Assembly: GCA_028285755.1 (NCBI GenBank)
Contig: JANQOQ010000014.1
Location: 62,001 to 126,000, forward strand
DNA: 64,000 nt
Direction: 5' to 3'
DNA from: Puniceicoccaceae bacterium
GTDB lineage: Bacteria > Verrucomicrobiota > Verrucomicrobiia > Opitutales > JAFGAQ01
Position 1 is the stretch's first letter. Every line of letters starts with the position of its first letter. The position numbers and the translations under genes are program-made. The notes beneath the pieces are model-generated. The model was not told the DNA's origin. It did no database searches and saw only the letters and a program-made list of their open reading frames with translations. Shown here piece by piece: positions 1 to 64,000 of this stretch.

Positions 1-150
1 TTGGTGGGGGATATGGTGCATGGTGCGACGCATTCGGAGGATGCGGTGAGCTGTATGCACTGCCATCGTTCTGTTGGCCACGGGGATTCGGTAGGGATGG
101 GGCGTTATGACCCTGCCATTCATATTTTAGCAAAGGAATTGAAGCCATGA
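1..150 (+). CDS. nrfH: NrfH-like cytochrome c, C-terminal end (partial)
   Basis: The open frame runs in from the left edge and stops at 148-150, so only the last 49 residues are visible. It contains one c-type heme motif, CMHCH (residues 19-23 of the fragment), followed by a histidine-rich stretch ending in ELKP. NrfH is the membrane-anchored tetraheme quinol dehydrogenase that feeds electrons to NrfA. The stop overlaps the next start in ATGA, so the two genes are translationally coupled. The assignment rests on the heme motif plus the position directly before nrfA. Confidence 0.8.
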
Positions 151-1586
151 ATGATTCTAACTCGAAATCCACTGTCCTGTATATTGGGATCTTCGTTGTT
201 GCCGCGATTGCGATCGCTTCGACAACTGCATTGTTGATTAACATTTACGAGCGAAAGGCTGAGGCGAAGGACCCGTATATTCGCACAGTTGAGGTGACCG
301 AGGATACGACGGATCCTGCGGTGTGGGGGATCAACTGGCCGCGGCAGTATGATTCCTACCTGCTGACGGCGGAGAGTACGCGCACGCGGTTTGGCGGGCA
401 TGGCGGGAGTGAGGCACTGCCTGAGGAGAAGATTGAGCGGGATCCGTGGCTGAAGCGGATGTTCCTGGGGTATGCGTTTTCGATCGATTATCGGGACCGT
501 CGGGGGCATGCCTATATGCTGGAGGATCAGGAGAATACCAAGCGGCTAACGAAGCCGCAGTCAGGGTCGTGCCTGCATTGCCATGCTTCGACGATGCCGC
601 TTTATCGTGAGCTGGGGGATGGGGATGCGATGGCGGGTTTTGAAAAGACGCACGCGATGTCTTACCAGGAGTTGAATGCGATGCTGCATGCACGCGGGGA
701 TAATCACCCGGTGTCATGTGTGGACTGCCATGATCCGGAGACTATGGAGCTGCGGGTGACGCGCCCGGGATTTATCAAGAGTATCCAGATGCTAGCTGAA
801 TCCGATGCGGAGGTGCCTGCGATGCCGTCCATCGAGCGGTGGCGTGCGAGTGACCGGAGTGAGCCGTATGATGCGAATGTGCTGGCGAGCCGCTCTGAGA
901 TGCGCTCGTTTGCCTGTGCACAGTGCCACGTGGAATATTATTGCTCGAGTGCGATGCCCCTGGAGTTTCCCTGGAAGCATGGGCTGTCGGTGGAGGCCAC
1001 GGAAAAGCATTGGGATGAGACGGTTTTTGCGGATGGGCAGCGTTTTTATGACTATACGCATAAGGAAAGCGGGGCGGAGATCCTGAAGGCGCAGCATCCG
1101 GAGTTTGAGTTGTGGAGCACGGGGATCCATGCGCGCAGCGGGGTATCGTGTGCAGATTGCCATATGCCTTATATGCGGGATGGGGCTACGAAGGTTTCGG
1201 ACCATTGGGTGCGGAGCCCGTTGCTCAATGTGAATCGCGCGTGCCAGACGTGTCACCATGTGGATGAGAGTGAATTGCTGGAGCGGGTGGATATGATCCA
1301 GCAGCGTAATTTTGATCTGCTGCAACGGGCGGGTGCTGCGCTGATGGCTTTGCTCGATGCGGTGCAGGAGGCGAAGGCGGCGGGTGTCCCGGAGGAGGCG
1401 TTGGCAGAGGCGCTGGAGCTTCAGCGGAAGGCGCAGTGGCGGTTGGATTTTATCGCTGCGGAGAATTCGATGGGTTTTCACTCGCCACAAGAGGCTGCAC
1501 GGATTTTGGGCGAGGCTGCTGACTATGCGCGGCAGGGGGAGGTGGCGGCTTTGCGTGCGCTTGGGCTGAAGGGTGTGGACGGATAG
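147..1586 (+). CDS. nrfA: Cytochrome c nitrite reductase, catalytic subunit NrfA
   Basis: 479 aa, pentaheme periplasmic enzyme that reduces nitrite to ammonium with six electrons (DNRA). A single membrane segment or uncleaved signal lies at about residues 9-32. Five CXXCH motifs are visible in order: CLHCH, CVDCH, CAQCH, CADCH and CQTCH. Typical NrfA has CXXCK at the catalytic first heme; here that position reads CLHCH, as in a minority of CXXCH-type NrfAs. The segment [10 protein letters not shown] carries the active-site tyrosine region, and [12 protein letters not shown] precedes heme 4. It overlaps nrfH by 4 nt. The last codons (LKGVDG) are supplied by the 5' arm of TWJ-1, so the C terminus has been remodelled by the repeat. 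Confidence 0.93.
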
Positions 1587-1925
1587 ATTGCTGGGTTAGT
1601 GGTAGGTTTAGTTAAGTTCTTTTAGTTTGAGCGGGTAGTCCAAATTCAGGTTATTCGCCGCAATCTATCCTCTGGTGCACAACCGCAGTGTGCATCGGAT
1701 GCGCGCAGCAGTTACGTATGTTCATACGCGCCTTTACGCTTACCTTGCAGCCCGTGGTTCTGATCCTTTTCAAAGCACTTCCATTCATAGATGTGGCTTA
1801 TTCGGTATACATGCGAGGTATACTGTGGGCTCTCGCTACAGTCACGTATGTTTATACGCTCCTTTGCGATCGCCTTGTAGCCCTCACATCTCAAGCTCGC
1901 CACATCCTTCATAAATCTGCGAAGA
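1568..1925 (+). repeat. TWJ-1 (composite, two P3 arms)
   Basis: P1 GAAGGGTGTGG at 1568 pairs with CCACATCCTTC at 1900-1910. P2 is GGATAGATTG/CAATCTATCC, where most copies read GGATGGATTG/CAATCCATCC: a compensated base-pair change. A first P3 (AACCGCAG type) is followed by a second complete P3 (ATGCGAGG type) at about 1809-1890 before P1 closes. It begins inside the last codons of nrfA. Confidence 0.85.
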
Positions 1926-1955
1926 TATGGGTGGGAGATGTATGACTTTTGGGGC

Positions 1956-1986
1956 ACAAAAAAGGGCCTGTGGTGAGACAGGCCCT
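1956..1986 (-). terminator. Rho-independent terminator of the azurin-like gene
   Basis: On the minus strand a stem of AGGGCCTGT with ACAGGCCCT and a short loop is followed by a run of six T. It lies 28 nt beyond the stop of the cupredoxin gene. Confidence 0.85.
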
Positions 1987-2013
1987 GGGTTTGGGTCTTA
2001 AAGATTTGTGCTT

Positions 2014-2508
2014 TTATTGGGCGGTCACCGTCATGACCCCTTGCATGATGGCGAAGTGACCGGGGAATGAACAGATAAAGGGGTATTCGCCGGGTGCACC
2101 TGCGGTAAATGTGATGGTTTCCTGCTCGCCAGGGCCGAGGACTTTGGTAGCAGCGATGATTTTGGCCTGGTGCTCCGCTTCGGGGGGCAGGTATTCGTTG
2201 TCTTTCTGGGTCATGGCGGCCATGGCGAATGCAGCGAGGTCTGTGCCGGGCTGAAGGACTACAAGGTTATGGCCCATGGCTTCTTTGGGGAGTTTGCCGA
2301 TGTTTTTAAAGAGTATGGTGACATCTTCGCCAGTGGTGACTGAGAATGCGGTGACGTCGAAGCGCATAGTGTCATCCCCGTTGATGACGATGGTGCCGGG
2401 TGCGGCGGGTTCGGATGCAGCTTCCGGGCTGCCACTGTTGGAGCAGCCAGATGCTATAAGCAATAGAGCTGCTGCGGTAAGGATGGTAAGGTGTTTAACT
2501 AGATTCAT
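2014..2508 (-). CDS. Azurin-family cupredoxin lipoprotein
   Basis: 164 aa. The N terminus is a lipoprotein signal with lipobox ASGC (Cys22). The mature part is an azurin-type blue copper domain: His in KEAMGHNLVV, then Cys, His and Met in FICSFPGHFAIMQG give the four type-1 copper ligands in the usual spacing. The likely role is periplasmic electron transfer. The nearby nrfHA genes are respiratory, but whether this protein serves them is not shown. It ends at its own terminator. Confidence 0.9.
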   Translation of the reverse strand: MNLVKHLTILTAAALLLIASGCSNSGSPEAASEPAAPGTIVINGDDTMRFDVTAFSVTTGEDVTILFKNIGKLPKEAMGHNLVVLQPGTDLAAFAMAAMTQKDNEYLPPEAEHQAKIIAATKVLGPGEQETITFTAGAPGEYPFICSFPGHFAIMQGVMTVTAQ

Positions 2509-2578
2509 GATTTAAAGTATTTGATTCTAATTTAGATTAATCAAGTGAGCTAGTATTGTCCACACTGACTGGATATTT

Positions 2579-3514
2579 TTAGGGTTTTTCCGGGGTGGCG
2601 GGGTGATAGTATTGGGCGAGGGAGCGGATGAATTCGTGGCCGATGAGGCGTTGTAGGCTGCCGAGGTCGTGGCCGATTTCGGGAATTTCGCGGTAGGTAT
2701 GGGGAATATCGAGTTTGGTGAGGTGCTGAGTGAGGGCGCGGTTGTGCTCGATGAGGAAGTCGGTCTCGCCGCAGAAGAGGGTGATACCGATTTGGTCGCG
2801 AATTTTCTCGGGGTGTTTGGCAGCCCAGGCGAAGGCGTCGTCCGCAGGGTCAACACGTTCCATGACGCGGAAGGCGCCGGATATGGAGGCGACCGCGCAG
2901 AACATTTGAGGGTATTTGGTAGCAAAGCGGGTGGAGCCTGCACCGCCCATGGACCAGCCGGAGATGGCACGGCCGGAGCGGTCGGCAATGGTGCGGTAGC
3001 GTTCATCAATGGTGGGGATGAGCTCGTGGATGATGTAGGTCTCGGCTTTTACGTAGCTGTCTTCCCAGTCGACGTATTCGCTGAATTGGCCGCCGTTGAC
3101 GTATACCCAGATGACGGGGCCGATGTTGCCGGCTTCGAGCTCGTGGAGGACGAGGTGCACCATGTGGGCGGCTGATTTCTCAGTGCCAGTGACACCGTGG
3201 AGAAAGTAGACGACGGGGTAGCGCATGGCTGGGTTGTCTTCGTAGCCGGGGGGCAGGAAGCTGTTGTAGCCGATCTCGCGCTGCATGGAGGGGCTGTGAA
3301 TGGTGCCGTGGTGGACATGGGGCATGGGGTCGGGTACGCTCCAATTCCAGGTGGCGGGGTCGCGCGTGGGGCGGACGGAGGTAATGTCGGCCTCGCTGGT
3401 GGGGGAGTTTGCGCGTGCGCGTTCTTCGGCGGTCTGCTGGGGTTCTTCGTTCGCTTGGAGGAGCATTGCGAGCATTAAGGTGACTACGGTGAGTGTATGG
3501 CGATACTTTTGCAT
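2579..3514 (-). CDS. Secreted alpha/beta-hydrolase esterase (PF00756 type)
   Basis: 311 aa with an N-terminal signal peptide (about residues 1-21). The core reads YPVVYFLHGV (oxyanion region), then GWSMGGAGS with the GxSxG nucleophile serine, and a late catalytic His near EIGHDL. This matches the esterase D / feruloyl-esterase-like family that cleaves ester bonds on carbohydrates or small esters; the substrate cannot be read from sequence. The start codon is 3 nt from the P1 arm of TWJ-2, so the upstream leader of this minus-strand gene is the repeat itself. Confidence 0.85.
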   Translation of the reverse strand: MQKYRHTLTVVTLMLAMLLQANEEPQQTAEERARANSPTSEADITSVRPTRDPATWNWSVPDPMPHVHHGTIHSPSMQREIGYNSFLPPGYEDNPAMRYPVVYFLHGVTGTEKSAAHMVHLVLHELEAGNIGPVIWVYVNGGQFSEYVDWEDSYVKAETYIIHELIPTIDERYRTIADRSGRAISGWSMGGAGSTRFATKYPQMFCAVASISGAFRVMERVDPADDAFAWAAKHPEKIRDQIGITLFCGETDFLIEHNRALTQHLTKLDIPHTYREIPEIGHDLGSLQRLIGHEFIRSLAQYYHPATPEKP

Positions 3515-3517
3515 GGT

Positions 3518-3744
3518 GAAGGGTGTGGACGGATGGATTGCTGCGTTAATGGTGTATAATTAAATAGTATTGTTTGTTTTCTGGGTTAAATGATCTCTGC
3601 GTTATTCGTAGCAATCCATCCTCTGGTACACAACCGCAGTGTGCTTCGGGTGCGCGCTGCAGTTACGTATTAATATAAGCGCCTTTGCGCTTACCTTGCA
3701 GCCAGCGGTTCTGCATCCAACCACACCCTTCAGGGGTCCACGAA
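3518..3744 (+). repeat. TWJ-2
   Basis: P1 GAAGGGTGTGG / CCACACCCTTC (3721-3731), P2 GGATGGATTGC / GCAATCCATCC, P3 of AACCGCAG type with CGTATTAATATAAGCG apex, tail GGTCCACGAA. It abuts the start of the minus-strand esterase gene. Confidence 0.9.
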
Positions 3745-3752
3745 TTTTCATT

Positions 3753-3980
3753 GAAGAAGTGTGGGCGGATGGATTGCTCAGTTGAGATATAATGCAGTAA
3801 ATGATCGTAAATTGATTGGGTAAACATTCCATTTTGGTATTCGCAGCAATCCATCCTCGAGATGACATGCGAGGTGTGCTTCGGACTCTCACTGCGGTCG
3901 AGTATATGGCATACACTCCCTTGTAATCGCTTTACAGCCCTCACATCTCAACCTCGCCACATCCTTCAGGGGTCCACGAA
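3753..3980 (+). repeat. TWJ-3
   Basis: Head-to-tail with TWJ-2 with no gene between. P1 GAAGAAGTGTGG / CCACATCCTTC, P2 GGATGGATTGC / GCAATCCATCC, P3 of ATGCGAGG type, tail GGTCCACGAA. Bases 3981-4090 hold only a degenerate second 5' arm and a small hairpin (CTTGGATA/TATCCAAG). Confidence 0.9.
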
Positions 3981-4097
3981 TTATCGGAGTAGCTGGCTCA
4001 AGGATGTAGATGGGTGGATTGTCTTGGATATTGTTTCTGATTTATCCAAGTAGACGCATACGTGACCAATCTTCACCAAAAATAGTGATTAGATTAA

Positions 4098-4361
4098 TTA
4101 TTCCTGGAGGTGGGCGCGGAGGAGTTTGCGGTGTTTGGTGATGCGTCCGGTGACGCGGGCGCGCCAGTTTTTGAAGCTTTTGGGTTTGAGGCTATTTCGC
4201 ATGAGGTGGATAACCTCGGATTCGGATAGGCCGGTTCGCTCGAATATTTCGTCGAAGGTTCTGCGATCCTCCCAGGCATAACGAATTACCCGCTCCCGCT
4301 CGTGTTGTGAGAGCGTGTGAACGGATGGTTTGTTGATTTTAGTAAATTTTTTTGAGGGCAT
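4098..4361 (-). CDS. TIGR03643 / DUF2805 family protein
   Basis: 87 aa. The core RVIRYAWEDRRTFDEIFERT, then LSESEVIHLMR and FKNWRARVTGR.TKHRK is the signature of this small conserved family of unknown function. The family normally begins close to the first of these motifs. Here the first 17 or so codons (including KPSVHTLS) are read from the 5' arms of TWJ-4, and the start codon lies inside its P2 loop. So the repeat supplies both leader and N terminus. Confidence 0.85.
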   Translation of the reverse strand: MPSKKFTKINKPSVHTLSQHERERVIRYAWEDRRTFDEIFERTGLSESEVIHLMRNSLKPKSFKNWRARVTGRITKHRKLLRAHLQE

Positions 4362-4461
4362 AATGAGTAACTTGTTTCTGTGAATTTGTTATTGTTGGTC
4401 ACAAACCATCCTTAAGCTGACATTCGAGGTGTGCTATGGACTCTCACTGCAGTCGAGTATA
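4303..4461 (+). repeat. TWJ-4, truncated after half of P3
   Basis: P2 GGATGGTTTG / CAAACCATCC is a fully compensated variant. P3 begins ACATTCGAGG and proceeds to GAGTATA, then breaks off; the P3 3' half, P1 3' arm and tail are missing. The P1 and P2 5' arms are coding sequence of the TIGR03643 gene. Confidence 0.75.
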
Positions 4462-4481
4462 GGCGCCTCAGATATCACGGG

Positions 4482-5171
4482 CTATACCATTTGCTGTAAA
4501 TTGATTTCAGAAATCTCGGAATGCGGTGACATTGATAAAACACAATCGATGCATTTTAGGAAATCGGACATGGAGATGGGGGTCTGTTCTTCAAAGCGTC
4601 CTTCTTTAATATCATCGATTACTTCTTCGGTGGCTACATTGCCGGGGTTTAAGAGGGTAAGCGCTATCTTTTTGCTTTTTAAACTTAGTCGCATCGACTG
4701 AAGGGCTCCCCGGATTCCGAATTTTGAGGCGGTGTTGGCAACTTCCGGAGTTGCTGAGTTATCGAGCGCGGATATAGCTCCAATGATAATTGCTTTCGGG
4801 TTTTTAGATTTAGCCAGGTTTTTTGCTAAATTTCGGAGTAGTTCAATGGGTGCTACCAAGTTTACGGCGAGCACGAATTGAGTTTCCTGAAGGCTGCTGC
4901 TTTGAAATTCATATTGGGTTGTGAATGCATTTTGCTCCCAAACGCCTCCCATGTATAAAAATGTGTCCAACGGTTTGTCAGAGATTTCTTTAATGACTGT
5001 CTGAATACCTGATTCAGTAGCGAGATCGGCTTTGAGCCATTGACCGCAAACGGCGGGTGTTCGAGATACGCATATCAGGTGATTCTCAGGTGTATCGAGG
5101 TGTTTTGCGACTTCAGCACCGAGGCCTCTGCTACCTCCAAGCAGTAAAATTGTTTTTTTACCGGTGGACAT
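4482..5171 (-). CDS. Short-chain dehydrogenase/reductase-like protein
   Basis: 229 aa Rossmann protein. The nucleotide-binding loop GGSRGLG is at residues 12-18, and a Ser is in place in IIIGAISALD. The expected catalytic YxxxK motif reads NTASK, so lysine is kept but tyrosine is replaced by asparagine. It therefore may not be a normal oxidoreductase; a regulatory or binding role is possible. The 3' end lies next to the breakpoint of TWJ-4, so the last residues may have been altered by that event. Confidence 0.8.
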   Translation of the reverse strand: MSTGKKTILLLGGSRGLGAEVAKHLDTPENHLICVSRTPAVCGQWLKADLATESGIQTVIKEISDKPLDTFLYMGGVWEQNAFTTQYEFQSSSLQETQFVLAVNLVAPIELLRNLAKNLAKSKNPKAIIIGAISALDNSATPEVANTASKFGIRGALQSMRLSLKSKKIALTLLNPGNVATEEVIDDIKEGRFEEQTPISMSDFLKCIDCVLSMSPHSEISEINLQQMV

Positions 5172-5180
5172 GTGCCAGGA

Positions 5181-5453
5181 TTACTTTTCCTGGTTTTTCA
5201 TTTGCTCGGCGATAAGGGCTTCGAGCTCGGTTTTTTTGGAGTCTTCCATGGCGTGACCACAGCATTCGCCGTGCTTTTCGTCGTGTTCGCGGACGTGGCG
5301 GCAGGTGGACTGCACGTTCATGACTTGCTTATTATAGCGCCCGCAGATGGCACAGAAGGCCACGTGAAAGCGCAATCCCATGCGCTTCCAAAAGGGAAGG
5401 TCATGGTAATCTCCGTTTTCGAGAGCTTTAGATACCTGTTTGCAAGTGAACAT
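5181..5453 (-). CDS. Putative zinc-binding anti-sigma factor
   Basis: 90 aa. The motif Cys (residue 4) ... HVAFCAICGRY resembles the H-x3-C-x2-C core of zf-HC2 anti-sigma domains. Further Cys and His residues (CRHVREHDEKHGECCGH) suggest a second metal site. There is no membrane helix, so it would act in the cytoplasm. It follows the ECF sigma gene on the same strand by 15 nt, the usual order for a sigma/anti-sigma pair. Family assignment is from motif and context only. Confidence 0.65.
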   Translation of the reverse strand: MFTCKQVSKALENGDYHDLPFWKRMGLRFHVAFCAICGRYNKQVMNVQSTCRHVREHDEKHGECCGHAMEDSKKTELEALIAEQMKNQEK

Positions 5454-5468
5454 AGCGAGTTAATATAC

Positions 5469-6047
5469 TTATTCAGGCGGATTTTTCCACGCCTTATCGA
5501 GTTTTTTCATCAATTCTTGTCGGGCACGATGGAGTAGCACCCACAGATAATTCGCGTCAATGTCTAAAACCTTACAAACTTCTGCGGTTTCCATGTTTTC
5601 GAGCATTTTGAGGATGAATGCTTCGCGCATGGGGTCTTTGAGTTCGTCGAGACAGGTCTGAAAGATTTCGCGGAATTCGGCGTGGTCGGTGAGTTGGCGA
5701 GGGTCGAATTTCCAGGTTTCGGGGGACATGGTGGCGATGCCAGAGTATTTATAGAGGGCGGACTCGAGGATTTGCTCGTCTTCGCCGAGGTCGACGGTCT
5801 GGTGGCGGGCGCGTTTGCGAAAGATGTCGATGATTTTGTTGCGCATGACGGCTCGGAGCCAAAATTTGATGTCCTGGCGGCCGTCAAACTTTTCGAGATT
5901 TTTGATGCCGGCGAGGAGGGTGTCCTGCACGCAGTCCTGTGCGGCATCGGGATCACGCAGGCGCGAGAGTGCGTAGCGATAGAGATAATCGCCATAGAGG
6001 GATACCCATTGCTCCGGGCTGGGTATGTTTTTCCTGCTTGGGCTCAA
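5469..6047 (-). CDS. ECF-type RNA polymerase sigma factor
   Basis: 192 aa. Sigma2 region: WVSLYGDYLYRYALSRLRDPDAAQDCVQDTLLAG, followed by the -10 recognition helix region FWLRAVMRNKIIDIFRK. Sigma4 region: FILKMLENMETAEVCKVLDIDANYLWVLLHRARQEL, the helix-turn-helix for the -35 element. The spacing between the two is normal for the ECF group. It is first in a two-gene unit with the zinc anti-sigma candidate. Confidence 0.92.
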   Translation of the reverse strand: MSPSRKNIPSPEQWVSLYGDYLYRYALSRLRDPDAAQDCVQDTLLAGIKNLEKFDGRQDIKFWLRAVMRNKIIDIFRKRARHQTVDLGEDEQILESALYKYSGIATMSPETWKFDPRQLTDHAEFREIFQTCLDELKDPMREAFILKMLENMETAEVCKVLDIDANYLWVLLHRARQELMKKLDKAWKNPPE

Positions 6048-6203
6048 CTGACTAATTCGAGTTTATATGTCTGGGTACAGGAAAAGACAAAGTTTCCTGT
6101 AAGGATGGGTAAACAACAACGTTCCGTTATTAAGCGTTTTATCCAAAGTCGTGTTTGGCAAGCGCTTAATTACATATCCGCTAAAATTTTAACCACTGTT
6201 AAT

Positions 6204-6602
6204 ATGATCGAACTTACAGATAAACTTTTAGGACCTCAGGACGTTATTTCAGAATTTCAAGATGCAGTGGGTGCGCAAATCGATGAGTTGATGGCGCTGT
6301 TTTCCGAGGATGAATGGATGTCACTGCCTTATTGGGTGGACGTAATGGATGAGTTGCTGGCGATTCAGGCGATGTTGTTTGCACCGGGTGAATATGCCGG
6401 GCAGATCGCTGCGAAGGTGCAGGGGCTGCGGCGTAATCCGCTGAGTGAGCTGAATGCGGAGGTGCATGGGGAGATTTTGGTAACGCTGGAGTGGTTGGAT
6501 TTTACGTGTGAGACGTATTTGCGCGAGCTGCTCGGTGAGGATGTAATATTTGATTATGGTGCGGCTGCGGTGAGTGAGGAGTTGCTCGTGGAAGTCGCTT
6601 AG
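6204..6602 (+). CDS. Hypothetical acidic protein
   Basis: 132 aa, acidic and predicted helical (MIELTDKLLGPQDVISEF...), with no signal peptide or motif I recognise. An upstream in-frame ATG at 6105 would add 33 basic residues. I prefer 6204 because the composition changes there, but neither start has a clear ribosome-binding site. It is followed by a strong terminator. Function unknown. Confidence 0.65.
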   Translation: MIELTDKLLGPQDVISEFQDAVGAQIDELMALFSEDEWMSLPYWVDVMDELLAIQAMLFAPGEYAGQIAAKVQGLRRNPLSELNAEVHGEILVTLEWLDFTCETYLRELLGEDVIFDYGAAAVSEELLVEVA

Positions 6603-6654
6603 GGGAAAGTCTTTTTCTTAGATTCAGGGAAAAATCGATAGTTAGCTTGTATCT

Positions 6655-6686
6655 GGGGGGTGCTGTGGGAAGCACTCCCCTTTTTT
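6655..6686 (+). terminator. Rho-independent terminator
   Basis: GGGGGTGCT and AGCACTCCCC form a GC-rich stem followed directly by TTTTTT. It ends the preceding plus-strand gene and touches the 5' arm of TWJ-5. Confidence 0.85.
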
Positions 6687-6688
6687 AT

Positions 6689-6901
6689 GGAAATTGATTG
6701 GGCGGTTGGATTGTCGGTATGGTCTATTTCTTTAATAATTCAGCGCATTCAAAATTTTGTTAGTCTAGTTATTTGGAGACAATCCAACCTCAAGACTACA
6801 TACCAGGCAGCGCTTTATAAAATACCTCAGTCATGTATACTTATACACTCCTGAGCATTTTACTCGCTAACCAGATATCTAGTCATTGCCAAAGCATTTC
6901 C
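6689..6901 (+). repeat. TWJ-5
   Basis: P1 GGAAAT..TTGG / CCAA..ATTTCC replaces the usual P1 sequence but keeps pairing. P2 GGTTGGATTGTC / GACAATCCAACC. P3 is of the CCAGG type with an AAAATACCTCAG / CTGAGCATTTT mid-stem. Confidence 0.85.
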
Positions 6902-6906
6902 AGTTT

Positions 6907-7135
6907 GAAGGGTGTGGGCGGATGGATTGCTGAGTTGATATATGATTTAGAAAATAATCGTAAATTGATTGGGTAAACATTCCTTTGTGATATTCGCCGC
7001 AATCCATCCTCGAGGTGACATGCGAGGTGTGCTACAAACTCTCACTGCAGTCGAGTATTAGCATACACTCCTTTGTGAGTGTCTTGCAGCCCTCACATCT
7101 CAACCTCACCACACCCTTCAAAAGACGTTCACGAA
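6907..7135 (+). repeat. TWJ-6
   Basis: P1 GAAGGGTGTGG / CCACACCCTTC, P2 GGATGGATTGC / GCAATCCATCC, P3 of ATGCGAGG type with apex GAGTATTAGCATACACTC, tail GTTCACGAA. Part of a gene-free tandem array. Confidence 0.9.
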
Positions 7136-7143
7136 TATATGTT

Positions 7144-7375
7144 GAAGGGGTGTGGGCGGATGGATTGTTAGGTTGGGAGTATTGGTTTTCAAGTTTTTGA
7201 GATTATGGGATTGAACGAATTTCTTTGGTTATTTGCTGCAATCCATCCTCGAGGCCACAACGAAGGCTGACTGCGGCATTCGGCAAAGGGTCATGTGTAG
7301 GTTACACACTCCCCATGCCTCAGCGCTTGTAAACCATCGTTCTGGCTCTCGCCACCCCCTTCATTGGTCAACGAA
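7144..7375 (+). repeat. TWJ-7
   Basis: P1 GAAGGGGTGTGG / CCACCCCCTTC, P2 GGATGGATTG / GCAATCCATCC, P3 of AACGAAGG...CCATCGTT type with a GGCATT/ATGCC mid-stem, tail GGTCAACGAAG. Confidence 0.9.
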
Positions 7376-7534
7376 GCTTTGGTGGGGGTGTATGTGTCGA
7401 CTCATCCTCGAGGTGACATACCAGGCCTACTGCGTTATCCTGAATAGTTACGTATTAACATACGCGCCTACCCATTCTAACTTGTAAACCAGATATCTCA
7501 CTCTCGCCACACCCTTCAAAAAGCGTCCACGAAG
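7376..7534 (+). repeat. TWJ-8, P2 5' arm and loop deleted
   Basis: It follows TWJ-7 directly. The 5' part reads GGTGGGGGTGTATGTGTCGA and then jumps to the P2 3' arm CTCATCC. P3 is of CCAGG type (ATACCAGG / CCAGATAT); closing arm CCACACCCTTC at 7507-7517 and tail GCGTCCACGAAG are intact. Confidence 0.8.
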
Positions 7535-7554
7535 ATATTGAATTTTATATAATA

Positions 7555-7680
7555 TGCTACTAACGGAGTGCTGCATTTTATCCTAAAGGACGGAGGCTCC
7601 GGTATGCAGATTTGCACTGTGGTTACGTAATATCTATACGCTCCTTTGTGATCGCCTTGCAGGCAGCCGCTGATCGCTCT
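7555..7680 (+). repeat. TWJ-9, P3 fragment
   Basis: Only a diverged P3 is visible: GGTTACGTAATATCTATACG followed by CTCCTTTGTGATCGCCTTGC, preceded by TTTATCCTAAAGG. The outer stem is missing. The next gene begins just downstream. Confidence 0.6.
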
Positions 7681-7744
7681 GGGTGTAGGGATGGTTGCTG
7701 AATTGAGTGGTTGCGTATTGGGTGAGATTTGTCAGACTGTAGGT

Positions 7745-8014
7745 ATGAGTGGGCAAGCAGATTCGAATAAGAAGGCGGTGATTCTCGCGACGAAGAAGAG
7801 TGCGTTTTTGGCATTTTTGCTGGGTCTCATTTTTGGGCCTATCGGGATGATTTACTCGGCTCCCTGGGGTGCGCTGTTTATGTTTTTGGTGAATAGTGTG
7901 GTCGGGTTTCTAACGGCAGGGTTAGGGCTTTTTATTACCTGGCCTATTTGTGGTTTTTGGGCAGCGTTTGCGGCGATGTCCTACAATGCGAGAGTGCGCC
8001 GGAGTTTGGGCTAG
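7745..8014 (+). CDS. Small membrane protein
   Basis: 89 aa from the ATG of MSGQADSNKK. A charged N terminus is followed by two hydrophobic segments (about residues 22-42 and 45-75) rich in Gly, Phe and Trp. Longer upstream starts would read through the TWJ-9 fragment and are rejected. Function unknown. Bases 8015-8222 hold no gene I can support, only a short hairpin (CCTCGA/TCGAGG). Confidence 0.6.
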   Translation: MSGQADSNKKAVILATKKSAFLAFLLGLIFGPIGMIYSAPWGALFMFLVNSVVGFLTAGLGLFITWPICGFWAAFAAMSYNARVRRSLG

Positions 8015-8222
8015 CCCAGGGAAACGGAGCGCGGTGGGTGTTGCCGAGGGATTTATCCCGCAACGCAACCTAGGGTAGAATATCGTTCCGATGAGTCGTA
8101 GGTGCCTCGAAGTATCGAGGATTAAACTGTTAGAATGGTGAGTAGGTTTGCGTTTGTCCGGGTGCGTTTTTTGGAATAGCCGTATGTGTGTGATGAATGT
8201 GTTTTCCCTGAATAAGTTGAGT

Positions 8223-9716
8223 ATGAAATGGTTTGTGCGGCTAGCCGAATGGTGCCTGGTTTTAACACTGTTAACGGCGTATGGTGCGCAGGCAGTCGAG
8301 GAGCGGCGGCTGTATGACTATATGGTGTATGCGAATAAGGCTCAGGTGATCATGCTGGAGGAGGAGGGGCTCATGTCGCGGGAGCTTGCGAGTGCGCTGG
8401 CGGAGGCTTTGATTGCGGTGATGGAAGAGGAGGAGCCACCGGGGCTGGGGTATGAGTGGCATCCGGCTTACCTGGAGCTGGAGGGTTGGCTTGTGGATCG
8501 TGTGGGTGAGGGGGCGAGTAACATCCACCTGGGGCGCAGTCGTAATGATTTGGGGGCGGCGTGGATCCGGATGAAGTTGAGGGAGTGGATACTGTCGTTG
8601 AGTGAGGATTTAGTGGATGTTCGCGCGGTCGTACAGCAGCTGGCTGGGGAACATCAGCAGACGGTGATGCCCGGGTTTACGCATGCGGTGCAGGCGCAGC
8701 CTTCGACGGTGGGGCATTTTTTGCTGGCGTTTGATGCGGGGTTGGCAAGGGATTGTGAGCGTTTGCGGGAGCTGTATGCGCGGATCAACCGGAGTCCTCT
8801 GGGGAGTGCGGCGTTTAATACTTCGGGGTTTCCTTTAAACCGGGAGCGGCTGGCGGGGTTGCTGGGTTTTGATGGGCTGGTGGAGAACAGTTATGATGCG
8901 ATCGTCGTTTCTACAGCGGATTCGAAGGTGGAATTTGCAAATTTGCTTTCGCTCTCGGCTTTGAATATCGGCCGGTTGGCGCAGTATATCGCGGTGCAGT
9001 ATGATGCGGCGGTGCCTGGGATTGTGTTGAGGAGCGATGCGCTCACGCCCAGCAGTATCATGCCGCAAAAGCGGAATCCGAGTAGTTTGGAGCGTCTGCG
9101 GATCGAGGCGAGTGATGTGGTGGGGCTTGCGATGACCAGTACTATGATCGTGCACAATACGCCGTTGTATGAGGTGAAGGATGTGAGGCAGGATCATTTT
9201 ATGCGACTTTGGCGTTTGGCAGAGGCCAGCTTTACGATGTATGGGGGGCTTCAGGAGGTGCTGGAGGCACTGGTGTTTAACGAGGAGGTGCTGAAGGCGC
9301 TGGTGGATGAGGATTTTTCCACCATGACTGAGTTTGCGGATACGTTGTGGAGGGAGGCGGGGGTGCCTTTCCGGATCGGGCATGAGGTGGCATCGAAGCT
9401 AACGGATTATGGCAGGGAGCATGGGATCCCACCGAGTCGGCTTAGTTTTGAGGAGGTAGCGAATATATATTTTGAAGTGACGGGGGAGTCGCTTACGTTG
9501 AGCGAGGAGGTGGTCAGCCGGGCGTTTGACTCGTGGGCTTTTATTGAGGGGCGTCGGGGGACCGGGGGACCGCAGCCGGAGTCAATGGAGCGGATGCTAA
9601 GCGGGCACGCCCAGGAGCTTGCGGGATTTCGCAGCTGGATCCGGGATGAGGATGCGCGTATCGCCGATGCGTTGAGGGTTTCGGATGATGTGTTGGCGAA
9701 GTTGGCCGGGTTTTGA
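8223..9716 (+). CDS. Exported argininosuccinate lyase / fumarase superfamily protein
   Basis: 497 aa. The family signature SSIMPQKRNPSS and the N-terminal substrate loop NIHLGRSRNDLG are intact, as is GFTHAVQAQPST, so the fold and most catalytic residues of argininosuccinate lyase are present. Unlike ArgH it starts with a clear signal peptide (MKWFVRLAEW...LLTAYGAQA), predicting a periplasmic enzyme. A periplasmic lyase is unlikely to make arginine; lyases of this superfamily also act on amino-carboxylates such as EDDS. Substrate unknown. Upstream starts at 8148 and 8193 are possible. TWJ-10 begins within its stop codon. Confidence 0.85.
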   Translation: MKWFVRLAEWCLVLTLLTAYGAQAVEERRLYDYMVYANKAQVIMLEEEGLMSRELASALAEALIAVMEEEEPPGLGYEWHPAYLELEGWLVDRVGEGASNIHLGRSRNDLGAAWIRMKLREWILSLSEDLVDVRAVVQQLAGEHQQTVMPGFTHAVQAQPSTVGHFLLAFDAGLARDCERLRELYARINRSPLGSAAFNTSGFPLNRERLAGLLGFDGLVENSYDAIVVSTADSKVEFANLLSLSALNIGRLAQYIAVQYDAAVPGIVLRSDALTPSSIMPQKRNPSSLERLRIEASDVVGLAMTSTMIVHNTPLYEVKDVRQDHFMRLWRLAEASFTMYGGLQEVLEALVFNEEVLKALVDEDFSTMTEFADTLWREAGVPFRIGHEVASKLTDYGREHGIPPSRLSFEEVANIYFEVTGESLTLSEEVVSRAFDSWAFIEGRRGTGGPQPESMERMLSGHAQELAGFRSWIRDEDARIADALRVSDDVLAKLAGF

Positions 9717-9943
9717 AGGGTGTGGACGGATGAGTCGGCAGTCGTGTATGATTTTTGTGGATTTGGGATCATGGAAATTGTGATTTAAGCATATAAGGAT
9801 TTCGGACCGACTCATCCTTGTGGCTACATGCGAGGCGGTGCTGCATAAAATACCTCAGTCATGTATGCTTATACACTCCTGAGTATTTTATTTGCTAACC
9901 AGATATCTAGCCAATACCACAGCCCTTCAAGGATCTACGAAGT
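9715..9943 (+). repeat. TWJ-10
   Basis: P1 GAAGGGTGTGG / CCACAGCCCTTC, P2 GGATGAGTCGG / CCGACTCATCC, P3 of mixed type with AAAATACCTCAG / CTGAGTATTTT, tail GATCTACGAAG. The first base of P1 is inside the stop codon of the lyase gene. Bases 9944-10073 hold nothing recognisable. Confidence 0.9.
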
Positions 9944-10073
9944 TGCTGAAAAATGTAACGCTGAGCGATTTGCCTAAATACATATTTCCAGTTATCGATA
10001 GATCGGGATGTAAGGTACTATTCTTTTTAAAGCACTTTTATTTTTGAGCTTTAGGTGGGTGGATTGCTAATAC

Positions 10074-10748
10074 TCAGGCGAGGAAGAGGAGGTAGTAGCC
10101 GAGGAGGACGATGGTGAGGTCTGCGATGATGTGGGTGAGGAGTGGGGCCCAGAGGTTGTTTATGGCTTTGTAGAGGTAGGTGAGGAAGAGGCCGACGCCG
10201 ATGAAGGCGATGCCGAGTATCCAGAGGAGGTGGAGGGGGAACCAAGTGCCGAAGATGACGAGGTGGTGCAGTGCGAAGAGGCCGCCTATCCAGATGCCGC
10301 CGCCGCGGGCTGCCCACTTGCGATAGAGGTAGCCGCGCCAGTAGTACTCTTCCATGAGGGGGTTTACGAATGTGATGACGAGGGCGACTGCGAGGTAGTT
10401 GAGCAGTGTGAGGGGGAAGAGGGTGCCGACTTCCGCGCGGAGAGTTGCGGGGTCGAACTGGCCGCGGAAGCCGAGGTAGAAGGCGAGGATAATGATGATG
10501 GCGAGTGCGCAGCCGATGCTGCTCCAGAGTATTGTAGCGCGACGGTCTTCGGGTTTAATTTTGAAGGGGGCTAGGAGTTCTGCCCAAGGAGTTGTGGTGG
10601 GTTGGCGTCGGGCGAGCAGGTATGCGGCGAGGAGGGGGATGCCGAAGTGTGTGGCGGTGCGGACGGCGAGGCCGATCCAGTAGCCGTAGATTTGAGTGAG
10701 GGCCTGGTCGAGGGCTGGCAGAAGGTGAAGGAATAAATAGAGGATCAT
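10074..10748 (-). CDS. CPBP-family intramembrane metalloprotease
   Basis: 224 aa, about seven hydrophobic segments. The EExxxR motif (EEYYWRG), the ALHH motif and a late His in THIIADL are the conserved metal-binding motifs of the CPBP (Abi/Rce1-like) family. Members process prenylated proteins or peptides, or take part in bacteriocin immunity. No substrate is visible here. The start codon is 9 nt from TWJ-11. Confidence 0.88.
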   Translation of the reverse strand: MILYLFLHLLPALDQALTQIYGYWIGLAVRTATHFGIPLLAAYLLARRQPTTTPWAELLAPFKIKPEDRRATILWSSIGCALAIIIILAFYLGFRGQFDPATLRAEVGTLFPLTLLNYLAVALVITFVNPLMEEYYWRGYLYRKWAARGGGIWIGGLFALHHLVIFGTWFPLHLLWILGIAFIGVGLFLTYLYKAINNLWAPLLTHIIADLTIVLLGYYLLFLA

Positions 10749-10757
10749 TTCTTTTTT

Positions 10758-10988
10758 GAAGGGTGTGGGCGGTCTGCTGTGTGATTTTTATTTAGAAATA
10801 TTTATTTAATGAGCGTTATCGAAATTTACTATTACCTAAGGTAATCTGTCACCCAGCAGACCTCGAGGTGACATGCCAGGCCTGCTACGTTATCCTGGGT
10901 AGTTACGTATTAGTATACGCGCCTACCCATGCTAACTGGCTAACCAGACATCTCACTCTCGCCACGCCCTTCAATGGGTTCACGAAGA
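10758..10988 (+). repeat. TWJ-11
   Basis: P1 GAAGGGTGTGG / CCACGCCCTTC. P2 GGTCTGCTGTGTG / CACCCAGCAGACC is unlike the other copies yet paired, so it is good evidence for a real stem. P3 of ATGCCAGG type, tail GGTTCACGAAG. Confidence 0.9.
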
Positions 10989-10996
10989 TCCGGGAT

Positions 10997-11223
10997 AAAG
11001 GGTGTGGGCGGATGGATTGCTGAGGTGATGTATGATTAAGTGAAGGTTTAGGATCTTTAGGTGTATATGCAATCTTTGGCGGTTCGTAGCAATCCATCCT
11101 CTGGCGCACAACCGCAGTGTCCTTCGGATGCGTGCTGGTGTTACGCATATTTATGCGCGCCATTGCACTTATCTTGGAGCCAGCGGTTCTGCCATCCAGC
11201 CACACCCTTCAGGGGTCTACGAA
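10997..11223 (+). repeat. TWJ-12
   Basis: P1 AAAGGGTGTGG / CCACACCCTTC, P2 GGATGGATTGC / GCAATCCATCC, P3 AACCGCAG / CAGCGGTT, apex ACGCATATTTATGCG, tail GGTCTACGAAG. Tandem with TWJ-11. Confidence 0.9.
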
Positions 11224-11341
11224 GGTTTATTGATGGGGGGTGTCAGTGGATGGGTGGAATATTGTATTGAGTTAAGGATTGTCAAGGGAGTGGTTTTGGT
11301 AGAGGGTGCGGGGCACCGGTAATTTTTATCTTTTTTGAATT

Positions 11342-11596
11342 ATGGAACTAGTGACTTTAATTGGGTATTTTGCAGCGATTTGCACTACTTTTGCGCATGT
11401 GCCGCAGGCGATCAAGACGATCCGGATGAAGGAGACGCGGGATATTTCGCTGGTGATGTATATTGTGCTAACTGTGGGATTGCTGGCGTGGCTGGCGTAT
11501 GGGATTATGCTGGGGGAGTGGCCGTTGATTATCGCGAATGCGATTACGTTTTGTTTTATTGTGACGATTCTGTGCCTGAAGCTTCGCTACGGCTGA
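11342..11596 (+). CDS. SemiSWEET sugar transporter
   Basis: 84 aa, a single triple-helix bundle of the MtN3/saliva family. The first helix carries the PQ motif (AHVPQAIKTI), followed by RDISLVMY and a WLAYG...IIANAITF pair of helices. SemiSWEETs dimerise to move sugars passively across the inner membrane. TWJ-13 starts 3 nt after the stop. Confidence 0.9.
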   Translation: MELVTLIGYFAAICTTFAHVPQAIKTIRMKETRDISLVMYIVLTVGLLAWLAYGIMLGEWPLIIANAITFCFIVTILCLKLRYG

Positions 11597-11598
11597 GT

Positions 11599-11829
11599 GA
11601 AGGGTGTGGGCGGATGGATTGCTTAGAGGGGATGTATGATTGGGTGAAATCCGTATAGTCTAATTCGTTGATTAGTTTCAATGCTTTTCGTCGCAATCCA
11701 TCCTTATGGCTACATGCCAGGCGGTGCTTCATAAAATACCTCAGTCATGTATGCTTATACACTCCTGAGTATTTTATTTGCTAACCAGACATCTAGCGCA
11801 CACCACGCCCTTCAAGGGGTCAACGAAGT
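11599..11829 (+). repeat. TWJ-13
   Basis: P1 GAAGGGTGTGG / CCACGCCCTTC, P2 GGATGGATTGC / GCAATCCATCC, P3 ATGCCAGG type with AAAATACCTCAG mid-stem, tail GGTCAACGAAG. It sits directly behind the SemiSWEET stop codon. Confidence 0.9.
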
Positions 11830-11833
11830 TACG

Positions 11834-12063
11834 TGAAGGGCGGGGACTGATGAGTCGCCTACATTATTTATAGTATTGTAAAAATGGGTAGAGTTTCTTG
11901 GATATTTTTGCTTTGTGTGTATACGAGGCGACTCATTCTCGAGCTGACATGCGAGGTATGCTGCGGTCTCAAACTGCAGTCGAGTATTAGCATACACTCC
12001 TTTGTTATCGCCTTGCAGCCCTCACATCTCATACTCGCCCCACCCCTCACTGAGTCTACGAAG
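11834..12063 (+). repeat. TWJ-14
   Basis: P1 GAAGGGCGGGG / CCCCACCCCTC, P2 GATGAGTCGCCT / AGGCGACTCATT, P3 ATGCGAGG type with apex GAGTATTAGCATACACTC, tail AGTCTACGAAG. Tandem with TWJ-13. Confidence 0.88.
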
Positions 12064-12072
12064 TTTTCGGCT

Positions 12073-12386
12073 GAGGGGCGGGGGCGGATGTGATGATAGT
12101 TTTATGTAAACATGGGCAGTCTTTCGAAGAATTGTTATTTTTGGTTTTCGCAGCAATTCATCCTAAAGGCGACATACCCGGCAGCGCTTTGTTTTAGAGG
12201 CAGTCATATATGCTTATACACTCCTGTCTCTAAAACTTTGCTAACCAGATATCTCGCACTTTTCAGGCTCTTTTTTAGTTTGAGGAACGTAAGCTCGCGA
12301 TAGGTCGGTCTGCCATGCGCGCCTTAGTGTTTACTTTGTAGCGAGCGGTTCTGCATCCAGCCACATCCTTCACTGGGCTTAGGAAG
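12073..12386 (+). repeat. TWJ-15 (composite and degenerate)
   Basis: The 5' arm GAGGGGCGGGGGCGGATG is followed by a weak P2, a full P3 (ATACCCGG / CCAGATAT) and then an extra 3' half of an AACCGC-type P3 (TTTGTAGCGAGCGGTTCTG), closing with CCACATCCTTC. Third member of a tandem run with no gene between the copies. Confidence 0.75.
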
Positions 12387-12500
12387 GTTTGTAGTTTCTT
12401 GTTTTAGGCAGGATAACTGGATTTAATATTTAATTTATTGGAAGTTCTAGAGGGTGGTTTTGGCTTTATTGTTTTGGGTAATGGGTTATTGAATAGGGGT

Positions 12501-12935
12501 ATGAAGTTTCCTCTTTTCCTCTTGTTTTTGGGTGTTTGTGTGATGTTGGTCGGCTGTGAGACGACTGATGATGGTGAGTTTCTCACGGCTGCTGAGGCGA
12601 GTGCTTTAGGCTATGAGGTGGTAAATCCTCAGGACCTTACAGGCCCAGTAGTGGATGTAAAATCGGATGAGCTGACTGTGAAACCGCGTGCCATGAGGCA
12701 TGTGCCTCCGGATTTGATGAGCCGCAAGAACCGCAGGCCGAGTGAGGTATTGATGGAGTTAATCATTGATACCGAAGGGGTGCCGACGAATATTCGGGTC
12801 CTGGAGTCGGATAATCGTGCTTTTACGGTAGCTGCTTTGAAGGCTATCGTGCAATGGCGCTTTAGTCCGGGTATGGTTGATGGAGAAACGGTGAATGTAC
12901 GGGTGGAGATGCCCATGAAATTTAGTATTCAATAG
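12501..12935 (+). CDS. TonB C-terminal-domain lipoprotein
   Basis: 144 aa from ATG 12501. Lipoprotein signal with lipobox LVGC (Cys16). Residues 60-144 form a TonB_C domain: VLMELIIDTEGVPTNIRVLESD, then VAALKAIVQWRFSPGM.DG and a final hydrophobic strand. There is no Pro-rich spacer or TM anchor as in classical TonB; it is probably an envelope lipoprotein. It forms a tandem pair with the next gene, 10 nt away, with the same domain and closely similar motifs, so the two arose by duplication. Confidence 0.8.
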   Translation: MKFPLFLLFLGVCVMLVGCETTDDGEFLTAAEASALGYEVVNPQDLTGPVVDVKSDELTVKPRAMRHVPPDLMSRKNRRPSEVLMELIIDTEGVPTNIRVLESDNRAFTVAALKAIVQWRFSPGMVDGETVNVRVEMPMKFSIQ

Positions 12936-12945
12936 GTGGAGTATT

Positions 12946-13386
12946 TTGAAATTGCGTTGGGTAGTCTTTGGTTTTGTTTGGCTAATGTTGGTAGGTTGTG
13001 GGACAACTGGGAATGGTGGAGCGAATTCTGAGTCTACGGCTAGTGCGGTGGGGAATAGGGTCGTGATACAGCAGGAGACGATCATAACTTCTGAGGGTGA
13101 TGCTGAGGCTGATTCCAACATGTGGAGGCCTCGGCCCATTAAGTATGTGGAGCCGATCATACCCCCGAATCTTAGGCGCCAGGGTATCGAGGGTATGGTA
13201 TGGGTGGAGTTTATTATCAATACGGAGGGGATACCGACGAATATTCAGGTGATCGAGTCGGATCATCCTGAGCTTTCAAGATCAGCGGTGCAGACGATCC
13301 AGCAATGGCGATTTTCACCGGGTATGAGGGATGGTGTGCCAATAAGTGTACGATCTAGGGTGCCTTTAAGGTTTCGTGAGGATTAA
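12946..13386 (+). CDS. TonB C-terminal-domain lipoprotein (second copy)
   Basis: 146 aa with a TTG start at 12946 preceded by GGTGGAG. Lipobox LVGC. The TonB_C domain reads MVWVEFIINTEGIPTNIQVIESD then WRFSPGMRDGVPI, close to the preceding gene. The same two motifs in tandem suggest recent duplication. It overlaps the start of the deacetylase gene by 11 nt, so the three genes likely form one operon. Confidence 0.8.
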   Translation: MKLRWVVFGFVWLMLVGCGTTGNGGANSESTASAVGNRVVIQQETIITSEGDAEADSNMWRPRPIKYVEPIIPPNLRRQGIEGMVWVEFIINTEGIPTNIQVIESDHPELSRSAVQTIQQWRFSPGMRDGVPISVRSRVPLRFRED

Positions 13387-14122
13387 TCGCATCAGAGTAG
13401 TATTTTTAGTAGTCGGCATGCTTTTGCTGAGTGGGTGTACGGTGCTCGATCAGGGGTGGCCGGGGGGTGCCGAGGAGATTGTGCTGACGTTTGATGATGG
13501 GCCGAGTGGGGCGTTGATGCCTGAGGATGACCCGCAGTTTGCGGGGATGTCGGTGAGTGAGGCGCTGCTGGATGTGCTGCGGCGGCATGAGGTGCGGGCG
13601 GTTTTTTGCTATATCGGGGTACAGATGGAGCAGCATCCGGAGGTGGTGCGGCGGGCACTTGAGGATGGGCATGTGATCGCGTGCCATACGTGGAGCCATA
13701 CGGTGGAGACGCTTTTTGATGGTGAGCTGCTGGAGGCGGAGGTGGCGCGGTACGAGGCGTTTGTCGATGAGCGGGCGCGTGAGGCCGGGTTGCCTGGGTA
13801 TGCAATTGAATATTTTCGGCCGCCGATCGGGCTGAAGAGCCCGGTGGTGCAGGGTATGGTGAAGGAGCGGGATTTGCAGTATGCGTATGTGACGTTGTTT
13901 AAGAATGATGCGAGCCTGGAGCCGGAGGGGGCTGCGGAGTATATGGAGTGGCTGAAGCGGAAGCTGCTGAGTGAGCGGGGCGGTGCCTTTGTGCTGCATG
14001 AGCTGCGTTACCGGCCGCAGCGGGGGATTTATAATTGGGATAAGACTTGGCTGCCCGGTGCAGTGGAGGAGCTGATCGTGTGGGCGCGTGCTGAGGGGTT
14101 CACCTTCACCATTTATGAGTGA
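13376..14122 (+). CDS. Polysaccharide deacetylase (NodB/CE4) lipoprotein
   Basis: 248 aa with GTG start overlapping the previous gene. Lipobox LSGC. CE4 motifs are intact: TFDDGPS (motif 1), HTWSHT (motif 2, metal His residues) and FRPPIG (motif 3). It should remove N- or O-acetyl groups from a cell-envelope polysaccharide or peptidoglycan. The stop is followed at once by the 5' arm of a lost TWJ copy. Confidence 0.88.
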   Translation: MRINRIRVVFLVVGMLLLSGCTVLDQGWPGGAEEIVLTFDDGPSGALMPEDDPQFAGMSVSEALLDVLRRHEVRAVFCYIGVQMEQHPEVVRRALEDGHVIACHTWSHTVETLFDGELLEAEVARYEAFVDERAREAGLPGYAIEYFRPPIGLKSPVVQGMVKERDLQYAYVTLFKNDASLEPEGAAEYMEWLKRKLLSERGGAFVLHELRYRPQRGIYNWDKTWLPGAVEELIVWARAEGFTFTIYE

Positions 14123-14138
14123 GGGGTGTGGGCGGATT
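14119..14138 (+). repeat. TWJ remnant, 5' arm only
   Basis: GAGGGGTGTGGGCGGAT lies directly on the stop of the deacetylase gene and then breaks into unrelated sequence containing a GACAGGAT repeat word. It marks a former element at the usual position. Confidence 0.6.
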
Positions 14139-14215
14139 TTTGACAGGATTTTTAAGCGGCAAATTTACACAGATAATTTTGGTTAATAGCGGTAGGAATT
14201 AAGCATTAGAGTGGT

Positions 14216-14689
14216 ATGAGCAAGTGGTGGAAGAAGGATGTAAGATTAGGGTCAAGGCGGTATTTTTATTGTGTGTTTGTTCCGCCTTTGTTGGGATCTA
14301 TATTACTGGGATTTGCGATACTTACAACGACTGTCATTGAGAGCTCATTCGATGCAAATTTTTTAGACGGACAGTCAGCTTTGTATTATGTTTTAGGCTA
14401 TGTTGGTTTTTCTTTGTTCATGCTCTTTTATACTTTTATCCCCTCCAATATTTGTTTTGTTATACTGAAACATTTATTTAACCACTATAATTATGTTCGG
14501 TCTAACAGGGGAGTATTTGCCATTTGTGGAGCGAGTCTAGGTATGATATCTGGTCTATTGCTCGGGATTCTTTTATTTGGCTACAGTGAAATAGATTTCT
14601 TAATTAGGATTTCTGTTATTCTATGTCTAGTAGGTGCAGTAGTGGGGTATGTGTTGGCGATGATTTGGTGGTCGTTGGAGGAGCGGTGA
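14216..14689 (+). CDS. Membrane protein of unknown function
   Basis: 157 aa with four hydrophobic segments (about residues 20-40, 55-80, 105-125 and 130-150) and a basic N terminus. No family recognised. AT-richer than its neighbours. Converges on the next gene with 4 nt between the stops. Confidence 0.7.
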   Translation: MSKWWKKDVRLGSRRYFYCVFVPPLLGSILLGFAILTTTVIESSFDANFLDGQSALYYVLGYVGFSLFMLFYTFIPSNICFVILKHLFNHYNYVRSNRGVFAICGASLGMISGLLLGILLFGYSEIDFLIRISVILCLVGAVVGYVLAMIWWSLEER

Positions 14690-14693
14690 GGCT

Positions 14694-15095
14694 TTATTCT
14701 GGATCGGGTTCTGAGGTTTTAGCGAACAGAGGGATGAATTGGGCGAGCGCGACTAGTGTTAGGATGAGGATGGTGCGTTGGGTCTCGGGGTATTCGGGGC
14801 CGATGAGGAACATTTGAAAGAAGAGGGGGCCTTCTGCAATTGCCACACCCATGATAAAGATAGGGAATTTTTGCCGAAGGTTGGTAAAGCGTGGTAAGAG
14901 CAGCCAGCGAATGCCAAATGATGCTATGAGTGCGACGATGCAGAGTATAAGCATGCCTAACGGGGGCTGGCCCTGGTCCTGACCCTGGGGGATGCCGCCG
15001 CCGATGACACTTTGTATGGTTAGGGCTCCGGAGAGTATGCCGACCCAGACCATCCAATACATGGAGGGTTTTGTTTCGGAGGCTTCTGAGTTCAT
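14694..15095 (-). CDS. Membrane protein of unknown function
   Basis: 133 aa, four hydrophobic segments; the first follows a short polar N terminus (MNSEASETKPS). No conserved motif recognised. Convergent with the preceding plus-strand gene. Confidence 0.7.
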   Translation of the reverse strand: MNSEASETKPSMYWMVWVGILSGALTIQSVIGGGIPQGQDQGQPPLGMLILCIVALIASFGIRWLLLPRFTNLRQKFPIFIMGVAIAEGPLFFQMFLIGPEYPETQRTILILTLVALAQFIPLFAKTSEPDPE

Positions 15096-15154
15096 TTTAT
15101 GGTGACGGTTGTTTTATGGGGGAGTGTAGGGTGAAGGCAATGGTTTTTGGGCGC

Positions 15155-15186
15155 AAAAAAAGGGGCGCTCTTTGTGGGAGCGCCCC
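15155..15186 (-). terminator. Terminator of the peptide A gene
   Basis: GGGGCGCTC / GAGCGCCCC stem followed on the minus strand by seven T. The same stem and downstream flank (CCGGGTTTGATTTTCTACTTTATG) is found in near-copy after peptide B. Confidence 0.9.
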
Positions 15187-15232
15187 GGGTTTGATTTTCT
15201 ACTTTATGTAATGTGGCGTTGGTGCGGGTGGA

Positions 15233-15412
15233 TTAGAATCCGCCTAGGCCAATGCCGTTGGTGTGGATTGCAGACTTGCGGTTGGCGAGTATGCCACTGC
15301 GCGTCTTGGTGTGCAACCGAGAAGTTGGGCCGGCGTTGCGGTCCATAGCCGTAGCAAGGCGCAGGCGCCCGCGGATCAACTTCTCCTCAGTGTATTTTTT
15401 ATTAATTTTCAT
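15233..15412 (-). CDS. Conserved 59-residue basic peptide A
   Basis: 59 aa, begins MKINKKYTEEKLIRGRLRLA and ends with a Gly-rich tail. A second gene at 16612-16791 encodes a peptide of exactly the same length; about 22 of the first 40 residues are identical (KK.TEE.L..GRLRLA...DRN.G..SRL..KT). Nucleotide differences in the shared part fall mostly at third codon positions, so the reading frame is under selection. No signal peptide or membrane helix. A Fur-type palindrome lies about 70 nt upstream and a matching terminator downstream. No family recognised; the context points to iron or another metal. Confidence 0.75.
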   Translation of the reverse strand: MKINKKYTEEKLIRGRLRLATAMDRNAGPTSRLHTKTRSGILANRKSAIHTNGIGLGGF

Positions 15413-15476
15413 AATAGTGTCTCCACAAGTGTATTAGTAATAGTTAAAGTGGGTGGTTGTCAATTTTTACCGGACG

Positions 15477-15501
15477 AAAAATGAGAATTATTCTCATTTT
15501 T
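15477..15501. promoter_or_regulatory. Fur-box-like operator
   Basis: A perfect 7-1-7 inverted repeat TGAGAAT-T-ATTCTCA (15482-15496), extended by A and T runs on both sides, matches the Fur 7-1-7 pattern. It lies about 70 nt upstream of the peptide A start. Its position suggests iron-dependent repression of that gene. Confidence 0.7.
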
Positions 15502-15626
15502 CTGTGATTTAACGATTTCTATGACTTGATTTTGATTTGTGTGATTGGTGATGAGTGAGTTGAACGGTGCGCACTGTTCTATAGGTATATACGAATAAGG
15601 GTGCCGTTTGGTTACAAATTTTCTTT

Positions 15627-15855
15627 GAGGGGCGGGGGCGGATGGATTGCTGAATGTTCGTTTATATGGTTTTGCAATTTAGTGATTTAAGGGGTTGTGG
15701 TAATCGATGGGGTTCGTCGCAATCCATCCTCGAGGTGACATACCAGGCCTGCTGCGTTATCCTGAGTAGTTACGTATGTTTATACGCGTCTACTCATGCT
15801 AACTAGCAAACCAGATATCTCACTCTCGCCCCGCCCCTTAGGGGTCTACGAAGGG
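15627..15855 (+). repeat. TWJ-16
   Basis: P1 GAGGGGCGGGG / CCCCGCCCCTT, P2 GGATGGATTGC / GCAATCCATCC, P3 ATACCAGG / CCAGATAT with apex ACGTATGTTTATACG, tail GGTCTACGAAG. Confidence 0.9.
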
Positions 15856-15929
15856 TCGGGAGTTGGTTGGAGTGATGTGTATAATCGCCTTGCTGCTTGG
15901 TTGTGGTTTTTCTATATATTGGATCGGTT

Positions 15930-16505
15930 ATGAAGTCTTACGGTACGATCATTGTTGGAGGTCTTATTTATTATGTAATCCTTGGGGTTTTGGCGTATGT
16001 TTTTTGGCTTGAGCTGACTAAGCCGATAGAGATTTCTGAGGTGAAGGCAGGTGGTTGGGATTCGGATTATGAGCGGATAATGCGCGAACTTGAGGAGATC
16101 AATTTAGAAAGGGTAGAGCTGTCGGGTGAGCTTCCAAGGACCTTTCAGGATAAGCTGGATGGGGTAGTCGAAGTAGCTGAGTATACGCCTATTGAGCTTG
16201 ATGCACCTTTAAATCGACCGCCCCAGATTGCGAAGATAACTCAGCCGATTTATCCGGAGGCTCTACGGGCTGCGGGTATTGAGGGTGCGGTGAAGGTGAG
16301 TGTGGTCGTGAGTGCGGAGGGTGAGGTACTGGAGATGTATGTGGTGGAGTCAACGGATGTGGGATTTGAGGAGGCTGCTTTGGAATGCATTGAGCAATGG
16401 GAATTTGGCCCGGCGATCCATGAGGGCAACCCGAGGGAGACCCGACTCACGGTACCGGTGAAGTTTACTCTTGGGCCACAGCCAACGCAGCAGGGGGCTT
16501 GGTAG
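15930..16505 (+). CDS. TonB-like energy transducer
   Basis: 191 aa from ATG 15930. One N-terminal membrane helix (IIVGGLIYYVILGVLAYVFWL), a short acidic linker, then a TonB_C domain from about residue 100 (YPEALRAAGIEGAVKVSVVVSAEGEV ... EQWEFGPAI.EGNP). TonB proteins couple the inner-membrane proton gradient to outer-membrane transporters. It lies between two homologous small peptide genes, one with a Fur-type box, which suggests a metal-uptake locus. Confidence 0.8.
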   Translation: MKSYGTIIVGGLIYYVILGVLAYVFWLELTKPIEISEVKAGGWDSDYERIMRELEEINLERVELSGELPRTFQDKLDGVVEVAEYTPIELDAPLNRPPQIAKITQPIYPEALRAAGIEGAVKVSVVVSAEGEVLEMYVVESTDVGFEEAALECIEQWEFGPAIHEGNPRETRLTVPVKFTLGPQPTQQGAW

Positions 16506-16513
16506 GTTTACAT

Positions 16514-16546
16514 AAAAAGGGGGCGCTCTTTTTAGGGAGCGCCCCC
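16514..16546. terminator. Bidirectional terminator (tonB-like / peptide B)
   Basis: GGGGGCGCTC / GAGCGCCCCC stem, with AAAAA on the left (a T-run for the minus strand) and GTTTAGTTTTCT on the right. It can serve both the plus-strand TonB gene and the minus-strand peptide B gene. Confidence 0.85.
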
Positions 16547-16611
16547 GGGTTTAGTTTTCTATTTTATGTTATGTGTGGGTGGTTAATATCACGCACGGCC
16601 TGAGTTTTTGC

Positions 16612-16791
16612 TCAGTGCCTTGTGGATAGGCCCACACCGTCTACGTGGACTATAGCGCCGTCACTCGCTTGTTGCGCGTGAGTTTTGCTAAGCAGTCGAG
16701 AGTGGAGACCGGAGTTACGGTCTATACGTCTCGCGAGGCGCAAGCGCCCCAGGAGGAGAGCCTCCTCTGTTTGTTTTTTATGTGTGTTCAT
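16612..16791 (-). CDS. Conserved 59-residue basic peptide B
   Basis: 59 aa, begins MNTHKKQTEEALLLGRLRLA and is a homologue of peptide A of equal length. The middle (RIDRNSGLHSRLLSKT) is conserved; the last third differs apart from an AI.H..G.GL pattern. It ends at a terminator that is a near-copy of the one after peptide A, so gene and 3' region were duplicated together. No clear Fur palindrome upstream; an imperfect CATTAG/CTAATG repeat is present at 16906-16927. Confidence 0.7.
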   Translation of the reverse strand: MNTHKKQTEEALLLGRLRLARRIDRNSGLHSRLLSKTHAQQASDGAIVHVDGVGLSTRH

Positions 16792-16924
16792 GATATACAT
16801 CCCAACGGTGAAAAATAGTGCTAATTTGATGCCAAAAGTCAACTGAGAGAAGCGTTTGACCGGATAAACTGCGTATTTTATAAGTTTTTGATGGTTGGGC
16901 GGTTATCATTAGGAACAATTGCTA

Positions 16925-16950
16925 ATGAGGGGCGGAGGCGGATGGATTGA
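16925..16950 (+). repeat. TWJ remnant, 5' arm only
   Basis: GAGGGGCGGAGGCGGATGG and ATTG match the P1/P2 5' arm; the rest is lost. Just after it (17000-17035) is a copy of a widespread low-complexity repeat, CCACAGATTAACACAGATG. No gene is seen between 16792 and 17139. Confidence 0.6.
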
Positions 16951-17139
16951 ACGATTGTTGAGAATGTAATAAATTGTGGCGGAAAAGGGATAAGTTTTTG
17001 TGAGCCACAGATTAACACAGATGAAAACAGATTTGGGGCTTCGCCCTGCAAGAAGAGGGTGATTTTGGGTTGAGTGGGTGTGGGGAATAGTTTACAGAAT
17101 TATTGATATTCCTTTTTATTATTCTCTTTCATTAATAGA

Positions 17140-18630
17140 GTGATTTATTATTCCAAATTTAGTTGGGCAATACCTTCGGCTTTCTCCAGTTGTTTAGGAA
17201 ACTGTATATTCGAACAAGGTGACGTATTATACGATTCTCCAGTGGGATATAATTCAGAACAAAATCATGAAAAATCACTAAATTACCGTATACAAATTAT
17301 ATCTCCTAAACGTAAAACACCTACTTCTCAGGCTTCCGATAATAATGAAAGCACGAATTTGTTCCCCGCTAATTGGGATTCTGCTGTAGAATTGGCTCTT
17401 TGGGATATAAAAAATGGTGTAAAGTCTATAAAAAGAACCAAGCAGGGAAATTTGTATTATTTATTATGGAAAGGGGATATTACTTACCTTGATAGTGAGA
17501 ACAGTCCAGAAATTCCTGTGACTTGGGAAAGGTTGAATCGGTTAATACATGATCACAAAGAATATATTGAGCAAAAATATCTAATTGATGACGCGTATGC
17601 TGGATTTGTTTTGCCGTTTGATCCAACAAATTCCCTTTTAGTGGAAAAGCACAGTAAGATAGAAAGATACTTAGATGAGGATTTTGATCATCAAATAGTT
17701 ACATTAGAACCTGATAATATATTTGATAATACTGAATTCTTACCAACTTTGAAAATCAAATGCTACCTAACTGAGAGCAAGAAAGTTGAGGGATTCAGAG
17801 ATAGGTTTAAAGAAGCTTTATGGCCTGTAAGAACTAATAAAAATCCAAAAATAAAAATTAATGGAATCGAAAAAGATAAAACTATTTCCAATTTTATACT
17901 TAAGCAAAATAGTTCAGGGGGCAATAGTTTTACAATAAACAATCATGGTCTATATTTTACAGCAAAAAGAGAAAATCTAAAAACTATAAGAGTTACTTCA
18001 TTCTATCATAGTAAGTTACCATATCCTTACAGGCTTCATCTTGAAAAAGCCAAAGAATTAAAGAAATCCGTGTATAAGTATCTGCATAATCTTAGTGTGG
18101 ATTGTCCTAATCATTTTTTTAATGCTCCTAATGTTAGATGCTCAAAAGTTGATCTGAATTTAAGTGAGGAAGAAATTGAGATTACCACAAGTGGTCCGAC
18201 TGACCATGAGTTAATAAAACTGGCAAAGTCATCTAGAGGGTTTGGGAACTACAAAAGTGCGCACCAAGAAATTGAAGCTTACTTATTGGAAAATGATCCC
18301 AAGACAATAGCCACGGAAGTGCCTATTTGGTTAGAGTCTGCAGAGTTTTCAAATTATTCAGGAATGTTTGGTTCAACTAAACCTCTAACAGGCCACATTG
18401 ATGTAATTAGACTTGAAAATGATGGAAAGGTTGGGATTTGGGATTTCAAGCCTGATGCATATCACGAAAAGCGTGCTAAATATCAATTATTCCTATATGG
18501 CCTGATGTTTGCAAACAGAACAGGCATACCTTTTAAAACAATTGAGCTAGGATATTTTGATACTTCAGATTGCTTCAGAGTTTTGGTAAATAAAAAATCA
18601 CAGACTACCCTAGCGACGATTTTGAATTAG
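17140..18630 (+). CDS. PD-(D/E)XK-like nuclease-domain protein, AT-rich
   Basis: 496 aa with GTG start. The C-terminal 130 residues contain EVPIW then LTGHIDVIR, VGIWDFKP and QLFLYGLMFA: the E...D...DxK plus QxxxY arrangement of Cas4/RecB-type PD-(D/E)XK nucleases. The N-terminal 350 residues have no motif I know. The gene is far richer in A+T than everything around it and stands alone at the junction between chromosome and prophage. Transfer and a role in DNA defence or processing are inferred from this. The exact start is uncertain. Confidence 0.7.
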   Translation: MIYYSKFSWAIPSAFSSCLGNCIFEQGDVLYDSPVGYNSEQNHEKSLNYRIQIISPKRKTPTSQASDNNESTNLFPANWDSAVELALWDIKNGVKSIKRTKQGNLYYLLWKGDITYLDSENSPEIPVTWERLNRLIHDHKEYIEQKYLIDDAYAGFVLPFDPTNSLLVEKHSKIERYLDEDFDHQIVTLEPDNIFDNTEFLPTLKIKCYLTESKKVEGFRDRFKEALWPVRTNKNPKIKINGIEKDKTISNFILKQNSSGGNSFTINNHGLYFTAKRENLKTIRVTSFYHSKLPYPYRLHLEKAKELKKSVYKYLHNLSVDCPNHFFNAPNVRCSKVDLNLSEEEIEITTSGPTDHELIKLAKSSRGFGNYKSAHQEIEAYLLENDPKTIATEVPIWLESAEFSNYSGMFGSTKPLTGHIDVIRLENDGKVGIWDFKPDAYHEKRAKYQLFLYGLMFANRTGIPFKTIELGYFDTSDCFRVLVNKKSQTTLATILN

Positions 18631-18639
18631 AGGCTTAGT

Positions 18640-18885
18640 TATAAGTCGTTGGGGTTGTGGACGCGGAATTTGACTTCACTGTCGGTGTGGTTGGCTTGTT
18701 TTTTGATGATGATGGTGTCGAGTTATTCGCTTACAGGCGGCGGAGGGGGTGTTCGACGTGGATGCTGGCGGTTTCGGAGCCGCGGTCGTTGGGGTAGTTG
18801 TAGGTGTGGGGGTCTACGATGAGGGCGACGCCGGGGTAGTGCTAGCCGATCCACTGGTTGCGGTGTGAGTGGGTGAGCAGGAGTG
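18640..18885 (-). pseudogene. Remnants of tail-tip C-terminal segments
   Basis: Bases 18640-18730 repeat the last codons of the next gene: on the minus strand they read IIIKKQANHTDSEVKFRVHN and so on, against IFIKEHGNSTGGEVKFRVHA in the intact protein. Bases 18735-18880 hold a second fragment (HTYNYPNDRGSETASIHVEH...) with stops. These look like discarded alternative C termini of the host-recognition protein. Confidence 0.7.
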
Positions 18886-21800
18886 CTAGTTGTCGTCGTT
18901 GGGGGCGTGGACGCGGAATTTGACTTCGCCGCCGGTGGAGTTGCCGTGTTCTTTGATGAAGATGGCGCCGAATTTTTCCTGAATGCCCCAGGCGGGTTTG
19001 CCCCAGATGGAGTAGTCGGTGCGGGTGATTTGGGCGATGTCCTGGTTTGGAGCGATGAGAAAGGGCTGGCCGTCGATGATGAAGCGAAATTTTTCGGCTT
19101 CGAATTCGGCGAGCGAGAAATCCTGGACCCCGCCTGAGCCGACGAGGAGGCGGAGGCCCGCTATTTTGCCGTCTGCGCGGACGTTAAGGAGGGCGCCGGC
19201 GCGGACTTCGTTGCCTTCGATGAAGGTGTTGAGGAGGAGGTCGACGTTGGCGACGTGGCCGTCGTACCAGGTATTTACTTTGGTGAGGGCTGAGTTCATG
19301 CCGCGGATGAGGGTGTCGTTGGCGATGGCGGTGCTGACGAGGGCGTTGAAGGCCTGGTTTTTGACTGTGGAGCCGTCGAGGTCGGTGACCTGGGAGCGGA
19401 GTTCGTTGTAGGCGAGGGCGTTGGCCTGGACTCCGTCTTCGATGCGTTGGACTTCGGAGCGGTTGAAGGTGATGTCGCTTGCCATGCCGTTGAGGCGGCC
19501 GTCTGCGCTGTCCATGCGGGTGAGGAGGGCTGTGTATTGTTGCGCGAGGGCGTTGTCTCCGTTTGCGATGGCGGTCATGGCGGACTCTACGCCGGCTTTG
19601 GCGGTGTTTGCGACGGCGAGGACGCCGTCGATGCGTTCGGCGAAGGCGATACCGTCTGCGGCGTATTTGTTGGTGTGTTCGATAAAGTCTGCGCCGAGGC
19701 CGTCGGTTTCTTCGGAGAGTTCGTTGAGGCGTGTGTCGAGGCCTGCGATGATTTCGTCGGAGATGGTGGAGATGGTGGAGGTGATTTGGGTGATCTGGTC
19801 GTTGAGGATGCCAAGGTATTCTTCGGCGTCGCCGATTTTGATGAGGAGGCCTTCGGGGTCGGATCGACCATTTTCGCTGAGTTCGACGTTGAAGCCGACG
19901 CCTTTGGTGACGACGGAGCGTTCGCCTTCTTCGACGTCGGAGGCGTCGATGTAGAGGCCGTACTGGCCTTCGTTGAGCGGGGTGTGCGTGATGGCGAAGG
20001 GGATGTAGCCGGTGGCGGCGGTGACGTGGTTTTCCAACTCGATGCGGGTGTTGGTTTCGTCCCCGTTTTTAATGACGTAGGCTGACCAGTAGTCGATGTC
20101 TTCGTTAGCGTCTTCGATGTGGCCGTAGAAGGTCATGGGCTCGCCGGTGGTGCCGTTGTAGTCGTTTTTGTCGTGGTCAAAGACGATTTCGGGGGGGGTG
20201 ATTTCGCGTTTTTCGAAGGTGTGGGAGAGGGTGTAGGCGTCTTCCAGGGGTTGGCGGGTGGCGGCGCGGTAGGTCTGGAGTTTAAAGTGTTTGGTGATGT
20301 CCTGGGCGAAGTCGGCGTGGTTGAGGGGTTTTTGCATGAGGGATGCGCGTGTGATGATCCAGAGGTTTTGACCGGGGTAGGCGAGGGCCATGGTGGATTT
20401 GTAGCGGCCGCGGTAGGTGTGGATGCGGTAGCGGTAGTCGCCCAGGGGGGTGAGGGCGCCGATGGAGAGGAGCTCGGAGCCGATGATGGCGAGGAGGGTG
20501 TTGTCGTTTTGAAACTGGGGGGACTGGCCCTGGAGGAGGTGGCTGTCGAGGCTGTTTTCGGTGAGGGTGAGCTCGAGGGTGGTCGGTATGTCTTCGGGGG
20601 TAGGGTTGTTCGGGTTGCTACTGCGTTCGATAGCAGGGAGTGTTGACTGGAGGGTCGCGCGGAGGGCGAAGGGGTGTCGGGACTCGAGGAGGTCGTAGGA
20701 GGCCTGGTCGTCAGACATCCAGGTGTCGAAGCCCTGGATGTAGGGTGCGGGGCGCTCGGCGAGGAGGGCCATAGTGGTGCGGGTGGTGCCCGCGAGGGAT
20801 GCCGGGAGGCGCAGGATGGCAGCGTTTTGGATGGCGGGGACTTCGTGGACGGGGGGCAGGTAGGGGGTATCGGGTGCGGAGTAGTCCATCGCGAAGAGGC
20901 CGCGCTCGCGCACCCAGTCGAGCGTTGTGGTGCCGGCGAAGGGGTGATCCTGACGTGCGGTGCAGCGGACGATGAGGTCGAGCCGGTAGTCGGAATCGTC
21001 GATGTGGAAGCGGTCTCCGGGGCGTATGCGTGTGCCGTCCGGGTGGGTGGCCGCATGGTATTCGTAGGTGGTGGTGCCGGATTCTTCAGGGACGGCGGCG
21101 GTCTGGATAGCTTCCTGTGCGAAGCGGAGGGCCTGCTGGCCGGTGATGAAGAAGGGTTTGGAGAGGCGCTCTTCGCGAACTTCGCCGACGATGCCTTTGT
21201 TGTAGAGGGAGGTGGCGGACTTGGAGTCTTCCTTGAGGAGGCGCTCGTGCTCGCGGTGCTCGACGGTGACTTGGTTGAGGGTGTGTTCGTAGCCGGGGGA
21301 GGTGATGGTGGTCTCTCCGATTTGCTGGTGGTGGGAGAGCTCGGTAAGGCCGGAGGGGATGATGCCGTCGTGCGGGTAGAAGCCGATGGCGAGCCGCCCG
21401 TGGCGGTCGGTGCCGAAGCCGTCGAAGTAGGAGAGGGTATCGCCCCAGAATTGGCGAAATTTTGCAGATTTATGGAGGTGGGGGCAGATGTGGTAGGCGT
21501 CGGGCTGGTTGGTGAGGCGGAGGGCGACATCCTGCCAGGTGGGGATATCGAAGCGTGTGGTGGACCAGCCGAGGCCGAAGTGAGAGTCTGTGAGGAGTTG
21601 GGCGAGCGCGGAGAGGGGGTTGACACCCGTCGCGGTGACTTCTGCGGGGAGGTTGAGGGGGTTGTGGGCCTGGCGCTCGACCATGACCTCGATATCGGGG
21701 ACGGGGGGTGCGGAACCGATGGAGGAGTCTCCTGCGTGGAGCTGATGGAGGACGAGGTAGGCGATGCCATGGTAGGCGGGGTGGTCCTGTTCTGCTGAAG

Positions 21801-22257
21801 CAGAATCTCCGCTTTGCTCCGAGGGACTGGAGGCGGCATTGAGGACGAGGGGGTCCGGGGTTTGGGTATCGGTGCCCCAGTAGATGCGCAGGGTGGTGGC
21901 GTGGGCGCCGACCTGGATGTCTTCGTAGGGGGCGGTGTCCCGGCGGATATCGCCCTGCCAGATGAGTTCCTTGGATTTCCAGATGTGGGTGATGCGGTCG
22001 ATGGGGCCTGCGGCGATGATGCCGGCGATGTCGACGTGGAATTTGTGGCCGGTGGTCTCGGTGGATTTGCCAATTTTCTGCTGGATTTCGGTAGTGCGGA
22101 TGTTGAGTGGCTCAGTGATCCATTTGAGGGCGAGTTTGTCGCGCCCGCAGAACCAGGGGAGGGGGATGGCTTCCTGGTTGGAGGAGATTTGGGATTCGTC
22201 GAGGTTGGCGAGGCGGGGTTGGTCGCTTATTGAAATTTGGGTGGGTTGAGAGTACAT
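18886..22257 (-). CDS. Phage tail tip / host-specificity protein (J-like)
   Basis: 1123 aa. The N-terminal half (WKSKELIWQGDI..., RIYWGTDTQTPDP, GTDRHGRLAIGF, LNQVTVEHREHERLLKEDS) resembles the putative tail-protein domain of siphovirus and GTA tip proteins, which form the baseplate hub. Residues 800-1050 are long heptad-like helices (DQITQITSTISTISDEI...), followed by a small beta C-terminal domain. Its place after the BR0599 and NlpC genes matches the tip operon order. A 35-bp palindromic repeat is inserted in frame at about residue 145 (SGDSASAEQ). The start is 4 nt from TWJ-17. Confidence 0.85.
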   Translation of the reverse strand: MYSQPTQISISDQPRLANLDESQISSNQEAIPLPWFCGRDKLALKWITEPLNIRTTEIQQKIGKSTETTGHKFHVDIAGIIAAGPIDRITHIWKSKELIWQGDIRRDTAPYEDIQVGAHATTLRIYWGTDTQTPDPLVLNAASSPSEQSGDSASAEQDHPAYHGIAYLVLHQLHAGDSSIGSAPPVPDIEVMVERQAHNPLNLPAEVTATGVNPLSALAQLLTDSHFGLGWSTTRFDIPTWQDVALRLTNQPDAYHICPHLHKSAKFRQFWGDTLSYFDGFGTDRHGRLAIGFYPHDGIIPSGLTELSHHQQIGETTITSPGYEHTLNQVTVEHREHERLLKEDSKSATSLYNKGIVGEVREERLSKPFFITGQQALRFAQEAIQTAAVPEESGTTTYEYHAATHPDGTRIRPGDRFHIDDSDYRLDLIVRCTARQDHPFAGTTTLDWVRERGLFAMDYSAPDTPYLPPVHEVPAIQNAAILRLPASLAGTTRTTMALLAERPAPYIQGFDTWMSDDQASYDLLESRHPFALRATLQSTLPAIERSSNPNNPTPEDIPTTLELTLTENSLDSHLLQGQSPQFQNDNTLLAIIGSELLSIGALTPLGDYRYRIHTYRGRYKSTMALAYPGQNLWIITRASLMQKPLNHADFAQDITKHFKLQTYRAATRQPLEDAYTLSHTFEKREITPPEIVFDHDKNDYNGTTGEPMTFYGHIEDANEDIDYWSAYVIKNGDETNTRIELENHVTAATGYIPFAITHTPLNEGQYGLYIDASDVEEGERSVVTKGVGFNVELSENGRSDPEGLLIKIGDAEEYLGILNDQITQITSTISTISDEIIAGLDTRLNELSEETDGLGADFIEHTNKYAADGIAFAERIDGVLAVANTAKAGVESAMTAIANGDNALAQQYTALLTRMDSADGRLNGMASDITFNRSEVQRIEDGVQANALAYNELRSQVTDLDGSTVKNQAFNALVSTAIANDTLIRGMNSALTKVNTWYDGHVANVDLLLNTFIEGNEVRAGALLNVRADGKIAGLRLLVGSGGVQDFSLAEFEAEKFRFIIDGQPFLIAPNQDIAQITRTDYSIWGKPAWGIQEKFGAIFIKEHGNSTGGEVKFRVHAPNDDN
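21789..21823. repeat. Small palindromic repeat, copy 1 (in CDS)
   Basis: GTTCTGCTGAAGCAGAATC and the flank TCCGCTTTGCTCC. The 16-bp core TTCTGCTGAAGCAGAA is a perfect palindrome. It lies in frame in the tail-tip gene and is read as SGDSASAEQ on the minus strand. Confidence 0.8.
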
Positions 22258-22261
22258 TGTT

Positions 22262-22478
22262 AGAGGGCCTCGAACGGATGAGGCGGTTGTAAGTAATAAA
22301 TTATTTTATGGTTTTGATAATTACGAAAGAGGTGGCATTTAAAGGTATTTGCAACGCCTCATCCTTGAGCGCACAACCGCAGTGTGCAGCGGACTCAAAA
22401 TATCAGTCAGGTATTGGCATACATTCCTTCATTTCGTGCCTTGCAAGCAGCGGTTCTGCATCTCATCGAGACTCTCTT
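22262..22478 (+). repeat. TWJ-17
   Basis: First prophage-type copy: P1 AGAGGGCCTCGA / TCGAGACTCTCT, P2 GGATGAGGCGGTTG / CAACGCCTCATCC, P3 AACCGCAG / CAGCGGTT, apex AGGTATTGGCATACATTCC. It lies upstream of the tail-tip start. Confidence 0.9.
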
Positions 22479-22494
22479 TTGACGGTGCTATGGG

Positions 22495-22720
22495 AGGGAA
22501 ATGTGCTGGGCGGAAGCGTTGGTAAATGAGTAAAACAATATTATAAAGTGTTCGGCTAAATGGATGAATATTCGGGCTAAGTGGTGTTCTCACCCACGCA
22601 TCCTGAAAGCTACAACGAAGGCTGACTGCGGCATTCGGCAGGGGTCACATATTGCCTATATGCTCCCCATGCCTCAGCACTTGTAGATCCTCGTTCTAGT
22701 CTTTCCCAGCCCATTCCCTA
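22495..22720 (+). repeat. TWJ-18
   Basis: P1 is unique to this copy: AGGGAAATGTGCTGGG / CCCAGCCCATTCCCT. P2 is GCGTTGG.GAG / CTCACCCACGC. P3 is AACGAAGG type. Tandem with TWJ-17. Confidence 0.85.
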
Positions 22721-22737
22721 TGAAGGGGTTATGGGGA

Positions 22738-23688
22738 TTAATGGTTCAGCTTGGGGCGGTAGAGTGTGTGGGGCTGGAGGGTGAGGCGCTGGGAGAGGAA
22801 GGAGAGGTCGGTGAGGCGGTGGATGAGCACCCCTCGTGGTTTCAGACAGTGGAGAACGCGGAGGTCAGAATAGTCGTCATGGTGTGTGTGTATAGTATTT
22901 TGATTATTAGAATTGGAGTATGTATGGTGATTTTTTGATTGTATGTGCCGACTATTCTTAAAGTCTGCATGCGAGGTGTTCGTCGGATGCGAGCTACAGT
23001 CGAGTATTGGCATACACTCCTTTGCTCTTACCTCGAAGCCCTCCCATCCAGAGCTTTCCTCCGCGTTCTCTTTGGGGTGTTTGGCCGCTGGGTCGGAGTC
23101 CACATGCGAGGTGTCCTGCAGATCCGCCCTGCGGTCATGTATGTTTATACATTCCCTTGTGCTTCCTTTGGAGCCCTCCCATCTGGAACTCCCCTCCGCG
23201 TTCTCCGGGTACCGGGCATGAGTGGGTTTTGTAAAGGTTTCTTGTGATTCTGCTGAAGCAGAATTTCCGCTGGGCTCCAATAAGATGCCGAGGTGGCCGA
23301 TGGAGGTGCCGGTGCGAAAGGCGATGAGGTCGCCGGGACAGGGGACAGGAGAATGGGGATCCGAGACGGCGGAGTGATTGAAGGAATCGATTGAATCTTT
23401 GTAGGGGAGTTCGGTGAGTTTGCCTTGGAGTGTGGGGGAGTTGAGGAAGCTGCGGAAGAGGGTCTCGGTGTGCGGGGAGTGGATGCCCCAGTCGGTCGCG
23501 TAGGGGGGGAGGTCCAGGGGTTGGTGGATGAGGCCGATGTGGAGGAGCCAGGCTTGGGCGAGGTGGATGCAGTCGACCCCACCGCCGGGGCCGGGGGCCA
23601 TCGCATTGGCGTGGAACGGGGTATTCAACCATTTCATAGCGAAATGGTTTAGAAGTTCCTGAACGGGTGAATTGCGTGTATAATTCAT
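22738..23688 (-). CDS. NlpC/P60 tail peptidase interrupted in frame by repeats
   Basis: 316 aa. Cell-wall peptidase of the tail tip, as in the GTA/siphovirus order BR0599-NlpC-tip. Catalytic Cys40 lies in GGGVDCIHLAQAW and His132 in GHLGILLEP. The third catalytic residue in the family is a His about 12 residues later (for example VHA in Spr). Here the matching RVLHC is His280, so about 136 extra residues separate the two. The extra segment is read from TWJ-19 plus a small palindromic repeat, and the frame stays open. The start codon (MNYT) is in the P2 loop of TWJ-20. The protein may be inactive unless the insert is tolerated or removed. Confidence 0.75.
   Translation of the reverse strand: MNYTRNSPVQELLNHFAMKWLNTPFHANAMAPGPGGGVDCIHLAQAWLLHIGLIHQPLDLPPYATDWGIHSPHTETLFRSFLNSPTLQGKLTELPYKDSIDSFNHSAVSDPHSPVPCPGDLIAFRTGTSIGHLGILLEPSGNSASAESQETFTKPTHARYPENAEGSSRWEGSKGSTRECINIHDRRADLQDTSHVDSDPAAKHPKENAEESSGWEGFEVRAKECMPILDCSSHPTNTSHADFKNSRHIQSKNHHTYSNSNNQNTIHTHHDDYSDLRVLHCLKPRGVLIHRLTDLSFLSQRLTLQPHTLYRPKLNH
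22852..23215 (+). repeat. TWJ-19, inside nlpC, with two alternative P1 3' arms
   Basis: The P1 5' arm GAGAACGCGGAGG (22852-22864) is coding sequence of nlpC (the codons for LRVL). Its exact complement CCTCCGCGTTCTC occurs twice, at 23058-23070 and 23193-23205, each after its own P3. P2 is AGAATAGTCG / CGACTATTCT, another private pair. Two 3' arms compete for one 5' arm. Confidence 0.85.
23246..23278. repeat. Small palindromic repeat, copy 2 (in CDS)
   Basis: GATTCTGCTGAAGCAGAATT with flank TCCGCTGGGCTCC, the same core as copy 1. It forms the right edge of the insertion in nlpC and is read as PSGNSASAES on the minus strand. Confidence 0.8.
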
Positions 23689-23869
23689 AAGGTTGAGAAA
23701 GAGGTAGCTGCGGTAGACTTTAAAAAGTGTTTGTGGGTAATTGCGCAATTCACCCTCGAGACCACATGCGAGGTGTTCTGCGGATTTGGACTGCAGTCAC
23801 GTATGTTTATACGCTCCTTTGTCCTTCACCTTGAAAGCCTCACATCTGACTCTCGTCAGAATCTCCTTA
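23651..23869 (+). repeat. TWJ-20
   Basis: P2 GGTGAATTGCG / CGCAATTCACC is a clear private pair. P1 is weak (AGAAGTTCCTGAAC with GTCAGAATCTCCTT). P3 is ATGCGAGG type with apex ACGTATGTTTATACG. The P1 and P2 5' arms are nlpC codons and the nlpC start lies in the P2 loop. Confidence 0.8.
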
Positions 23870-23871
23870 TG

Positions 23872-24066
23872 TGGGCTTTGATGGGCGTCGGAGGGCTTTG
23901 TTTTACCAAAATTTAATGTGTATCGGAGAGTGCTGGTAACTTCTTACAAAGCGACAACCGCAGTGTGCTGCGGATGCGTGATGCGGTTACGTATACTTAT
24001 ACGTGCCCTTTCGCTTACCTTGCAGCCAGCGGTTCTGAATTTCGTGCAACCGCCCTTTTGGGTTCG
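23872..24066 (+). repeat. TWJ-21, diverged
   Basis: A good P3 (AACCGCAG / CAGCGGTT, apex ACGTATACTTATACG) at about 23950-24045. P2 reads GGGCTTTG / CAAAGC and the outer stem is weak (GGGCG.. / CAACCGCCC). Confidence 0.65.
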
Positions 24067-24102
24067 TTGTAAGGAGGTTAGTAAGGAATGAGAGAAGATG
24101 GG

Positions 24103-24948
24103 CTATTTCTTGAGGTCGAGGATGAGGTGGCGGAGCCAGGGTTCCCGGATGGTGGGTTGCTGCGAGAGGCATTCTGCGAATGGTTTCTTTTCGGCGTGGC
24201 CGAGGTTGAAGAGGTCGTAGGCCCTGCGGAGTGCCTGTAGGTTTTTTTCTTCGCGAGGGGGCTCGAGCATGGTGTCGGTGGCCCAATCCTGGGGTCGGTT
24301 GGGGAGGGTGACTTTATCCTGCATGTTGCCGAGGTAGTCCCAGAGTCGGTAGGGGATAGAGATGTTTTTGATATTTGTGATTTCGAGCTCTTTGACCCAG
24401 GGGGTGTTTTGCTGCCAGCGCCAGGTATTAGGGCTGGTTTTGGTTTGCATGGTGATGCCGCGAAAGGCGATTTTGCGCTTCATTTCGCGGACGGATAGGT
24501 TTTGCCGGCTGGCGAGTTGGATGAGGTGGTGGGCGAGGATGCCAAAGGTGCCTCCTCTGGCCACCAAATCGATGAAGACGGTCATTCTTTTGCGGGCGAG
24601 GATCATTTCCGGTAGCAGGCCACACTCGGAGAGGTGGTCATTAAGGGCGTTTGCGGTATTGAAATTTTGCTTTTGGAGGTCGTCGATGGATTCGTAGCGG
24701 TTCGAGAGGTTGAGGTGGACAAGGTCCTCGAGCCTGGGAGAATCGCTGAAAATGCCGGAGAGGTAATCAAACAGGCTCTCCGGGGAGCGGCCGACGAATA
24801 CCATGAGGCCGTCTTCGGATTGAGCGAGCACTTTCGCGCAGACGGTGCGGAGCTCTTCCGGAAATTCGGGGTAGGTAGCGGAGCGTTCGCCTTCGATGAG
24901 GGTGCCGAGCTGCTCGCTTTTTTGGAGGTTCCAGCGGAAGGGTTTCAT
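24103..24948 (-). CDS. Phosphoribosyltransferase-like protein (cargo)
   Basis: 281 aa, soluble. VFVGRSPESLFDYLSG and MTVFIDLVARGGTFGIL resemble the beta-strand plus PRPP-binding loop of type I PRTase folds; the usual DD pair is reduced to one Asp. The C-terminal third is helical and basic. It lies in a run of three non-structural genes between the BR0599 and NlpC tail genes on the same strand, so it is probably cargo expressed with the late genes. Function not known. Confidence 0.5.
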   Translation of the reverse strand: MKPFRWNLQKSEQLGTLIEGERSATYPEFPEELRTVCAKVLAQSEDGLMVFVGRSPESLFDYLSGIFSDSPRLEDLVHLNLSNRYESIDDLQKQNFNTANALNDHLSECGLLPEMILARKRMTVFIDLVARGGTFGILAHHLIQLASRQNLSVREMKRKIAFRGITMQTKTSPNTWRWQQNTPWVKELEITNIKNISIPYRLWDYLGNMQDKVTLPNRPQDWATDTMLEPPREEKNLQALRRAYDLFNLGHAEKKPFAECLSQQPTIREPWLRHLILDLKK

Positions 24949-24965
24949 GGGTAAGCCGGGAGCTT

Positions 24966-25361
24966 TTATTGGGTTTTACGGTCGCGGAAATAGAGGATGG
25001 TGAGGAGAAAGGTGTAGCCGTAGATCATGGCGGTCTGGAGCCAATAGGGGGTGGTGGTCTGGGTATCGGTGAGGAGCTCGTTAAGGTCAGGTGAGAGGTT
25101 GACTGCGCTGAGGCCGAGTGCAGTGAGTGCGAGCACGATGATTGCGACGGGGGCGTTTTCGCGGTTGCGACTGGCGAGGTAAAAGAGGCCTATGTAGGCA
25201 CAGACGGCGAAGGAGATAATCTTATCCTGATAGGCGTAAAAGGGGGTATCGTAATAGACAAAGAGCACGGGGACCTTGATACCGAAGAAGTGGGCGATGG
25301 CCATGCAGCTGAAGTAGGCGACGCCTGCCAGGAATGTGTATTGGGTAAGCTTTGAGTTCAT
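24966..25361 (-). CDS. Four-helix membrane protein (cargo)
   Basis: 131 aa with four hydrophobic segments ending in a basic tail (YFRDRKTQ). No family recognised. Its start overlaps the stop of the upstream hydrolase gene by 4 nt, so the two are translationally coupled. Confidence 0.65.
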   Translation of the reverse strand: MNSKLTQYTFLAGVAYFSCMAIAHFFGIKVPVLFVYYDTPFYAYQDKIISFAVCAYIGLFYLASRNRENAPVAIIVLALTALGLSAVNLSPDLNELLTDTQTTTPYWLQTAMIYGYTFLLTILYFRDRKTQ

Positions 25362-26401
25362 GATGGTTTATTCGCCTGTTTGCGGAGGATTTTGAGGATG
25401 CGGCTATAGATGATTTCGGTGGTGGGCCAGGTGTTGCCGCCGCTGGTGTTTACAAACTGGACGACGACGGTGTCGATGCCGGTGTGGTAGCGTGCGATGC
25501 TGGAGTAGCCGGGGAGGAGGCCGGTGTGGCCGTATTCGTAGATGGAGGAGTAGATCTCCTGCTCATCGGGGTTTAAGAGGGTGCCGGTGTTTAAGGCGCG
25601 GAGGAAGGTGCCGACGTCGTCAGCGGTGGCGAGCATGGAGTTGAAATTGTTGGTCTTGATGTCGGGCTCGTAGCCGACGTAGTAGCCGCTGGTGAGCTCG
25701 TCGAGTTCGATCTCGCTCTGGCTGCCAAAGGTGCGTGTGAGGCCGAGGGGGTTGAGGATTTCCTCGCGGATGTATTGCAGGTGGTTATAGCCGACGGTGG
25801 AGTCGATCAGCTGGCTGATGAGAAAGTAGTTGGTATTGCTATAGGCGTAGTCGGTGCCGGGTTCGAAGCGGGCCTCCTGGCTGTAGACGAGCTCCATAAG
25901 CTCGGGGATACTGAGCTCCGGGTCATCCCATGGGAAGTCGGGGTGGTCGGTAAAGTTGGGGATGCCGCTCCGGTGCTGGACGAGCATGCGGAGGGTGATG
26001 CGGTCGGCATACTCGATCTTATCCGCGTATGCGGGAAAATATTCGGCTACGGTGCCTTCGAGGGAGAGTTGACCGCTGTGTACGAGCTTAGCGACGGAGG
26101 TAGCGAGGTAGAGCTTATTGATGCTGGCGAGTTTGAAGAGGGCTTTGGGGTCTGCGGGGATTTTTTCGGCCCGGTTTTTCCAGCCTGCGGTGAAGAACCG
26201 GGGCTCCTTGCCGGCCTGATCGACATAGACGACGATGCCGTCCAGCCCGTGCTTTGTGGCGACATCGACCTGGGGTTGTATGGAATCAGGCAGGGGTGAC
26301 AGGTAGATGACAGCGGCCCGCCAAGGGGCGAACATGAAAATACTGGTGATGGTAACTACGACTGCAGCGAGCCTGAGGTAGAGCTTTATACGGGGGGACA
26401 T
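25358..26401 (-). CDS. Exported class C beta-lactamase-fold serine hydrolase
   Basis: 347 aa with an N-terminal hydrophobic anchor or signal (about residues 8-28). SINK in FKLASINKLYLA is the SxxK nucleophile motif, YSN in YAYSNTNYF the YxN motif, and HTG in GHTGLLPGYSS the KTG-box equivalent. Such proteins are D-alanyl carboxypeptidases, esterases or lactamases; the class cannot be set from sequence alone. Its position inside a phage tail operon is unusual. It could act on host peptidoglycan. Confidence 0.85.
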   Translation of the reverse strand: MSPRIKLYLRLAAVVVTITSIFMFAPWRAAVIYLSPLPDSIQPQVDVATKHGLDGIVVYVDQAGKEPRFFTAGWKNRAEKIPADPKALFKLASINKLYLATSVAKLVHSGQLSLEGTVAEYFPAYADKIEYADRITLRMLVQHRSGIPNFTDHPDFPWDDPELSIPELMELVYSQEARFEPGTDYAYSNTNYFLISQLIDSTVGYNHLQYIREEILNPLGLTRTFGSQSEIELDELTSGYYVGYEPDIKTNNFNSMLATADDVGTFLRALNTGTLLNPDEQEIYSSIYEYGHTGLLPGYSSIARYHTGIDTVVVQFVNTSGGNTWPTTEIIYSRILKILRKQANKPS

Positions 26402-26460
26402 GGTAGCCTTTATAGGCTTAGTGGACGGTGGTGACGATGTTATTTTTTTGGCTAGGCCTT

Positions 26461-26493
26461 TTCTGTTGAAGCAGAATTTTGTTTCGCTCCGAA
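26461..26493. repeat. Small palindromic repeat, copy 3 (intergenic)
   Basis: TTCTGTTGAAGCAGAATTTT then GTTTCGCTCCGAA, one mismatch in the core palindrome. It lies between the BR0599 gene and the hydrolase gene. Confidence 0.7.
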
Positions 26494-26503
26494 TTGGTAT
26501 TAA

Positions 26504-28264
26504 CTACTTCTTAGCCAGATCGGGTTGGGAGGATTCGATGGGTTGGATGGTGGGGTTGCGCAGTGGTATGTAGGGGAAGCCGCCGAATCGGGGGTAGTTG
26601 CTGAATTTGTTGCGGCATGTGGAGGCTTCGCCGTCGCAGCCGGGCAGGAGGGTGGCAGTGTATTGGGCACCGGTGGTGTTGTGATGGCGCAAGGGCTTGA
26701 GGATGTGGAGTTGAGTGGCGGTGTGCCGGGTGATGGGGCGGGTCTCGTAGGTGGGGCCGTCGCCGAGGATGAGGCGGCCGCCGTTGAAGTAGCCGGGGGG
26801 CTCGGTGGGACCGGAGTAGTCGACATAGGTGGCACCGTTGGTTACGGTGATGGTGGCGGTGCGGCGGTGCTCGCTTTCGTTGACGCCGCAGTGGGGGTCG
26901 AACACCTGGTAGTTGCAGGAGCGCTGGATGCGGAAGCGGGGGACGGGGCGGTCGAAGCTCTCGATGAAGCTGCCGGCGGTGAAGCTGAGGCTACGGCCCC
27001 GGGCTCGGGCTTCGGTAATGTGGCCTGAGAAGATGAGCTCGGTTGTGGGGTTTTCGGGGTCGGTGAGGGTTGCTTCGTAGAGGTTTAGGTGGAGCTCGGC
27101 TTCGAGCTGGAAGGGGATGAGGTGCAGGAGAGGGTTGCCCGGGAAGGTGTGGCACTCGAAGCTCCACTCGGATTTGACGCCGACGAACTGGTCCTTCGGG
27201 CGGGAAATCTTGAAGGAGGGCTGGGTGGTGTAGGTGGCGGAACCGACGGTGATGTCGCGCTCGTAGGGGGTGTAGCGGGAAATGACGGCGGTGGGGGTCT
27301 GGTAAGTGAACTCGAGCAAGTAGGTGCGCGTGGGCTGGGGGCCGCCGGGGTCGATCGCCTCGGCAGAGTCTTCCCAGGGCAGCTGGTGGAAACGGAGTGC
27401 GGAGGTGGCGTGGGCGTTGGTAGTGAAATTGAGTGTGAGGGTGTCGGTGGAGAAGCGGGTGACGGTATTCTCGGGGACGTCGGTGCTCGCGCGGAACCAT
27501 ACGGGTGTGTCGAAGGCTTTGCTGCGTGCGTGGCGGCTGGCCCAGAAACCGAGGAGCGTGCGGATTTTCTCGAGCGAATTGAGCTGGAAGGTGGCTTCGT
27601 GCTGCCACTTGGGGGGTGCTTCGTCGCCTGTGACGGGACGTTCGCGGCCCTGGGGGGTATCGTGGTGCTGAAGGGTGTCTGAGGCAGTATCGATATTGCG
27701 CGTGCCGTCGGGAAAGAGCGTGCCGGGGAAGGCATCGGTGAAGGTGAGGGAGGCGGCGTTTGGACGTATACTGAGGGCGTAGGCGGAGTCTTCCACAAGG
27801 GTGAGGGAGAGGGCTTTGGTGCGGACGTCAAGCTGTGGAGGTTCCTTCAGGAAGCCAATGAGAAGGGGGGTGGTGTATGTGTATTGGTAGTCAGGCAACT
27901 CGGTGGCTGGGCGGTACGTGTAGCCCGTGGCATCGTAGTTGAAGAGGGAGTCGGCGGTGTAGATGCCTTCGTGGAAGCGATCGGTAGGCATGGCACCGGG
28001 CCAGAGAGGGATGGCGAGAGGCTTGCGCTCGAACTGGAGGAGGATGTCGCGCATGCGCTCCGCGTCTTCCAGGGAGAGGACGTAGCGGCATGAGAGTTCG
28101 TGGCGGATGGAGCTGTAGGCGGGTGTGCGGGCTTCGCGGCCGGTCTTGGACTCGGTGGTGGTGGTGGTGAGGGTGTGGCTGACTTTGACCGCGCCTTGAG
28201 ACCAGTGAGGAGGCGCACGGAAAAGGGAGGTGATTTGGTCGTTGATGGTGAGGGTTTCTATCAT
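26504..28264 (-). CDS. Phage tail protein, BR0599 family C terminus
   Basis: 586 aa. The C-terminal half has the cysteine-rich signature of Phage_BR0599 (GTA gene-13-like) proteins: RSCNYQVFDPHCGV ... LLPGCDGEASTCRNKF.NYPRFGGFPYIPLRNP. The N-terminal 250 residues form a separate beta-rich domain that begins MIETLTINDQITSLFRAPPH. The protein connects the tail tube to the tip hub. In related phages the NlpC and tip genes follow directly; here three cargo genes intervene. Confidence 0.85.
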   Translation of the reverse strand: MIETLTINDQITSLFRAPPHWSQGAVKVSHTLTTTTTESKTGREARTPAYSSIRHELSCRYVLSLEDAERMRDILLQFERKPLAIPLWPGAMPTDRFHEGIYTADSLFNYDATGYTYRPATELPDYQYTYTTPLLIGFLKEPPQLDVRTKALSLTLVEDSAYALSIRPNAASLTFTDAFPGTLFPDGTRNIDTASDTLQHHDTPQGRERPVTGDEAPPKWQHEATFQLNSLEKIRTLLGFWASRHARSKAFDTPVWFRASTDVPENTVTRFSTDTLTLNFTTNAHATSALRFHQLPWEDSAEAIDPGGPQPTRTYLLEFTYQTPTAVISRYTPYERDITVGSATYTTQPSFKISRPKDQFVGVKSEWSFECHTFPGNPLLHLIPFQLEAELHLNLYEATLTDPENPTTELIFSGHITEARARGRSLSFTAGSFIESFDRPVPRFRIQRSCNYQVFDPHCGVNESEHRRTATITVTNGATYVDYSGPTEPPGYFNGGRLILGDGPTYETRPITRHTATQLHILKPLRHHNTTGAQYTATLLPGCDGEASTCRNKFSNYPRFGGFPYIPLRNPTIQPIESSQPDLAKK

Positions 28265-28306
28265 GGGGGAAGGGCTATGGGCTGATGAATAATATTTGTT
28301 TTATTT

Positions 28307-29056
28307 TTGATATACGATAGACATTACAAAGTGAGTGAGAGTTTGACGGAGGATATACATTCTGAACGATTTGTGAAATTGCTGTTTGATGAGATGTCAA
28401 AAAGCTACGGGATCGTTAATTTGTTTTCATCACTTGGCTTTGCTTATTTTTGGCGACGAGTGACGGTTAGAGCTGTTCGTATGGGTGGTCCGATGGTCTG
28501 TGATGTTATGGCGGGCGGTGGTGAGTGTCTCTGCCACGCAATCTCAGCCTATGGTCGTGACTTGAGAATAGATTTGGTAGATTGGTCATCCGTGATGTGT
28601 GGAAAGGCCCAAGCGAATGTGGATCGGCGACAATTAAAAAATGCACGAGTGCTTGAAGAAAATGCCCTTACGATACCCGTAAATGATGCCTCCTATGATA
28701 CCGTTTATTCAGCTTTCGGGCTAAAGACGCTTAGCTCTGCAGAGATGGAAAAGTTTTCAGTAGAATTGTATAGAGTAATGAAACCGGGTGGAGTATTTAG
28801 TTTTTTAGAATTCTCAGTACCAAGATCGGCTTGGATCAGAAGGCCGTTCCGTCTATATGTGGAGTATTATGTGCCCTTTATTGGGCAGATTTTTCTGGGA
28901 AATCCAGATAATTATCGTATGTTGTGGCGGTATACTAAGGCCTTTGGGAGCTGCCGTTCGGTGCTAAGTAATTTTGAAGCGGCCGGTTTTGATGTGGAGT
29001 GTCGTGATCTATTTCTTGGGACAGCTACTCAATTAGTGGGGCGAAAACCTGAATAA
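28307..29056 (+). CDS. UbiE-like class I SAM methyltransferase (cargo)
   Basis: 249 aa. The SAM-binding motif I reads VCDVMAGGGECLCHAI, motif II region VYSAFGLKTLSSAEM, and post-motif LYRVMKPGGVFSFLEF, as in the UbiE/COQ5 family. The N terminus (FDEMSKSYGIVNLFSS) also matches that family. It is the first plus-strand gene in the prophage region and is not a structural protein. TTG start at 28307; a GTG at 28331 is an alternative. Substrate unknown. Confidence 0.8.
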   Translation: MIYDRHYKVSESLTEDIHSERFVKLLFDEMSKSYGIVNLFSSLGFAYFWRRVTVRAVRMGGPMVCDVMAGGGECLCHAISAYGRDLRIDLVDWSSVMCGKAQANVDRRQLKNARVLEENALTIPVNDASYDTVYSAFGLKTLSSAEMEKFSVELYRVMKPGGVFSFLEFSVPRSAWIRRPFRLYVEYYVPFIGQIFLGNPDNYRMLWRYTKAFGSCRSVLSNFEAAGFDVECRDLFLGTATQLVGRKPE

Positions 29057-29095
29057 GCTTGATCAACATGAATTTGTGAAGGTCATGTTGTTGAT

Positions 29096-29659
29096 TTAGG
29101 TTTCTTTTTTCAGCTCGTCGAGGGATTGGATGGTGAGGTTGGGGAAGTTAAGGTTTTTGGCCATAGTGAGGATTTTTGCAGGGTCGTGGGGCTGGGGTGT
29201 GATTTTGCACCGTCGGTATTGCTCGATTTGCCAGGGGTTGGGCTCTGCGGGATGGTAGATGAGGGTCTTGGGGGTGTCGGAATGTAGGAGGTCCCTGAGG
29301 CGTTGGATGCGTTTCTGGTATTTGGCCTTAACTTTGCGATAGTCCCATCTGCCGCGTTTGGAAAAGTCGTGCGGGTAGAGGATGTGGAAGCGTTTACAGA
29401 CAACGGGAGTGATGAGTTCGTCGAGGAATTTGAGCTCGCTATCGGTCTCGTCAATAAGGACGCGCGGGGTGCGGCGGAGGAATTTGAGCTGCCATCGGTT
29501 GAAGTAGCCTTCGAAGTTGTTGTGGATGAGCGTGATGGCTGAGGTGGGGGGGATGACGATCCAATCGAAGGGGAGTGCGAATGATCGGAGCTCCTGCTCC
29601 CGGAGGTAGCGGGCGGCGGTACAATCTGCGCCGATCGGGATGTATACCTGCTCACTCAT
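29096..29659 (-). CDS. DUF1796 papain-like cysteine peptidase family protein
   Basis: 187 aa from the ATG of MSEQVYIPIG. GADCTAARYLREQELRSFALPFDWIV is the N-terminal signature of DUF1796, with the putative active Cys, followed by the NNFEGYF motif and a late YHPAEPNPW. Members are predicted cysteine peptidases found near surface polysaccharide genes. It is not a known structural component; probably cargo. Confidence 0.75.
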   Translation of the reverse strand: MSEQVYIPIGADCTAARYLREQELRSFALPFDWIVIPPTSAITLIHNNFEGYFNRWQLKFLRRTPRVLIDETDSELKFLDELITPVVCKRFHILYPHDFSKRGRWDYRKVKAKYQKRIQRLRDLLHSDTPKTLIYHPAEPNPWQIEQYRRCKITPQPHDPAKILTMAKNLNFPNLTIQSLDELKKET

Positions 29660-29732
29660 GCGTTCTGCACTGGATACCATAGTATCGCGCGCTAAATGAC
29701 TAGCAAAAACGCATATTGTTTTTGGGTAAGAA

Positions 29733-30188
29733 CTAGTTGGTGATGAACCAACCGTCGGTGGTGAGCTGGGTCGTGGTTTGGATGTTTGGGGCGAAGGTTG
29801 AAGGGATGAGTTGCTCGAGGGTTACTGGGGTGGCATTTTGCTGGTAGGTGGTGAAGGTTTGCTGGAGGGTGAACTGCTCTGCTGGCGTGAGTTCGGAGCT
29901 AAGGAGAGCGAGGATGGTGGAGGTGTCTGCCTGAGGGTGGATACGCCAGGTAGTTTCGGGTAGCTCGAGGGCGATGCGGCCGTCAACGGGGTGGACGATC
30001 CAGCCAAGGAGTTGGCTAGTGACGTTGTCCGCATCACGAACAACCGGGGGCATGATAGCGTCCCAGAAAGCGATGGAGTACTCGCGGGCGAGGGTCTCCG
30101 AGGAGACAGTAAGGATGAAGTATTTGGGCTCTGCGTGGAGATTGATTGAAGCGAGGATTAGTGTGATGTAGGTAAGGAGTTTTTTCAT
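29733..30188 (-). CDS. Secreted protein of unknown function
   Basis: 151 aa with a signal peptide (MKKLLTYITLILASINLHA). The mature part is Thr/Gln-rich with no motif I recognise. It lies 3 nt downstream of the large surface protein gene, so it may assist or accompany it. Confidence 0.65.
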   Translation of the reverse strand: MKKLLTYITLILASINLHAEPKYFILTVSSETLAREYSIAFWDAIMPPVVRDADNVTSQLLGWIVHPVDGRIALELPETTWRIHPQADTSTILALLSSELTPAEQFTLQQTFTTYQQNATPVTLEQLIPSTFAPNIQTTTQLTTDGWFITN

Positions 30189-30190
30189 AA

Positions 30191-32662
30191 TTAGTAAATT
30201 GAATAGGGATTGCTTAGGGCCTGCATGATGTTTGTGCGATTGGCAGATTGATCGGAGTCAAAGAGCATGATACCACGTTTCTTATCGGGGCCAACTTTTT
30301 GGCCATTGTCCGAAGATCTGCCCCAGTGATACCAAGCGAAAGAAGTCCCATCGATATTCTCAAAGAGGACGACTTGCCAGTTGCCGGTTGCGAGTTCTGT
30401 GTGGACTTCGTCTCGTGTAGCCGGGGTGCGCAGACTGCCATTTATATAGAGTGAGGGAGTGCCTGAGTTGTTGTTGATGGTGGTGCTAATATCGTTTTGG
30501 GATGCGTAGAAAGTATAATTGGAAGAAGTTCCGCGATTGTAGGCAAATTTATTGTCTGTGGTAGAGAATATGTGGTAGGCATCGATTCGTGGGGGATTCA
30601 TTGTCCAGGGGTCGATGATAAAACCTTTGTTACTTCCTTGAGGGTTATCCATGTAGGGCAGTCCTCCGTCTATGTGGACAATGCCATCAGTTACGATCTT
30701 GGGCTGGCTTGCAGCAGCGGTTTGTTCGGCATGATACCCGTTGCCAGTCTGGTCATATACTCGTACGACGTAGCCCTGATCTGTGGGATCAGTGCCTACC
30801 CATGCAGAGACGGCTGCTGTGTCGAGGACTCTTTGATTATTAAAGCCAAAGTCTTGTTCTGCCTGATCTGATTCTCTGCGAACACGGATTGCGGGACCGG
30901 TATAGTCGGTATCGCGGAGGACGAGATCGCAAATAGCGATGGCTGGATAGCTGTTGTTGACGAGGGGGATGACGTTGTAATAGAGATCAGCGTTTTGTTC
31001 CAGAAGTTCGAGAGTGCTGAGGCCTACGTCGTACGGGAGGACGAGACTTTCCTGCCAGTAATCGGAAAATCCGAGTCCCGCAGTCGTTGAAAACCCAACT
31101 GCACCGGTGCCACCAAGCCCCACATCTCCAGTGGGTGATCCTAAGCCAAGCGGTGTGCTATCTACACGCACCCATGCAGTGGTTCCATCGGTGTGCGCGC
31201 TAAGCAATACATGGGTGCCGTCAAGTTGGGTGGTATGCGGGATATCGATCTGACCGATACCAGAGTTTCGAACTCTGTAATTAACGTCGTTCTGTGTGCT
31301 CTGTAAATACCAGAAGTTTTGTCCTATGAATGTTCCTGTTGCTCCGTCGCTACGAGTTTGAATGACATGCAGAAAAGTGTTCTGATAGTCAGGATAGTTA
31401 GGGTGATCTTTACTCAGACCTACCTCTGTATAGTTGAAAGAGCCAATCGTCGCATAGTATCTGCCGCCGCCTGCCCACGTTGCGTCCAGGTAGGGTTTTC
31501 CATGCAAAGTGTTCACAACTCCAGCATGAGCGATACGCATCTGTTGAGTTGCAATCGGAGATTGAAAATCGCGATCTCCATTTGAGCTGATACCGGATTG
31601 ATCATAAATACGAACAACCAAAGCATCGGCTGTCTTCTGGACGATCTGAATATTGCGGACATAGGCGACATCTCCGTTGTGATTTCCTGAACCCGCAAAG
31701 ACGATTCTAGGGTCAGTGCCGTCCGCGTTATCTATTTCTACGGAGTAAGAAGTCCAAGTATCCAGAGTGATGCTTCCGCTGAGATCGTATTCAAGTTGAG
31801 CACCTGTTCCTAATTCAAAATAATCTACATCATTGATAGAGGTGTTTGAGCTGGGTATATAGACATCGAATGAGAACGTGTAGTCATGATTAGCTAATAT
31901 TAACTCCGTTCTCCCTATTGCAGAATGTAGATCCGGGTTTGCGCTTCCGAAATTGACCCGCAGATTGTCGTCTTGACCCCCGATCCCGTCGATATTGCCG
32001 TCGACGGTTCCTCTCAAAACCCAGATCGTCCAACCATCATTATCGATTGAAAAATCGGAGGTATAGAAGTTGTGCGAAAGTCCTGTTGTGTGGCTCACAA
32101 TGGCAGCTGTGTCAAGGTCTTCACCGATGTAACCGATATCGATCTCTGCCTGGTCAGTATCACGACGGATGCGGATAATATTGCCCGTGTAGTTGGCATT
32201 CGCTCTGCGTAGCGATGCCAGGAGGCCGCCCGTTTGATCAGTCACCAGACCCCACAAGTCCTGAGCGGTGCTCGCATTGCCGCTCTGCGAGGAGCTGCGA
32301 CCACCTATATTGAAGGCTTCGACGCGGTAGTAGTAGGTAGTGCCTGAGTTGAGTTCAGGGTCGCTGTACGTGGTGATGTTTGCAGGGGTAGTGTGAATTT
32401 GTTGCCAGCTATCGGTGCCGCTGGGTGAACGGTAGATATTAAAGCCGAGCTCGTCGGCGGAGTTATCAGTCCAGGAGAGGTCTATTTGTGTAAAGCCGTT
32501 TGCGGTGGAGCTGAGAGCGGACGGGCCGGTGGGTGCGGCGACTGTGGTTCTTGAAAATTGGGGGAAGCCTCCACCGAAGTTTTTTGAGAACAGGTAATCG
32601 CCGAGAAAGAGGCCCAGGCTGAAACCAATGAGGCCTACCAGGCATTGGAATAGTCTTTTCAT
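30191..32662 (-). CDS. Large surface protein: FN3 plus tandem arabinofuranosidase-like domains
   Basis: 823 aa from the ATG of MKRLFQCLVG. One N-terminal hydrophobic anchor, an FN3 domain (about 28-125, LSWTDNSADELGFNIYRS ... TYYYRVEAFN), then two repeats of an ArfB-like domain: first ANYTGNIIRIRRDTDQAEID ... LVVRIYDQSG..., second DTDYTGPAIRVRRESDQAEQ ... VVRVYDQTGNGYHAEQT. A LamG-like beta segment lies within the first. The composition suggests glycan binding outside the cell or on the virion. Its start overlaps the stop of the next gene upstream by 1 nt. Confidence 0.75.
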   Translation of the reverse strand: MKRLFQCLVGLIGFSLGLFLGDYLFSKNFGGGFPQFSRTTVAAPTGPSALSSTANGFTQIDLSWTDNSADELGFNIYRSPSGTDSWQQIHTTPANITTYSDPELNSGTTYYYRVEAFNIGGRSSSQSGNASTAQDLWGLVTDQTGGLLASLRRANANYTGNIIRIRRDTDQAEIDIGYIGEDLDTAAIVSHTTGLSHNFYTSDFSIDNDGWTIWVLRGTVDGNIDGIGGQDDNLRVNFGSANPDLHSAIGRTELILANHDYTFSFDVYIPSSNTSINDVDYFELGTGAQLEYDLSGSITLDTWTSYSVEIDNADGTDPRIVFAGSGNHNGDVAYVRNIQIVQKTADALVVRIYDQSGISSNGDRDFQSPIATQQMRIAHAGVVNTLHGKPYLDATWAGGGRYYATIGSFNYTEVGLSKDHPNYPDYQNTFLHVIQTRSDGATGTFIGQNFWYLQSTQNDVNYRVRNSGIGQIDIPHTTQLDGTHVLLSAHTDGTTAWVRVDSTPLGLGSPTGDVGLGGTGAVGFSTTAGLGFSDYWQESLVLPYDVGLSTLELLEQNADLYYNVIPLVNNSYPAIAICDLVLRDTDYTGPAIRVRRESDQAEQDFGFNNQRVLDTAAVSAWVGTDPTDQGYVVRVYDQTGNGYHAEQTAAASQPKIVTDGIVHIDGGLPYMDNPQGSNKGFIIDPWTMNPPRIDAYHIFSTTDNKFAYNRGTSSNYTFYASQNDISTTINNNSGTPSLYINGSLRTPATRDEVHTELATGNWQVVLFENIDGTSFAWYHWGRSSDNGQKVGPDKKRGIMLFDSDQSANRTNIMQALSNPYSIY

Positions 32663-33849
32663 TAGTAGGTACGGAAGATGAGGGTCAGGTTGAGCGATGC
32701 ACTGTTCCATGTGGTGGCGTCTGTGTAGAGCTGAAGGGTGGAAGCCCCACCGGGGATGGTGTCGCTGCCCTGAAGATCGATGATTGTAGTTGCGGGGATA
32801 TCGGTCTCCACGACGACGTCGTTGGCGCTTGCGCTGGTGCCGATATGGAATCCAGTGATGGGGTTGGCTGTCGTGTTTTCAACGAGGATGTGCTGGATCA
32901 GGCTGCGTGCGGGTAACACAAAAGAAAGTGCGCCTGCTGTGGTGATGGTGCGGTGTTCTACACGGTATCCGCTACCTGGCAGAAGAGGGCTGACGCCGGT
33001 TGCGGAATAGGTGGCGAAGTTGGCAGGTGGTGACTGATCAACGCCCTGGAGGGGGTTACCAGTGGTGAGGTCGAGCAGCCAGGAGAGGTTGGCATCCTGA
33101 CTGAGATCCACGAGGCCGTTGAGCCATAGGGTGGTGATTTCTGCGGAAGTCAGGAGGTCGCTGGTCATGGCAACGTAGCCGAGGAGGGTTACGGTGGAGT
33201 CAGCATCGTTGAACAGCGTATACGGGTTTGTATTTCCACTGCCGATGTCAACGGAAGCCGAGGCACTTATACTGGTGGAAGCACTGAGAAAACCGTTGAT
33301 GTACAGGGTAGCGAGGCCATCCCGATCGAGGGCGATGATGATCTGGTAGAACTGGTTATCAGTGAGGGCTTTTGCGGGCGTGAGGTCGTAGTCAGCCGGG
33401 GTGCCTGCGTTATCTATTGTGATGCGAAACACACCGCTGGTTTGCAGAGTGAGCGAGAGTGAATTATTGCCTGTGCTGTGTGAGGTATAGATCTCGAACG
33501 GGGAAGCGGGTGTCCAATCTGGCAGGCGTAGGGAGGTAAGGATTAGCGAAAAGTCTGTCGTACCATGATCGTGCGCGGCGAACCCAGTGAGGCTGCCAGT
33601 GCTTGCGACGGATATGCCGTTGGGGTAACCGAGGTGGTGGTTGGCACGGGTAGCAGAGTATGCCTGTAGATCGAGGTGACGGGCCTGAAGGGCATTGGGA
33701 TCGGTGCCAATTTGTTCTTCGGCGTAGAGGTAAATGGGTTGGGATGTGTGGTAGTCTTCGAGTTCGGGGTAATTTTGATTCATTTGCCCATGCAAGGCAG
33801 ATGCAACTGTAGCTATGAATGCTAAGAGGATTAAAGGTTTGGTATTCAT
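32662..33849 (-). CDS. Secreted LamG/concanavalin-like lectin-domain protein
   Basis: 395 aa from the ATG of MNTKPLILLA, with signal peptide ending near ALHGQ. The central region (FEIYTSHSTGNNSLSLTLQT ... YQIIIALDRDGLATLYINGF ... LLTSAEITTLWLNG) has the strand pattern of LamG domains. The C-terminal 100 residues form a second beta domain. Coupled to the FN3/ArfB protein gene by a 1-nt overlap; both may sit on the virion or the host surface. Confidence 0.7.
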   Translation of the reverse strand: MNTKPLILLAFIATVASALHGQMNQNYPELEDYHTSQPIYLYAEEQIGTDPNALQARHLDLQAYSATRANHHLGYPNGISVASTGSLTGFAAHDHGTTDFSLILTSLRLPDWTPASPFEIYTSHSTGNNSLSLTLQTSGVFRITIDNAGTPADYDLTPAKALTDNQFYQIIIALDRDGLATLYINGFLSASTSISASASVDIGSGNTNPYTLFNDADSTVTLLGYVAMTSDLLTSAEITTLWLNGLVDLSQDANLSWLLDLTTGNPLQGVDQSPPANFATYSATGVSPLLPGSGYRVEHRTITTAGALSFVLPARSLIQHILVENTTANPITGFHIGTSASANDVVVETDIPATTIIDLQGSDTIPGGASTLQLYTDATTWNSASLNLTLIFRTY

Positions 33850-33859
33850 GACGTTGGGG

Positions 33860-34666
33860 TTAGGTGACTTCGATGGTGGCGGAGACGGTGGTTTCAAGGT
33901 TTGATGGAAAAGGAGTATTTTTGACGATGTGGGAGGTGGTCGTGGGTGTGAGTGAAAATGGGTGCGATGTTTGGGGCAGGTTATAGAGGGTATTTGCCTG
34001 CAGTGTATCGGGTGCGGCCTGGAGGGGGTTGCCGTGGGTGTCGAATATCAGGTGTCCGGTTTCATCGACCAGGAGGCGGGGCAGGATGTAGACGGCTTCG
34101 AGAACGTTAACGGTGTGTGCAGTAAGCGTAGGGCTTATGATTAAATTCTGGAGGATGGCTCCGGTATTTATGACTGCATGAGCGGGGCTTGTAACGGTGA
34201 GGGGTAAGGCGGTTTCGACGATGAGGTTCTTAACGAGGCTGGCTGCGGCAGTAGCGAGCAGTGTGATACTGATGGGGTAGGTTAAGTTATAGGTTGTGGT
34301 AGCGGGGAGCTGGGCTACGAGTGGGTAGTTTACAACCAAGGCAAAGTGGATGATACGGGTGACTTGTAGCGTATCCGATGTGGCCTGAAGGGGTTTGCCT
34401 TCGAGGTCTTTGAGGGGTTTACCCTGCTCATCGAGAAGGGGCCTCGGGTAGATGGTGATGGGCTCTACTATTTTGCCAACGCGTGTGTCTGAGAGGACGT
34501 TGAGCGAGACCGTAGCCGGGAGTGTGGCGTTTTTCGAAGCGAAGGCGGGGATCGCCAGGGTGAGGGGGTAGTCCGCGGGGAAGGTGATTTCCCCGCGAAA
34601 GGGGTCGAACACCTCAGTGAGCACGGAGCTCTGGTAAGGGAGCTGCTCTGTGAGTTGCGACTGCAT
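33860..34666 (-). CDS. Phage tail-associated beta-rich protein with internal repeat
   Basis: 268 aa, Thr/Pro/Leu-rich, no signal peptide. Two similar halves are visible: IYPRPLLDEQGKPLKDLEG and then LQATSDTLQ around residues 72-100, and ILPRLLVDETGHLIFDTHG followed by LQAAPDTLQ around residues 190-220. So the gene contains an internal duplication. Located between the tail fibre-like and lectin genes. Function unknown. Confidence 0.65.
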   Translation of the reverse strand: MQSQLTEQLPYQSSVLTEVFDPFRGEITFPADYPLTLAIPAFASKNATLPATVSLNVLSDTRVGKIVEPITIYPRPLLDEQGKPLKDLEGKPLQATSDTLQVTRIIHFALVVNYPLVAQLPATTTYNLTYPISITLLATAAASLVKNLIVETALPLTVTSPAHAVINTGAILQNLIISPTLTAHTVNVLEAVYILPRLLVDETGHLIFDTHGNPLQAAPDTLQANTLYNLPQTSHPFSLTPTTTSHIVKNTPFPSNLETTVSATIEVT

Positions 34667-34668
34667 GC

Positions 34669-35067
34669 CTAGGCCCCAAACTGGATGGTGAAGAGGTTGG
34701 CTTTGATTTTGAGTTCGTTGGTGGTGCTAATGACCTGAGGGGTGTCCAGTGTGTGGGCAAACCACAGGTTACCGCCGGAGGAGGCATCGTAGCAGCCGAC
34801 TGCGGTGATGGTACCCCATGCGCCGGTGGCCTGGGGCCAGAGGATGTCGGTGGTGCATCTGAAGAGCCCGTCGGTGACGTCGAAGTTCGTCGAATTGACG
34901 GTGATCTGGACACGTGCGTAGGCAGATCCGGTGACTTCGGTGCCGCCGCCGGTAACGGTGGGTGCGCTGGTGAAAGCGGCGAAGTGGAGGTTGGCCGGGA
35001 AGGTGATGTTGTTATCCCGGAAATCGAGGGCGATTTGTTGTTTGGCGTGGTTGGTTGCGAATCCCAT
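34669..35067 (-). CDS. Tail fibre-like protein
   Basis: 132 aa. LHFAAFTSAPTVTGGGTEVTGSAYARV and QATGAWGTITAVGCYDASSGGNLWFAHTL match the common small tail-fibre family (AALFT..P...GTEV.GG.YARV ... W.T.TH.GIYDA.TGGNLL). It is a virion surface protein. The start is 7 nt from TWJ-22. Confidence 0.85.
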   Translation of the reverse strand: MGFATNHAKQQIALDFRDNNITFPANLHFAAFTSAPTVTGGGTEVTGSAYARVQITVNSTNFDVTDGLFRCTTDILWPQATGAWGTITAVGCYDASSGGNLWFAHTLDTPQVISTTNELKIKANLFTIQFGA

Positions 35068-35074
35068 TTTTATT

Positions 35075-35291
35075 GAAGGCCTCGGGCGAATGAGGCGTTG
35101 AGGTTATGGTTATTGGTTTTAAGATTAGGGAGTATTTTGAAGGTCCTTGAGATCGTTGTATTTCGGCAACGCCTCATTCTAAAGACGACATGCGAGGGGA
35201 AGCTGCATTTGTCCAAACAGTCACGTATGTTTATACGCTCCTGTTTATTCAAATTGGCTAACCTCACATCTCGCACTTTCCGAGATCTTCA
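35075..35291 (+). repeat. TWJ-22
   Basis: P1 GAAGGCCTCGG / CCGAGATCTTC, P2 AATGAGGCGTTG / CAACGCCTCATT, P3 ATGCGAGG / CCTCACAT with mid-stem CATTTG/CAAATT and AAACAG/CTGTTT. First of four tandem copies with no gene between. Confidence 0.92.
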
Positions 35292-35296
35292 ATTTT

Positions 35297-35510
35297 GAAA
35301 GGTTAGAGCGGATGAACCGCCATGGAGGTTGATTATTGTTTTAAGTTTGGATTTTGGAAAATTTGGAGACTGTAGTTTGATTCGGGCGATTCATCCTCGC
35401 TTTTACAACGAAGGCTGACTGCGGCATTCGGCAGGGGTCGAGTATGTTTATACACTCCCCATGCCTCAGCGCTTGTAGACCATCGTTCTAGAAGGCGTCT
35501 ACCGCCCTTA
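35297..35510 (+). repeat. TWJ-23
   Basis: P1 AAGGTTAGAGC with GTCTACCGCCCTT (partial), P2 GGATGAACCGCC / GGCGATTCATCC, P3 AACGAAGG type, apex GAGTATGTTTATACACTC. Confidence 0.85.
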
Positions 35511-35513
35511 TGC

Positions 35514-35727
35514 TGAAGGCCTCGGGCAGGTGAGGCGGTTGATAGGGTTAATATTTGGTGGTTAAATAGGGTAATTAATTTACTTTAAGAGATAGGTTAT
35601 CCGAACCGCCTCACCTTTGAGGCGACAAGCAAGGGGTGCTGCGGATGCGAACTTCAGTCACGTATAGATATACGCTCCATTGTTCTTACCTTGCAGACCT
35701 TGTTTCTCATCCTCATTGAGACCTTCA
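35514..35727 (+). repeat. TWJ-24
   Basis: P1 GAAGGCCTC / TTGAGACCTTC, P2 GGTGAGGCGGTT / AACCGCCTCACC, P3 AAGCAAGG / CCTTGTTT, apex ACGTATAGATATACG. Confidence 0.9.
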
Positions 35728-35954
35728 ATTTTTGAGGCCTCGGGCGAATGAGGCGTTGAGGTTATTTTAGTGGATTAATAATGATTGTAGATTGACTGAA
35801 GATTCGTGAGGTCGTTGGTTTTCGACAACACCTCATTCTCAGGGCGACATGCCAGGCAGCGCCGCGCAAAATGTATTAGTCACGTATGCTTATACGCTCC
35901 TATTCATTTTGCTTGCTAGCCAGACATCTCGTTCTCGCCCACCTCCCTCAAAAT
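35728..35954 (+). repeat. TWJ-25
   Basis: P1 TTTTTGAGG..GG / CCACCTCCCTCAAAA, P2 AATGAGGCGTTG / CAACACCTCATT, P3 ATGCCAGG / CCAGACAT with AAAATGTATTAG / CTATTCATTTT. Confidence 0.88.
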
Positions 35955-36013
35955 GGAGGGTGTTATGGGACTTTGAGGCGTTGTGTTTTTAAAAGGTCAA
36001 GAAGGTTTGGCTA

Positions 36014-37435
36014 TTAGACCCGGTATTGGTGCTCGCGTTGGAGATCGAGGAACACTTTTTTGCCTTCACGGGTTTCAAGGAATTCCTGTGTGTCCGGTCG
36101 GTTATCGAAGACGCCGATGTTTACGTTGAGGTCTTCGGCAGTGAAGGGGGGTTGTTGATGGGTGTTGGAAGCGGGGCCGGTATGGGTCTGGATCGGCGGG
36201 AGCGGGGTGCCGGCGGTGAATTGTGCGATTTGTGTGGTAGGCAGGGGCGGGAGGTTTTTGAGGGCGCTGTTGAGGAGGGTGTCGCCGCTGAGTGTGATTT
36301 CACCGTTGCGGAGGGCTTCGAGGGTAGTGGGGCCCAGGCGTTGGGTGGTTGCGGCGTCGAAGACGTATTCGCCTTTATGGACGATGCCTGCGGGCTCATC
36401 CCTGCGGCCGTGCCCGGTGTAGCCCCCGTGTGCGAAGGAGCCTGCGGCTGCGATGACGGCAGTGAGTGCGGCCAGGCCAATGGCTGCGGCCGCCCCGTAG
36501 GAGGAGACTGAGGTGGCCGCGGCGTTTGCCATGAGGGTGGGGGTCTTGGCGGCTTCTTCGGCGATCTGTTCTTTATTGAGAGTCTTGCGGATGGCGCCCA
36601 TGACGAGCATTTGCAGGCCGATTTTGAAGAGTTGTTTAACGACGTCTGTGCCCACTTTTTCGAAGGCCGTGCCCCAGCTGGTGGTGCCTTTGATCAGGCC
36701 GAGAATGTTTGCATCAAATCCGTTTATGGCAGTATTGAGCGTGCCGGAGAGGCCGCCGGCGATCATATCCTCGGTGGTGCCCCAGCTGTTTTGGAGCTTA
36801 ACGAGGGAGTCGGTGAGCTGATCGGTAAAGCTATGAGGGTCGAGTGTGGAGATGCCGGATTCGTTGAGGGTGTTTTGGCGGGTCTCGAGTGTGGTGATCT
36901 GCTTCTTTTGGGCTTCGGTTCGGTCGTCCTCGTCGATGGCTTTGAGGGCCTTGAGTTGTTCGTCGAGCTTGATGAGTTCGGCCTGGTAGTAGTCTCTGAG
37001 GACGGCGAATTTATCGGCTTCGCTGAGGCCGAAGAACTTCTGGATGCGGTCCTGCTCGAGGCGGAGCTGCTCGAGGGATTTGGACGCGAGGATTTCCTTG
37101 ATGCCGAGTTGTTCGCTGAGATGCCGGTTGGTCTGGGCGAGTTGTTTATTTTGCTGCTTGGCTTCTTGGGTGACGGCCTTCTGGGTTTTAAGGTGGTCTT
37201 CGGCTTCGATATTACCACGGCTTTGCTTTTGGCTATCTACTCTAAAAATTTCAATAGGTTTACTTTGTCTAAATTCTTCGAGTCTTGTTATAATGCTTTG
37301 AATGTCGTTATCGGCGTTATCTAGCGAAAATTTGTTGAGGTCAGAAAGCAGGGCAAAAATTTCTTTAACAGCGTTTTTAACATCATCGATGTTGATGCTG
37401 GCATTGAACTCCAGTGAGGTTTTGGGGTTAGGCAT
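36014..37435 (-). CDS. Tail tape-measure protein, module 1
   Basis: 473 aa. Long coiled coil (residues 60-190, repeated [13 protein letters not shown]-type heptads), then a hydrophobic Ala/Gly segment ([19 protein letters not shown]) and the C-terminal lambda-H-type motif [31 protein letters not shown]. The last 40 residues ([34 protein letters not shown]) are shared with the two other tape-measure genes here. Tape-measure proteins set tail length and line the tail tube; 473 residues would mean a short tail. The start region is preceded by a secreted-protein gene of the same module. Confidence 0.85.
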
Positions 37436-37470
37436 AGTTGGAGGTACTCTTTTAGGAATGAGGTTTGGGA

Positions 37471-38001
37471 TTAGATCTCGTTATTGGAGGATTTGAGGGG
37501 TTCGTAAAGTATGTAAAAGACGATTTCGTTATCTCTGTTGGCTAATGAAAGATCAATTAAAGTGGTATGGGTTTGCCAACGTGAAAGGTAGAAAACTTGA
37601 CCCTGAAAAAGTGCGCGCCAATGGTTTTCGGGATCGTCGAAGTAAATATAATCATCCCAATATTCATGGTCTTTTATGGGTTCACCGTATTTCGTGCGGA
37701 GTGTCTGCTCGAGCTCTGCACGGAAGGAGATGAAGCGCTGGGGGGTAGGGATTTCATCAAACCAGCAACTGGCTTCGTAGAGGCCGCGCTCATCGACGAG
37801 ATAATATATGCGGGTGGGTTCGTTCAGAATAGTATCGTTGTAAGTGAAGCCAGATACGGATTCTTTGACGAATTCGGCGTCTTCAGCAGCTCGGATCTGC
37901 TCCCGGGCCATCCCCCAATTGAGAGTGCGGAAGTCAGGGGTGGTGGAAGATAAAGCAAGGAGAGGTGTGAGGAAAAAGGCTAAGCGAAATAAGCTTTTCA
38001 T
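37471..38001 (-). CDS. Secreted LNWGM-family protein, module 1
   Basis: 176 aa with a signal peptide ([18 protein letters not shown]). The mature part begins [20 protein letters not shown] and contains [19 protein letters not shown]. Homologues with the same N-terminal motif occur in module 2 (55647), module 3 (62289) and, more distantly, at 49321. All three module copies sit directly upstream of a tape-measure gene. An exported protein is not an expected part of a tail operon. Function unknown. Confidence 0.75.
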
Positions 38002-38044
38002 ATAAACATAAGTTTATGTGTTAGCGGGGCAAAGTCAAGCGGCT

Positions 38045-39133
38045 TCAAGCGGGATCCTGCAGTGGAGACGGGGCCGGGAACATGGCTGCGATGGAGTCTG
38101 AGATGAGGTAGGGGTCGGTGTTTGTTTTTGCGAGGGTGTGGAGCTGATTGAGCGCGTTTTCCAGACTGGCAAGCTGCTCTGTGAAGAGTGTCTCAGTGGC
38201 GGTATCCTGAGCGTTGGCATGCAGGGCAGTGAGCTTTTTTTGTAATGCCTCTATGAGCTCAATCGCCGTTTGGATACTGGTTGGGGATGCGGGGTGCCGG
38301 GGTGTATTTTCCGTGTTTAGCGACTGCAGGTAGTTCTGTATGCGGGCCTGGAGTAGTTCCAGGTCGTTGGGTGTATCGGTGGGGGTTTCGTCAGTATCGG
38401 TGGAGGGTAGCGGCTCATCGGGTATGAGGACTGCCGTGGCGTTGCGGAGTGTAATGAACTGCTGGTGAATGCTGAGTTGCTGATGCATCTGCCGGCTGAG
38501 CTCTGAGTCGCCATGAAGTTTTTCGAGCAGGATGCGGGTGAGGGTGCGGAAGGTGTTTTCCTCGTGGCGTTGCTGATAGGGCGAGCGGGCAGGAGCGGGT
38601 GCGGGATCTTCGACCGGTGGCGAGGCCGGAGTGTTGCGGGGGTTTGTATGTGTTTCGCCGGCTGCCTGTATGAAGAGTTTGCAGGTGTTATCGATGCGCT
38701 CTTCGGTGTGTTTGGCAATAACCGTGTGGAGGTCCCGGCTGATGCGGTGAATGAAGTGTTGGTTATTCTGGTGGGTGTAGTCTTGCAGGCCCTTTTTTGC
38801 GGCAGTGATGGTGGAGTGCTTGGACAGGGTGAAGAGGTATTCGAAGAGAAGTATGAGATGCAGGGGGTCGAGGGAGCTGCTTTTTGCCAGCGAGCTCAAC
38901 CCTTTGATGATCGTTTTGGTTTGCAGAGAGCCGAGGGCTTTTTCGAGACGCTCGGTGGTCGCTTGTCTGGCCTGCCTTTGGCTGAAGGCGGGTATGTCTT
39001 TATCGTAGAAGCGCTGCAGTCGCCGGTTTATGAGGCGGGGGAGTGCATCCCGGGAGCGTGTGCGGATGATTTGGCCGATGTCCTTGAGGAGATTGTCTAC
39101 CAGGGTGTCTGCTGTCATATTAATCCTTGGCAT
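38045..39133 (-). CDS. Helical protein of the tail module, unknown
   Basis: 362 aa, almost entirely helical and charged, with a Pro/Ala linker near residues 165-190 that separates two helical halves. Lies 3 nt after the tail chaperone gene. Modules 2 and 3 lack an obvious full-length homologue; the 81-aa and 118-aa proteins of module 3 occupy the same slot. No family recognised. Confidence 0.65.
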   Translation of the reverse strand: MPRINMTADTLVDNLLKDIGQIIRTRSRDALPRLINRRLQRFYDKDIPAFSQRQARQATTERLEKALGSLQTKTIIKGLSSLAKSSSLDPLHLILLFEYLFTLSKHSTITAAKKGLQDYTHQNNQHFIHRISRDLHTVIAKHTEERIDNTCKLFIQAAGETHTNPRNTPASPPVEDPAPAPARSPYQQRHEENTFRTLTRILLEKLHGDSELSRQMHQQLSIHQQFITLRNATAVLIPDEPLPSTDTDETPTDTPNDLELLQARIQNYLQSLNTENTPRHPASPTSIQTAIELIEALQKKLTALHANAQDTATETLFTEQLASLENALNQLHTLAKTNTDPYLISDSIAAMFPAPSPLQDPA

Positions 39134-39136
39134 GGT

Positions 39137-39844
39137 TTACTGCCGGGGGACGCCGGCTTGTTGCGCAAATTGAGCGAAGTAACGAGGGTCTGAGGTCTTT
39201 TGACTGGAAGCTGAGAGTTTCAGGGATGTGCGGATGGAGTCGATGTAACGGTTGAGCTGGTTGCGGGAGCTTTTGGAGTAAGCGGCTGCGCGGGTATAGA
39301 TGTGCGCAATGAGGTGGTGGTAATGGTCCGTAAGTTGCGCGTGGTTGATGGTTTCACCCATGAGGATGAGTTGGGAGAGCGTCAGCCGGGAGAGGTCGAG
39401 CTCGTAGGGAAATTTACCGAGGTGGCAGCAAAGCTTTGCAAGGAGTTCGCCAAGGTCGGCAGCGGGTGGCTGATCTGGTTGCAGTGCGTCTGGTAATGGA
39501 TCTGCCGATGGGTTATCCAGGAACCCAAAGTATAGATAATTGAGCCGTTTTCCGAGCGCGAGGATGGCTTCTGCAGAAGTGGGAGTGAGGGTACCTGCCC
39601 ACTGCCGGGATTTGCCTGTGTAGAGGGCGATGAGGCGGCGGTCATCGCTGAGCGCCCGGATGAAGGTGCCCTCCAGTATGATGCTGATGGGGAGTTGAAG
39701 CACTTCGATGGTTTCTGATGCGCGTGGCGGTTTATCCGGTTGGCTTTTTGGCGGTAGGTAGTGGACTGTGAGTGGCTCCCGGCCCCGCATAGTCTGGAGG
39801 GAGGTGGGGCCTTCTGAAGGCTTAGGATGCGGGTTGAGAGCCAT
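39137..39844 (-). CDS. Tail assembly chaperone, G/GT type, permanently fused (module 1)
   Basis: 235 aa. The N-terminal half (EPLTVHYLPP...FIRALSDDRRLIALYTGKSR.WAGTLTPTSAEAILALGKRLN) matches the frame-0 product of the gene at 56399-57141. From YFGFLDNPSADPLPDALQP onward it matches that gene's -1 frame. So here the two frames of a frameshifting chaperone are fused into one ORF. The slippery heptamer TTTCCCT of the other copies is replaced at the junction (codons for LNYLYFG). The protein should bind the tape-measure protein during tail assembly. Confidence 0.8.
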   Translation of the reverse strand: MALNPHPKPSEGPTSLQTMRGREPLTVHYLPPKSQPDKPPRASETIEVLQLPISIILEGTFIRALSDDRRLIALYTGKSRQWAGTLTPTSAEAILALGKRLNYLYFGFLDNPSADPLPDALQPDQPPAADLGELLAKLCCHLGKFPYELDLSRLTLSQLILMGETINHAQLTDHYHHLIAHIYTRAAAYSKSSRNQLNRYIDSIRTSLKLSASSQKTSDPRYFAQFAQQAGVPRQ

Positions 39845-39853
39845 GTTGGGGGT

Positions 39854-40258
39854 CTAGTTGTCGGGGTTGAGCTGGCCGTTGAGGGAGAGTGTGCCGCGGT
39901 CGGTGGTGTAGCGTTTGCCGGTGGCGGTGTTGTAGGTGATTTCGAGGAAGTATTTATCGGCGTTGAGGGTGGTGTTGGTCTCGGTGTGGGTGAACTCGAA
40001 GATGAGGGCGGAGTCCGGGTAGGTGGTGCCTTGGTGATTGTAGTCCTGCAGGGTGACTCCGGAGGTACCGTCGGGGGTGCGGTTGTAGTATTTCTCGAGG
40101 GTTACCGGGGCGGTGGGTGAGTCTTCTGTCTTGATCTGGAAGATGACGCTGCCACTGGCCAGGGAGAGGGGGCTACCCTGGGGATCGAAGAGGGTGTATT
40201 GGTAATCGTAGCTGTCGCCGTGGCGCCAGCTGAGGTTGAGGTCGTTAGTGCGGGACAT
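39854..40258 (-). CDS. Phage tail/head protein, beta-rich, unknown
   Basis: 134 aa. Contains a beta-strand pattern (DSYDYQYTLFDPQGSPLSLA.GSVIFQIKT ... KYFLEITYNTATGKRYTTDRGTLSL) similar to small tail or baseplate proteins that describe a polarisation-type input domain. Located between the major tail protein and the chaperone. The start is 8 nt from TWJ-26. Confidence 0.6.
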   Translation of the reverse strand: MSRTNDLNLSWRHGDSYDYQYTLFDPQGSPLSLASGSVIFQIKTEDSPTAPVTLEKYYNRTPDGTSGVTLQDYNHQGTTYPDSALIFEFTHTETNTTLNADKYFLEITYNTATGKRYTTDRGTLSLNGQLNPDN

Positions 40259-40266
40259 GGTGATTT

Positions 40267-40482
40267 AAGGAATTTGGACGGATGAGGGGGTTGGTATTGT
40301 TTAGGTTGATTTACATATGGTAATTTATTTCCGAAATCTTAAGTGATCGTTTATTTCACCCCCTCATCCTGAAGTCCACAACCGCAGTGTGCTTCGGACT
40401 CAATGTTCAGTCACGTATGTTTATACGTTCCTTCCATTTTCGCCTTGCAAGCAGCGGTTCTGAAACTACCCAAATCCCTTTG
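40267..40482 (+). repeat. TWJ-26
   Basis: P1 AAGGAATTTGG / CCAAATCCCTT (private pair), P2 GGATGAGGGGGT / ACCCCCTCATCC, P3 AACCGCAG / CAGCGGTT, apex ACGTATGTTTATACG. Confidence 0.9.
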
Positions 40483-40563
40483 AGTATGCTTCGTGAGTTA
40501 TTGGAACTCTATGATATAGGTTGTCTGAATGGGCGATTTTGCAGGGTTCGGAGAACGAAAACT

Positions 40564-40582
40564 GGGGGCACGGCCCCCCCGG
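40564..40582 (-). terminator. Likely terminator after the major tail protein gene
   Basis: On the minus strand GGGGGGCC / GGCCCCC type stem (GGGGGGGCCGTGCCCCCAG) followed by TTTTCG, 12 nt beyond the stop of the 40594 gene. Confidence 0.55.
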
Positions 40583-40593
40583 GTAGTGGGGCA

Positions 40594-41070
40594 TTATACG
40601 GGGGTGCCGCGGACTTTGTAGGTGCCTTTGTTGGTGCCGAGCATGGTGACGGTAACGGAGGCTTTGGAGAAGTCGGATATGTTGCCATCGAAGTTGACGT
40701 CTACTTCACAATGGAAACCGATATGAGTGTAGAAGGGGGTGTTTGCGGCGTCATTGCGGTCGTGGATATTGAGGGTAGCGGTGCCTTTGGAGACGGTCAT
40801 ACCGGGGACGTGGCCGGAGTTACTGCCGTGCATGATATCGATGAGTTCTTTGGGGAATTCGTCGATCTCCGAGAGCTCGTAGGAGAGCTTGCCGTTGATG
40901 ACTTCGGAGCCTGCATCGATGATCATGTGGTTATCTTTGTCGAGCTGAGTGAGCATGACTTTTTCGAGCTCGGGGTTGATGGAGACATTGCGGGCGAGGA
41001 TGGTTACTTCAGTGCTTGTGCTGTCAGGCGTGTATAGGAGTTCGCCGTAGATTCGGATTTCGTTTGCCAT
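40594..41070 (-). CDS. Major tail (tube) protein candidate
   Basis: 158 aa, beta-rich (IRIYGELLYTPDSTSTEVTILARNVSIN ... GKLSYELSEIDEFP ... VDVNFDGNISDFSKASVTVTMLG). The size, position between the head-to-tail genes and the chaperone/tape-measure genes, and the tube-like strand pattern support a tail tube subunit. Not a sequence-signature match. The start is 3 nt from TWJ-27 and a strong terminator follows, as expected for an abundantly made protein. Confidence 0.65.
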   Translation of the reverse strand: MANEIRIYGELLYTPDSTSTEVTILARNVSINPELEKVMLTQLDKDNHMIIDAGSEVINGKLSYELSEIDEFPKELIDIMHGSNSGHVPGMTVSKGTATLNIHDRNDAANTPFYTHIGFHCEVDVNFDGNISDFSKASVTVTMLGTNKGTYKVRGTPV

Positions 41071-41073
41071 TTT

Positions 41074-41297
41074 AATTAAGGGGTTAGAGCGGGTGAGCCG
41101 CTGATTAGGTTAATAGGTATTGAAAATTAAGAATTTGAGAGGTTGTGGGGAGTGAGCTGTTAGTCGCGCGGCTCATCCTCGAGCCTACAACGAAGGCTGA
41201 CTGCGGCATTCGGCAAGAGTCATGTATAACATATACACTCCTCGTGCCTCAGCCCTTGTAGACCATCGTTCTAGCTCTCGCCTACCTCCCTTAATTT
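41074..41297 (+). repeat. TWJ-27
   Basis: P1 AATTAAGGG.GGTTAG / CTACC.CCCTTAATT is a long private stem. P2 GGGTGAGCCGC / GCGGCTCATCC, P3 AACGAAGG type with CATGTATAACATATACACTC apex. Confidence 0.9.
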
Positions 41298-41300
41298 TTT

Positions 41301-41516
41301 GAAGGCCTCGGACGAATGAGGCGTTTGAGGGTTAGATTATTGAATTGATAGTTTAGTGATATCGAAGATCGTTGAGTGCGTTGGTTTTTGCCAACGCCTC
41401 ATTCTCAGGGTGACATGCGAGGGGAAGCTTCATTTGCGGAAGCAATCACGTATTAATATACGCTCATGTTTCCTCAAATTTGCTAACCTCACATCTCATC
41501 CCTGCCGAGACCTTCA
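41301..41516 (+). repeat. TWJ-28
   Basis: P1 GAAGGCCTCGG / CCGAGACCTTC, P2 AATGAGGCGTTTG / CAACGCCTCATT, P3 ATGCGAGG / CCTCACAT, apex ACGTATTAATATACG. Tandem with TWJ-27. Confidence 0.92.
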
Positions 41517-41523
41517 AGGTTTA

Positions 41524-41555
41524 ACGGGTTAGAGCGGGTGAGCCGCTGAGGTTAT
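41524..41555 (+). repeat. TWJ remnant, 5' half
   Basis: GGGTTAGAGCGGGTGAGCCG repeats the 5' arms of TWJ-27, then runs into the 3' end of the next minus-strand gene. The 3' arms are missing. Confidence 0.65.
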
Positions 41556-41571
41556 TTATATGATTTGAAGA

Positions 41572-42120
41572 TTAAACAATGGGGTAGGTGTGGTCACCGG
41601 CTTCGCAGGTGAAGGGCAGGAGGTAGCTGGGGCGAAGGTTGGTGCTGTCGGAGAGATTGATGGGGATGGCGAGGCCAGGGATGAGCGGGCGCGAGAGGAT
41701 GCTGAGGGTCTTTCCGGTGAGGGCGTGCAGGACGTGGTGGGCGATGTCTGCCATGCCGAGGCGGGTATCGTCGATGCTCCAGGAGCCATCCCCCTGGCGT
41801 TTGAGGCCCATGTAGTGGGCACTGCGCTCTGTTGGAGAATAGCTGCGGCCGGTGAAGTAAATATCGATGCCCAGTGTGCGGATGATGCTAAGGGTATTGA
41901 CGGACTCAGTGGCCTGGTGGTCGAGCTGCTGGGGGACTATGATGGCCATGGAGTCGCTGTAGGCGAAGAGCTCCTGCAGGGCGTTTTCGAGGTCTTCGGA
42001 GTGGTAGTAAGCGACGGCGTCGAATATTGGAGTATTGGAGCCTCCGGAGGGTTGCCATTGAAGACTCAGGAGTTCGTCTGACAATTTTTTGTATAGGGTT
42101 CTAGTATCAATGAAAGGCAT
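41572..42120 (-). CDS. Putative tail-terminator / gp37-like protein
   Basis: 182 aa. FDAVAYYHSEDLENALQELFAYSDSMAIIVPQQ and DIYFTGRSY followed by a C-terminal strand pair resemble tail terminator proteins (small phage proteins with an allele-like P-x-A-x-V core). It lies in the head-to-tail connector cluster next to gpG- and gp36-like genes. Assigned from context and pattern, not a firm match. Confidence 0.55.
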   Translation of the reverse strand: MPFIDTRTLYKKLSDELLSLQWQPSGGSNTPIFDAVAYYHSEDLENALQELFAYSDSMAIIVPQQLDHQATESVNTLSIIRTLGIDIYFTGRSYSPTERSAHYMGLKRQGDGSWSIDDTRLGMADIAHHVLHALTGKTLSILSRPLIPGLAIPINLSDSTNLRPSYLLPFTCEAGDHTYPIV

Positions 42121-42177
42121 GTTTTAGACAGGATTTACAGGATAAGCAGGATTAGGTTAGCCAAAAATGCACACGGG

Positions 42178-42750
42178 TTATTTTTGATTGAGATAAGTTT
42201 GGAGGGTATCTTTTACGGTTTTGTGGAGGTCAGTTGAGTCGGGGGCGATGGTGGGATCGGGGTGGTGCGTGGCTTTTGGGGAGAGTATATAATAGATTTG
42301 CGGGGGTGTGGGTTTCTCTGGGGAGCCGGTCTTTGCGAGTAGGAGGGTAGCCCCTCGGCCTTTGCCGGATTTGATGAGGGTGAGGTCGAACTTTTCGGCG
42401 CGCTCTCCATGAGCCTTGGGGTGGATGGGGATGGTGAGGAGTTTTGCGCGCTTCGGGCGGATAGTGCCGCCATAATAGCGGAGTGCGAGGCCGGGGTGGG
42501 TAGCGGTGAGTTGGATGGTGTTTCCGCGGTTAGAATACGAGATGGTGTCGGCGGCTTTGCGGTAGTAGTGGGTGCGTTTGCCGCCGAGGCGGTTGGGCTC
42601 GCGGGCGTCTTTGGTTCGGAGGTATTTACGCCAGTGTTCGGCGAGTGATTGGCCGATTTGTTTTTTTAGTCCGGGTAATTGGAGGCGGGCTTTAAGATTT
42701 TTTAGCGTTTCACTCGCATTTCCTGAAATCTGTATATTCAGGCTTAGCAT
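42178..42750 (-). CDS. Phage virion morphogenesis (gpG-like) protein
   Basis: 190 aa. LGGKRTHYYRKAADTISYSNRGNTIQLTATHPGLALRYYGGTIRPKRAKLLTIPIHPKA matches the core of the Mu gpG / tail-completion (gpS-like) family: basic repeats, then GL..RYYGG.I.P...K.L.IP. It takes part in head-tail joining. The stop of the next gene upstream abuts its start. Confidence 0.8.
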   Translation of the reverse strand: MLSLNIQISGNASETLKNLKARLQLPGLKKQIGQSLAEHWRKYLRTKDAREPNRLGGKRTHYYRKAADTISYSNRGNTIQLTATHPGLALRYYGGTIRPKRAKLLTIPIHPKAHGERAEKFDLTLIKSGKGRGATLLLAKTGSPEKPTPPQIYYILSPKATHHPDPTIAPDSTDLHKTVKDTLQTYLNQK

Positions 42751-43203
42751 TTAAAAGAGGCCGTCGGTCTGGGGTTTGGTGGTGAGGCGGTCGCGGGAGG
42801 AGACGGTGGTGACGCTGCTGCCGGACTGGGTAGTGCCGGTCTCCGGATTGTCCGGAGTATCTACAGCGAATTTGCAGGTGGCGACCTGCTCTAGCAGGCG
42901 GAGGGAGTCCCGGTAGCTCTGGAGGCGCTCTTCGGAGATATCGAGGTTGAGTCGGTTGAGCAACTCGAAGCGGATGAGGTCGAGTGTCGCGTTTTTCAGA
43001 TTTTCAGGGATGGTTGAACCGGTGTTGAGGGTATTTTGGTCACAAGCGGCGACGTAGCCGCGTACGCGGTTGGTCGCGTTAGCGATTGTGGAGGAGACGA
43101 GGTCTGTAATGCCAGCATTGAGTGCCTTCGTGGTGATGGCCGAATACTCAGCATCGGCAAAGATGTACATGACGTCATTTTCGGTTAGGGATATCCAGGA
43201 CAT
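42751..43203 (-). CDS. Mu gp36-like head-tail connector (DUF1320 type)
   Basis: 150 aa from the ATG of MSWISLTEND. WISLTENDVMYIFADAEYSAI begins like gp36 proteins, and helices with ANATNRVRGYVAACDQN..., ATLDLIRFELLNRL, then a C-terminal Thr-rich tail, fit the family. The ORF stays open upstream through the 5' arm of TWJ-29, but the conserved start is at 43203. Confidence 0.75.
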   Translation of the reverse strand: MSWISLTENDVMYIFADAEYSAITTKALNAGITDLVSSTIANATNRVRGYVAACDQNTLNTGSTIPENLKNATLDLIRFELLNRLNLDISEERLQSYRDSLRLLEQVATCKFAVDTPDNPETGTTQSGSSVTTVSSRDRLTTKPQTDGLF

Positions 43204-43210
43204 GGTGAAT

Positions 43211-43425
43211 GAGAGAGCCTCGGACGGATGAGGCGGTTGGTTTGTTAAAATAGTTGAGGATTTGGAGTTTAAGGAGATGTTTTCTATTGGAATTTGAGTA
43301 ACCGCCTCATCCTTGGAGCGACATGTCAGGCGGCGCTGCATAAATCTACTTAGTCATTCTGATTTGCAGAACTCCTAAGTATTTTACTTGCTAACCAGAC
43401 ATCTCATCTCCACCGAGACCCTCCT
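43211..43425 (+). repeat. TWJ-29
   Basis: P1 GAGAGAGCCTCGG / CCGAGACCCTCC, P2 GGATGAGGCGGTT / AACCGCCTCATCC, P3 ATGTCAGG / CCAGACAT. The apex has decayed (TCATTCTGATTTGCAGAACTC). Bases 43426-43580 carry an isolated P3 3' fragment (CCAGCGGCTCTG) and no gene. Confidence 0.88.
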
Positions 43426-43580
43426 GTCTATTGCGTAATGAGTTTCCCAAACTATGTGTTGATGAAGATAACCCATGAGTGAGGCCAGCGGCTCTGATTC
43501 TTCCCAAGTTCCTTTGATGATTTTCTACGTAGCTTGCTCGGCTAACTTGGGTGACGGGTAGGTCTGGATAAAGAGGATTC

Positions 43581-43868
43581 TTACTTTCCGTTGAGGGGGC
43601 GGATGTTGGCGGGCAGGAGTGCGTATTGGATGCCGTTGGGGGTTTGTGCGGGGATGCGCTGTCGGCCATCCTGAGTGGTAATGGGCTCACCCAGGATAAC
43701 GGCGGGGGTCCATGTAAATTCGGGCGGTTCGTCTGCTGAATAAGGCGTGTGCTGTAAACGAATTTCGACCGAGTCGCCTTTTGTGTAGGAAGGCGGTTTT
43801 TGGGTTTTCTGTGATTGGCGGTTAGGCATGTCTTGAATTTCTAACCCCGCAATTGGTAACTGGCTCAT
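43581..43868 (-). CDS. Hypothetical phage head-region protein
   Basis: 95 aa (an internal ATG at 43827 would give 81 aa). PSYTKGDSVEIRLQ ... FTWTPAVILGEPITTQDGRQRIP suggests a small SH3-like beta barrel. No family recognised. Lies between the capsid and gp36-like genes. Confidence 0.55.
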   Translation of the reverse strand: MSQLPIAGLEIQDMPNRQSQKTQKPPSYTKGDSVEIRLQHTPYSADEPPEFTWTPAVILGEPITTQDGRQRIPAQTPNGIQYALLPANIRPLNGK

Positions 43869-44039
43869 AAATCTAGTTTACTTGATTTCGTAGGGTTAGT
43901 TAATCGTTTAAAGACTAGAAAAATTAAGGAATCTATTCCGAGTAAAGTGCGTTTTTTACATTTGCATAGATTGTAACAATTAAACGCCGATTGTTACCGA
44001 CACCTTACAAATGCCGGTAACTTAGGTAACTATTGATGG

Positions 44040-45011
44040 CTATGAAGTGGAGATGGTGGACTTCATGAGCCCCAGGCTGGAGGTAACGATGGCCTGAGAG
44101 TAGTGTTCGACAGTAAGGTCGGTGAACTTCTCATGTTCTTTGATGTAGACTTTGTAGTTGCCGGAATCCGTGGGGGTGATGAAGCGTTTGATGTTGGAGG
44201 GTTCGTCTTTGGTGAGGCCGTCTTCGGCGTAGAAGAAGAGGATGTTTGGCAGGACTTTCGATTTTGCGCTGCTGCTGGACTGGTAGCGGGCGGAGAGGAT
44301 ACGGATCTGCTCGATGCCGAGCTTGGCGGCGAGTTCCTCGGGGGTCATCTGGGCGGCGCGGCCGGCGTAGGGCATGTTTTTGTCTTCGTAGACGTTTGCG
44401 CGGATGTCCCAGGGGCCTTCGCCGATGGCGATGCGGTTGGGGCGGATGCCAGAGGCATCTGCAGCGGTGCTGAGGATGGAGCGGAGGTCGCCGTCGGGGT
44501 TGGAGGTGGAGTTCCAGGTCTTGTTGGCGGCGGAGGCAGCTGCAGTGATCAGGGAGACGACACGCCGCAGCTCATTGCGGTGGAGGCGCTTGAGCAGGAG
44601 GTTGACGCGGCGTTCGCGCCAGTCGTCCCCTTCGTCGGCGATTTCGTCGTGGTCGACACGGAGTGTCAGGCCTTTGTTGATAGTCTTTTCGTTGACGGTT
44701 TCACCATGGACTTCGATGCGCTTGAAGGAGGCACCGATTGCACGGATGTCGTCATCGTCGGAGAGGAAATACTCTTTGTTGATTCCTTTCTTGAACTCGA
44801 AGCGGCGGCCTACGGGGATGGGGGGAGCGAGGAAGTCGAGCAGGAGGTCGAGTTGGTTGGGATCCTGCCAACCGGCGGTGTATGCGGTGAGGGGTTGGGA
44901 GTAGTGGGCGGCGTCAAAGCGGTTTTCGTTGGCGGCATAAATAATGCCTGCGGCATTATTTTCAAGATTATCGGTCGGGAGGGAGGGTTCGTTTGAGGAG
45001 GGGTTTTTCAT
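44040..45011 (-). CDS. Major capsid protein
   Basis: 323 aa. The order of features fits HK97-fold capsid proteins of the Mu-like gpT / capsid-E type: an N-terminal arm, PPIPVGRRFEFKKGINKEYF..., a long spine helix (DWRERRVNLLLKRLHRNELRRVVSLIT), then GIRPNRIAIGEGPWDIRANVYE and the DLTVEHYSQAIVTSSLGLMKS C terminus. It follows the DUF2190 gene on the same strand, as in Mu-like heads. Confidence 0.75.
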   Translation of the reverse strand: MKNPSSNEPSLPTDNLENNAAGIIYAANENRFDAAHYSQPLTAYTAGWQDPNQLDLLLDFLAPPIPVGRRFEFKKGINKEYFLSDDDDIRAIGASFKRIEVHGETVNEKTINKGLTLRVDHDEIADEGDDWRERRVNLLLKRLHRNELRRVVSLITAAASAANKTWNSTSNPDGDLRSILSTAADASGIRPNRIAIGEGPWDIRANVYEDKNMPYAGRAAQMTPEELAAKLGIEQIRILSARYQSSSSAKSKVLPNILFFYAEDGLTKDEPSNIKRFITPTDSGNYKVYIKEHEKFTDLTVEHYSQAIVTSSLGLMKSTISTS

Positions 45012-45076
45012 GTTTTTCTTTACTCATGCAGAGGCGCGGAGACGCAGAGTTTTTAAATTATTGTAGTTACTATGAT

Positions 45077-45472
45077 TTAGCTGACGGTGCGTTGGTGGGG
45101 GCAGGGTGCGATTTCGAGGAGCTCGTCTGCGGCAGCGGCTTTAATGACGCGGCCGATGACTTCGTAGGTGCCGGGAGTAGCGGAAAGGGCAGCGGCCTTA
45201 CCGTCTGCTGCGGGGACAACCCAGGGGTTACCAGTGATAGTGGCTGAGGCGACGAGGAGGGTGGAGGAGTCTCCCGCGCCGAGGTATTGGATGGCGATGG
45301 AGTCTCCCACGGCGCCTTCGTCAAGGGCGACGCCGATGGGGGTATCGCTGGCACCTGCGGGTGCTACCTGAGAGTCGGTGGTGCCGGGTTTAACGAGGGT
45401 GTAGGGGGCGGTGATGGCGGCGGTTTCGAGGGTCTTCGTAACGCGTCCACCTAAATGGATAGTATTATTCAT
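45077..45472 (-). CDS. DUF2190-family capsid decoration protein
   Basis: 131 aa. Low-complexity Ala/Thr/Gly-rich sequence with LETAAITAPYTLVKPGTTD..VAPAGASDTPIGVALDEGAVGDSIAIQYLG, the DUF2190 pattern. It would cement the capsid lattice. Start 1 nt from the P1 arm of TWJ-30. Confidence 0.8.
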   Translation of the reverse strand: MNNTIHLGGRVTKTLETAAITAPYTLVKPGTTDSQVAPAGASDTPIGVALDEGAVGDSIAIQYLGAGDSSTLLVASATITGNPWVVPAADGKAAALSATPGTYEVIGRVIKAAAADELLEIAPCPHQRTVS

Positions 45473-45473
45473 A

Positions 45474-45693
45474 GGAGAGTAGCCTCAAACGGATGAGGCA
45501 GTTGGAGGGGTTATATTTTATTTATATGGTTAAATTGTATATAGAAATGGAGAATTTTTCTAAGATAACTACCTCATCCTTGAGCCGACATGCCAGGCGG
45601 CACTTCACAAAATATCTTAGTCATTTATAGGCATAAACTCCTAAGTATTTTGTTTGCTAACCAGACATCTCGGGCCGATTGAGACTTCCTCTA
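45474..45693 (+). repeat. TWJ-30
   Basis: P1 GAGAGTAGCCTCAA / TTGAGACTTCCTCT, P2 GGATGAGGCAGTT / AACTACCTCATCC: both sides changed in step relative to GGCGGTT/AACCGCC. P3 ATGCCAGG / CCAGACAT. Confidence 0.9.
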
Positions 45694-45696
45694 TTT

Positions 45697-45740
45697 TTTT
45701 GAGGGGTTGGAGCTTCGGACGGATGAGGCGTTGAATATTG
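45697..45740 (+). repeat. TWJ remnant, 5' half
   Basis: GGAGCTTCGGACGGATGAGG and CGTTGA match the 5' arms; the 3' arms are missing and the scaffold gene stop follows. Confidence 0.6.
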
Positions 45741-45789
45741 GGTTAAATTATAGGGATTTTGAAAATTTGGTTGGATGGATCCTATCGGG

Positions 45790-46221
45790 CTAGTCTGCCA
45801 TTAGGTGGGGGTGGGTGCGGCGGAGGTGGGTAAAGGCTTTTTGGAGGGAGCCGGGGCTTGCGGGGTCCAGGTTGCGGGAGTGGATGTATTCGTTAGCCAG
45901 CTGGAGGATGTGGTGCTGGCGGTTGTGCGGAGCGATGGGGGTGCGATAGCTTTTGGGGATGGTGTGGGTCTTGAGGGTCGGCTTCTCGGGAGTTAGGGGG
46001 TTGAGTTTGCTCAGGGGTTTGCCGTGGAGCTCGTTGGCGAGCCGTGTGCGCTGATGGGGGGCGATTTTGCCGGTTAAGAGGGCGTTTTCGAGGAGGAGCT
46101 GAATGTGGTGTTTGCGCTCTGCCGCCAGGGTTCGTTGAGTGCGTTTATGGGCCGCACGTTCTTTCTTCAGCTCCTGCTTGGCGAGGGCTTCGGGCGATTG
46201 AGGAGGTGGTTTCTCGTTCAT
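45790..46221 (-). CDS. Scaffold half of a Mu gpI-like protein
   Basis: 143 aa, helical and highly basic (KQELKKERAAHKRTQRTLAAERKHHIQLLLENALLTGKIAPHQRTRL). LLENALLTGKI.P..R is typical of the scaffold part of Mu-like protease/scaffold (I/Z) proteins. It is separated from the protease half by TWJ-31. The start codon lies in the P2 loop of TWJ-31 and the first codons (KPPPQSPEAL) are repeat sequence, so the N terminus is new. Confidence 0.7.
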   Translation of the reverse strand: MNEKPPPQSPEALAKQELKKERAAHKRTQRTLAAERKHHIQLLLENALLTGKIAPHQRTRLANELHGKPLSKLNPLTPEKPTLKTHTIPKSYRTPIAPHNRQHHILQLANEYIHSRNLDPASPGSLQKAFTHLRRTHPHLMAD

Positions 46222-46403
46222 ATTTAAAGGTTTAAATGGGGATCTTGGATTTTATCGATAACTGGTTGCATTCTGCCCACCTTCTCAATCTCGAGGCTAC
46301 AACCGCAGTGTGCTGCGGACTCAAAATATCAGTCAGGTATTGGCATACATTCCTTCATTTTGAGCCTTGCAAGCAGCGGTTCTAGTCCTCGCCGAAGCCC
46401 TCT
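46183..46403 (+). repeat. TWJ-31, splitting protease and scaffold
   Basis: P1 GAGGGCTTCGG / CCGAAGCCCTC (private pair), P2 GATTGAGGAGGTGG / CCACCTTCTCAATC, P3 AACCGCAG / CAGCGGTT. Bases 46404-46524 between this copy and the protease stop hold no gene. Confidence 0.92.
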
Positions 46404-46524
46404 TGGTGAAGTGCTTGCGGGAGTCTTTGGGTTGGCTAATGATGCATTGCTCTCTTGCCGGTCGGTTCAGTGGTTCCTGTGGAAATTTGGGTAGATATGA
46501 GTTCCGAATGCTGGAAAGGATCAA

Positions 46525-46995
46525 TTAAAACAGGGGTTGGGCGTTGAGGAGGTTGGGGTGGTTCGTGAGGCCGGCGGACTGGAGGTAGTAGGGGGTCATA
46601 CGGTTGCCTTTCAATCTGCGAAGGTGCCAGTGGGGGGAAAGGTAGCGGTAGGTCTGGTTTTGGAGGAGGGCCTCGCCTTCCGGGGTCCAGAGGATGAGGG
46701 TGTGGAGGCCGTCGGGGCGTGCCTGGATATCGTGGATGTGGCCGTAGTGGGTGAGGTCGTGCGGCTGGGGGGTGTCTACCGCCCAGTGGGGGTTATCGGG
46801 GTGGCCGATGTAGATGGGCAGATCTTGCGGGGTGTGGTAGGTCTGCGCCCGGAAGTTTTGCACGATGAGGCGGGCTGCGGTGGCGTCCAGAACCTGGATT
46901 AGGGGCTCGCCGGTGGCTTGGTGAGGACTTGAGGAGTAGGGGGCGAGCTGAAACCATTTGGAGAGCCCTAGGCGAATAAAGGAGGAGGTGGGCAT
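46525..46995 (-). CDS. Mu gpI-like prohead protease half
   Basis: 156 aa. DLPIYIGHPDNPHWAVDTPQPHDLTHYGHI, then GEALLQNQTYRYLSPHWHLRR and SAGLTNHPNLLNAQPLF match the N-terminal protease domain of Mu-like I proteins (YR.LSP.W ..... AGLTN.P). The natural protein continues into a scaffold region; here it stops and the scaffold is a separate gene beyond TWJ-31. Separate protease and scaffold chains would still work in principle, since Mu makes free scaffold (Z). Confidence 0.8.
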   Translation of the reverse strand: MPTSSFIRLGLSKWFQLAPYSSSPHQATGEPLIQVLDATAARLIVQNFRAQTYHTPQDLPIYIGHPDNPHWAVDTPQPHDLTHYGHIHDIQARPDGLHTLILWTPEGEALLQNQTYRYLSPHWHLRRLKGNRMTPYYLQSAGLTNHPNLLNAQPLF

Positions 46996-47012
46996 TTAGG
47001 TCTGTTTTGTAA

Positions 47013-47489
47013 TTAAGATGATTTACTCTGTGTCTTTTTTCTTTTCGTAACTGTCTTCTTCTCAATTTTTTTATCTTGCTTTTCAAAGAAAGAATAAGTT
47101 GGTAGTAAAATTTCTAACCATGGTCCTCTACTCGTATTTGCTCTAACTATTTCACGTGCAGTTCCGTATAGAATAGATGATCCGCTCACAGTTAAGATTT
47201 TCATCTTTTTATCTTCCTCAAATTTAGGAAATAGTTCAAAAAAACCAACTATTGTTATACAAAAACTATATGGATAGTTAATGTCAGATTTAGGTTTATA
47301 ACTTATATTTAAAGTTAATTGCCAGATATCATCGTGATCAACACCCTCAACCTCTGACTTATATTTTGTGTAGTCCGCTGAAAAACCATCACCTAGAACA
47401 AATGGTTTTTGGTCATCTTTATATACAGCATTAGCTTTAATGCTAAATTCAGCTACAAAATAGTTGAGTAAGTTTATAGGTGGTTTCAT
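47013..47489 (-). CDS. SecB-like chaperone of a TAC module
   Basis: 158 aa. ISYKPKSDINYPYSFCITIVGFFEL, then SSILYGTAREIVRANTSRGPWLEILLPTYSF is the SecB fold signature (L...AR..V...T..G..P...LPP..F). It overlaps the antitoxin stop by 1 nt. SecB-like chaperones in toxin-antitoxin-chaperone systems hold and stabilise the antitoxin. AT-rich, unlike the flanking head genes. Confidence 0.85.
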   Translation of the reverse strand: MKPPINLLNYFVAEFSIKANAVYKDDQKPFVLGDGFSADYTKYKSEVEGVDHDDIWQLTLNISYKPKSDINYPYSFCITIVGFFELFPKFEEDKKMKILTVSGSSILYGTAREIVRANTSRGPWLEILLPTYSFFEKQDKKIEKKTVTKRKKTQSKSS

Positions 47490-48004
47490 TATGCAGCATC
47501 AGGAAGTGGGTATCTGGAATCTGATGTTTTTGATTTAGGAGCTGCTAATTGAGTAAGGTTTCGTCTAGCAATTGGTGATTTGGCTCTTTGGTAGTATGCG
47601 TCTTTCCAGTCAACCGGTATGCCTAATTTATTCTTCAAATCTACAATACCAATTGTACCGTCCTGAACACATCGTAGAAATAAATTTATCGAACGACTTG
47701 GCTTATTCTTTCCATTTTCCCACCTAGTCCAACTTTTTTCACCTATTTGTAATAATTTGGATATTTCTCTCTGTGACATTCCATAACTATCCCTAATTGC
47801 TTTTATATCATTTGGTGATAATATTTTTAAATATTTTAATCTTTCTTCCTCTATTAAATCTAAAGATTCTTGTGTTAAAGAATATTCATCTATCTTTTCA
47901 TTATAAAATAATTCAACTTCTACGGTAATTGTGGATTCAATTCCTTCATTATTTAAATCAGGAATTTGTATTTCAATTTTATCTTTTTTAGTATTGGGTT
48001 TCAT
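47489..48004 (-). CDS. HTH antitoxin (MqsA/HigA type) of a TAC module
   Basis: 171 aa. The N-terminal domain (about 1-60) precedes an XRE/MqsA-like helix-turn-helix: DIKAIRDSYGMSQREISKLLQIGEKSWTRWENGKNKPS. The C-terminal tail (LAAPKSKTSDSRYPLPDAA) resembles the chaperone-addiction tails of TAC antitoxins, which the SecB partner binds. Overlaps both neighbours by 1-4 nt, so it is the middle gene of a tight three-gene operon. Confidence 0.85.
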   Translation of the reverse strand: MKPNTKKDKIEIQIPDLNNEGIESTITVEVELFYNEKIDEYSLTQESLDLIEEERLKYLKILSPNDIKAIRDSYGMSQREISKLLQIGEKSWTRWENGKNKPSRSINLFLRCVQDGTIGIVDLKNKLGIPVDWKDAYYQRAKSPIARRNLTQLAAPKSKTSDSRYPLPDAA

Positions 48005-48333
48005 GATTTGTGGTATTTTGAGGTATGCGCAGAATAGATTTTTGCAAAATTATCAAAGAGAGTAATTTTTCCGTAGAATTCATCCCCTGAGATGATAAAG
48101 ATAAATTCCCATGTGAATCCTCCCTTTTTAAAGTTTGGAATTTCAATACCTTTAGCGTTTTTTTGCTCAAGAAATTTTATCATTTCTTCATGAACATGAT
48201 AGTATTCTTTTCCATGTGGTAGAATACATCGGCTTCGGGCATTAAAACACCATTCTAACTTTGGAGGTGCATTTGCCTTCAAACAAGAAATCACCTTTTC
48301 TTTCCATTCTTTTGGGATTTTGTCTGAATACAT
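48001..48333 (-). CDS. Putative toxin of the TAC module
   Basis: 110 aa, basic. Begins MYSDKIPKEWKEKVISCLK and has GIEIPNFKKGGFTWEFIFIISGDEFYGKITLFDN in the second half. I do not recognise its family with certainty; an MqsR-like RNase is a possibility because the antitoxin resembles MqsA. The gene order toxin-antitoxin-SecB supports the role. Bases 48334-48497 are AT-rich with no gene, and may hold the promoter of this operon. Confidence 0.65.
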   Translation of the reverse strand: MYSDKIPKEWKEKVISCLKANAPPKLEWCFNARSRCILPHGKEYYHVHEEMIKFLEQKNAKGIEIPNFKKGGFTWEFIFIISGDEFYGKITLFDNFAKIYSAHTSKYHKS

Positions 48334-48497
48334 TAGAAAAATTAGCGGATTTTTTCTTCATGACATTTTTTGATGTATCAATTGATACCATATGTCAATC
48401 GGAACTTTATGCAATGGGTTAAGTTAATTTTCTAATGATTAGATGATTATTTTAATAAATTAAATAATAAAATAGCTAAATTATATACTTATGTTTA

Positions 48498-48857
48498 TTA
48501 GTTTTGGGAGTCTTTCAGTTCTTGGAGTTCGGTGGCGAGTTGGGTGTAGCGGTGGATAAATTCGTGCATCCAGGGTTGGGAGGTGAGGTAGAGGGTGGCG
48601 CCTTCCTGGATGATGAGTGTGCGCGGCTGGTCGGGTGAGTTGGTGGGTGTCAGCTCGTTGATACCGACCTGGGCGAGTGTGCGGTAGGTAAGGTCATCGG
48701 GCAGGCTGAGCTGCGTCTGCGAGGGCAGCGCTATCCGCCAGGCGTTCCCCGATGCGGATACCGTAGGTGTGGGGGGTTGCGGGGTCGTGGTGCAGCTGGC
48801 GCAGAGCAGCGTCAACAGCAGCAAGGTCACCGCGGCGATCGGTTTTGATGAGTTCAT
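48498..48857 (-). CDS. Small lipoprotein, possible outer spanin
   Basis: 119 aa with lipoprotein signal (lipobox CASC, Cys22) and a Pro/Thr-rich stretch just after it, as in Rz1-type outer-membrane spanins. It is longer than typical Rz1. It overlaps the preceding gene by 164 nt in another frame, which is also the Rz/Rz1 style. Role in lysis is inferred from this and the phage context. Confidence 0.6.
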   Translation of the reverse strand: MNSSKPIAAVTLLLLTLLCASCTTTPQPPTPTVSASGNAWRIALPSQTQLSLPDDLTYRTLAQVGINELTPTNSPDQPRTLIIQEGATLYLTSQPWMHEFIHRYTQLATELQELKDSQN

Positions 48858-49011
48858 GGGCGAGGGGTTGGAAGGTGAGGGCTTTGGCCTCTTCGAGGGA
48901 GGTGGGTTGCTGGGAGTGGTCTTCGAGGATTTTTTCGAGGCGCTGTTTGGCGAGTTTGAGGAGTTGAGGTATTAACCAGGCCAGGACGCGGATAAGGAGT
49001 GTTTTGAACAT
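48694..49011 (-). CDS. Membrane-associated protein, possible inner spanin/holin
   Basis: 105 aa. The N terminus MFKTLLIRVLAWLIPQLLKL is amphipathic to hydrophobic; the remainder is charged and helical with no coiled-coil repeats as strong as in Rz. Starts 13 nt from TWJ-32. The upstream frame stays open through TWJ-32 but has no better start. Assigned by position beside the lipoprotein. Confidence 0.5.
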   Translation of the reverse strand: MFKTLLIRVLAWLIPQLLKLAKQRLEKILEDHSQQPTSLEEAKALTFQPLAHELIKTDRRGDLAAVDAALRQLHHDPATPHTYGIRIGERLADSAALADAAQPAR

Positions 49012-49024
49012 TTGAGGGGGAGGA

Positions 49025-49238
49025 GAAGGCCTCGGACGGATGAGGCGGTTAAGTATTTTGACTATTTTAGTTAGATCGAACGAGAAAGTATAATTGGTTA
49101 TGAAAGGGTATTCCAACCGCCTCATCCTTGGAGCGACAAGCAAGGGGTGCTGCGGATGCGAACTGCAGTCGAGTATATGAATACACTCCTTTGTTCTTAC
49201 CTTGCAGACCTTGCTTCTCATCTCCACCGAGACCTTCT
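49025..49238 (+). repeat. TWJ-32
   Basis: P1 GAAGGCCTCGG / CCGAGACCTTC, P2 GGATGAGGCGGTT / AACCGCCTCATCC, P3 AAGCAAGG / CCTTGCTT (all 8 pairs), apex GAGTATATGAATACACTC. Confidence 0.93.
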
Positions 49239-49320
49239 TGGAGGGTGCTGCGAGGCCCATAACAGGCATCTCGCTAACACCCAATAAGGGTATTGGGTAT
49301 GCGTTGGTAATTTAGTATCT

Positions 49321-49977
49321 TTAATGGAAAATTAGTGGAAGAGGTGGAGGTGGTATATCTTCATCAATTTCTTTAATTTTCTGATGGTATGTGATGTAGA
49401 AATCGTAGTCTGCTCCAGATTCTGAAGAATCATAATAATAAGCATATAGAACTATACTGCTATTTTGATTTTCCCATTCTGCAATCATTGCAAAATCTTT
49501 ATTGAGTATAAGCCGACTTATTTCTGATTCTGGTTGATTGTTGCGTTCTTTTTTGGAGACCTGAGTTATTCTTATATTGATAGGTTTTCCAAGGTGTTGC
49601 CGTAGTTGTTGATTTACTATGAGGTAGGTTTGTAGGAACTCATGAGCACTGCTTAATTGGGGTAAGTTGTCTATATACATATTATGTAATACTACGCTAA
49701 CGCTGTAGAGCCTTGATTCTTCGAAACGATATATCTTTTCTGATGGGTAGTTGATGTATTGGCTGAGATAGGCTTTGTAGTAATTATCGTAGCTACGATC
49801 AGGTAGTATATTACCGTTTGTGTAGTGGTCGACTTGGTTAGGCGACATACCCCACTTAATGTGAGGAAGATCGGGGCTGATGAGTGGGTTTGGTTGGTCG
49901 GCGGCGGGGCTGAAGCCTTGCAGGAGGAGGAGCAGGGCGGTGATGATGATGAGTTTGAGTGTGCGGGATTCGATCAT
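49321..49977 (-). CDS. Secreted LNWGM-family protein, distant fourth member
   Basis: 218 aa with a signal peptide (TLKLIIITALLLLLQGFSPA). PDLPHIKWGMSPNQVDHYTNG is close to the [15 protein letters not shown] start of the three tail-module proteins, followed by L.QHLGKPI in place of L..KYGEPL. It ends in a Pro-rich tail (PPPPLPLIF). Not attached to a tape-measure gene. Function unknown. Confidence 0.7.
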   Translation of the reverse strand: MIESRTLKLIIITALLLLLQGFSPAADQPNPLISPDLPHIKWGMSPNQVDHYTNGNILPDRSYDNYYKAYLSQYINYPSEKIYRFEESRLYSVSVVLHNMYIDNLPQLSSAHEFLQTYLIVNQQLRQHLGKPINIRITQVSKKERNNQPESEISRLILNKDFAMIAEWENQNSSIVLYAYYYDSSESGADYDFYITYHQKIKEIDEDIPPPPLPLIFH

Positions 49978-50201
49978 AGTAGTATAAGTGGGTTAACACT
50001 AAGAATAACGAATCTGCAGGGTGGTTTATTAGGGGGTTGGGGGTTACAGGAAAGGATTTGGTGCTGATTTCGATGAGTAATTTGAGGCGGTAAATTAAAA
50101 GTTTTTAATGAAAATTGATGCAATTGACATATTGGAGAGTATTAATCTAAAGTCGTTCTCTTCACAGTCGATAAGTGTAATAGATTAATGCTGCGTATAT
50201 A

Positions 50202-51629
50202 ATGCATTCTGCTGCAATAAGGGTTCGGATCAGGGTATATGGCTTAGCTACGGTTTTTGGATCGATAGTGTGGCTGTTGGATGCGTTGATGGATCGCTTT
50301 TTCTTTTATGAGGGAACGATGATGGAGTTGCTGATTACGGATGTACCCGCACATGAGGTGTATATACGGACGCTGATTCTGGTATCCTTCCTGGTGTTTG
50401 CAGAGGTGATCTCACGTATTATCGTTAAGCTGAATAAGAATCAGTATTTTCTAAAAACCATTATGAGCATGATTCCCTTGCCGGTCTTTTATAAGGATAC
50501 CGAAGGGCGTTATCTGGGAGTGAATCGGGCATTCCTGGAATATGTGGGGATCGAAAGGGAGGCAATTATCGGGAAATCGGTTTATGAGCTTTATGAAGCG
50601 GATCTTGCGCAGACTTATCACGAGGCAGATCTCGAGTTGTTGAAAGCGGGAGGCACTCAAAGCTATGAGGCCCATGTAAGGAGGTATGACGGTAGTTTGC
50701 GGGATGTGGTGTTTGAGAAAAGTGTATTTAAGGATATTAATGGAAAGGTGGATGGCATCATTGGCACGGTGATCGATCTTACCGAGGAAAAGCAAATCAG
50801 GCAGAATCTAATCGAGGCCAAGGAAGCAGCGGAAAGTGCAAACCAGGCCAAGAGTGAGTTTTTTGCGGTCGTGAGTCATGAATTGCGCACTCCGTTGAAT
50901 CCGATTATCGGGTTTTCGAATTTGCTTCTGGAGAGCTGCGAAACGCAGTTGGAGCGGGAATATATCGAGAATATCATTGGTTCGGCCAATAAGCAGCGTC
51001 AGCTTATCGAGCAGCTGCTCAATTACTCGGAGATCAGTAAGGGCAACCTGCCGGCCTCCCTGGAGGAGTTCAGCCTGGTCGAGTTGTGCAATTACTATGT
51101 GGCGAATTATGAGCTGCATCCTAAGAAACTGACTTTGGAATTCATCAATGGGGATTTATTCGATGCGGTGTCTGAAGATTTAGTAGTGTTGGGTCCAAAA
51201 GGTATGTTGGAGCAGGTTTTAGGGAACCTGTTGGATAATGCATTTAAGTATACAGAGGCCGGGCAGGTGAGCCTGAAGATGGGCATGGAGCAAATGAAGG
51301 GTCGTCATCCCCGATTTCACTTCTCGATAATGGATACGGGCGTTGGCATTGAGGTGCATCACTTTGAGAGTATTTTTGAGGCGTTCCGGCAGGTGGAGTC
51401 TTCGCAGACTCGCAATCATGAGGGCTTGGGGCTGGGCCTGGCGATGAGTAAGAAGATCGTGGAGACCCTGGGCGGTGAGATCGGTGTGCAGAGCAAGGTG
51501 GGTGTGGGCTCGACCTTTTGGTTTAACCTGAGTATGCCGGTTGCCCTGGAGGGGCAGGATTTTCGGGGGAATGGTGGAGATTTGGTGCCGACTGTGGAAG
51601 CGGAAGTGGTAGCAGCGGCTTCGGTGTAA
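50202..51629 (+). CDS. PAS-domain sensor histidine kinase (cargo)
   Basis: 475 aa. Two N-terminal membrane segments (about residues 14-32 and 50-70) enclose a short outside loop; then a PAS domain (about 85-200, PLPVFYKDTEGRYLGVNRAFLEYVG), HisKA with the phospho-His in SHELRTPLNPIIGF, and HATPase with N box NLLDNAFKYTEA, G1 DTGVGI and G2 GLGLGLAMSKKI. No response regulator adjoins it. It is on the plus strand inside the minus-strand phage genes, so it is either cargo or original chromosome between shuffled blocks. Confidence 0.9.
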   Translation: MHSAAIRVRIRVYGLATVFGSIVWLLDALMDRFFFYEGTMMELLITDVPAHEVYIRTLILVSFLVFAEVISRIIVKLNKNQYFLKTIMSMIPLPVFYKDTEGRYLGVNRAFLEYVGIEREAIIGKSVYELYEADLAQTYHEADLELLKAGGTQSYEAHVRRYDGSLRDVVFEKSVFKDINGKVDGIIGTVIDLTEEKQIRQNLIEAKEAAESANQAKSEFFAVVSHELRTPLNPIIGFSNLLLESCETQLEREYIENIIGSANKQRQLIEQLLNYSEISKGNLPASLEEFSLVELCNYYVANYELHPKKLTLEFINGDLFDAVSEDLVVLGPKGMLEQVLGNLLDNAFKYTEAGQVSLKMGMEQMKGRHPRFHFSIMDTGVGIEVHHFESIFEAFRQVESSQTRNHEGLGLGLAMSKKIVETLGGEIGVQSKVGVGSTFWFNLSMPVALEGQDFRGNGGDLVPTVEAEVVAAASV

Positions 51630-51636
51630 GGGAGTT

Positions 51637-52065
51637 TTACCCGCTCATTTTGCCCTGGAGCTGGGCGGTATGCGAGATGAGGGTCTTGATATCGTGGGCC
51701 ATTTCGTGCATGAGGGCCTTTTGGGTGGCTTCGGAGGTTTTAAGCTCGGCGGTGAGTTTTTCGACTTTGCGGATGGACTCGTAGATGTGCTGCCGGGACT
51801 TGGCGGCGCTTTCGCGCATTTGGGTGAATTCTTCGTCCATGCGGGTGCTGAGGTGTTGGAGGTTTTGCTCAAGCTTGGTGAGGGCTTCTTTGGTAGCAAA
51901 TTTTTCGTTGAGGGGCGGGGTGGTTTGTTTGACGTAGCGGTCGTCACTGCGCAGGATGTTCCAGCGGGCGTTTGCTGCAAATCCTAATGCGGCAGCCAAT
52001 ACAATGAGTACGGTGGCGGTAATGTAGCCTTCCAGATTTTGGGCAGGTAACAAAGCAATGTGCAT
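51637..52065 (-). CDS. Membrane-anchored coiled-coil protein (Mu gp25/DUF2730-like)
   Basis: 142 aa. One membrane helix (ATVLIVLAAALGFAANA), then a coiled coil over the rest (ATKEALTKLEQNLQHLSTRMDEEF...). In Mu-like phages a protein of this build lies just before the small terminase. Here it lies just after it in transcription order. Confidence 0.6.
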   Translation of the reverse strand: MHIALLPAQNLEGYITATVLIVLAAALGFAANARWNILRSDDRYVKQTTPPLNEKFATKEALTKLEQNLQHLSTRMDEEFTQMRESAAKSRQHIYESIRKVEKLTAELKTSEATQKALMHEMAHDIKTLISHTAQLQGKMSG

Positions 52066-52109
52066 GAGGTAGTAATTTTATTAGGAATGGGTAAGAGCGT
52101 TTGTCGGGT

Positions 52110-52622
52110 TTAATCGGAGGAAATGCGTTCGCCTGCGATTCCGAGGAGGTGGCGGATCTCGTGCTCGCCGTGGGCGTGGTGAGCCTTGGGGGGCAGGGCG
52201 GCCTCGATGGCGGTCTTCTGGGTGTCGTTGATCTGCTTGAGGATGGCGGCGAGGTCTTTCAGGGAGGTGCCGGTCTTGGGGTCGGGGATACCGGTGGCGA
52301 GGATGTCGAAGATGTGCTGCGCCATGAGGGTGGTGGCTGCACGGAGGATGGGGGTGGTCGGGTCTTCCTCGAGGATGCGTTGCTTCAGGTGTTCGGTTGC
52401 GAGGGTCTGCGCGTGTTCGAGGCGGGCGAGCTTGTGCTCGTAGAGGTAGCTGCGGAGCTTACGCACCTGGGGGGCGGAGAGGTCGATCCCGTAGCGCGCT
52501 TCGATGAAGGACTGAAAGTCGCGCGTGCCGTTATTGGGATAAAGATTGATGTAGCTGACCAGCTGATCCAGCTGCTCCTGGGAAAAGGCTTCGGACGGAT
52601 GGGGGGCTGTGGGTTTCGGCAT
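52110..52622 (-). CDS. Small terminase subunit-like protein (Mu gp27/DUF3486 type)
   Basis: 170 aa. A helix-turn-helix region (GTRDFQSFIEARYGIDLSAPQVRKLRSYLYEHKLAR) is followed by long helices (QRILEEDPTTPILRAATTLMAQHIFDI). This fits DNA-packaging recognition subunits of Mu-like phages. The start codon is inside the P2 loop of TWJ-33, and residues 5-12 (TAPHPSEA) are encoded by its 5' arms. The large terminase gene is 6 kb away, an unusual separation. Confidence 0.7.
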   Translation of the reverse strand: MPKPTAPHPSEAFSQEQLDQLVSYINLYPNNGTRDFQSFIEARYGIDLSAPQVRKLRSYLYEHKLARLEHAQTLATEHLKQRILEEDPTTPILRAATTLMAQHIFDILATGIPDPKTGTSLKDLAAILKQINDTQKTAIEAALPPKAHHAHGEHEIRHLLGIAGERISSD

Positions 52623-52800
52623 TGGGTCAGAAGATATGGAAATTAAAAAATTTTGGGGTAATTATCGGTAATTCTCAGCCCCCCATCCTCGAGGCGACGT
52701 GCCAGGCGGCGCTGCATAAAATTACTGAGTCGAGTATTGGGCATACACTCCCCAGTATTTTATTAGCTAACCAGACATCTCGCTCTCGCCGAAGTCTTTT
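52583..52800 (+). repeat. TWJ-33
   Basis: P1 AAAAGGCTTCGG / CCGAAGTCTTTT (private pair), P2 GGATGGGGGGCTG / CAGCCCCCCATCC, P3 GTGCCAGG / CCAGACAT. Its 5' arms are codons of the small terminase gene. Confidence 0.92.
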
Positions 52801-52877
52801 CTTTGTGGTTCTAACGGAGCTTCTGAGGTTTTCTCCGACCGGTCGGGACAGCCATGCTAGGGTAATCGCTGTACTCG

Positions 52878-53153
52878 TTAGCTGATGGCGTGTTCCAGGA
52901 TGTGGGCGTGGCCGTCTTCGGTGAGGGCGTAGTGGTAGCGGCCGGCGTTGAGGGGGATGGGCGTAGCGGTGATCAGGCCGTGCGTGAGCAGGAGGTTGAG
53001 CTGGTGCTGGAGGCTGCGGGGTTTGAGCGCGGCGAGGTGCGGGTGGATGGCCAAGGTGCTGAGGAGGGTGTCGTCCCGCATGGCGAGGGGGGCCGAGCGC
53101 TTGAGGAGGCGCAGGAGTTCGCGGCGGAGGAGTTCGCGTTGGTCTTCAGTCAT
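52878..53153 (-). CDS. Small winged-helix-like protein
   Basis: 91 aa. LLRRELLRLLKRSAP ... LKPRSLQHQLNLLLTHGLITATPIPLNAGRYHYALTEDGHAHI fits a winged-helix fold: recognition helix, then a wing of two strands. It may be a phage regulator, or a DNA-binding partner of the adjacent terminase. Start 8 nt from TWJ-34. Confidence 0.6.
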   Translation of the reverse strand: MTEDQRELLRRELLRLLKRSAPLAMRDDTLLSTLAIHPHLAALKPRSLQHQLNLLLTHGLITATPIPLNAGRYHYALTEDGHAHILEHAIS

Positions 53154-53160
53154 TTTATTT

Positions 53161-53377
53161 GAAAGCCTCGGACGGATGAGGCGGTTGGTTTTATAAATAG
53201 TGGTTTAGATTTACTTAATTAAATGATTTCTATTGCTGATCTAGGTTTTCTGAACCGCCTCATCCTTTAAGCCAGAGACCGCAGTGCGCTTCGGACTCGA
53301 ATTTTAGTTACGCATAATTATGCGCGCCCTCATTCTCGCCTTGCAAGCAGCGGTTCTGATCTTAACCGACGCCTTCA
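53161..53377 (+). repeat. TWJ-34
   Basis: P1 GAAAGCCTCGG.. / ACCGACGCCTTC (imperfect), P2 GGATGAGGCGGTT / AACCGCCTCATCC, P3 GACCGCAG / CAGCGGTT, apex ACGCATAATTATGCG. Confidence 0.9.
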
Positions 53378-53849
53378 ATATTTACGGTGCTGGGACGGAT
53401 GGGATGGTTAATTTTAGTTAGAAGTTTTAAAAACTGAGGGTTTAGCAGACCTTGCTTCTCAGCCTACCCCCTCACTCAAAAAGATGAATGAGCGGGTGAG
53501 TCAGTCCAACTTACTTGAATAATTTAAAACCGGGGCTCCGGATCTCGGGGTGAGGCTTCGTTATCAATGGATCCTTGAGATTAGCGCTGGGCTAATAAAC
53601 CCATATCGCGGGCGGGGTATAGATAGGTTGGATGGATAATAACGAAGCCCCTTAGCTTATATTCGAGATATTGGAGGTGGGTTCTATATACATAGACGGG
53701 ATAGAAAGAGTTTTGTTCAAAATAAATACGATAAAATAAATAAAAATCGGGATAAACAGGATTTTTACAAATTCTGCGTGGATTCGGACTTATTTAGCCG
53801 CAGATGAACACAGATTATTCTATTTTTTTGACGGTGGGTATATAGGGTT
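53378..53849. other. Gene-free stretch with a long hairpin
   Basis: No gene is seen. It holds element debris (GGGACGGATGGGATGG, CAGACCTTGCTTCTC), a CTCACTC/GAGCGGGTGAG hairpin near 53470, and a larger inverted repeat: GGCTTCGTTAT at 53560 with ATAACGAAGCC at 53637. The right end has widespread short repeat words (GGGATAAACAGGATT, GCCGCAGATGAACACAGATT). Confidence 0.6.
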
Positions 53850-54053
53850 AGCATGAGTGCTAGAAGCGTTGGCTGTAAGGAAATGCAAAGGAGTTCTGTA
53901 TGCAAAATGACTGCAGCCATTTACCGCAACACACTGCGCTTGTAGCCTCAAGGATGGATGGCAGAATCCTGTTTTTGATTTGGGATTAAGATGGGGAAGT
54001 TTGAATATTGTCACTTAAAAATCTATCCTACTATTCATCCGTTGCCTCGTTTC
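53850..54053 (-). repeat. TWJ-35, reverse orientation
   Basis: Read on the minus strand it starts at the stop of the module 2 tape-measure gene: P2 5' arm GGATGAATAG, 3' arm CTGCCATCCATCC, then P3 AAGCGCAG / CCAACGCTT with the order reversed relative to all plus copies. The apex is decayed (TTTTGCATACAGAACTCC). Confidence 0.8.
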
Positions 54054-55605
54054 AGACGCGCCACTGATGTTCGCGCATGAGGTCGAGGAAGACCTTTTTG
54101 CCCTCACGGGACTCGAGGAAGTCCTGGGTGGATTGCATGTTGTTATAGACACCTACATTTACAGGCACATTGGGGGCGGCGACATTAACTACCGGTGCGG
54201 GTATGGCCCGGGGCTCGCGATAGCTGGGCGGAGCGATGGAGATGTAGCCGGGGCGCTCCAGGCGCAGGGCCTCCAGATTGGCCGCTCCGAGGCGGCGGGT
54301 GCTCTGCGCGTCAAACACATACTCGCCGCGGTGGACGATGCCCGCGGGCTCACCCTGCCGCCCATGCCCCGTATAGCCGCCGCTCTCAAAACTTCCGAAT
54401 GCGGCAATACCGCCCAATATGGCTGCCGTGGCTACAATGGCCGCCGATCCGTAGGAGGCGGTGGCGGCTGCCCATGCACCGGGTAGCCATTCGGCAAACG
54501 ACTTTGCAGCACTTGCGGCGCTCAGCGCCAGGGATTTGGCGGCCATTACCTTGTCGATCGCAAACATGGCGGCCTTGGTGACGACGTATTCGGCGACCGT
54601 CTTTGCAAAGGCGTCGACCATGTTGTTCTGAAAGCCCGACCAGATGGCATTGAGGGAATCGCCCCAGGCGTTGGAGCCATCAAGCAGTGCCTTGATTTCA
54701 TTCTGCAGGGAGGTAACGGTAGGGGTCAGTTTGGTTCCAAAATTGTTGACCAGATTATCCTCGAGGTTATTCCAGCTTTTCGTGGTTTCGGTGATCTTGG
54801 CATCCAGCTTGTCGAGGAAGTCGGTATCTGTCTTTTCAGGCGGGAGAATTCCCGGGGCCTGTGGCTCGCCTTGCTTGTGACGGCTTGCGATACCAGTGGT
54901 ACCCGGTGGTGTTACCTCAGCTTGTTTGACGATGTCGGGCGCGTATTTGAGCAGGATTTGCTCGATGGCCCGGGCGAGCTGCTCCGCTTCGGGATCGGTG
55001 GTATCGGAGGAGCTGTCATCAAGGGATTGGTCTTCGTTTGATTGATCAGCTCCATCATTGCGAAGCTGTGAATTTACGCCCATTGATTTACTCAAGATTT
55101 CGATACTTCTCTCCAGCCTTTGCTCCGGGGTGTCGATGGTGAGCAGCGCGCTGAGTTCATCACTGAGGGGTGAGAGTGTTTTCAGGCTATTTTTATCGAT
55201 CATGGAGTCGATCAGGCGGACGACTTCATCCTTGTTATGGGCATTCATCAGCTGGATGCGCGTTATGATTGTAAGTAGCTCTTCGATTGTCAGGCTCGAA
55301 GCCTTGGCGAGCTGCTCCAGCAGGGCATAGAGCTGCTCTGCGTCTTTACCCACACCCGGGATTCGCTCGAGACTCTGGATATAGGCATCGCTGAGTGTGT
55401 TTCGGATCTGTTTGGCCAGATCTTCTGTGGGCAGGTTATTAAGCCGGTTTTCGAGTAGGTTCGTCAGCGTTTGATCAAGCGATTCGCGTAAACTTTTACC
55501 ACTTTCAGTGAGTAGTTTATTGATTTCTTTCTGGAAGTTTTGGGTATTCTGTAAGGAGGGGGTGACATGGATATTGAGATCCATAGAAGAATTCTTGGAG
55601 GACAT
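54052..55605 (-). CDS. Tail tape-measure protein, module 2
   Basis: 517 aa. A long helical N-terminal region (residues 1-250), hydrophobic Ala-rich segment (SYGSAAIVATAAILGGIAAFGSF), then [42 protein letters not shown] and the shared C terminus [24 protein letters not shown]. The C-terminal 100 residues match the module 1 and 3 proteins closely while the N-terminal parts differ, so each module likely interacts with a different partner through the N terminus. Confidence 0.85.
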   Translation of the reverse strand: MSSKNSSMDLNIHVTPSLQNTQNFQKEINKLLTESGKSLRESLDQTLTNLLENRLNNLPTEDLAKQIRNTLSDAYIQSLERIPGVGKDAEQLYALLEQLAKASSLTIEELLTIITRIQLMNAHNKDEVVRLIDSMIDKNSLKTLSPLSDELSALLTIDTPEQRLERSIEILSKSMGVNSQLRNDGADQSNEDQSLDDSSSDTTDPEAEQLARAIEQILLKYAPDIVKQAEVTPPGTTGIASRHKQGEPQAPGILPPEKTDTDFLDKLDAKITETTKSWNNLEDNLVNNFGTKLTPTVTSLQNEIKALLDGSNAWGDSLNAIWSGFQNNMVDAFAKTVAEYVVTKAAMFAIDKVMAAKSLALSAASAAKSFAEWLPGAWAAATASYGSAAIVATAAILGGIAAFGSFESGGYTGHGRQGEPAGIVHRGEYVFDAQSTRRLGAANLEALRLERPGYISIAPPSYREPRAIPAPVVNVAAPNVPVNVGVYNNMQSTQDFLESREGKKVFLDLMREHQWRV

Positions 55606-55646
55606 GGGAGGATGGAGAATTTAGAGGTTATAGTTAAAGGGGTTGC

Positions 55647-56189
55647 TTAAAGTTTAAAGAGGTTCGAGTTAATCGGGGTGTATTTGATGTAGAGTAAGAG
55701 CTTGTTACTCCCCTCTACTAAAGCGTTGCCAAGCAAAAGTTCGATACGCGTATTCTTACTTTGCCAAGATGTTTTGAATCTAACATGCTTGAGCAGAAGC
55801 GCCTGCCAATGGTTTTGGGGTTTGTAGAAGAATTCCATATTGGTCCAAAGATCGTCGTCTTCGAGGGGTTCGCCGTATTTTTGCCGCAGCTGTTCTTCGA
55901 GTTTCTCGCGAAAGGGAATAAAGGCCTTGGGATCATTGAGCTGGTTAAAACTGATTTGCACTTTATATAAGCCATTTTGATTAAAGGAGTAATAGATACG
56001 TCCTGTTTCATCGAGGATTTGATCATGATAAACGATCACGATATCGGATTCACCGATGAATTCCGCGGGCTCGACGGCCTTGACCTGGGCATGCGTCCAC
56101 CCCCAGTAGGCATTGCGAAAATCCGGCTCAGCCGATGCGTGAAGGATCAACCCCCAAGCGAATACCAGACTGTAAATGCAATGCTTCAT
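55647..56189 (-). CDS. Secreted LNWGM-family protein, module 2
   Basis: 180 aa with a signal peptide (MKHCIYSLVFAWGLILHASA). Mature start EPDFRNAYWGWTHAQVKAVEPAEF, with YWGW in place of NWGM, and LEEQLRQKYGEPLEDDDLW. Same slot as in modules 1 and 3: just upstream of a tape-measure gene. Confidence 0.75.
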   Translation of the reverse strand: MKHCIYSLVFAWGLILHASAEPDFRNAYWGWTHAQVKAVEPAEFIGESDIVIVYHDQILDETGRIYYSFNQNGLYKVQISFNQLNDPKAFIPFREKLEEQLRQKYGEPLEDDDLWTNMEFFYKPQNHWQALLLKHVRFKTSWQSKNTRIELLLGNALVEGSNKLLLYIKYTPINSNLFKL

Positions 56190-56398
56190 TATATGAACAC
56201 TAGTGTAGTGAATATTTAAATAGAATCAATACTATTTGGACGGTTTGGGAGGACTGAGGATTCAATTATTTGTTCTCTCACAGCGCCACGGCGGACACGA
56301 AGTAATCGAGACGATATTATCAACAAGGCAGGTAATGAAAATCTCGCATGATATATACTACGTGGTGAACTCAGTGTCGCCGTGCGAGTTATTATTAT
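56190..56398. other. Gene-free stretch with widespread repeat words
   Basis: It includes CTCTCACAGCGCCACGGCGG at about 56276, one of several words of this type in the window (also near 45023, 57173, 57241, 60497 and 60577). No gene or clear promoter is seen. Confidence 0.55.
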
Positions 56399-57141
56399 TT
56401 ACGCTTGCGGGATGCCGAGGAGGGCGGCGGCCTGGGCAAAGTCCTTGAGGTTGGTTGCGGGTTGCGTTTCATCGGCCTGATTGAGCTGGTCCATGAATTT
56501 GCTGAAGGCACGGTGGCCGGCCTTGCTCTGGGTGGCGGCGTAGGCGTGGGCCAGGGCGTTGGCCGTGGAGGCGAGCTGCTCATACTGGTTGCGTCGGTGG
56601 ATGCGCAGCATGAGCTCGACCTGGGGGAGGGTCAGTCGGTGGCGGTCGAGCTGGTGGAGGTGGCTGCCGATAAGGATTGCATATTCAGCAAGGATTTCGC
56701 CAAAGGAGCGATGAGGTCCTGCACGGTCTGGGCGACGGCCTTTTGCTGGAAGAGCATCTGGGTCTGCGCGGTCTGCTCGCGGATCCAGCGCTCGAAAGTA
56801 GGGAAATTGAGCTGTCTCCCCAGCGAGGCGATGGCCTCCTGGGAGGGCACGGTGAGCGTGGTGACCCACTCGAGCGGGCGGTCGCAATAGAGGGCGATGA
56901 GGCGGGTGCTGTGGCCGTAGGCCTTGAGGAAGGAGCCGTCGTCGTAGGCGAGCAACGGGAGCTGGCGGACGAATAGGGTCTCGGAGACTGGAGACTGGGG
57001 ACTGGAGATCGGGGACTTTGGGGCGTCTTCGGTGGGTTTCGGGAGGTAGGTAACTTCCAGATAGTCCCCGCCGAGGGCAGTCTGCTCGGGGGATGGTCCG
57101 GAGCGGCTGGGGCTCGGATCAGGTGTGGATTTGGTTTTCAT
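56399..57141 (-). CDS. Tail assembly chaperone pair G/GT with programmed -1 frameshift (module 2)
   Basis: Frame 0 runs from ATG 57141 to a stop at 56632-56634 (169 aa, ending TSTSSTATD). The -1 frame continues to 56399. At 56806-56800 the minus strand reads T TTC CCT in the frame-0 phase, a classic slippery heptamer. Switching there gives LNFP then YFRALDPRADRADPDALPA, which aligns with the uninterrupted module 1 protein (LNYLYFGFLDNPSADPLPDA), and later DRHRLTLPQVELML. So the long product is a G-T type fusion, as in lambda. It would chaperone the tape-measure protein encoded two genes downstream. Confidence 0.85.
56800..56806 (-). promoter_or_regulatory. -1 slippery site TTTCCCT (module 2)
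   Basis: Heptamer X XXY YYZ in the zero frame, codons aaT TTC CCT. The identical heptamer with the same neighbours (CTCAATTTCCCTAC) is found in module 3. Homology to the fused module 1 protein changes frame exactly here. Confidence 0.85.
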
Positions 57142-57328
57142 AGGTATGTTTTTGTAGGTGGATTTTAAGAATCTCTCACGGTGACACAGCGACACGGAAT
57201 TTTTATTTTTTAGACAGGATAAACAGGATGGATTATGACTTTCTCACAAAGGCACTAAGCCACAAAGATTTTTGTCTATTTGAGTCTTCCGAGTGTTTTG
57301 TGACTTCGTGTCTTGGTGAGAGAAAAAA

Positions 57329-58597
57329 TTATTTATTATTGGGTTTGAGTAGCTTTTCCTCTGGCTCTGGCAATGAGCGTTGGTAGCGTTCGGCGAGGTC
57401 CTGTTGGCTGAGAGGGAAGCCGTGTTTGAGGAGAAACTCATCGATCTGGAGGTCGAGCTGGGTGGTCTGCTTTTGCGGGGGTTTGAGCTGGAAGTAGGCG
57501 AGCGGCTCGGTGCCGGGGCCGTAGGTGTGCTCGAGGGCGGGGCGGGAGAGCTGGGTCTGCAGGGTCTCGGAGATGAGTGCGATGTCGTCTTCGAGGAGGA
57601 GGGTGGTCTCTTCCTGCTGGAGGGAAGCGCCGATGCCTTGGGCTTTGGAGAGGGTGGAGAGGTCGGCCCCGCGCCAGAGGGCCGCGAGGTAGCGGTCGCA
57701 GGTGTCGATGAGCGGCTGGAAGGGGAGCGTGCCGGAGGTATTGCGCTCGAGCAGGGTGATATCGTCCGAGTGTTGCATGACGGCGGCAAACTCGTTGGCC
57801 ATGCGGGAGACGGCGTGCTCCATGGCGCGCCATTCGGCGGAGTCGGGCGGGGCGGTGGTCTTGCCCAGGATGGCGGGCAGGGCAAATTTTTCGCAGAGGG
57901 CAAGCCAGTCCTGCATGGGGAGGCGCTTGAACATGTAGCAGATGGCGCTGGGGATCATGAGGGTATCCCCGGTGGTGATGAGCCATTCGCCGGGTTTGAG
58001 GGGCTCCCCGGTCTGCTGGTTGGGGTGGCGCAGGAAGCGCAGCTGCTCGGTGCTGTGCTCGAAAAACCACAAGGGGATGTGCCGCAGGGTGGCGGTGAGG
58101 CGGCCGTCTGCCCGGGGCTGCCACACGATCTCGTGCACGGCGTATTTCACACCAAGGGCATTCATCATCTGGTGGACGAGCAGGCGTGTGGAGCCGGTGA
58201 GGTGGGTATCGGTGGCGTCGGTGGCGGTGAGATGGTTGTAGAGGTACTCGAGGGTCTGCTTATGGGCGGCGGCCTGCGGGTTTTTCTGCGGGTCCTCGAC
58301 CGTGAGGATCTCCCAGCCGTAGCGTGCGGCGGCCTTTTTGCGCTTGAGGGCGACGGTCTTGAGTGTGGGGTCGCGCTCTTCGATGATGTCGAGCGTCTGT
58401 GCGACGGTGCTGTAGTGGCCGTTGCGAAACTCGTCGAGCTGCGTGGCGAGGCTCTGCGGGGTGAGGTGGCGCGTGGGGTTGAAGCGCGCGTGCTTCAGCC
58501 GGCTGGGGAAGCTCGCGGGGAGGGCGCTTGAGGTTTTGAGGGAGTCGCTTTTAGATGCCTTGGAGTTGGCGAGTTTGAGGGTGGGAAGGAGTTTCAT
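57329..58597 (-). CDS. Phage portal protein, DUF935 (Mu gp29) family
   Basis: 422 aa. TVAQTLDIIEERDPTLKTVALKRKKAAARYGWEI, then VKYAVHEIVWQPRADGRLTATLRHIPLWFFEH and NQQTGEPLKPGEWLITTGD match DUF935 portals, as does FALPAILGKTTAP..SAEWRAMEHAV. The portal forms the dodecameric DNA gate of the head. Its start is 7 nt from TWJ-36. The region 57142-57328 holds short repeat words (AGACAGGATAAACAGGATGG) and no gene. Confidence 0.9.
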   Translation of the reverse strand: MKLLPTLKLANSKASKSDSLKTSSALPASFPSRLKHARFNPTRHLTPQSLATQLDEFRNGHYSTVAQTLDIIEERDPTLKTVALKRKKAAARYGWEILTVEDPQKNPQAAAHKQTLEYLYNHLTATDATDTHLTGSTRLLVHQMMNALGVKYAVHEIVWQPRADGRLTATLRHIPLWFFEHSTEQLRFLRHPNQQTGEPLKPGEWLITTGDTLMIPSAICYMFKRLPMQDWLALCEKFALPAILGKTTAPPDSAEWRAMEHAVSRMANEFAAVMQHSDDITLLERNTSGTLPFQPLIDTCDRYLAALWRGADLSTLSKAQGIGASLQQEETTLLLEDDIALISETLQTQLSRPALEHTYGPGTEPLAYFQLKPPQKQTTQLDLQIDEFLLKHGFPLSQQDLAERYQRSLPEPEEKLLKPNNK

Positions 58598-58603
58598 GGT
58601 AGG

Positions 58604-58820
58604 AAAAGGCCTCGGGCAGATGAGGCGTTGGATATTAGTTTAGTTAAATGAATCTTTGGAAATGGATTGGGCTTGCTGAAAATATTTGGGTGATCGCAAC
58701 CCCTCATCCTTAAGGCTACAACCGCAGTGTGCTGCGGATGCGCGATGCGGTTACGTATGCTAATACGTGCCCTTTCGCTTACCTTGCAGCCAGCGGTTCT
58801 AGCACTTACCGAGACCTTTT
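58604..58820 (+). repeat. TWJ-36
   Basis: P1 AAAAGGCCTCGG / CCGAGACCTTTT, P2 GATGAGGCGTTG / CAACCCCTCATC, P3 AACCGCAG / CAGCGGTT, apex ACGTATGCTAATACG. Confidence 0.92.
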
Positions 58821-58908
58821 GTATGGGCTTCGGTAACCACCAGGAATGGCGGGCTATTGGAGTGAGGGTTAAATGGGAAAAAGACTGAAATGCGGAATTA
58901 TTACCCAT

Positions 58909-60237
58909 TCATCTGTTTCTGCTTTTTAGCAGGGTCTTGTAGGTAAAGGGGGCTTGGGTGTCGCCGGTAGCGGCGTGGATCGCGAGGGCCAGGGCGGTGG
59001 CGCGGTCGGCGTGACCCCCAGGCAGGTGCGGTGCATGGTAGCGGATGTCCCCACCGGGGGTGAGGCTGCGCTGGAGGGAGTGCAGGTCCTCACGGATCTC
59101 TTTGTGGGCGGGGATGCGGATGCGCCGTTGCTGGAAAATGTCCGCCAGCGGAGCGAAGAGCTGTTGCTTGGTTTTTTGCGTAAATTGGATGGGTGTGACG
59201 CGCGGGCCAAAGCGGGCCTGCAGGGTCTCCGCCAGCTGGGTGCCAATGCCGGTGGAGTCAATATGGGCAGAGCGGATGGGGTTGCGCGCGTGTCCGTGGG
59301 GGTGATGGGCCAGGAGGCGCTCGAGGAGATGCGTCTGCCGGTGCAGGGGGGTATCGAGCAGCGTGTGGATGGCGCGGGTTTTCAGCAGGTCCTCAGGTGT
59401 TTTCTCGAGCAACCAGAGGGCGGAAAGGTCCCGCTTGCGGGCGACGTCGTAGCCCAGATAGAGGGGCTGCGGAGTTTTGAGTGCGTCGAAGAGTTCATCT
59501 TCGGTGCAGTGGTGGGGTATCTGCGGGTCTTCACAGGTGGCGATGAGGTCGTAGGCGAGCAGAGTGCTCGTGGTATCGATAAACTCGCAGAGAAACTCCT
59601 GTTGCCACGCTTCCTCGTCGTTGAGCGCCTTGCGCAGCTCCTTGGCCTTAACGGGGAGACCATCGGCGATGGCAGTGTGGATATCGATCCGGTGCTTCGA
59701 GTAGCTGGGGTTGCCGTGCCAGAGCTCGTGAAACTTGTTGTTCTTACCATTGGGGGTGGAGGTGATGCGCAGGCGGTATTCGCCCTTGAGTGGGTTGCTG
59801 ATACTGGGGTAGATGGCGCGCCAGATCTCCTCAGGCCGCTCGTGGTAGGCAAATTCGTCGAGGATGAGGTTTGCAGAGTAACCGCGGGCGGTGTTCGGGT
59901 TTGCGGGGATGGCGAGGATACGCGAGCCGTTGGGGTATTTGATCTCGGCATTGCGCAGGAGGGCACTGGGGTGGTTACGCGCTTCGGTGTAGGTGCGGAT
60001 GGCGATCTCAAAGGCCTGCGTCCACTGGCGGGCCTTTTGCATCCACTCAAGGGCCTGGCGCTCACCCGAGGAGAGGCACACCCAGGTGGTCTGTCGGGTG
60101 AGGGCGTCGCGCACGGCCTCGACGGCGGTGGTCGTGGACTTCCCGGTCTGGCGGGCCCACATGCCGATCTTGAAGCGGGCGGGGTCGTCGAGCCAGGTAC
60201 GTTGATACGGCAGCAGCAATTCAATCGGGCTTTTCAT
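58909..60237 (-). CDS. terL: Large terminase subunit
   Basis: 442 aa. ATPase domain: Walker A ARQTGKSTT (about 28-36), Walker B ANLILDEFAYH, coupling motif ITSTPNGKNNKFHELW. Nuclease domain: YLGYDVARKRDLSALWLL, AHIDSTGIGTQLAETL and a late GGHADRATALALAI with the RNase H-fold acidic residues. It packages DNA into the head through the portal encoded next downstream. Confidence 0.92.
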   Translation of the reverse strand: MKSPIELLLPYQRTWLDDPARFKIGMWARQTGKSTTTAVEAVRDALTRQTTWVCLSSGERQALEWMQKARQWTQAFEIAIRTYTEARNHPSALLRNAEIKYPNGSRILAIPANPNTARGYSANLILDEFAYHERPEEIWRAIYPSISNPLKGEYRLRITSTPNGKNNKFHELWHGNPSYSKHRIDIHTAIADGLPVKAKELRKALNDEEAWQQEFLCEFIDTTSTLLAYDLIATCEDPQIPHHCTEDELFDALKTPQPLYLGYDVARKRDLSALWLLEKTPEDLLKTRAIHTLLDTPLHRQTHLLERLLAHHPHGHARNPIRSAHIDSTGIGTQLAETLQARFGPRVTPIQFTQKTKQQLFAPLADIFQQRRIRIPAHKEIREDLHSLQRSLTPGGDIRYHAPHLPGGHADRATALALAIHAATGDTQAPFTYKTLLKSRNR

Positions 60238-60241
60238 GGAT

Positions 60242-60460
60242 AAAACCCTCGGACGGATGAGGGATCGGAATGGGGTTAAGGTAGGGCATGGTGTTGGTTC
60301 GTTAAAAAATGCTTTGCTAATTCAAAGGGTTCTGCCGATCCCTCATCCTTGAAGCTACAACCGCAGTGTGCTACGGAATCGAATTTCAGTTACGCATGCT
60401 TATGCGCGCCTTCATTCTCCCCTTGCAAGCAGCGGTTCTAGCGCTCACCGAGCGCTTTAT
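60242..60460 (+). repeat. TWJ-37
   Basis: P2 GGATGAGGGATCGG / CCGATCCCTCATCC is a perfect 14-bp private pair. P1 is weak (ACCCTCGG.. / CACCGAGCGCT). P3 AACCGCAG / CAGCGGTT, apex ACGCATGCTTATGCG. Confidence 0.9.
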
Positions 60461-60639
60461 CTCTAGCAAAGAGCGCTAAGGTTTCCCCCAAAAACTTTCT
60501 TTGTGGCCTTAGCGGCTTCGTGTGAGGTGTAGGAGACCTGTGACTAGTGACAAGAGGACAGGAATGAATTAGCTCTCACGGCGCCCCGGCGGGCACGGAC
60601 TCGTTTTCTGGTTTAAATCTCCGGTGGGTCTGAAGAGTT
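60461..60639. other. Gene-free stretch with widespread repeat words
   Basis: It contains CTTTGTGGCCTTAGCGGCTT and CTCTCACGGCGCCCCGGCGG, members of the same dispersed low-complexity family as at 56276. No gene or promoter is recognised. Confidence 0.55.
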
Positions 60640-60846
60640 GGCATGAGAGCTAGAAACGCTGGCTATGAGGAAATGACAAGGGAGTGTATAGCCTATACAT
60701 GACCGCAGGCATTTATCGAAATATACTGCGTTTGTAGCCTCAAGGATGAATTGCAATCGGTCTTTATGAATGCTGATTTATCACAGATATATTGATTGCT
60801 TCTTAACAAATCTAGATTCTATTGCGATTCATCCGGTGCCACTCTT
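60640..60846 (-). repeat. TWJ-38, reverse orientation
   Basis: On the minus strand it starts at the stop of the module 3 tape-measure gene: P2 GGATGAATCGCAAT / ATTGCAATTCATCC, then P3 with apex ATGTATAGGCTATACACTC and AAACGCAG / CCAGCGTTT. Together with TWJ-35 it is the only copy in this orientation. Confidence 0.88.
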
Positions 60847-62249
60847 TAGACGCGCCACTGGTGTTCGCGCATGAGGTCGAGGAACACCTTCTTGCCTTCG
60901 CGGGACTCCAGGAAGTCCCGCGTGGAGTCCGGGTTGCTGTAGACGCCGATATTGACGGGCGGGGTGTGGTTATCGATGTGCACCTGTGGGGTGGGCAGCG
61001 CCTGAGGTGCGGGCAGGCTGACGGGCCCGCCGAAGTCGAAGGGCGGCAGATTGAGCCGCAGGGCCTCAAGGTTTGCCAGGCCGATGCGACGCGTGCTCTG
61101 CGCGTCAAACACATATTCGCCCCGGTGGACGATACCCGCGGGCTCCAGGCGGCGCCCGTGGCCCGTGTAGCCCCCGCTTGCGAAGCTACCGGCAGCGGCC
61201 ATCGCCGCGGTAAAGGCAGCCATACCCAGCAAGGCAGAAACTCCGGTGGTGGAGATGGATTTGAGCATAGCGTTGGCAGCGAGCGGTCCGGTCTTGGCAG
61301 ATTCTTCGGCCATCTGCTTTTTATGTTCCGCACTGGAGATCGCGCTCATGAGCAACTGCTGGAGTGCGATTTTTGCCAATTGTTTGATTACCGCCTCGCC
61401 GACACTGTTAAATACCGTGCCCCAATCTTTAGTGCCATCGATCAGGCCGATTATATTCTCGTCCAGCGCCTTAAAGGATGCGTCCAGGACTCCATCGACA
61501 CCGCTATTGATCTGGCCCTGGGTATCCGCCCAGGCTTTGCGGAGCTCAAATAAGTGAAGCTTCAGGTTTTCCAGGGTGTTGAAGGTATCTTCGCCAGCTT
61601 CGTGGGTTTCTTCGGTGCTGGTATCGGCACTGAGTTCCGCAGGAGTTTCTGGCAAGCTGCCTACATTCAGCTGCGCATTTTTTTTGTCATTACGTGGATT
61701 AACATCCAGAGAGTTGATTGAACTTTGCGAAAATCCCACGCCGCCGAAGCGATGATATGCATTGAGCATGCGTTCGAGCAGGGCGAGTTTTGTCTCGAGC
61801 TCGGCACGGCTTTCCCCGGCAATGAGCGGTTCACCATCGGCGTTGAGGGCATCCAGTTGTTCCCGCAGGTCCTGGATCTGATTATTCAGCGTATCCTTCT
61901 CGGGCAGTAATTCGAGGGCATCAATATCCCCCAGATGCGAGAGGTGGCCGATGATTTCGAGCACCGAGTCTTTGTAAGTATCCAGCGTTTTTTTCGCAGA
62001 CTTGAGTGATTGCTGGGCGCTTTCGCCCGACTGCTGGTGTTCTTTGACCAGGGCTTCATAGTGGGTTACTTTTTCCTGGAAAAGGGTGAGCAGGGTATTC
62101 AGATCTTCAATGAGATCGTCGTAACCGACAGAGGTTACGGACTGGACGCGCTTTTTAATCGCGTCGATGAGTTGATGGATTTTTTGGGAGTCGTCGTCTT
62201 TAAGCAGGATGCGGAAATCCACATCCACAGAGTTTTGTGAATTGGGCAT
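60846..62249 (-). CDS. Tail tape-measure protein, module 3
   Basis: 467 aa. Coiled-coil N-terminal half, Ala-rich hydrophobic segment ([28 protein letters not shown]), EPAGIVHRGEYVFDAQSTRRIG and the shared C terminus [26 protein letters not shown]. Its C-terminal 40 residues are nearly identical to module 2. The gene precedes TWJ-38. Confidence 0.85.
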   Translation of the reverse strand: MPNSQNSVDVDFRILLKDDDSQKIHQLIDAIKKRVQSVTSVGYDDLIEDLNTLLTLFQEKVTHYEALVKEHQQSGESAQQSLKSAKKTLDTYKDSVLEIIGHLSHLGDIDALELLPEKDTLNNQIQDLREQLDALNADGEPLIAGESRAELETKLALLERMLNAYHRFGGVGFSQSSINSLDVNPRNDKKNAQLNVGSLPETPAELSADTSTEETHEAGEDTFNTLENLKLHLFELRKAWADTQGQINSGVDGVLDASFKALDENIIGLIDGTKDWGTVFNSVGEAVIKQLAKIALQQLLMSAISSAEHKKQMAEESAKTGPLAANAMLKSISTTGVSALLGMAAFTAAMAAAGSFASGGYTGHGRRLEPAGIVHRGEYVFDAQSTRRIGLANLEALRLNLPPFDFGGPVSLPAPQALPTPQVHIDNHTPPVNIGVYSNPDSTRDFLESREGKKVFLDLMREHQWRV

Positions 62250-62288
62250 AATGAGGAGGAGGTTAGGGCTGTGTAGGGAGAAAACTAA

Positions 62289-62858
62289 CTAAAGCTTTTT
62301 GAGCTCAGAATTTCGAGGGGTGTATCTTATGAAAAAATAGATTTCATCCTTGTGTTTTCCCAGCAATAAGAGGATCTGCGTGGTTGATGTGTTCCATTCG
62401 GTGCGGAATTCAAGCTCACCGATTAGGAGGGCCTTCCAATGCTCATCTCGGTTGTGTGCATAAGTATTACCCATCCAATGGGGAATCGAATAAAGGGGAT
62501 CTCCGTATTTTTCTGTGAGCATGGCTTCAAGCTCTTCTCGGACGGGAATGAATTTTTGAGGATTGCCAATATTTTCAAATTCAAGCCTTGATTCTTCCAG
62601 TCCCGATTCGCCTAAGTCCATAAAAATGGACACCGGATAACCTAGTATCTTTTCTTTGTATATAAATCCCAACCGAGTTTCCTTCACCAGTTCAGCAGTC
62701 TCTGCTGCCTTGATTTCCTCACGGGACATTCCCCAGTTCAGGTTCCGGAAATCCGGCTCAGCACCCAGTAATAAGGAGGCTGAGAAAGTGAGGAAAACGA
62801 TGGAGATAAGGCATTTCACTGTATAAACAAACGTATAGTGTTTTTTGGTTTTTAGCAA
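62289..62858 (-). CDS. Secreted LNWGM-family protein, module 3
   Basis: 189 aa with signal peptide (CLISIVFLTFSASLLLGAE). Mature start PDFRNLNWGMSREEIKAAET, then LEAMLTEKYGDPLYSIPHW. Closest to the module 1 protein in its first 20 mature residues. Directly upstream of the tape-measure gene as in the other modules. Confidence 0.75.
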   Translation of the reverse strand: MLKTKKHYTFVYTVKCLISIVFLTFSASLLLGAEPDFRNLNWGMSREEIKAAETAELVKETRLGFIYKEKILGYPVSIFMDLGESGLEESRLEFENIGNPQKFIPVREELEAMLTEKYGDPLYSIPHWMGNTYAHNRDEHWKALLIGELEFRTEWNTSTTQILLLLGKHKDEIYFFIRYTPRNSELKKL

Positions 62859-62874
62859 ACCTAATTATGCAGAA

Positions 62875-63120
62875 TTAACGATCCAGCTCTCTGAGAGTAA
62901 GTTGGAGTTTGAATATTGCCAGCATGAGACTGCGAAGACTCGTAGGTTGGCTCGAGTCATTGCTCAACAGGGATACAAAATCAGAGGTCGCCTGCAGTCC
63001 TTTGAGGGCGGGCAGAAACTTTTCGAGCCTGGAGATTTTATCGATGAGGCTATCGAGTTCCTGGGGGTTGACGAAGGTATCCAGGAATAACTGGAGATGG
63101 GGGTCTTTGGAGGAGGGCAT
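62875..63120 (-). CDS. Small helical protein of module 3
   Basis: 81 aa, fully helical (DSLIDKISRLEKFLPALKGLQATSDFVSLLS...LRSLMLAIFKLQLTLRELD). No family recognised. It lies 16 nt upstream of the secreted-protein gene. In module 1 this slot is filled by a 362-aa helical protein. Confidence 0.6.
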   Translation of the reverse strand: MPSSKDPHLQLFLDTFVNPQELDSLIDKISRLEKFLPALKGLQATSDFVSLLSNDSSQPTSLRSLMLAIFKLQLTLRELDR

Positions 63121-63175
63121 AAGGGTATGAGGGGTTTATCTCCCCTCTTATGAACATAGATTAATATGGAGATTA

Positions 63176-63532
63176 CTACAATGTGTCTTCGTTAATGCCA
63201 GAATCGTTGTTTAGAATATTTGCGATGATCTCACACTGATTACAGAATATATTTAGCAATGTCATTTCGTGCCTGATTTTGCTGTTTTTCAGAACTGAAC
63301 CCTCTCGAATTTTCATCTCATAAGTTTCGATAAGTTCGTCCCATTCGGATTCTGTGTGTATCAGGCAAATATTATTTTTGGCCAATAAATAAGCCAATTT
63401 ATAACCTTTAGATTCCGGGTGTTGCTTGCTCTTCTTTCTTAGGAGAGAGTGCGTTTCTATATTTTGTAATATGCGATACAGTGTGGTGTTAGAGCTTTCG
63501 ATGTGAGGGAGTGGGGGAGGTGTTAAGTTCAT
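63176..63532 (-). CDS. Small helical protein of module 3, unknown
   Basis: 118 aa, helical and charged (YKLAYLLAKNNICLIHTESEWDELIETYEMKI). AT-richer than the surrounding tail genes. No family recognised; position between the chaperone and the secreted protein suggests a role in tail assembly. Confidence 0.55.
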   Translation of the reverse strand: MNLTPPPLPHIESSNTTLYRILQNIETHSLLRKKSKQHPESKGYKLAYLLAKNNICLIHTESEWDELIETYEMKIREGSVLKNSKIRHEMTLLNIFCNQCEIIANILNNDSGINEDTL

Positions 63533-63557
63533 GATCTTTTTGGTTTTATAGTAGATA

Positions 63558-64000
63558 TTATGTAGATTTCTTGATGCCGAGTAGCGAGGCGGCCCGGGTG
63601 AGGTCTTTGAGGCTGGGGATAGAGGTTTTTGAGGGAGCTTCCGGGTGGTAGATTTTTTCGAGGGAGGTCAGGTATTTATTGAGCGCGCTGAGTCCCTTTT
63701 TGCCGGTGGTAGCGGCGTGTGCATGTGCGGCGGCAGTGGTCTGGCGGTGCAGTTGCTCTGCGGTAAGGCGGTGATGGGTCTCCAGCAGGAGGATGACCTG
63801 GGGGAGGGTCAGTTGTTCGCGGTCGAGCTGGTGCGGGAGCTTTCCAAGGTGGAGAGCGAGCTCAGCAAGGTATTGACCAGGGGTTCGAGTGTGTTGAGGG
63901 GCAGGGTGCTCTGAATGAGGGGGAGGAGTTCGTTGGCGGTACTGTGGTTGTGTGCGACCCAGTACCTCAAGGTAGGGAAATTGAGCTGCCTCCCCAGCTC
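63558..64000 (-). CDS. Tail assembly chaperone pair with -1 frameshift, module 3 (partial)
   Basis: The gene enters from the right edge. Frame 0 (ELGRQLNFPTLRYWV...) stops at 63809-63811; the -1 frame continues to 63558-63560. The same slippery T TTC CCT is at 63981-63975. Beyond it the -1 frame gives YLEVLG..., then LAELALHLGKLPHQLDREQL and TLPQVILLLE, which aligns with module 1 (LAKLCCHLGKFPYELDLSRL). Same frame step as in module 2, so the shift is conserved and not a sequencing error. Confidence 0.85.
   Translation of the reverse strand, partial: AGEAAQFPYLEVLGRTQPQYRQRTPPPHSEHPAPQHTRTPGQYLAELALHLGKLPHQLDREQLTLPQVILLLETHHRLTAEQLHRQTTAAAHAHAATTGKKGLSALNKYLTSLEKIYHPEAPSKTSIPSLKDLTRAASLLGIKKST
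63975..63981 (-). promoter_or_regulatory. -1 slippery site TTTCCCT (module 3)
   Basis: Codons aaT TTC CCT in frame 0, identical in phase and flanks to the module 2 site. Confidence 0.85.

Follow-up and report, generated by a model that had tools for sequence, protein, structure and literature searches.

A structured repeat lies in frame between two catalytic residues of an NlpC/P60-type tail peptidase gene in the Verrucomicrobiota order Opitutales

When a structured repeat lies in frame between two catalytic residues of a tail peptidase, is it translated as part of the protein, is it removed from the RNA, or is the gene dead? The question is raised by the nlpC gene in the window, i.e., the whole 64,000-nucleotide stretch of DNA from a Puniceicoccaceae bacterium that was analysed. 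The gene encodes 316 amino acids on the minus strand with no internal stop, and its product matches the minor tail protein family PHROG_329 (E = 1.9e-5). The match to Pfam NLPC_P60 is weak (0.04), as is expected because the domain is split. Cys40 (in GVDC), His132 (in GHLGI), and His280 (in RVLHC) are all present; the Cys, the His of HxGI, and the third polar residue align with those of NlpC/P60 proteins, and the spacing of 11 to 15 residues is obtained only if the insert is discounted. In an alignment of 42 sequences (nlpC and 41 viral homologues) His132 is invariant and the column of His280 is at least 90% conserved. The gene belongs to a phage or gene-transfer-agent-like structural cluster with a Mu-type portal, a terminase, and tape-measure-like proteins, and it is adjoined by a large tail protein gene.

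The first-pass annotation, made from the letters alone, had proposed an element in frame between catalytic residues that should be about 12 residues apart, and the homologues bear out both the insertion and the spacing. His132 and His280 are separated by 148 residues, compared with 11 to 15 in nearly all of 54 IMG/VR homologues (motif-based; mode 12), three values of 5 to 8 among these looking like regular-expression artefacts. Neither the 54 viral homologues measured nor any of the nine aligned Opitutales homologue ORFs carries the insert. IMG/VR returned no match when queried with the interrupted NlpC protein, and 80 loci when queried with an alignment of uninterrupted homologues; Rhodobacter phages also match nlpC. 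As an example, the Opitutales sequence HLCIALDGG-RFVQALKPHGV corresponds to HLGILL[EPSG...SDL]RVLHCLKPRGV in nlpC, which places the insertion point at the turn LDGG|RFVQ, a three-residue turn being replaced by approximately 139 residues. Downstream of the insert, nlpC keeps H-C-L-K-P-x-G-V and YRP.

The inserted DNA consists of two units from one family of structured repeats and a small palindrome (Table 1). Of the roughly 410 nt at first assigned to the element, the repeat proper takes up approximately 355 nt (22851 to 23206); the palindrome is present as described, but it belongs to a separate short repeat. The exact 13-nt complements of the P1 arm were correctly located, at 23058 to 23070 and 23193 to 23205, and the second extends to 14 nt. 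Core units 1 and 2 are exactly 135 nt apart and share a reading frame. They mismatch at 33 of 111 positions (30%), which indicates that the insert is not young, whereas the P1 arms remained identical while the cores diverged. The mismatches are spread evenly over codon positions 1, 2, and 3 (10, 10, and 13, respectively), so that the sequence of the inserted peptide is not under visible selection. The short repeat containing TTCTGCTGAAGCAGAA recurs at 21790 and, in a less exact form, at 26461. The copy at 21790 is itself in frame in a tail gene (18886-22257), which has E-x-S-G-[ND]-S-A-S-A-E in common with NlpC.

Table 1. Positions in the window of nlpC, its catalytic codons, and the parts of the inserted repeat
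Feature	Position	Strand	Remarks
Tail NlpC/P60-type peptidase gene	22738..23688	minus	ORF, ATG at 23688, stop at 22738; PHROG_329; 41 viral and 9 Opitutales homologues aligned
nlpC catalytic codons	His132, 23293-23295; His280, 22849-22851	minus	ORF and alignment
P1 arm GGAGAACGCGGAGG, on the 3' side in the mRNA, over codons L-R-V-L-H	22851..22864		complements 23193-23206 and 23058-23070 (13 nt); by score a diverged family end
P2 arm AGAATAGTCG	22867..22876		pairs with 22949-22958; mRNA-strand fold
P2 arm CGACTATTCT	22949..22958		pairs with 22867-22876
Core unit 1: P3/P4, conserved AGGAG-hairpin-(T/C)GACT, hairpin 22999-23020	22963..23054	minus	CM R1 80.4 bits
P1 arm CCTCCGCGTTCTC, first copy	23058..23070		exact 13-nt complement of 22851-22864 arm
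Core unit 2, hairpin 23134-23155	23098..23189	minus	CM R1 86.2 bits
P1 arm CCTCCGCGTTCTCC, second copy	23193..23206		exact complement of 22851-22864 arm
Small repeat with palindrome TTCTGCTGAAGCAGAA, coding side E-P-S-G-N-S-A-S-A-E	23248..23278 (palindrome 23248-23263)		about 31 nt
Neighbouring repeat copy; P2 arm 23665-23676 overlaps first codons of nlpC	23640..23870	minus	P2 arms 23665/23744; CM R1 96.7 bits at 23760-23852

The family to which the two units belong was characterized from 35 cores aligned from the window. Its 24-pair structure is formed in 84% of cells, with two-sided changes in 19 pairs, and the covariation (0.456 versus 0.138 in shuffles) was reached by none of 500 shuffles; it thus supports the family fold far beyond chance. 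The full unit, of approximately 215 to 235 nt, forms a three-way junction, and its P2 arms vary between copies with compensation. CM R1 identified at least 49 copies in the genome (150 of 761 candidates scored), at least 46 of them within 70 kb (C11:56572-126723) of the 4.25-Mb genome, and an independent pattern search gave the same clustering. Irrespective of gene orientation, 44 of these 46 copies lie on one strand. An integron attC array, considered since copies of one region share a strand, was set aside on inspection, there being no consistent GTTRRRY-type ends and no cassette organisation. Other members of the order Opitutales also carry the family; elsewhere the exact core pattern was found in Opitutales MAGs only, and a search of viral contigs found none. 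Rfam scans of the window at the gathering threshold and of 34900-36000 at a permissive E-value gave no family for the repeat and no match to a known self-splicing intron or ribozyme. A related-looking hairpin, GGAGCGTATGCGCATACGCGAC, occurs in 8 copies in G445 and 17 in G461, genomes of the same phylum and another family. Within the window, a repeat copy has its P1/P2 arm over the last codons and stop (1567-1586) of a cytochrome c552 gene (147-1586).

The strand on which the repeat folds best is that of the nlpC mRNA. Specifically, 27 of 28 copies have the better fold on the minus strand (mean z -6.2 versus -3.4), an advantage that also holds for copies from other genomes, and plus-strand A.C mismatches in the core, equivalent to minus-strand G.U pairs, outnumber plus-strand G.U pairs by 38 to 18. 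Both point to the nlpC mRNA strand as probably the functional RNA. P2 alone shows the reverse (A.C 3 versus G.U 9). For the nlpC copy, the mRNA strand is predicted to fold into P1, P3, and P2 with a z of -7.7.

As to the origin of the P1 stem, the first-pass annotation had taken the 5' arm to be codons of the host gene and offered two explanations, namely that the arm was copied from the target on insertion or that the stem was rebuilt by selection. Copying would make the P1 stem at nlpC (arm GAGAACGCGGAGG) target DNA duplicated as an inverted repeat, a proposal that concerns the origin of the stem only and is compatible with translation. It gains from the exact 13-nt complements at two places and from the alignment of R-V-L with R-F-V of homologues, because of which part of the arm may indeed be host sequence. 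Against it, the position of the P1 arm ahead of P2 is constant among the aligned copies, and the nlpC arm has the same register and core distance. Scored against the profile of the other copies, nlpC P1 and P2 together rank among the highest 0.12% of window positions (P1 alone, top 1.0%; P2 alone, top 1.2%), and in the RHS genes described below the P1 arms are missing from the intact paralogue. The nlpC arms look like a diverged end of the element itself, so copying is not needed and we consider it quite unlikely; maintenance of the stem by compensatory change, the form in which the selection proposal survives, fits better.

Several properties of the gene bear on whether the insert is read. 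Its frame contains no stop in 418 nt (139 codons), whereas dinucleotide shuffles contain 5.25 on average and are open with P = 0.0036, a value that carries some selection bias because the open frame had drawn attention to the insert; among the antisense frames of 32 other copies, only 2 of about 96 are open. GC3 is 0.76 before the insert, 0.53 within it, and 0.82 after it, and this drop and return make it look as if the insert is non-coding in origin and the gene continues beyond it. The AF2 model, whose core depends on an alignment in which the insert appears as a gap, has scores mostly above 90 in the domain core and below 50 for residues 143 to 270, and the strand formed by residues 277 to 282, with His280, is confident; a tolerated loop would be expected to give this pattern. 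Foldseek searches with the predicted fold gave weak matches, the best (E = 0.02) to NlpC/P60 entries. With its reading frame unbroken, the enzyme probably carries a floppy loop of approximately 139 residues between two catalytic residues. If instead the prophage or gene-transfer-agent-like cluster is decaying, nlpC would be dead and its open frame a relic or luck. The repeats that pepper the cluster, its three tape-measure-like ORFs and cargo genes, and a peptide that bears no selection signal would suit decay; the frame, however, is intact in an insert that is not young, as is the segment behind it, with its GC3, the conserved His280, and YRP, and we regard decay as unlikely.

A second in-frame case comes from the sister genus G001, in which a repeat copy of exactly 186 nt lies in frame in RHS-repeat genes (L048, L049, and L050) between YDAYG and NLL, while uninterrupted RHS paralogues of the same genome read YDAYGNLL. 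Three places have this left junction in common; at a fourth, where the left junction is another one, the frame is open too. In the copy with the different left junction, approximately 25 to 30 residues of RHS sequence are missing. Relative to the gene, the repeat is oriented oppositely in RHS and nlpC. Other frames spanning copies in further Opitutales genomes (about 60 loci) were spurious-looking or rested on weak matches where they were long, leaving two independent in-frame events, nlpC and RHS; no sign of purifying selection on the inserted peptide was seen in either.

These two read-through insertions argue for translation, and the RHS case also weighs on the opposite proposal of the first-pass annotation, a self-removing intervening sequence whose RNA would be cut or spliced from the nlpC mRNA to give an uninterrupted NlpC. 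The mRNA strand does fold compactly into a three-way junction, with a perfect P1 of 13 to 14 bp as its closing stem, a topology suited to joining ends. However, the RHS mRNA contains the opposite repeat strand, P1 sequences and junctions differ between nlpC and RHS, almost every other copy is intergenic, the Rfam scans (the window at the gathering threshold, 34900-36000 permissively) brought up no intron or ribozyme, and an RNA that removes itself would not need an open frame. Self-removal is thus highly improbable, and the annotation's alternative of a translated protein insert fits the stop-free frame, the coding signals behind it, and the independent RHS case.

Quite probably, therefore, the insert is an old in-frame MITE-like repeat resembling ERIC, with a tandem core, that is read through as a disordered loop and not removed. 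We infer that a non-autonomous Opitutales repeat entered nlpC by transposition, landing in the beta-turn that links the HxGI strand to the one bearing the third catalytic residue. It would be transcribed along with nlpC, and in the mRNA it is predicted to form the three-way junction of P1, P2, and P3; the repeat would stay there and be read through by ribosomes, giving a polar, disordered loop of approximately 139 residues extruded from a core that could still assemble and may retain activity.

The repeat family is new, being undescribed and without an Rfam match; in-frame landings of repeats are already known in other bacteria. RPEs lie in 19 Rickettsia reading frames, one of which encodes an active guanylate kinase (PMC2229807), and ERIC, a MITE-like element, and RU-1 form in-frame fusions (PMC2759123). 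Like RPEs, the Opitutales repeats are structured, palindromic, and intergenic as well as tolerated in frame in genes of conserved proteins (PMC2229807; PMC10969869); unlike RPEs as described (105 to 146 bp), they have a larger unit that forms a three-way junction, can hold a second core in tandem, and contains an ERIC-like hairpin, and their in-frame cases are rare. They resemble MITEs in being short, non-coding, and dispersed and in what may be terminal inverted repeats, P1 inverted repeats being present in most copies. Visual inspection gave possible 5-bp TTNAA target duplications in three or four copies, all from HE327, and none were seen at nlpC or RHS.

The resemblance to ERIC, IRU, and RU-1 lies in the core, AGGAG-[5-bp stem]-4-nt loop-[stem]-UGACU, and in the same strand folding better. 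Two E. coli ERIC copies can be aligned with the whole of R1 (18.1 and 16.8 bits), alignments whose E-values overstate the surprise since ERIC had been picked by prior recognition of the motif; in a fairer scan of a 50-kb E. coli stretch the best R1 match was ERIC (E = 0.06; next, 0.82), which is only suggestive of a link. ERIC measures 127 bp and forms one long hairpin, whereas the Opitutales repeat is larger, adds P2 and the three-way junction, and is clustered on one strand; with only the central hairpin motif in common, it falls outside ERIC/IRU. Yersinia ERIC lowers the stability of upstream transcripts, probably via RNase E (PMC2229807), and by analogy the Opitutales repeat might have a similar role. 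A wider reading, tentative at best, is that ERIC-type repeats constitute a cross-phylum class (AGGAG-hairpin-UGACU with a tandem G.A internal loop), of which the Opitutales family would be a large three-way-junction branch controlling mRNA stability or translation and tolerated as loops in either orientation. Whether ERIC is part of a much wider class of this kind can be tested with the ERIC-like core. In-frame insertion of structured repeats into proteins is best known from Rickettsia and enterobacteria; the two independent Verrucomicrobiota cases, RHS, whose genome also contains uninterrupted paralogues, and nlpC, where the insert splits catalytic residues of an enzyme of the phage tail, suggest a general route from mobile non-coding DNA to protein.

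Two further observations concern the surroundings of nlpC. The three separate tape-measure-like ORFs of the one structural cluster are located at 36014-37435, 54052-55605, and 60846-62249, with a sensor kinase (50202-51629) between them. GC skew across the window (1-64000) is very strong and steady, at 0.14 to 0.35 per 4 kb.
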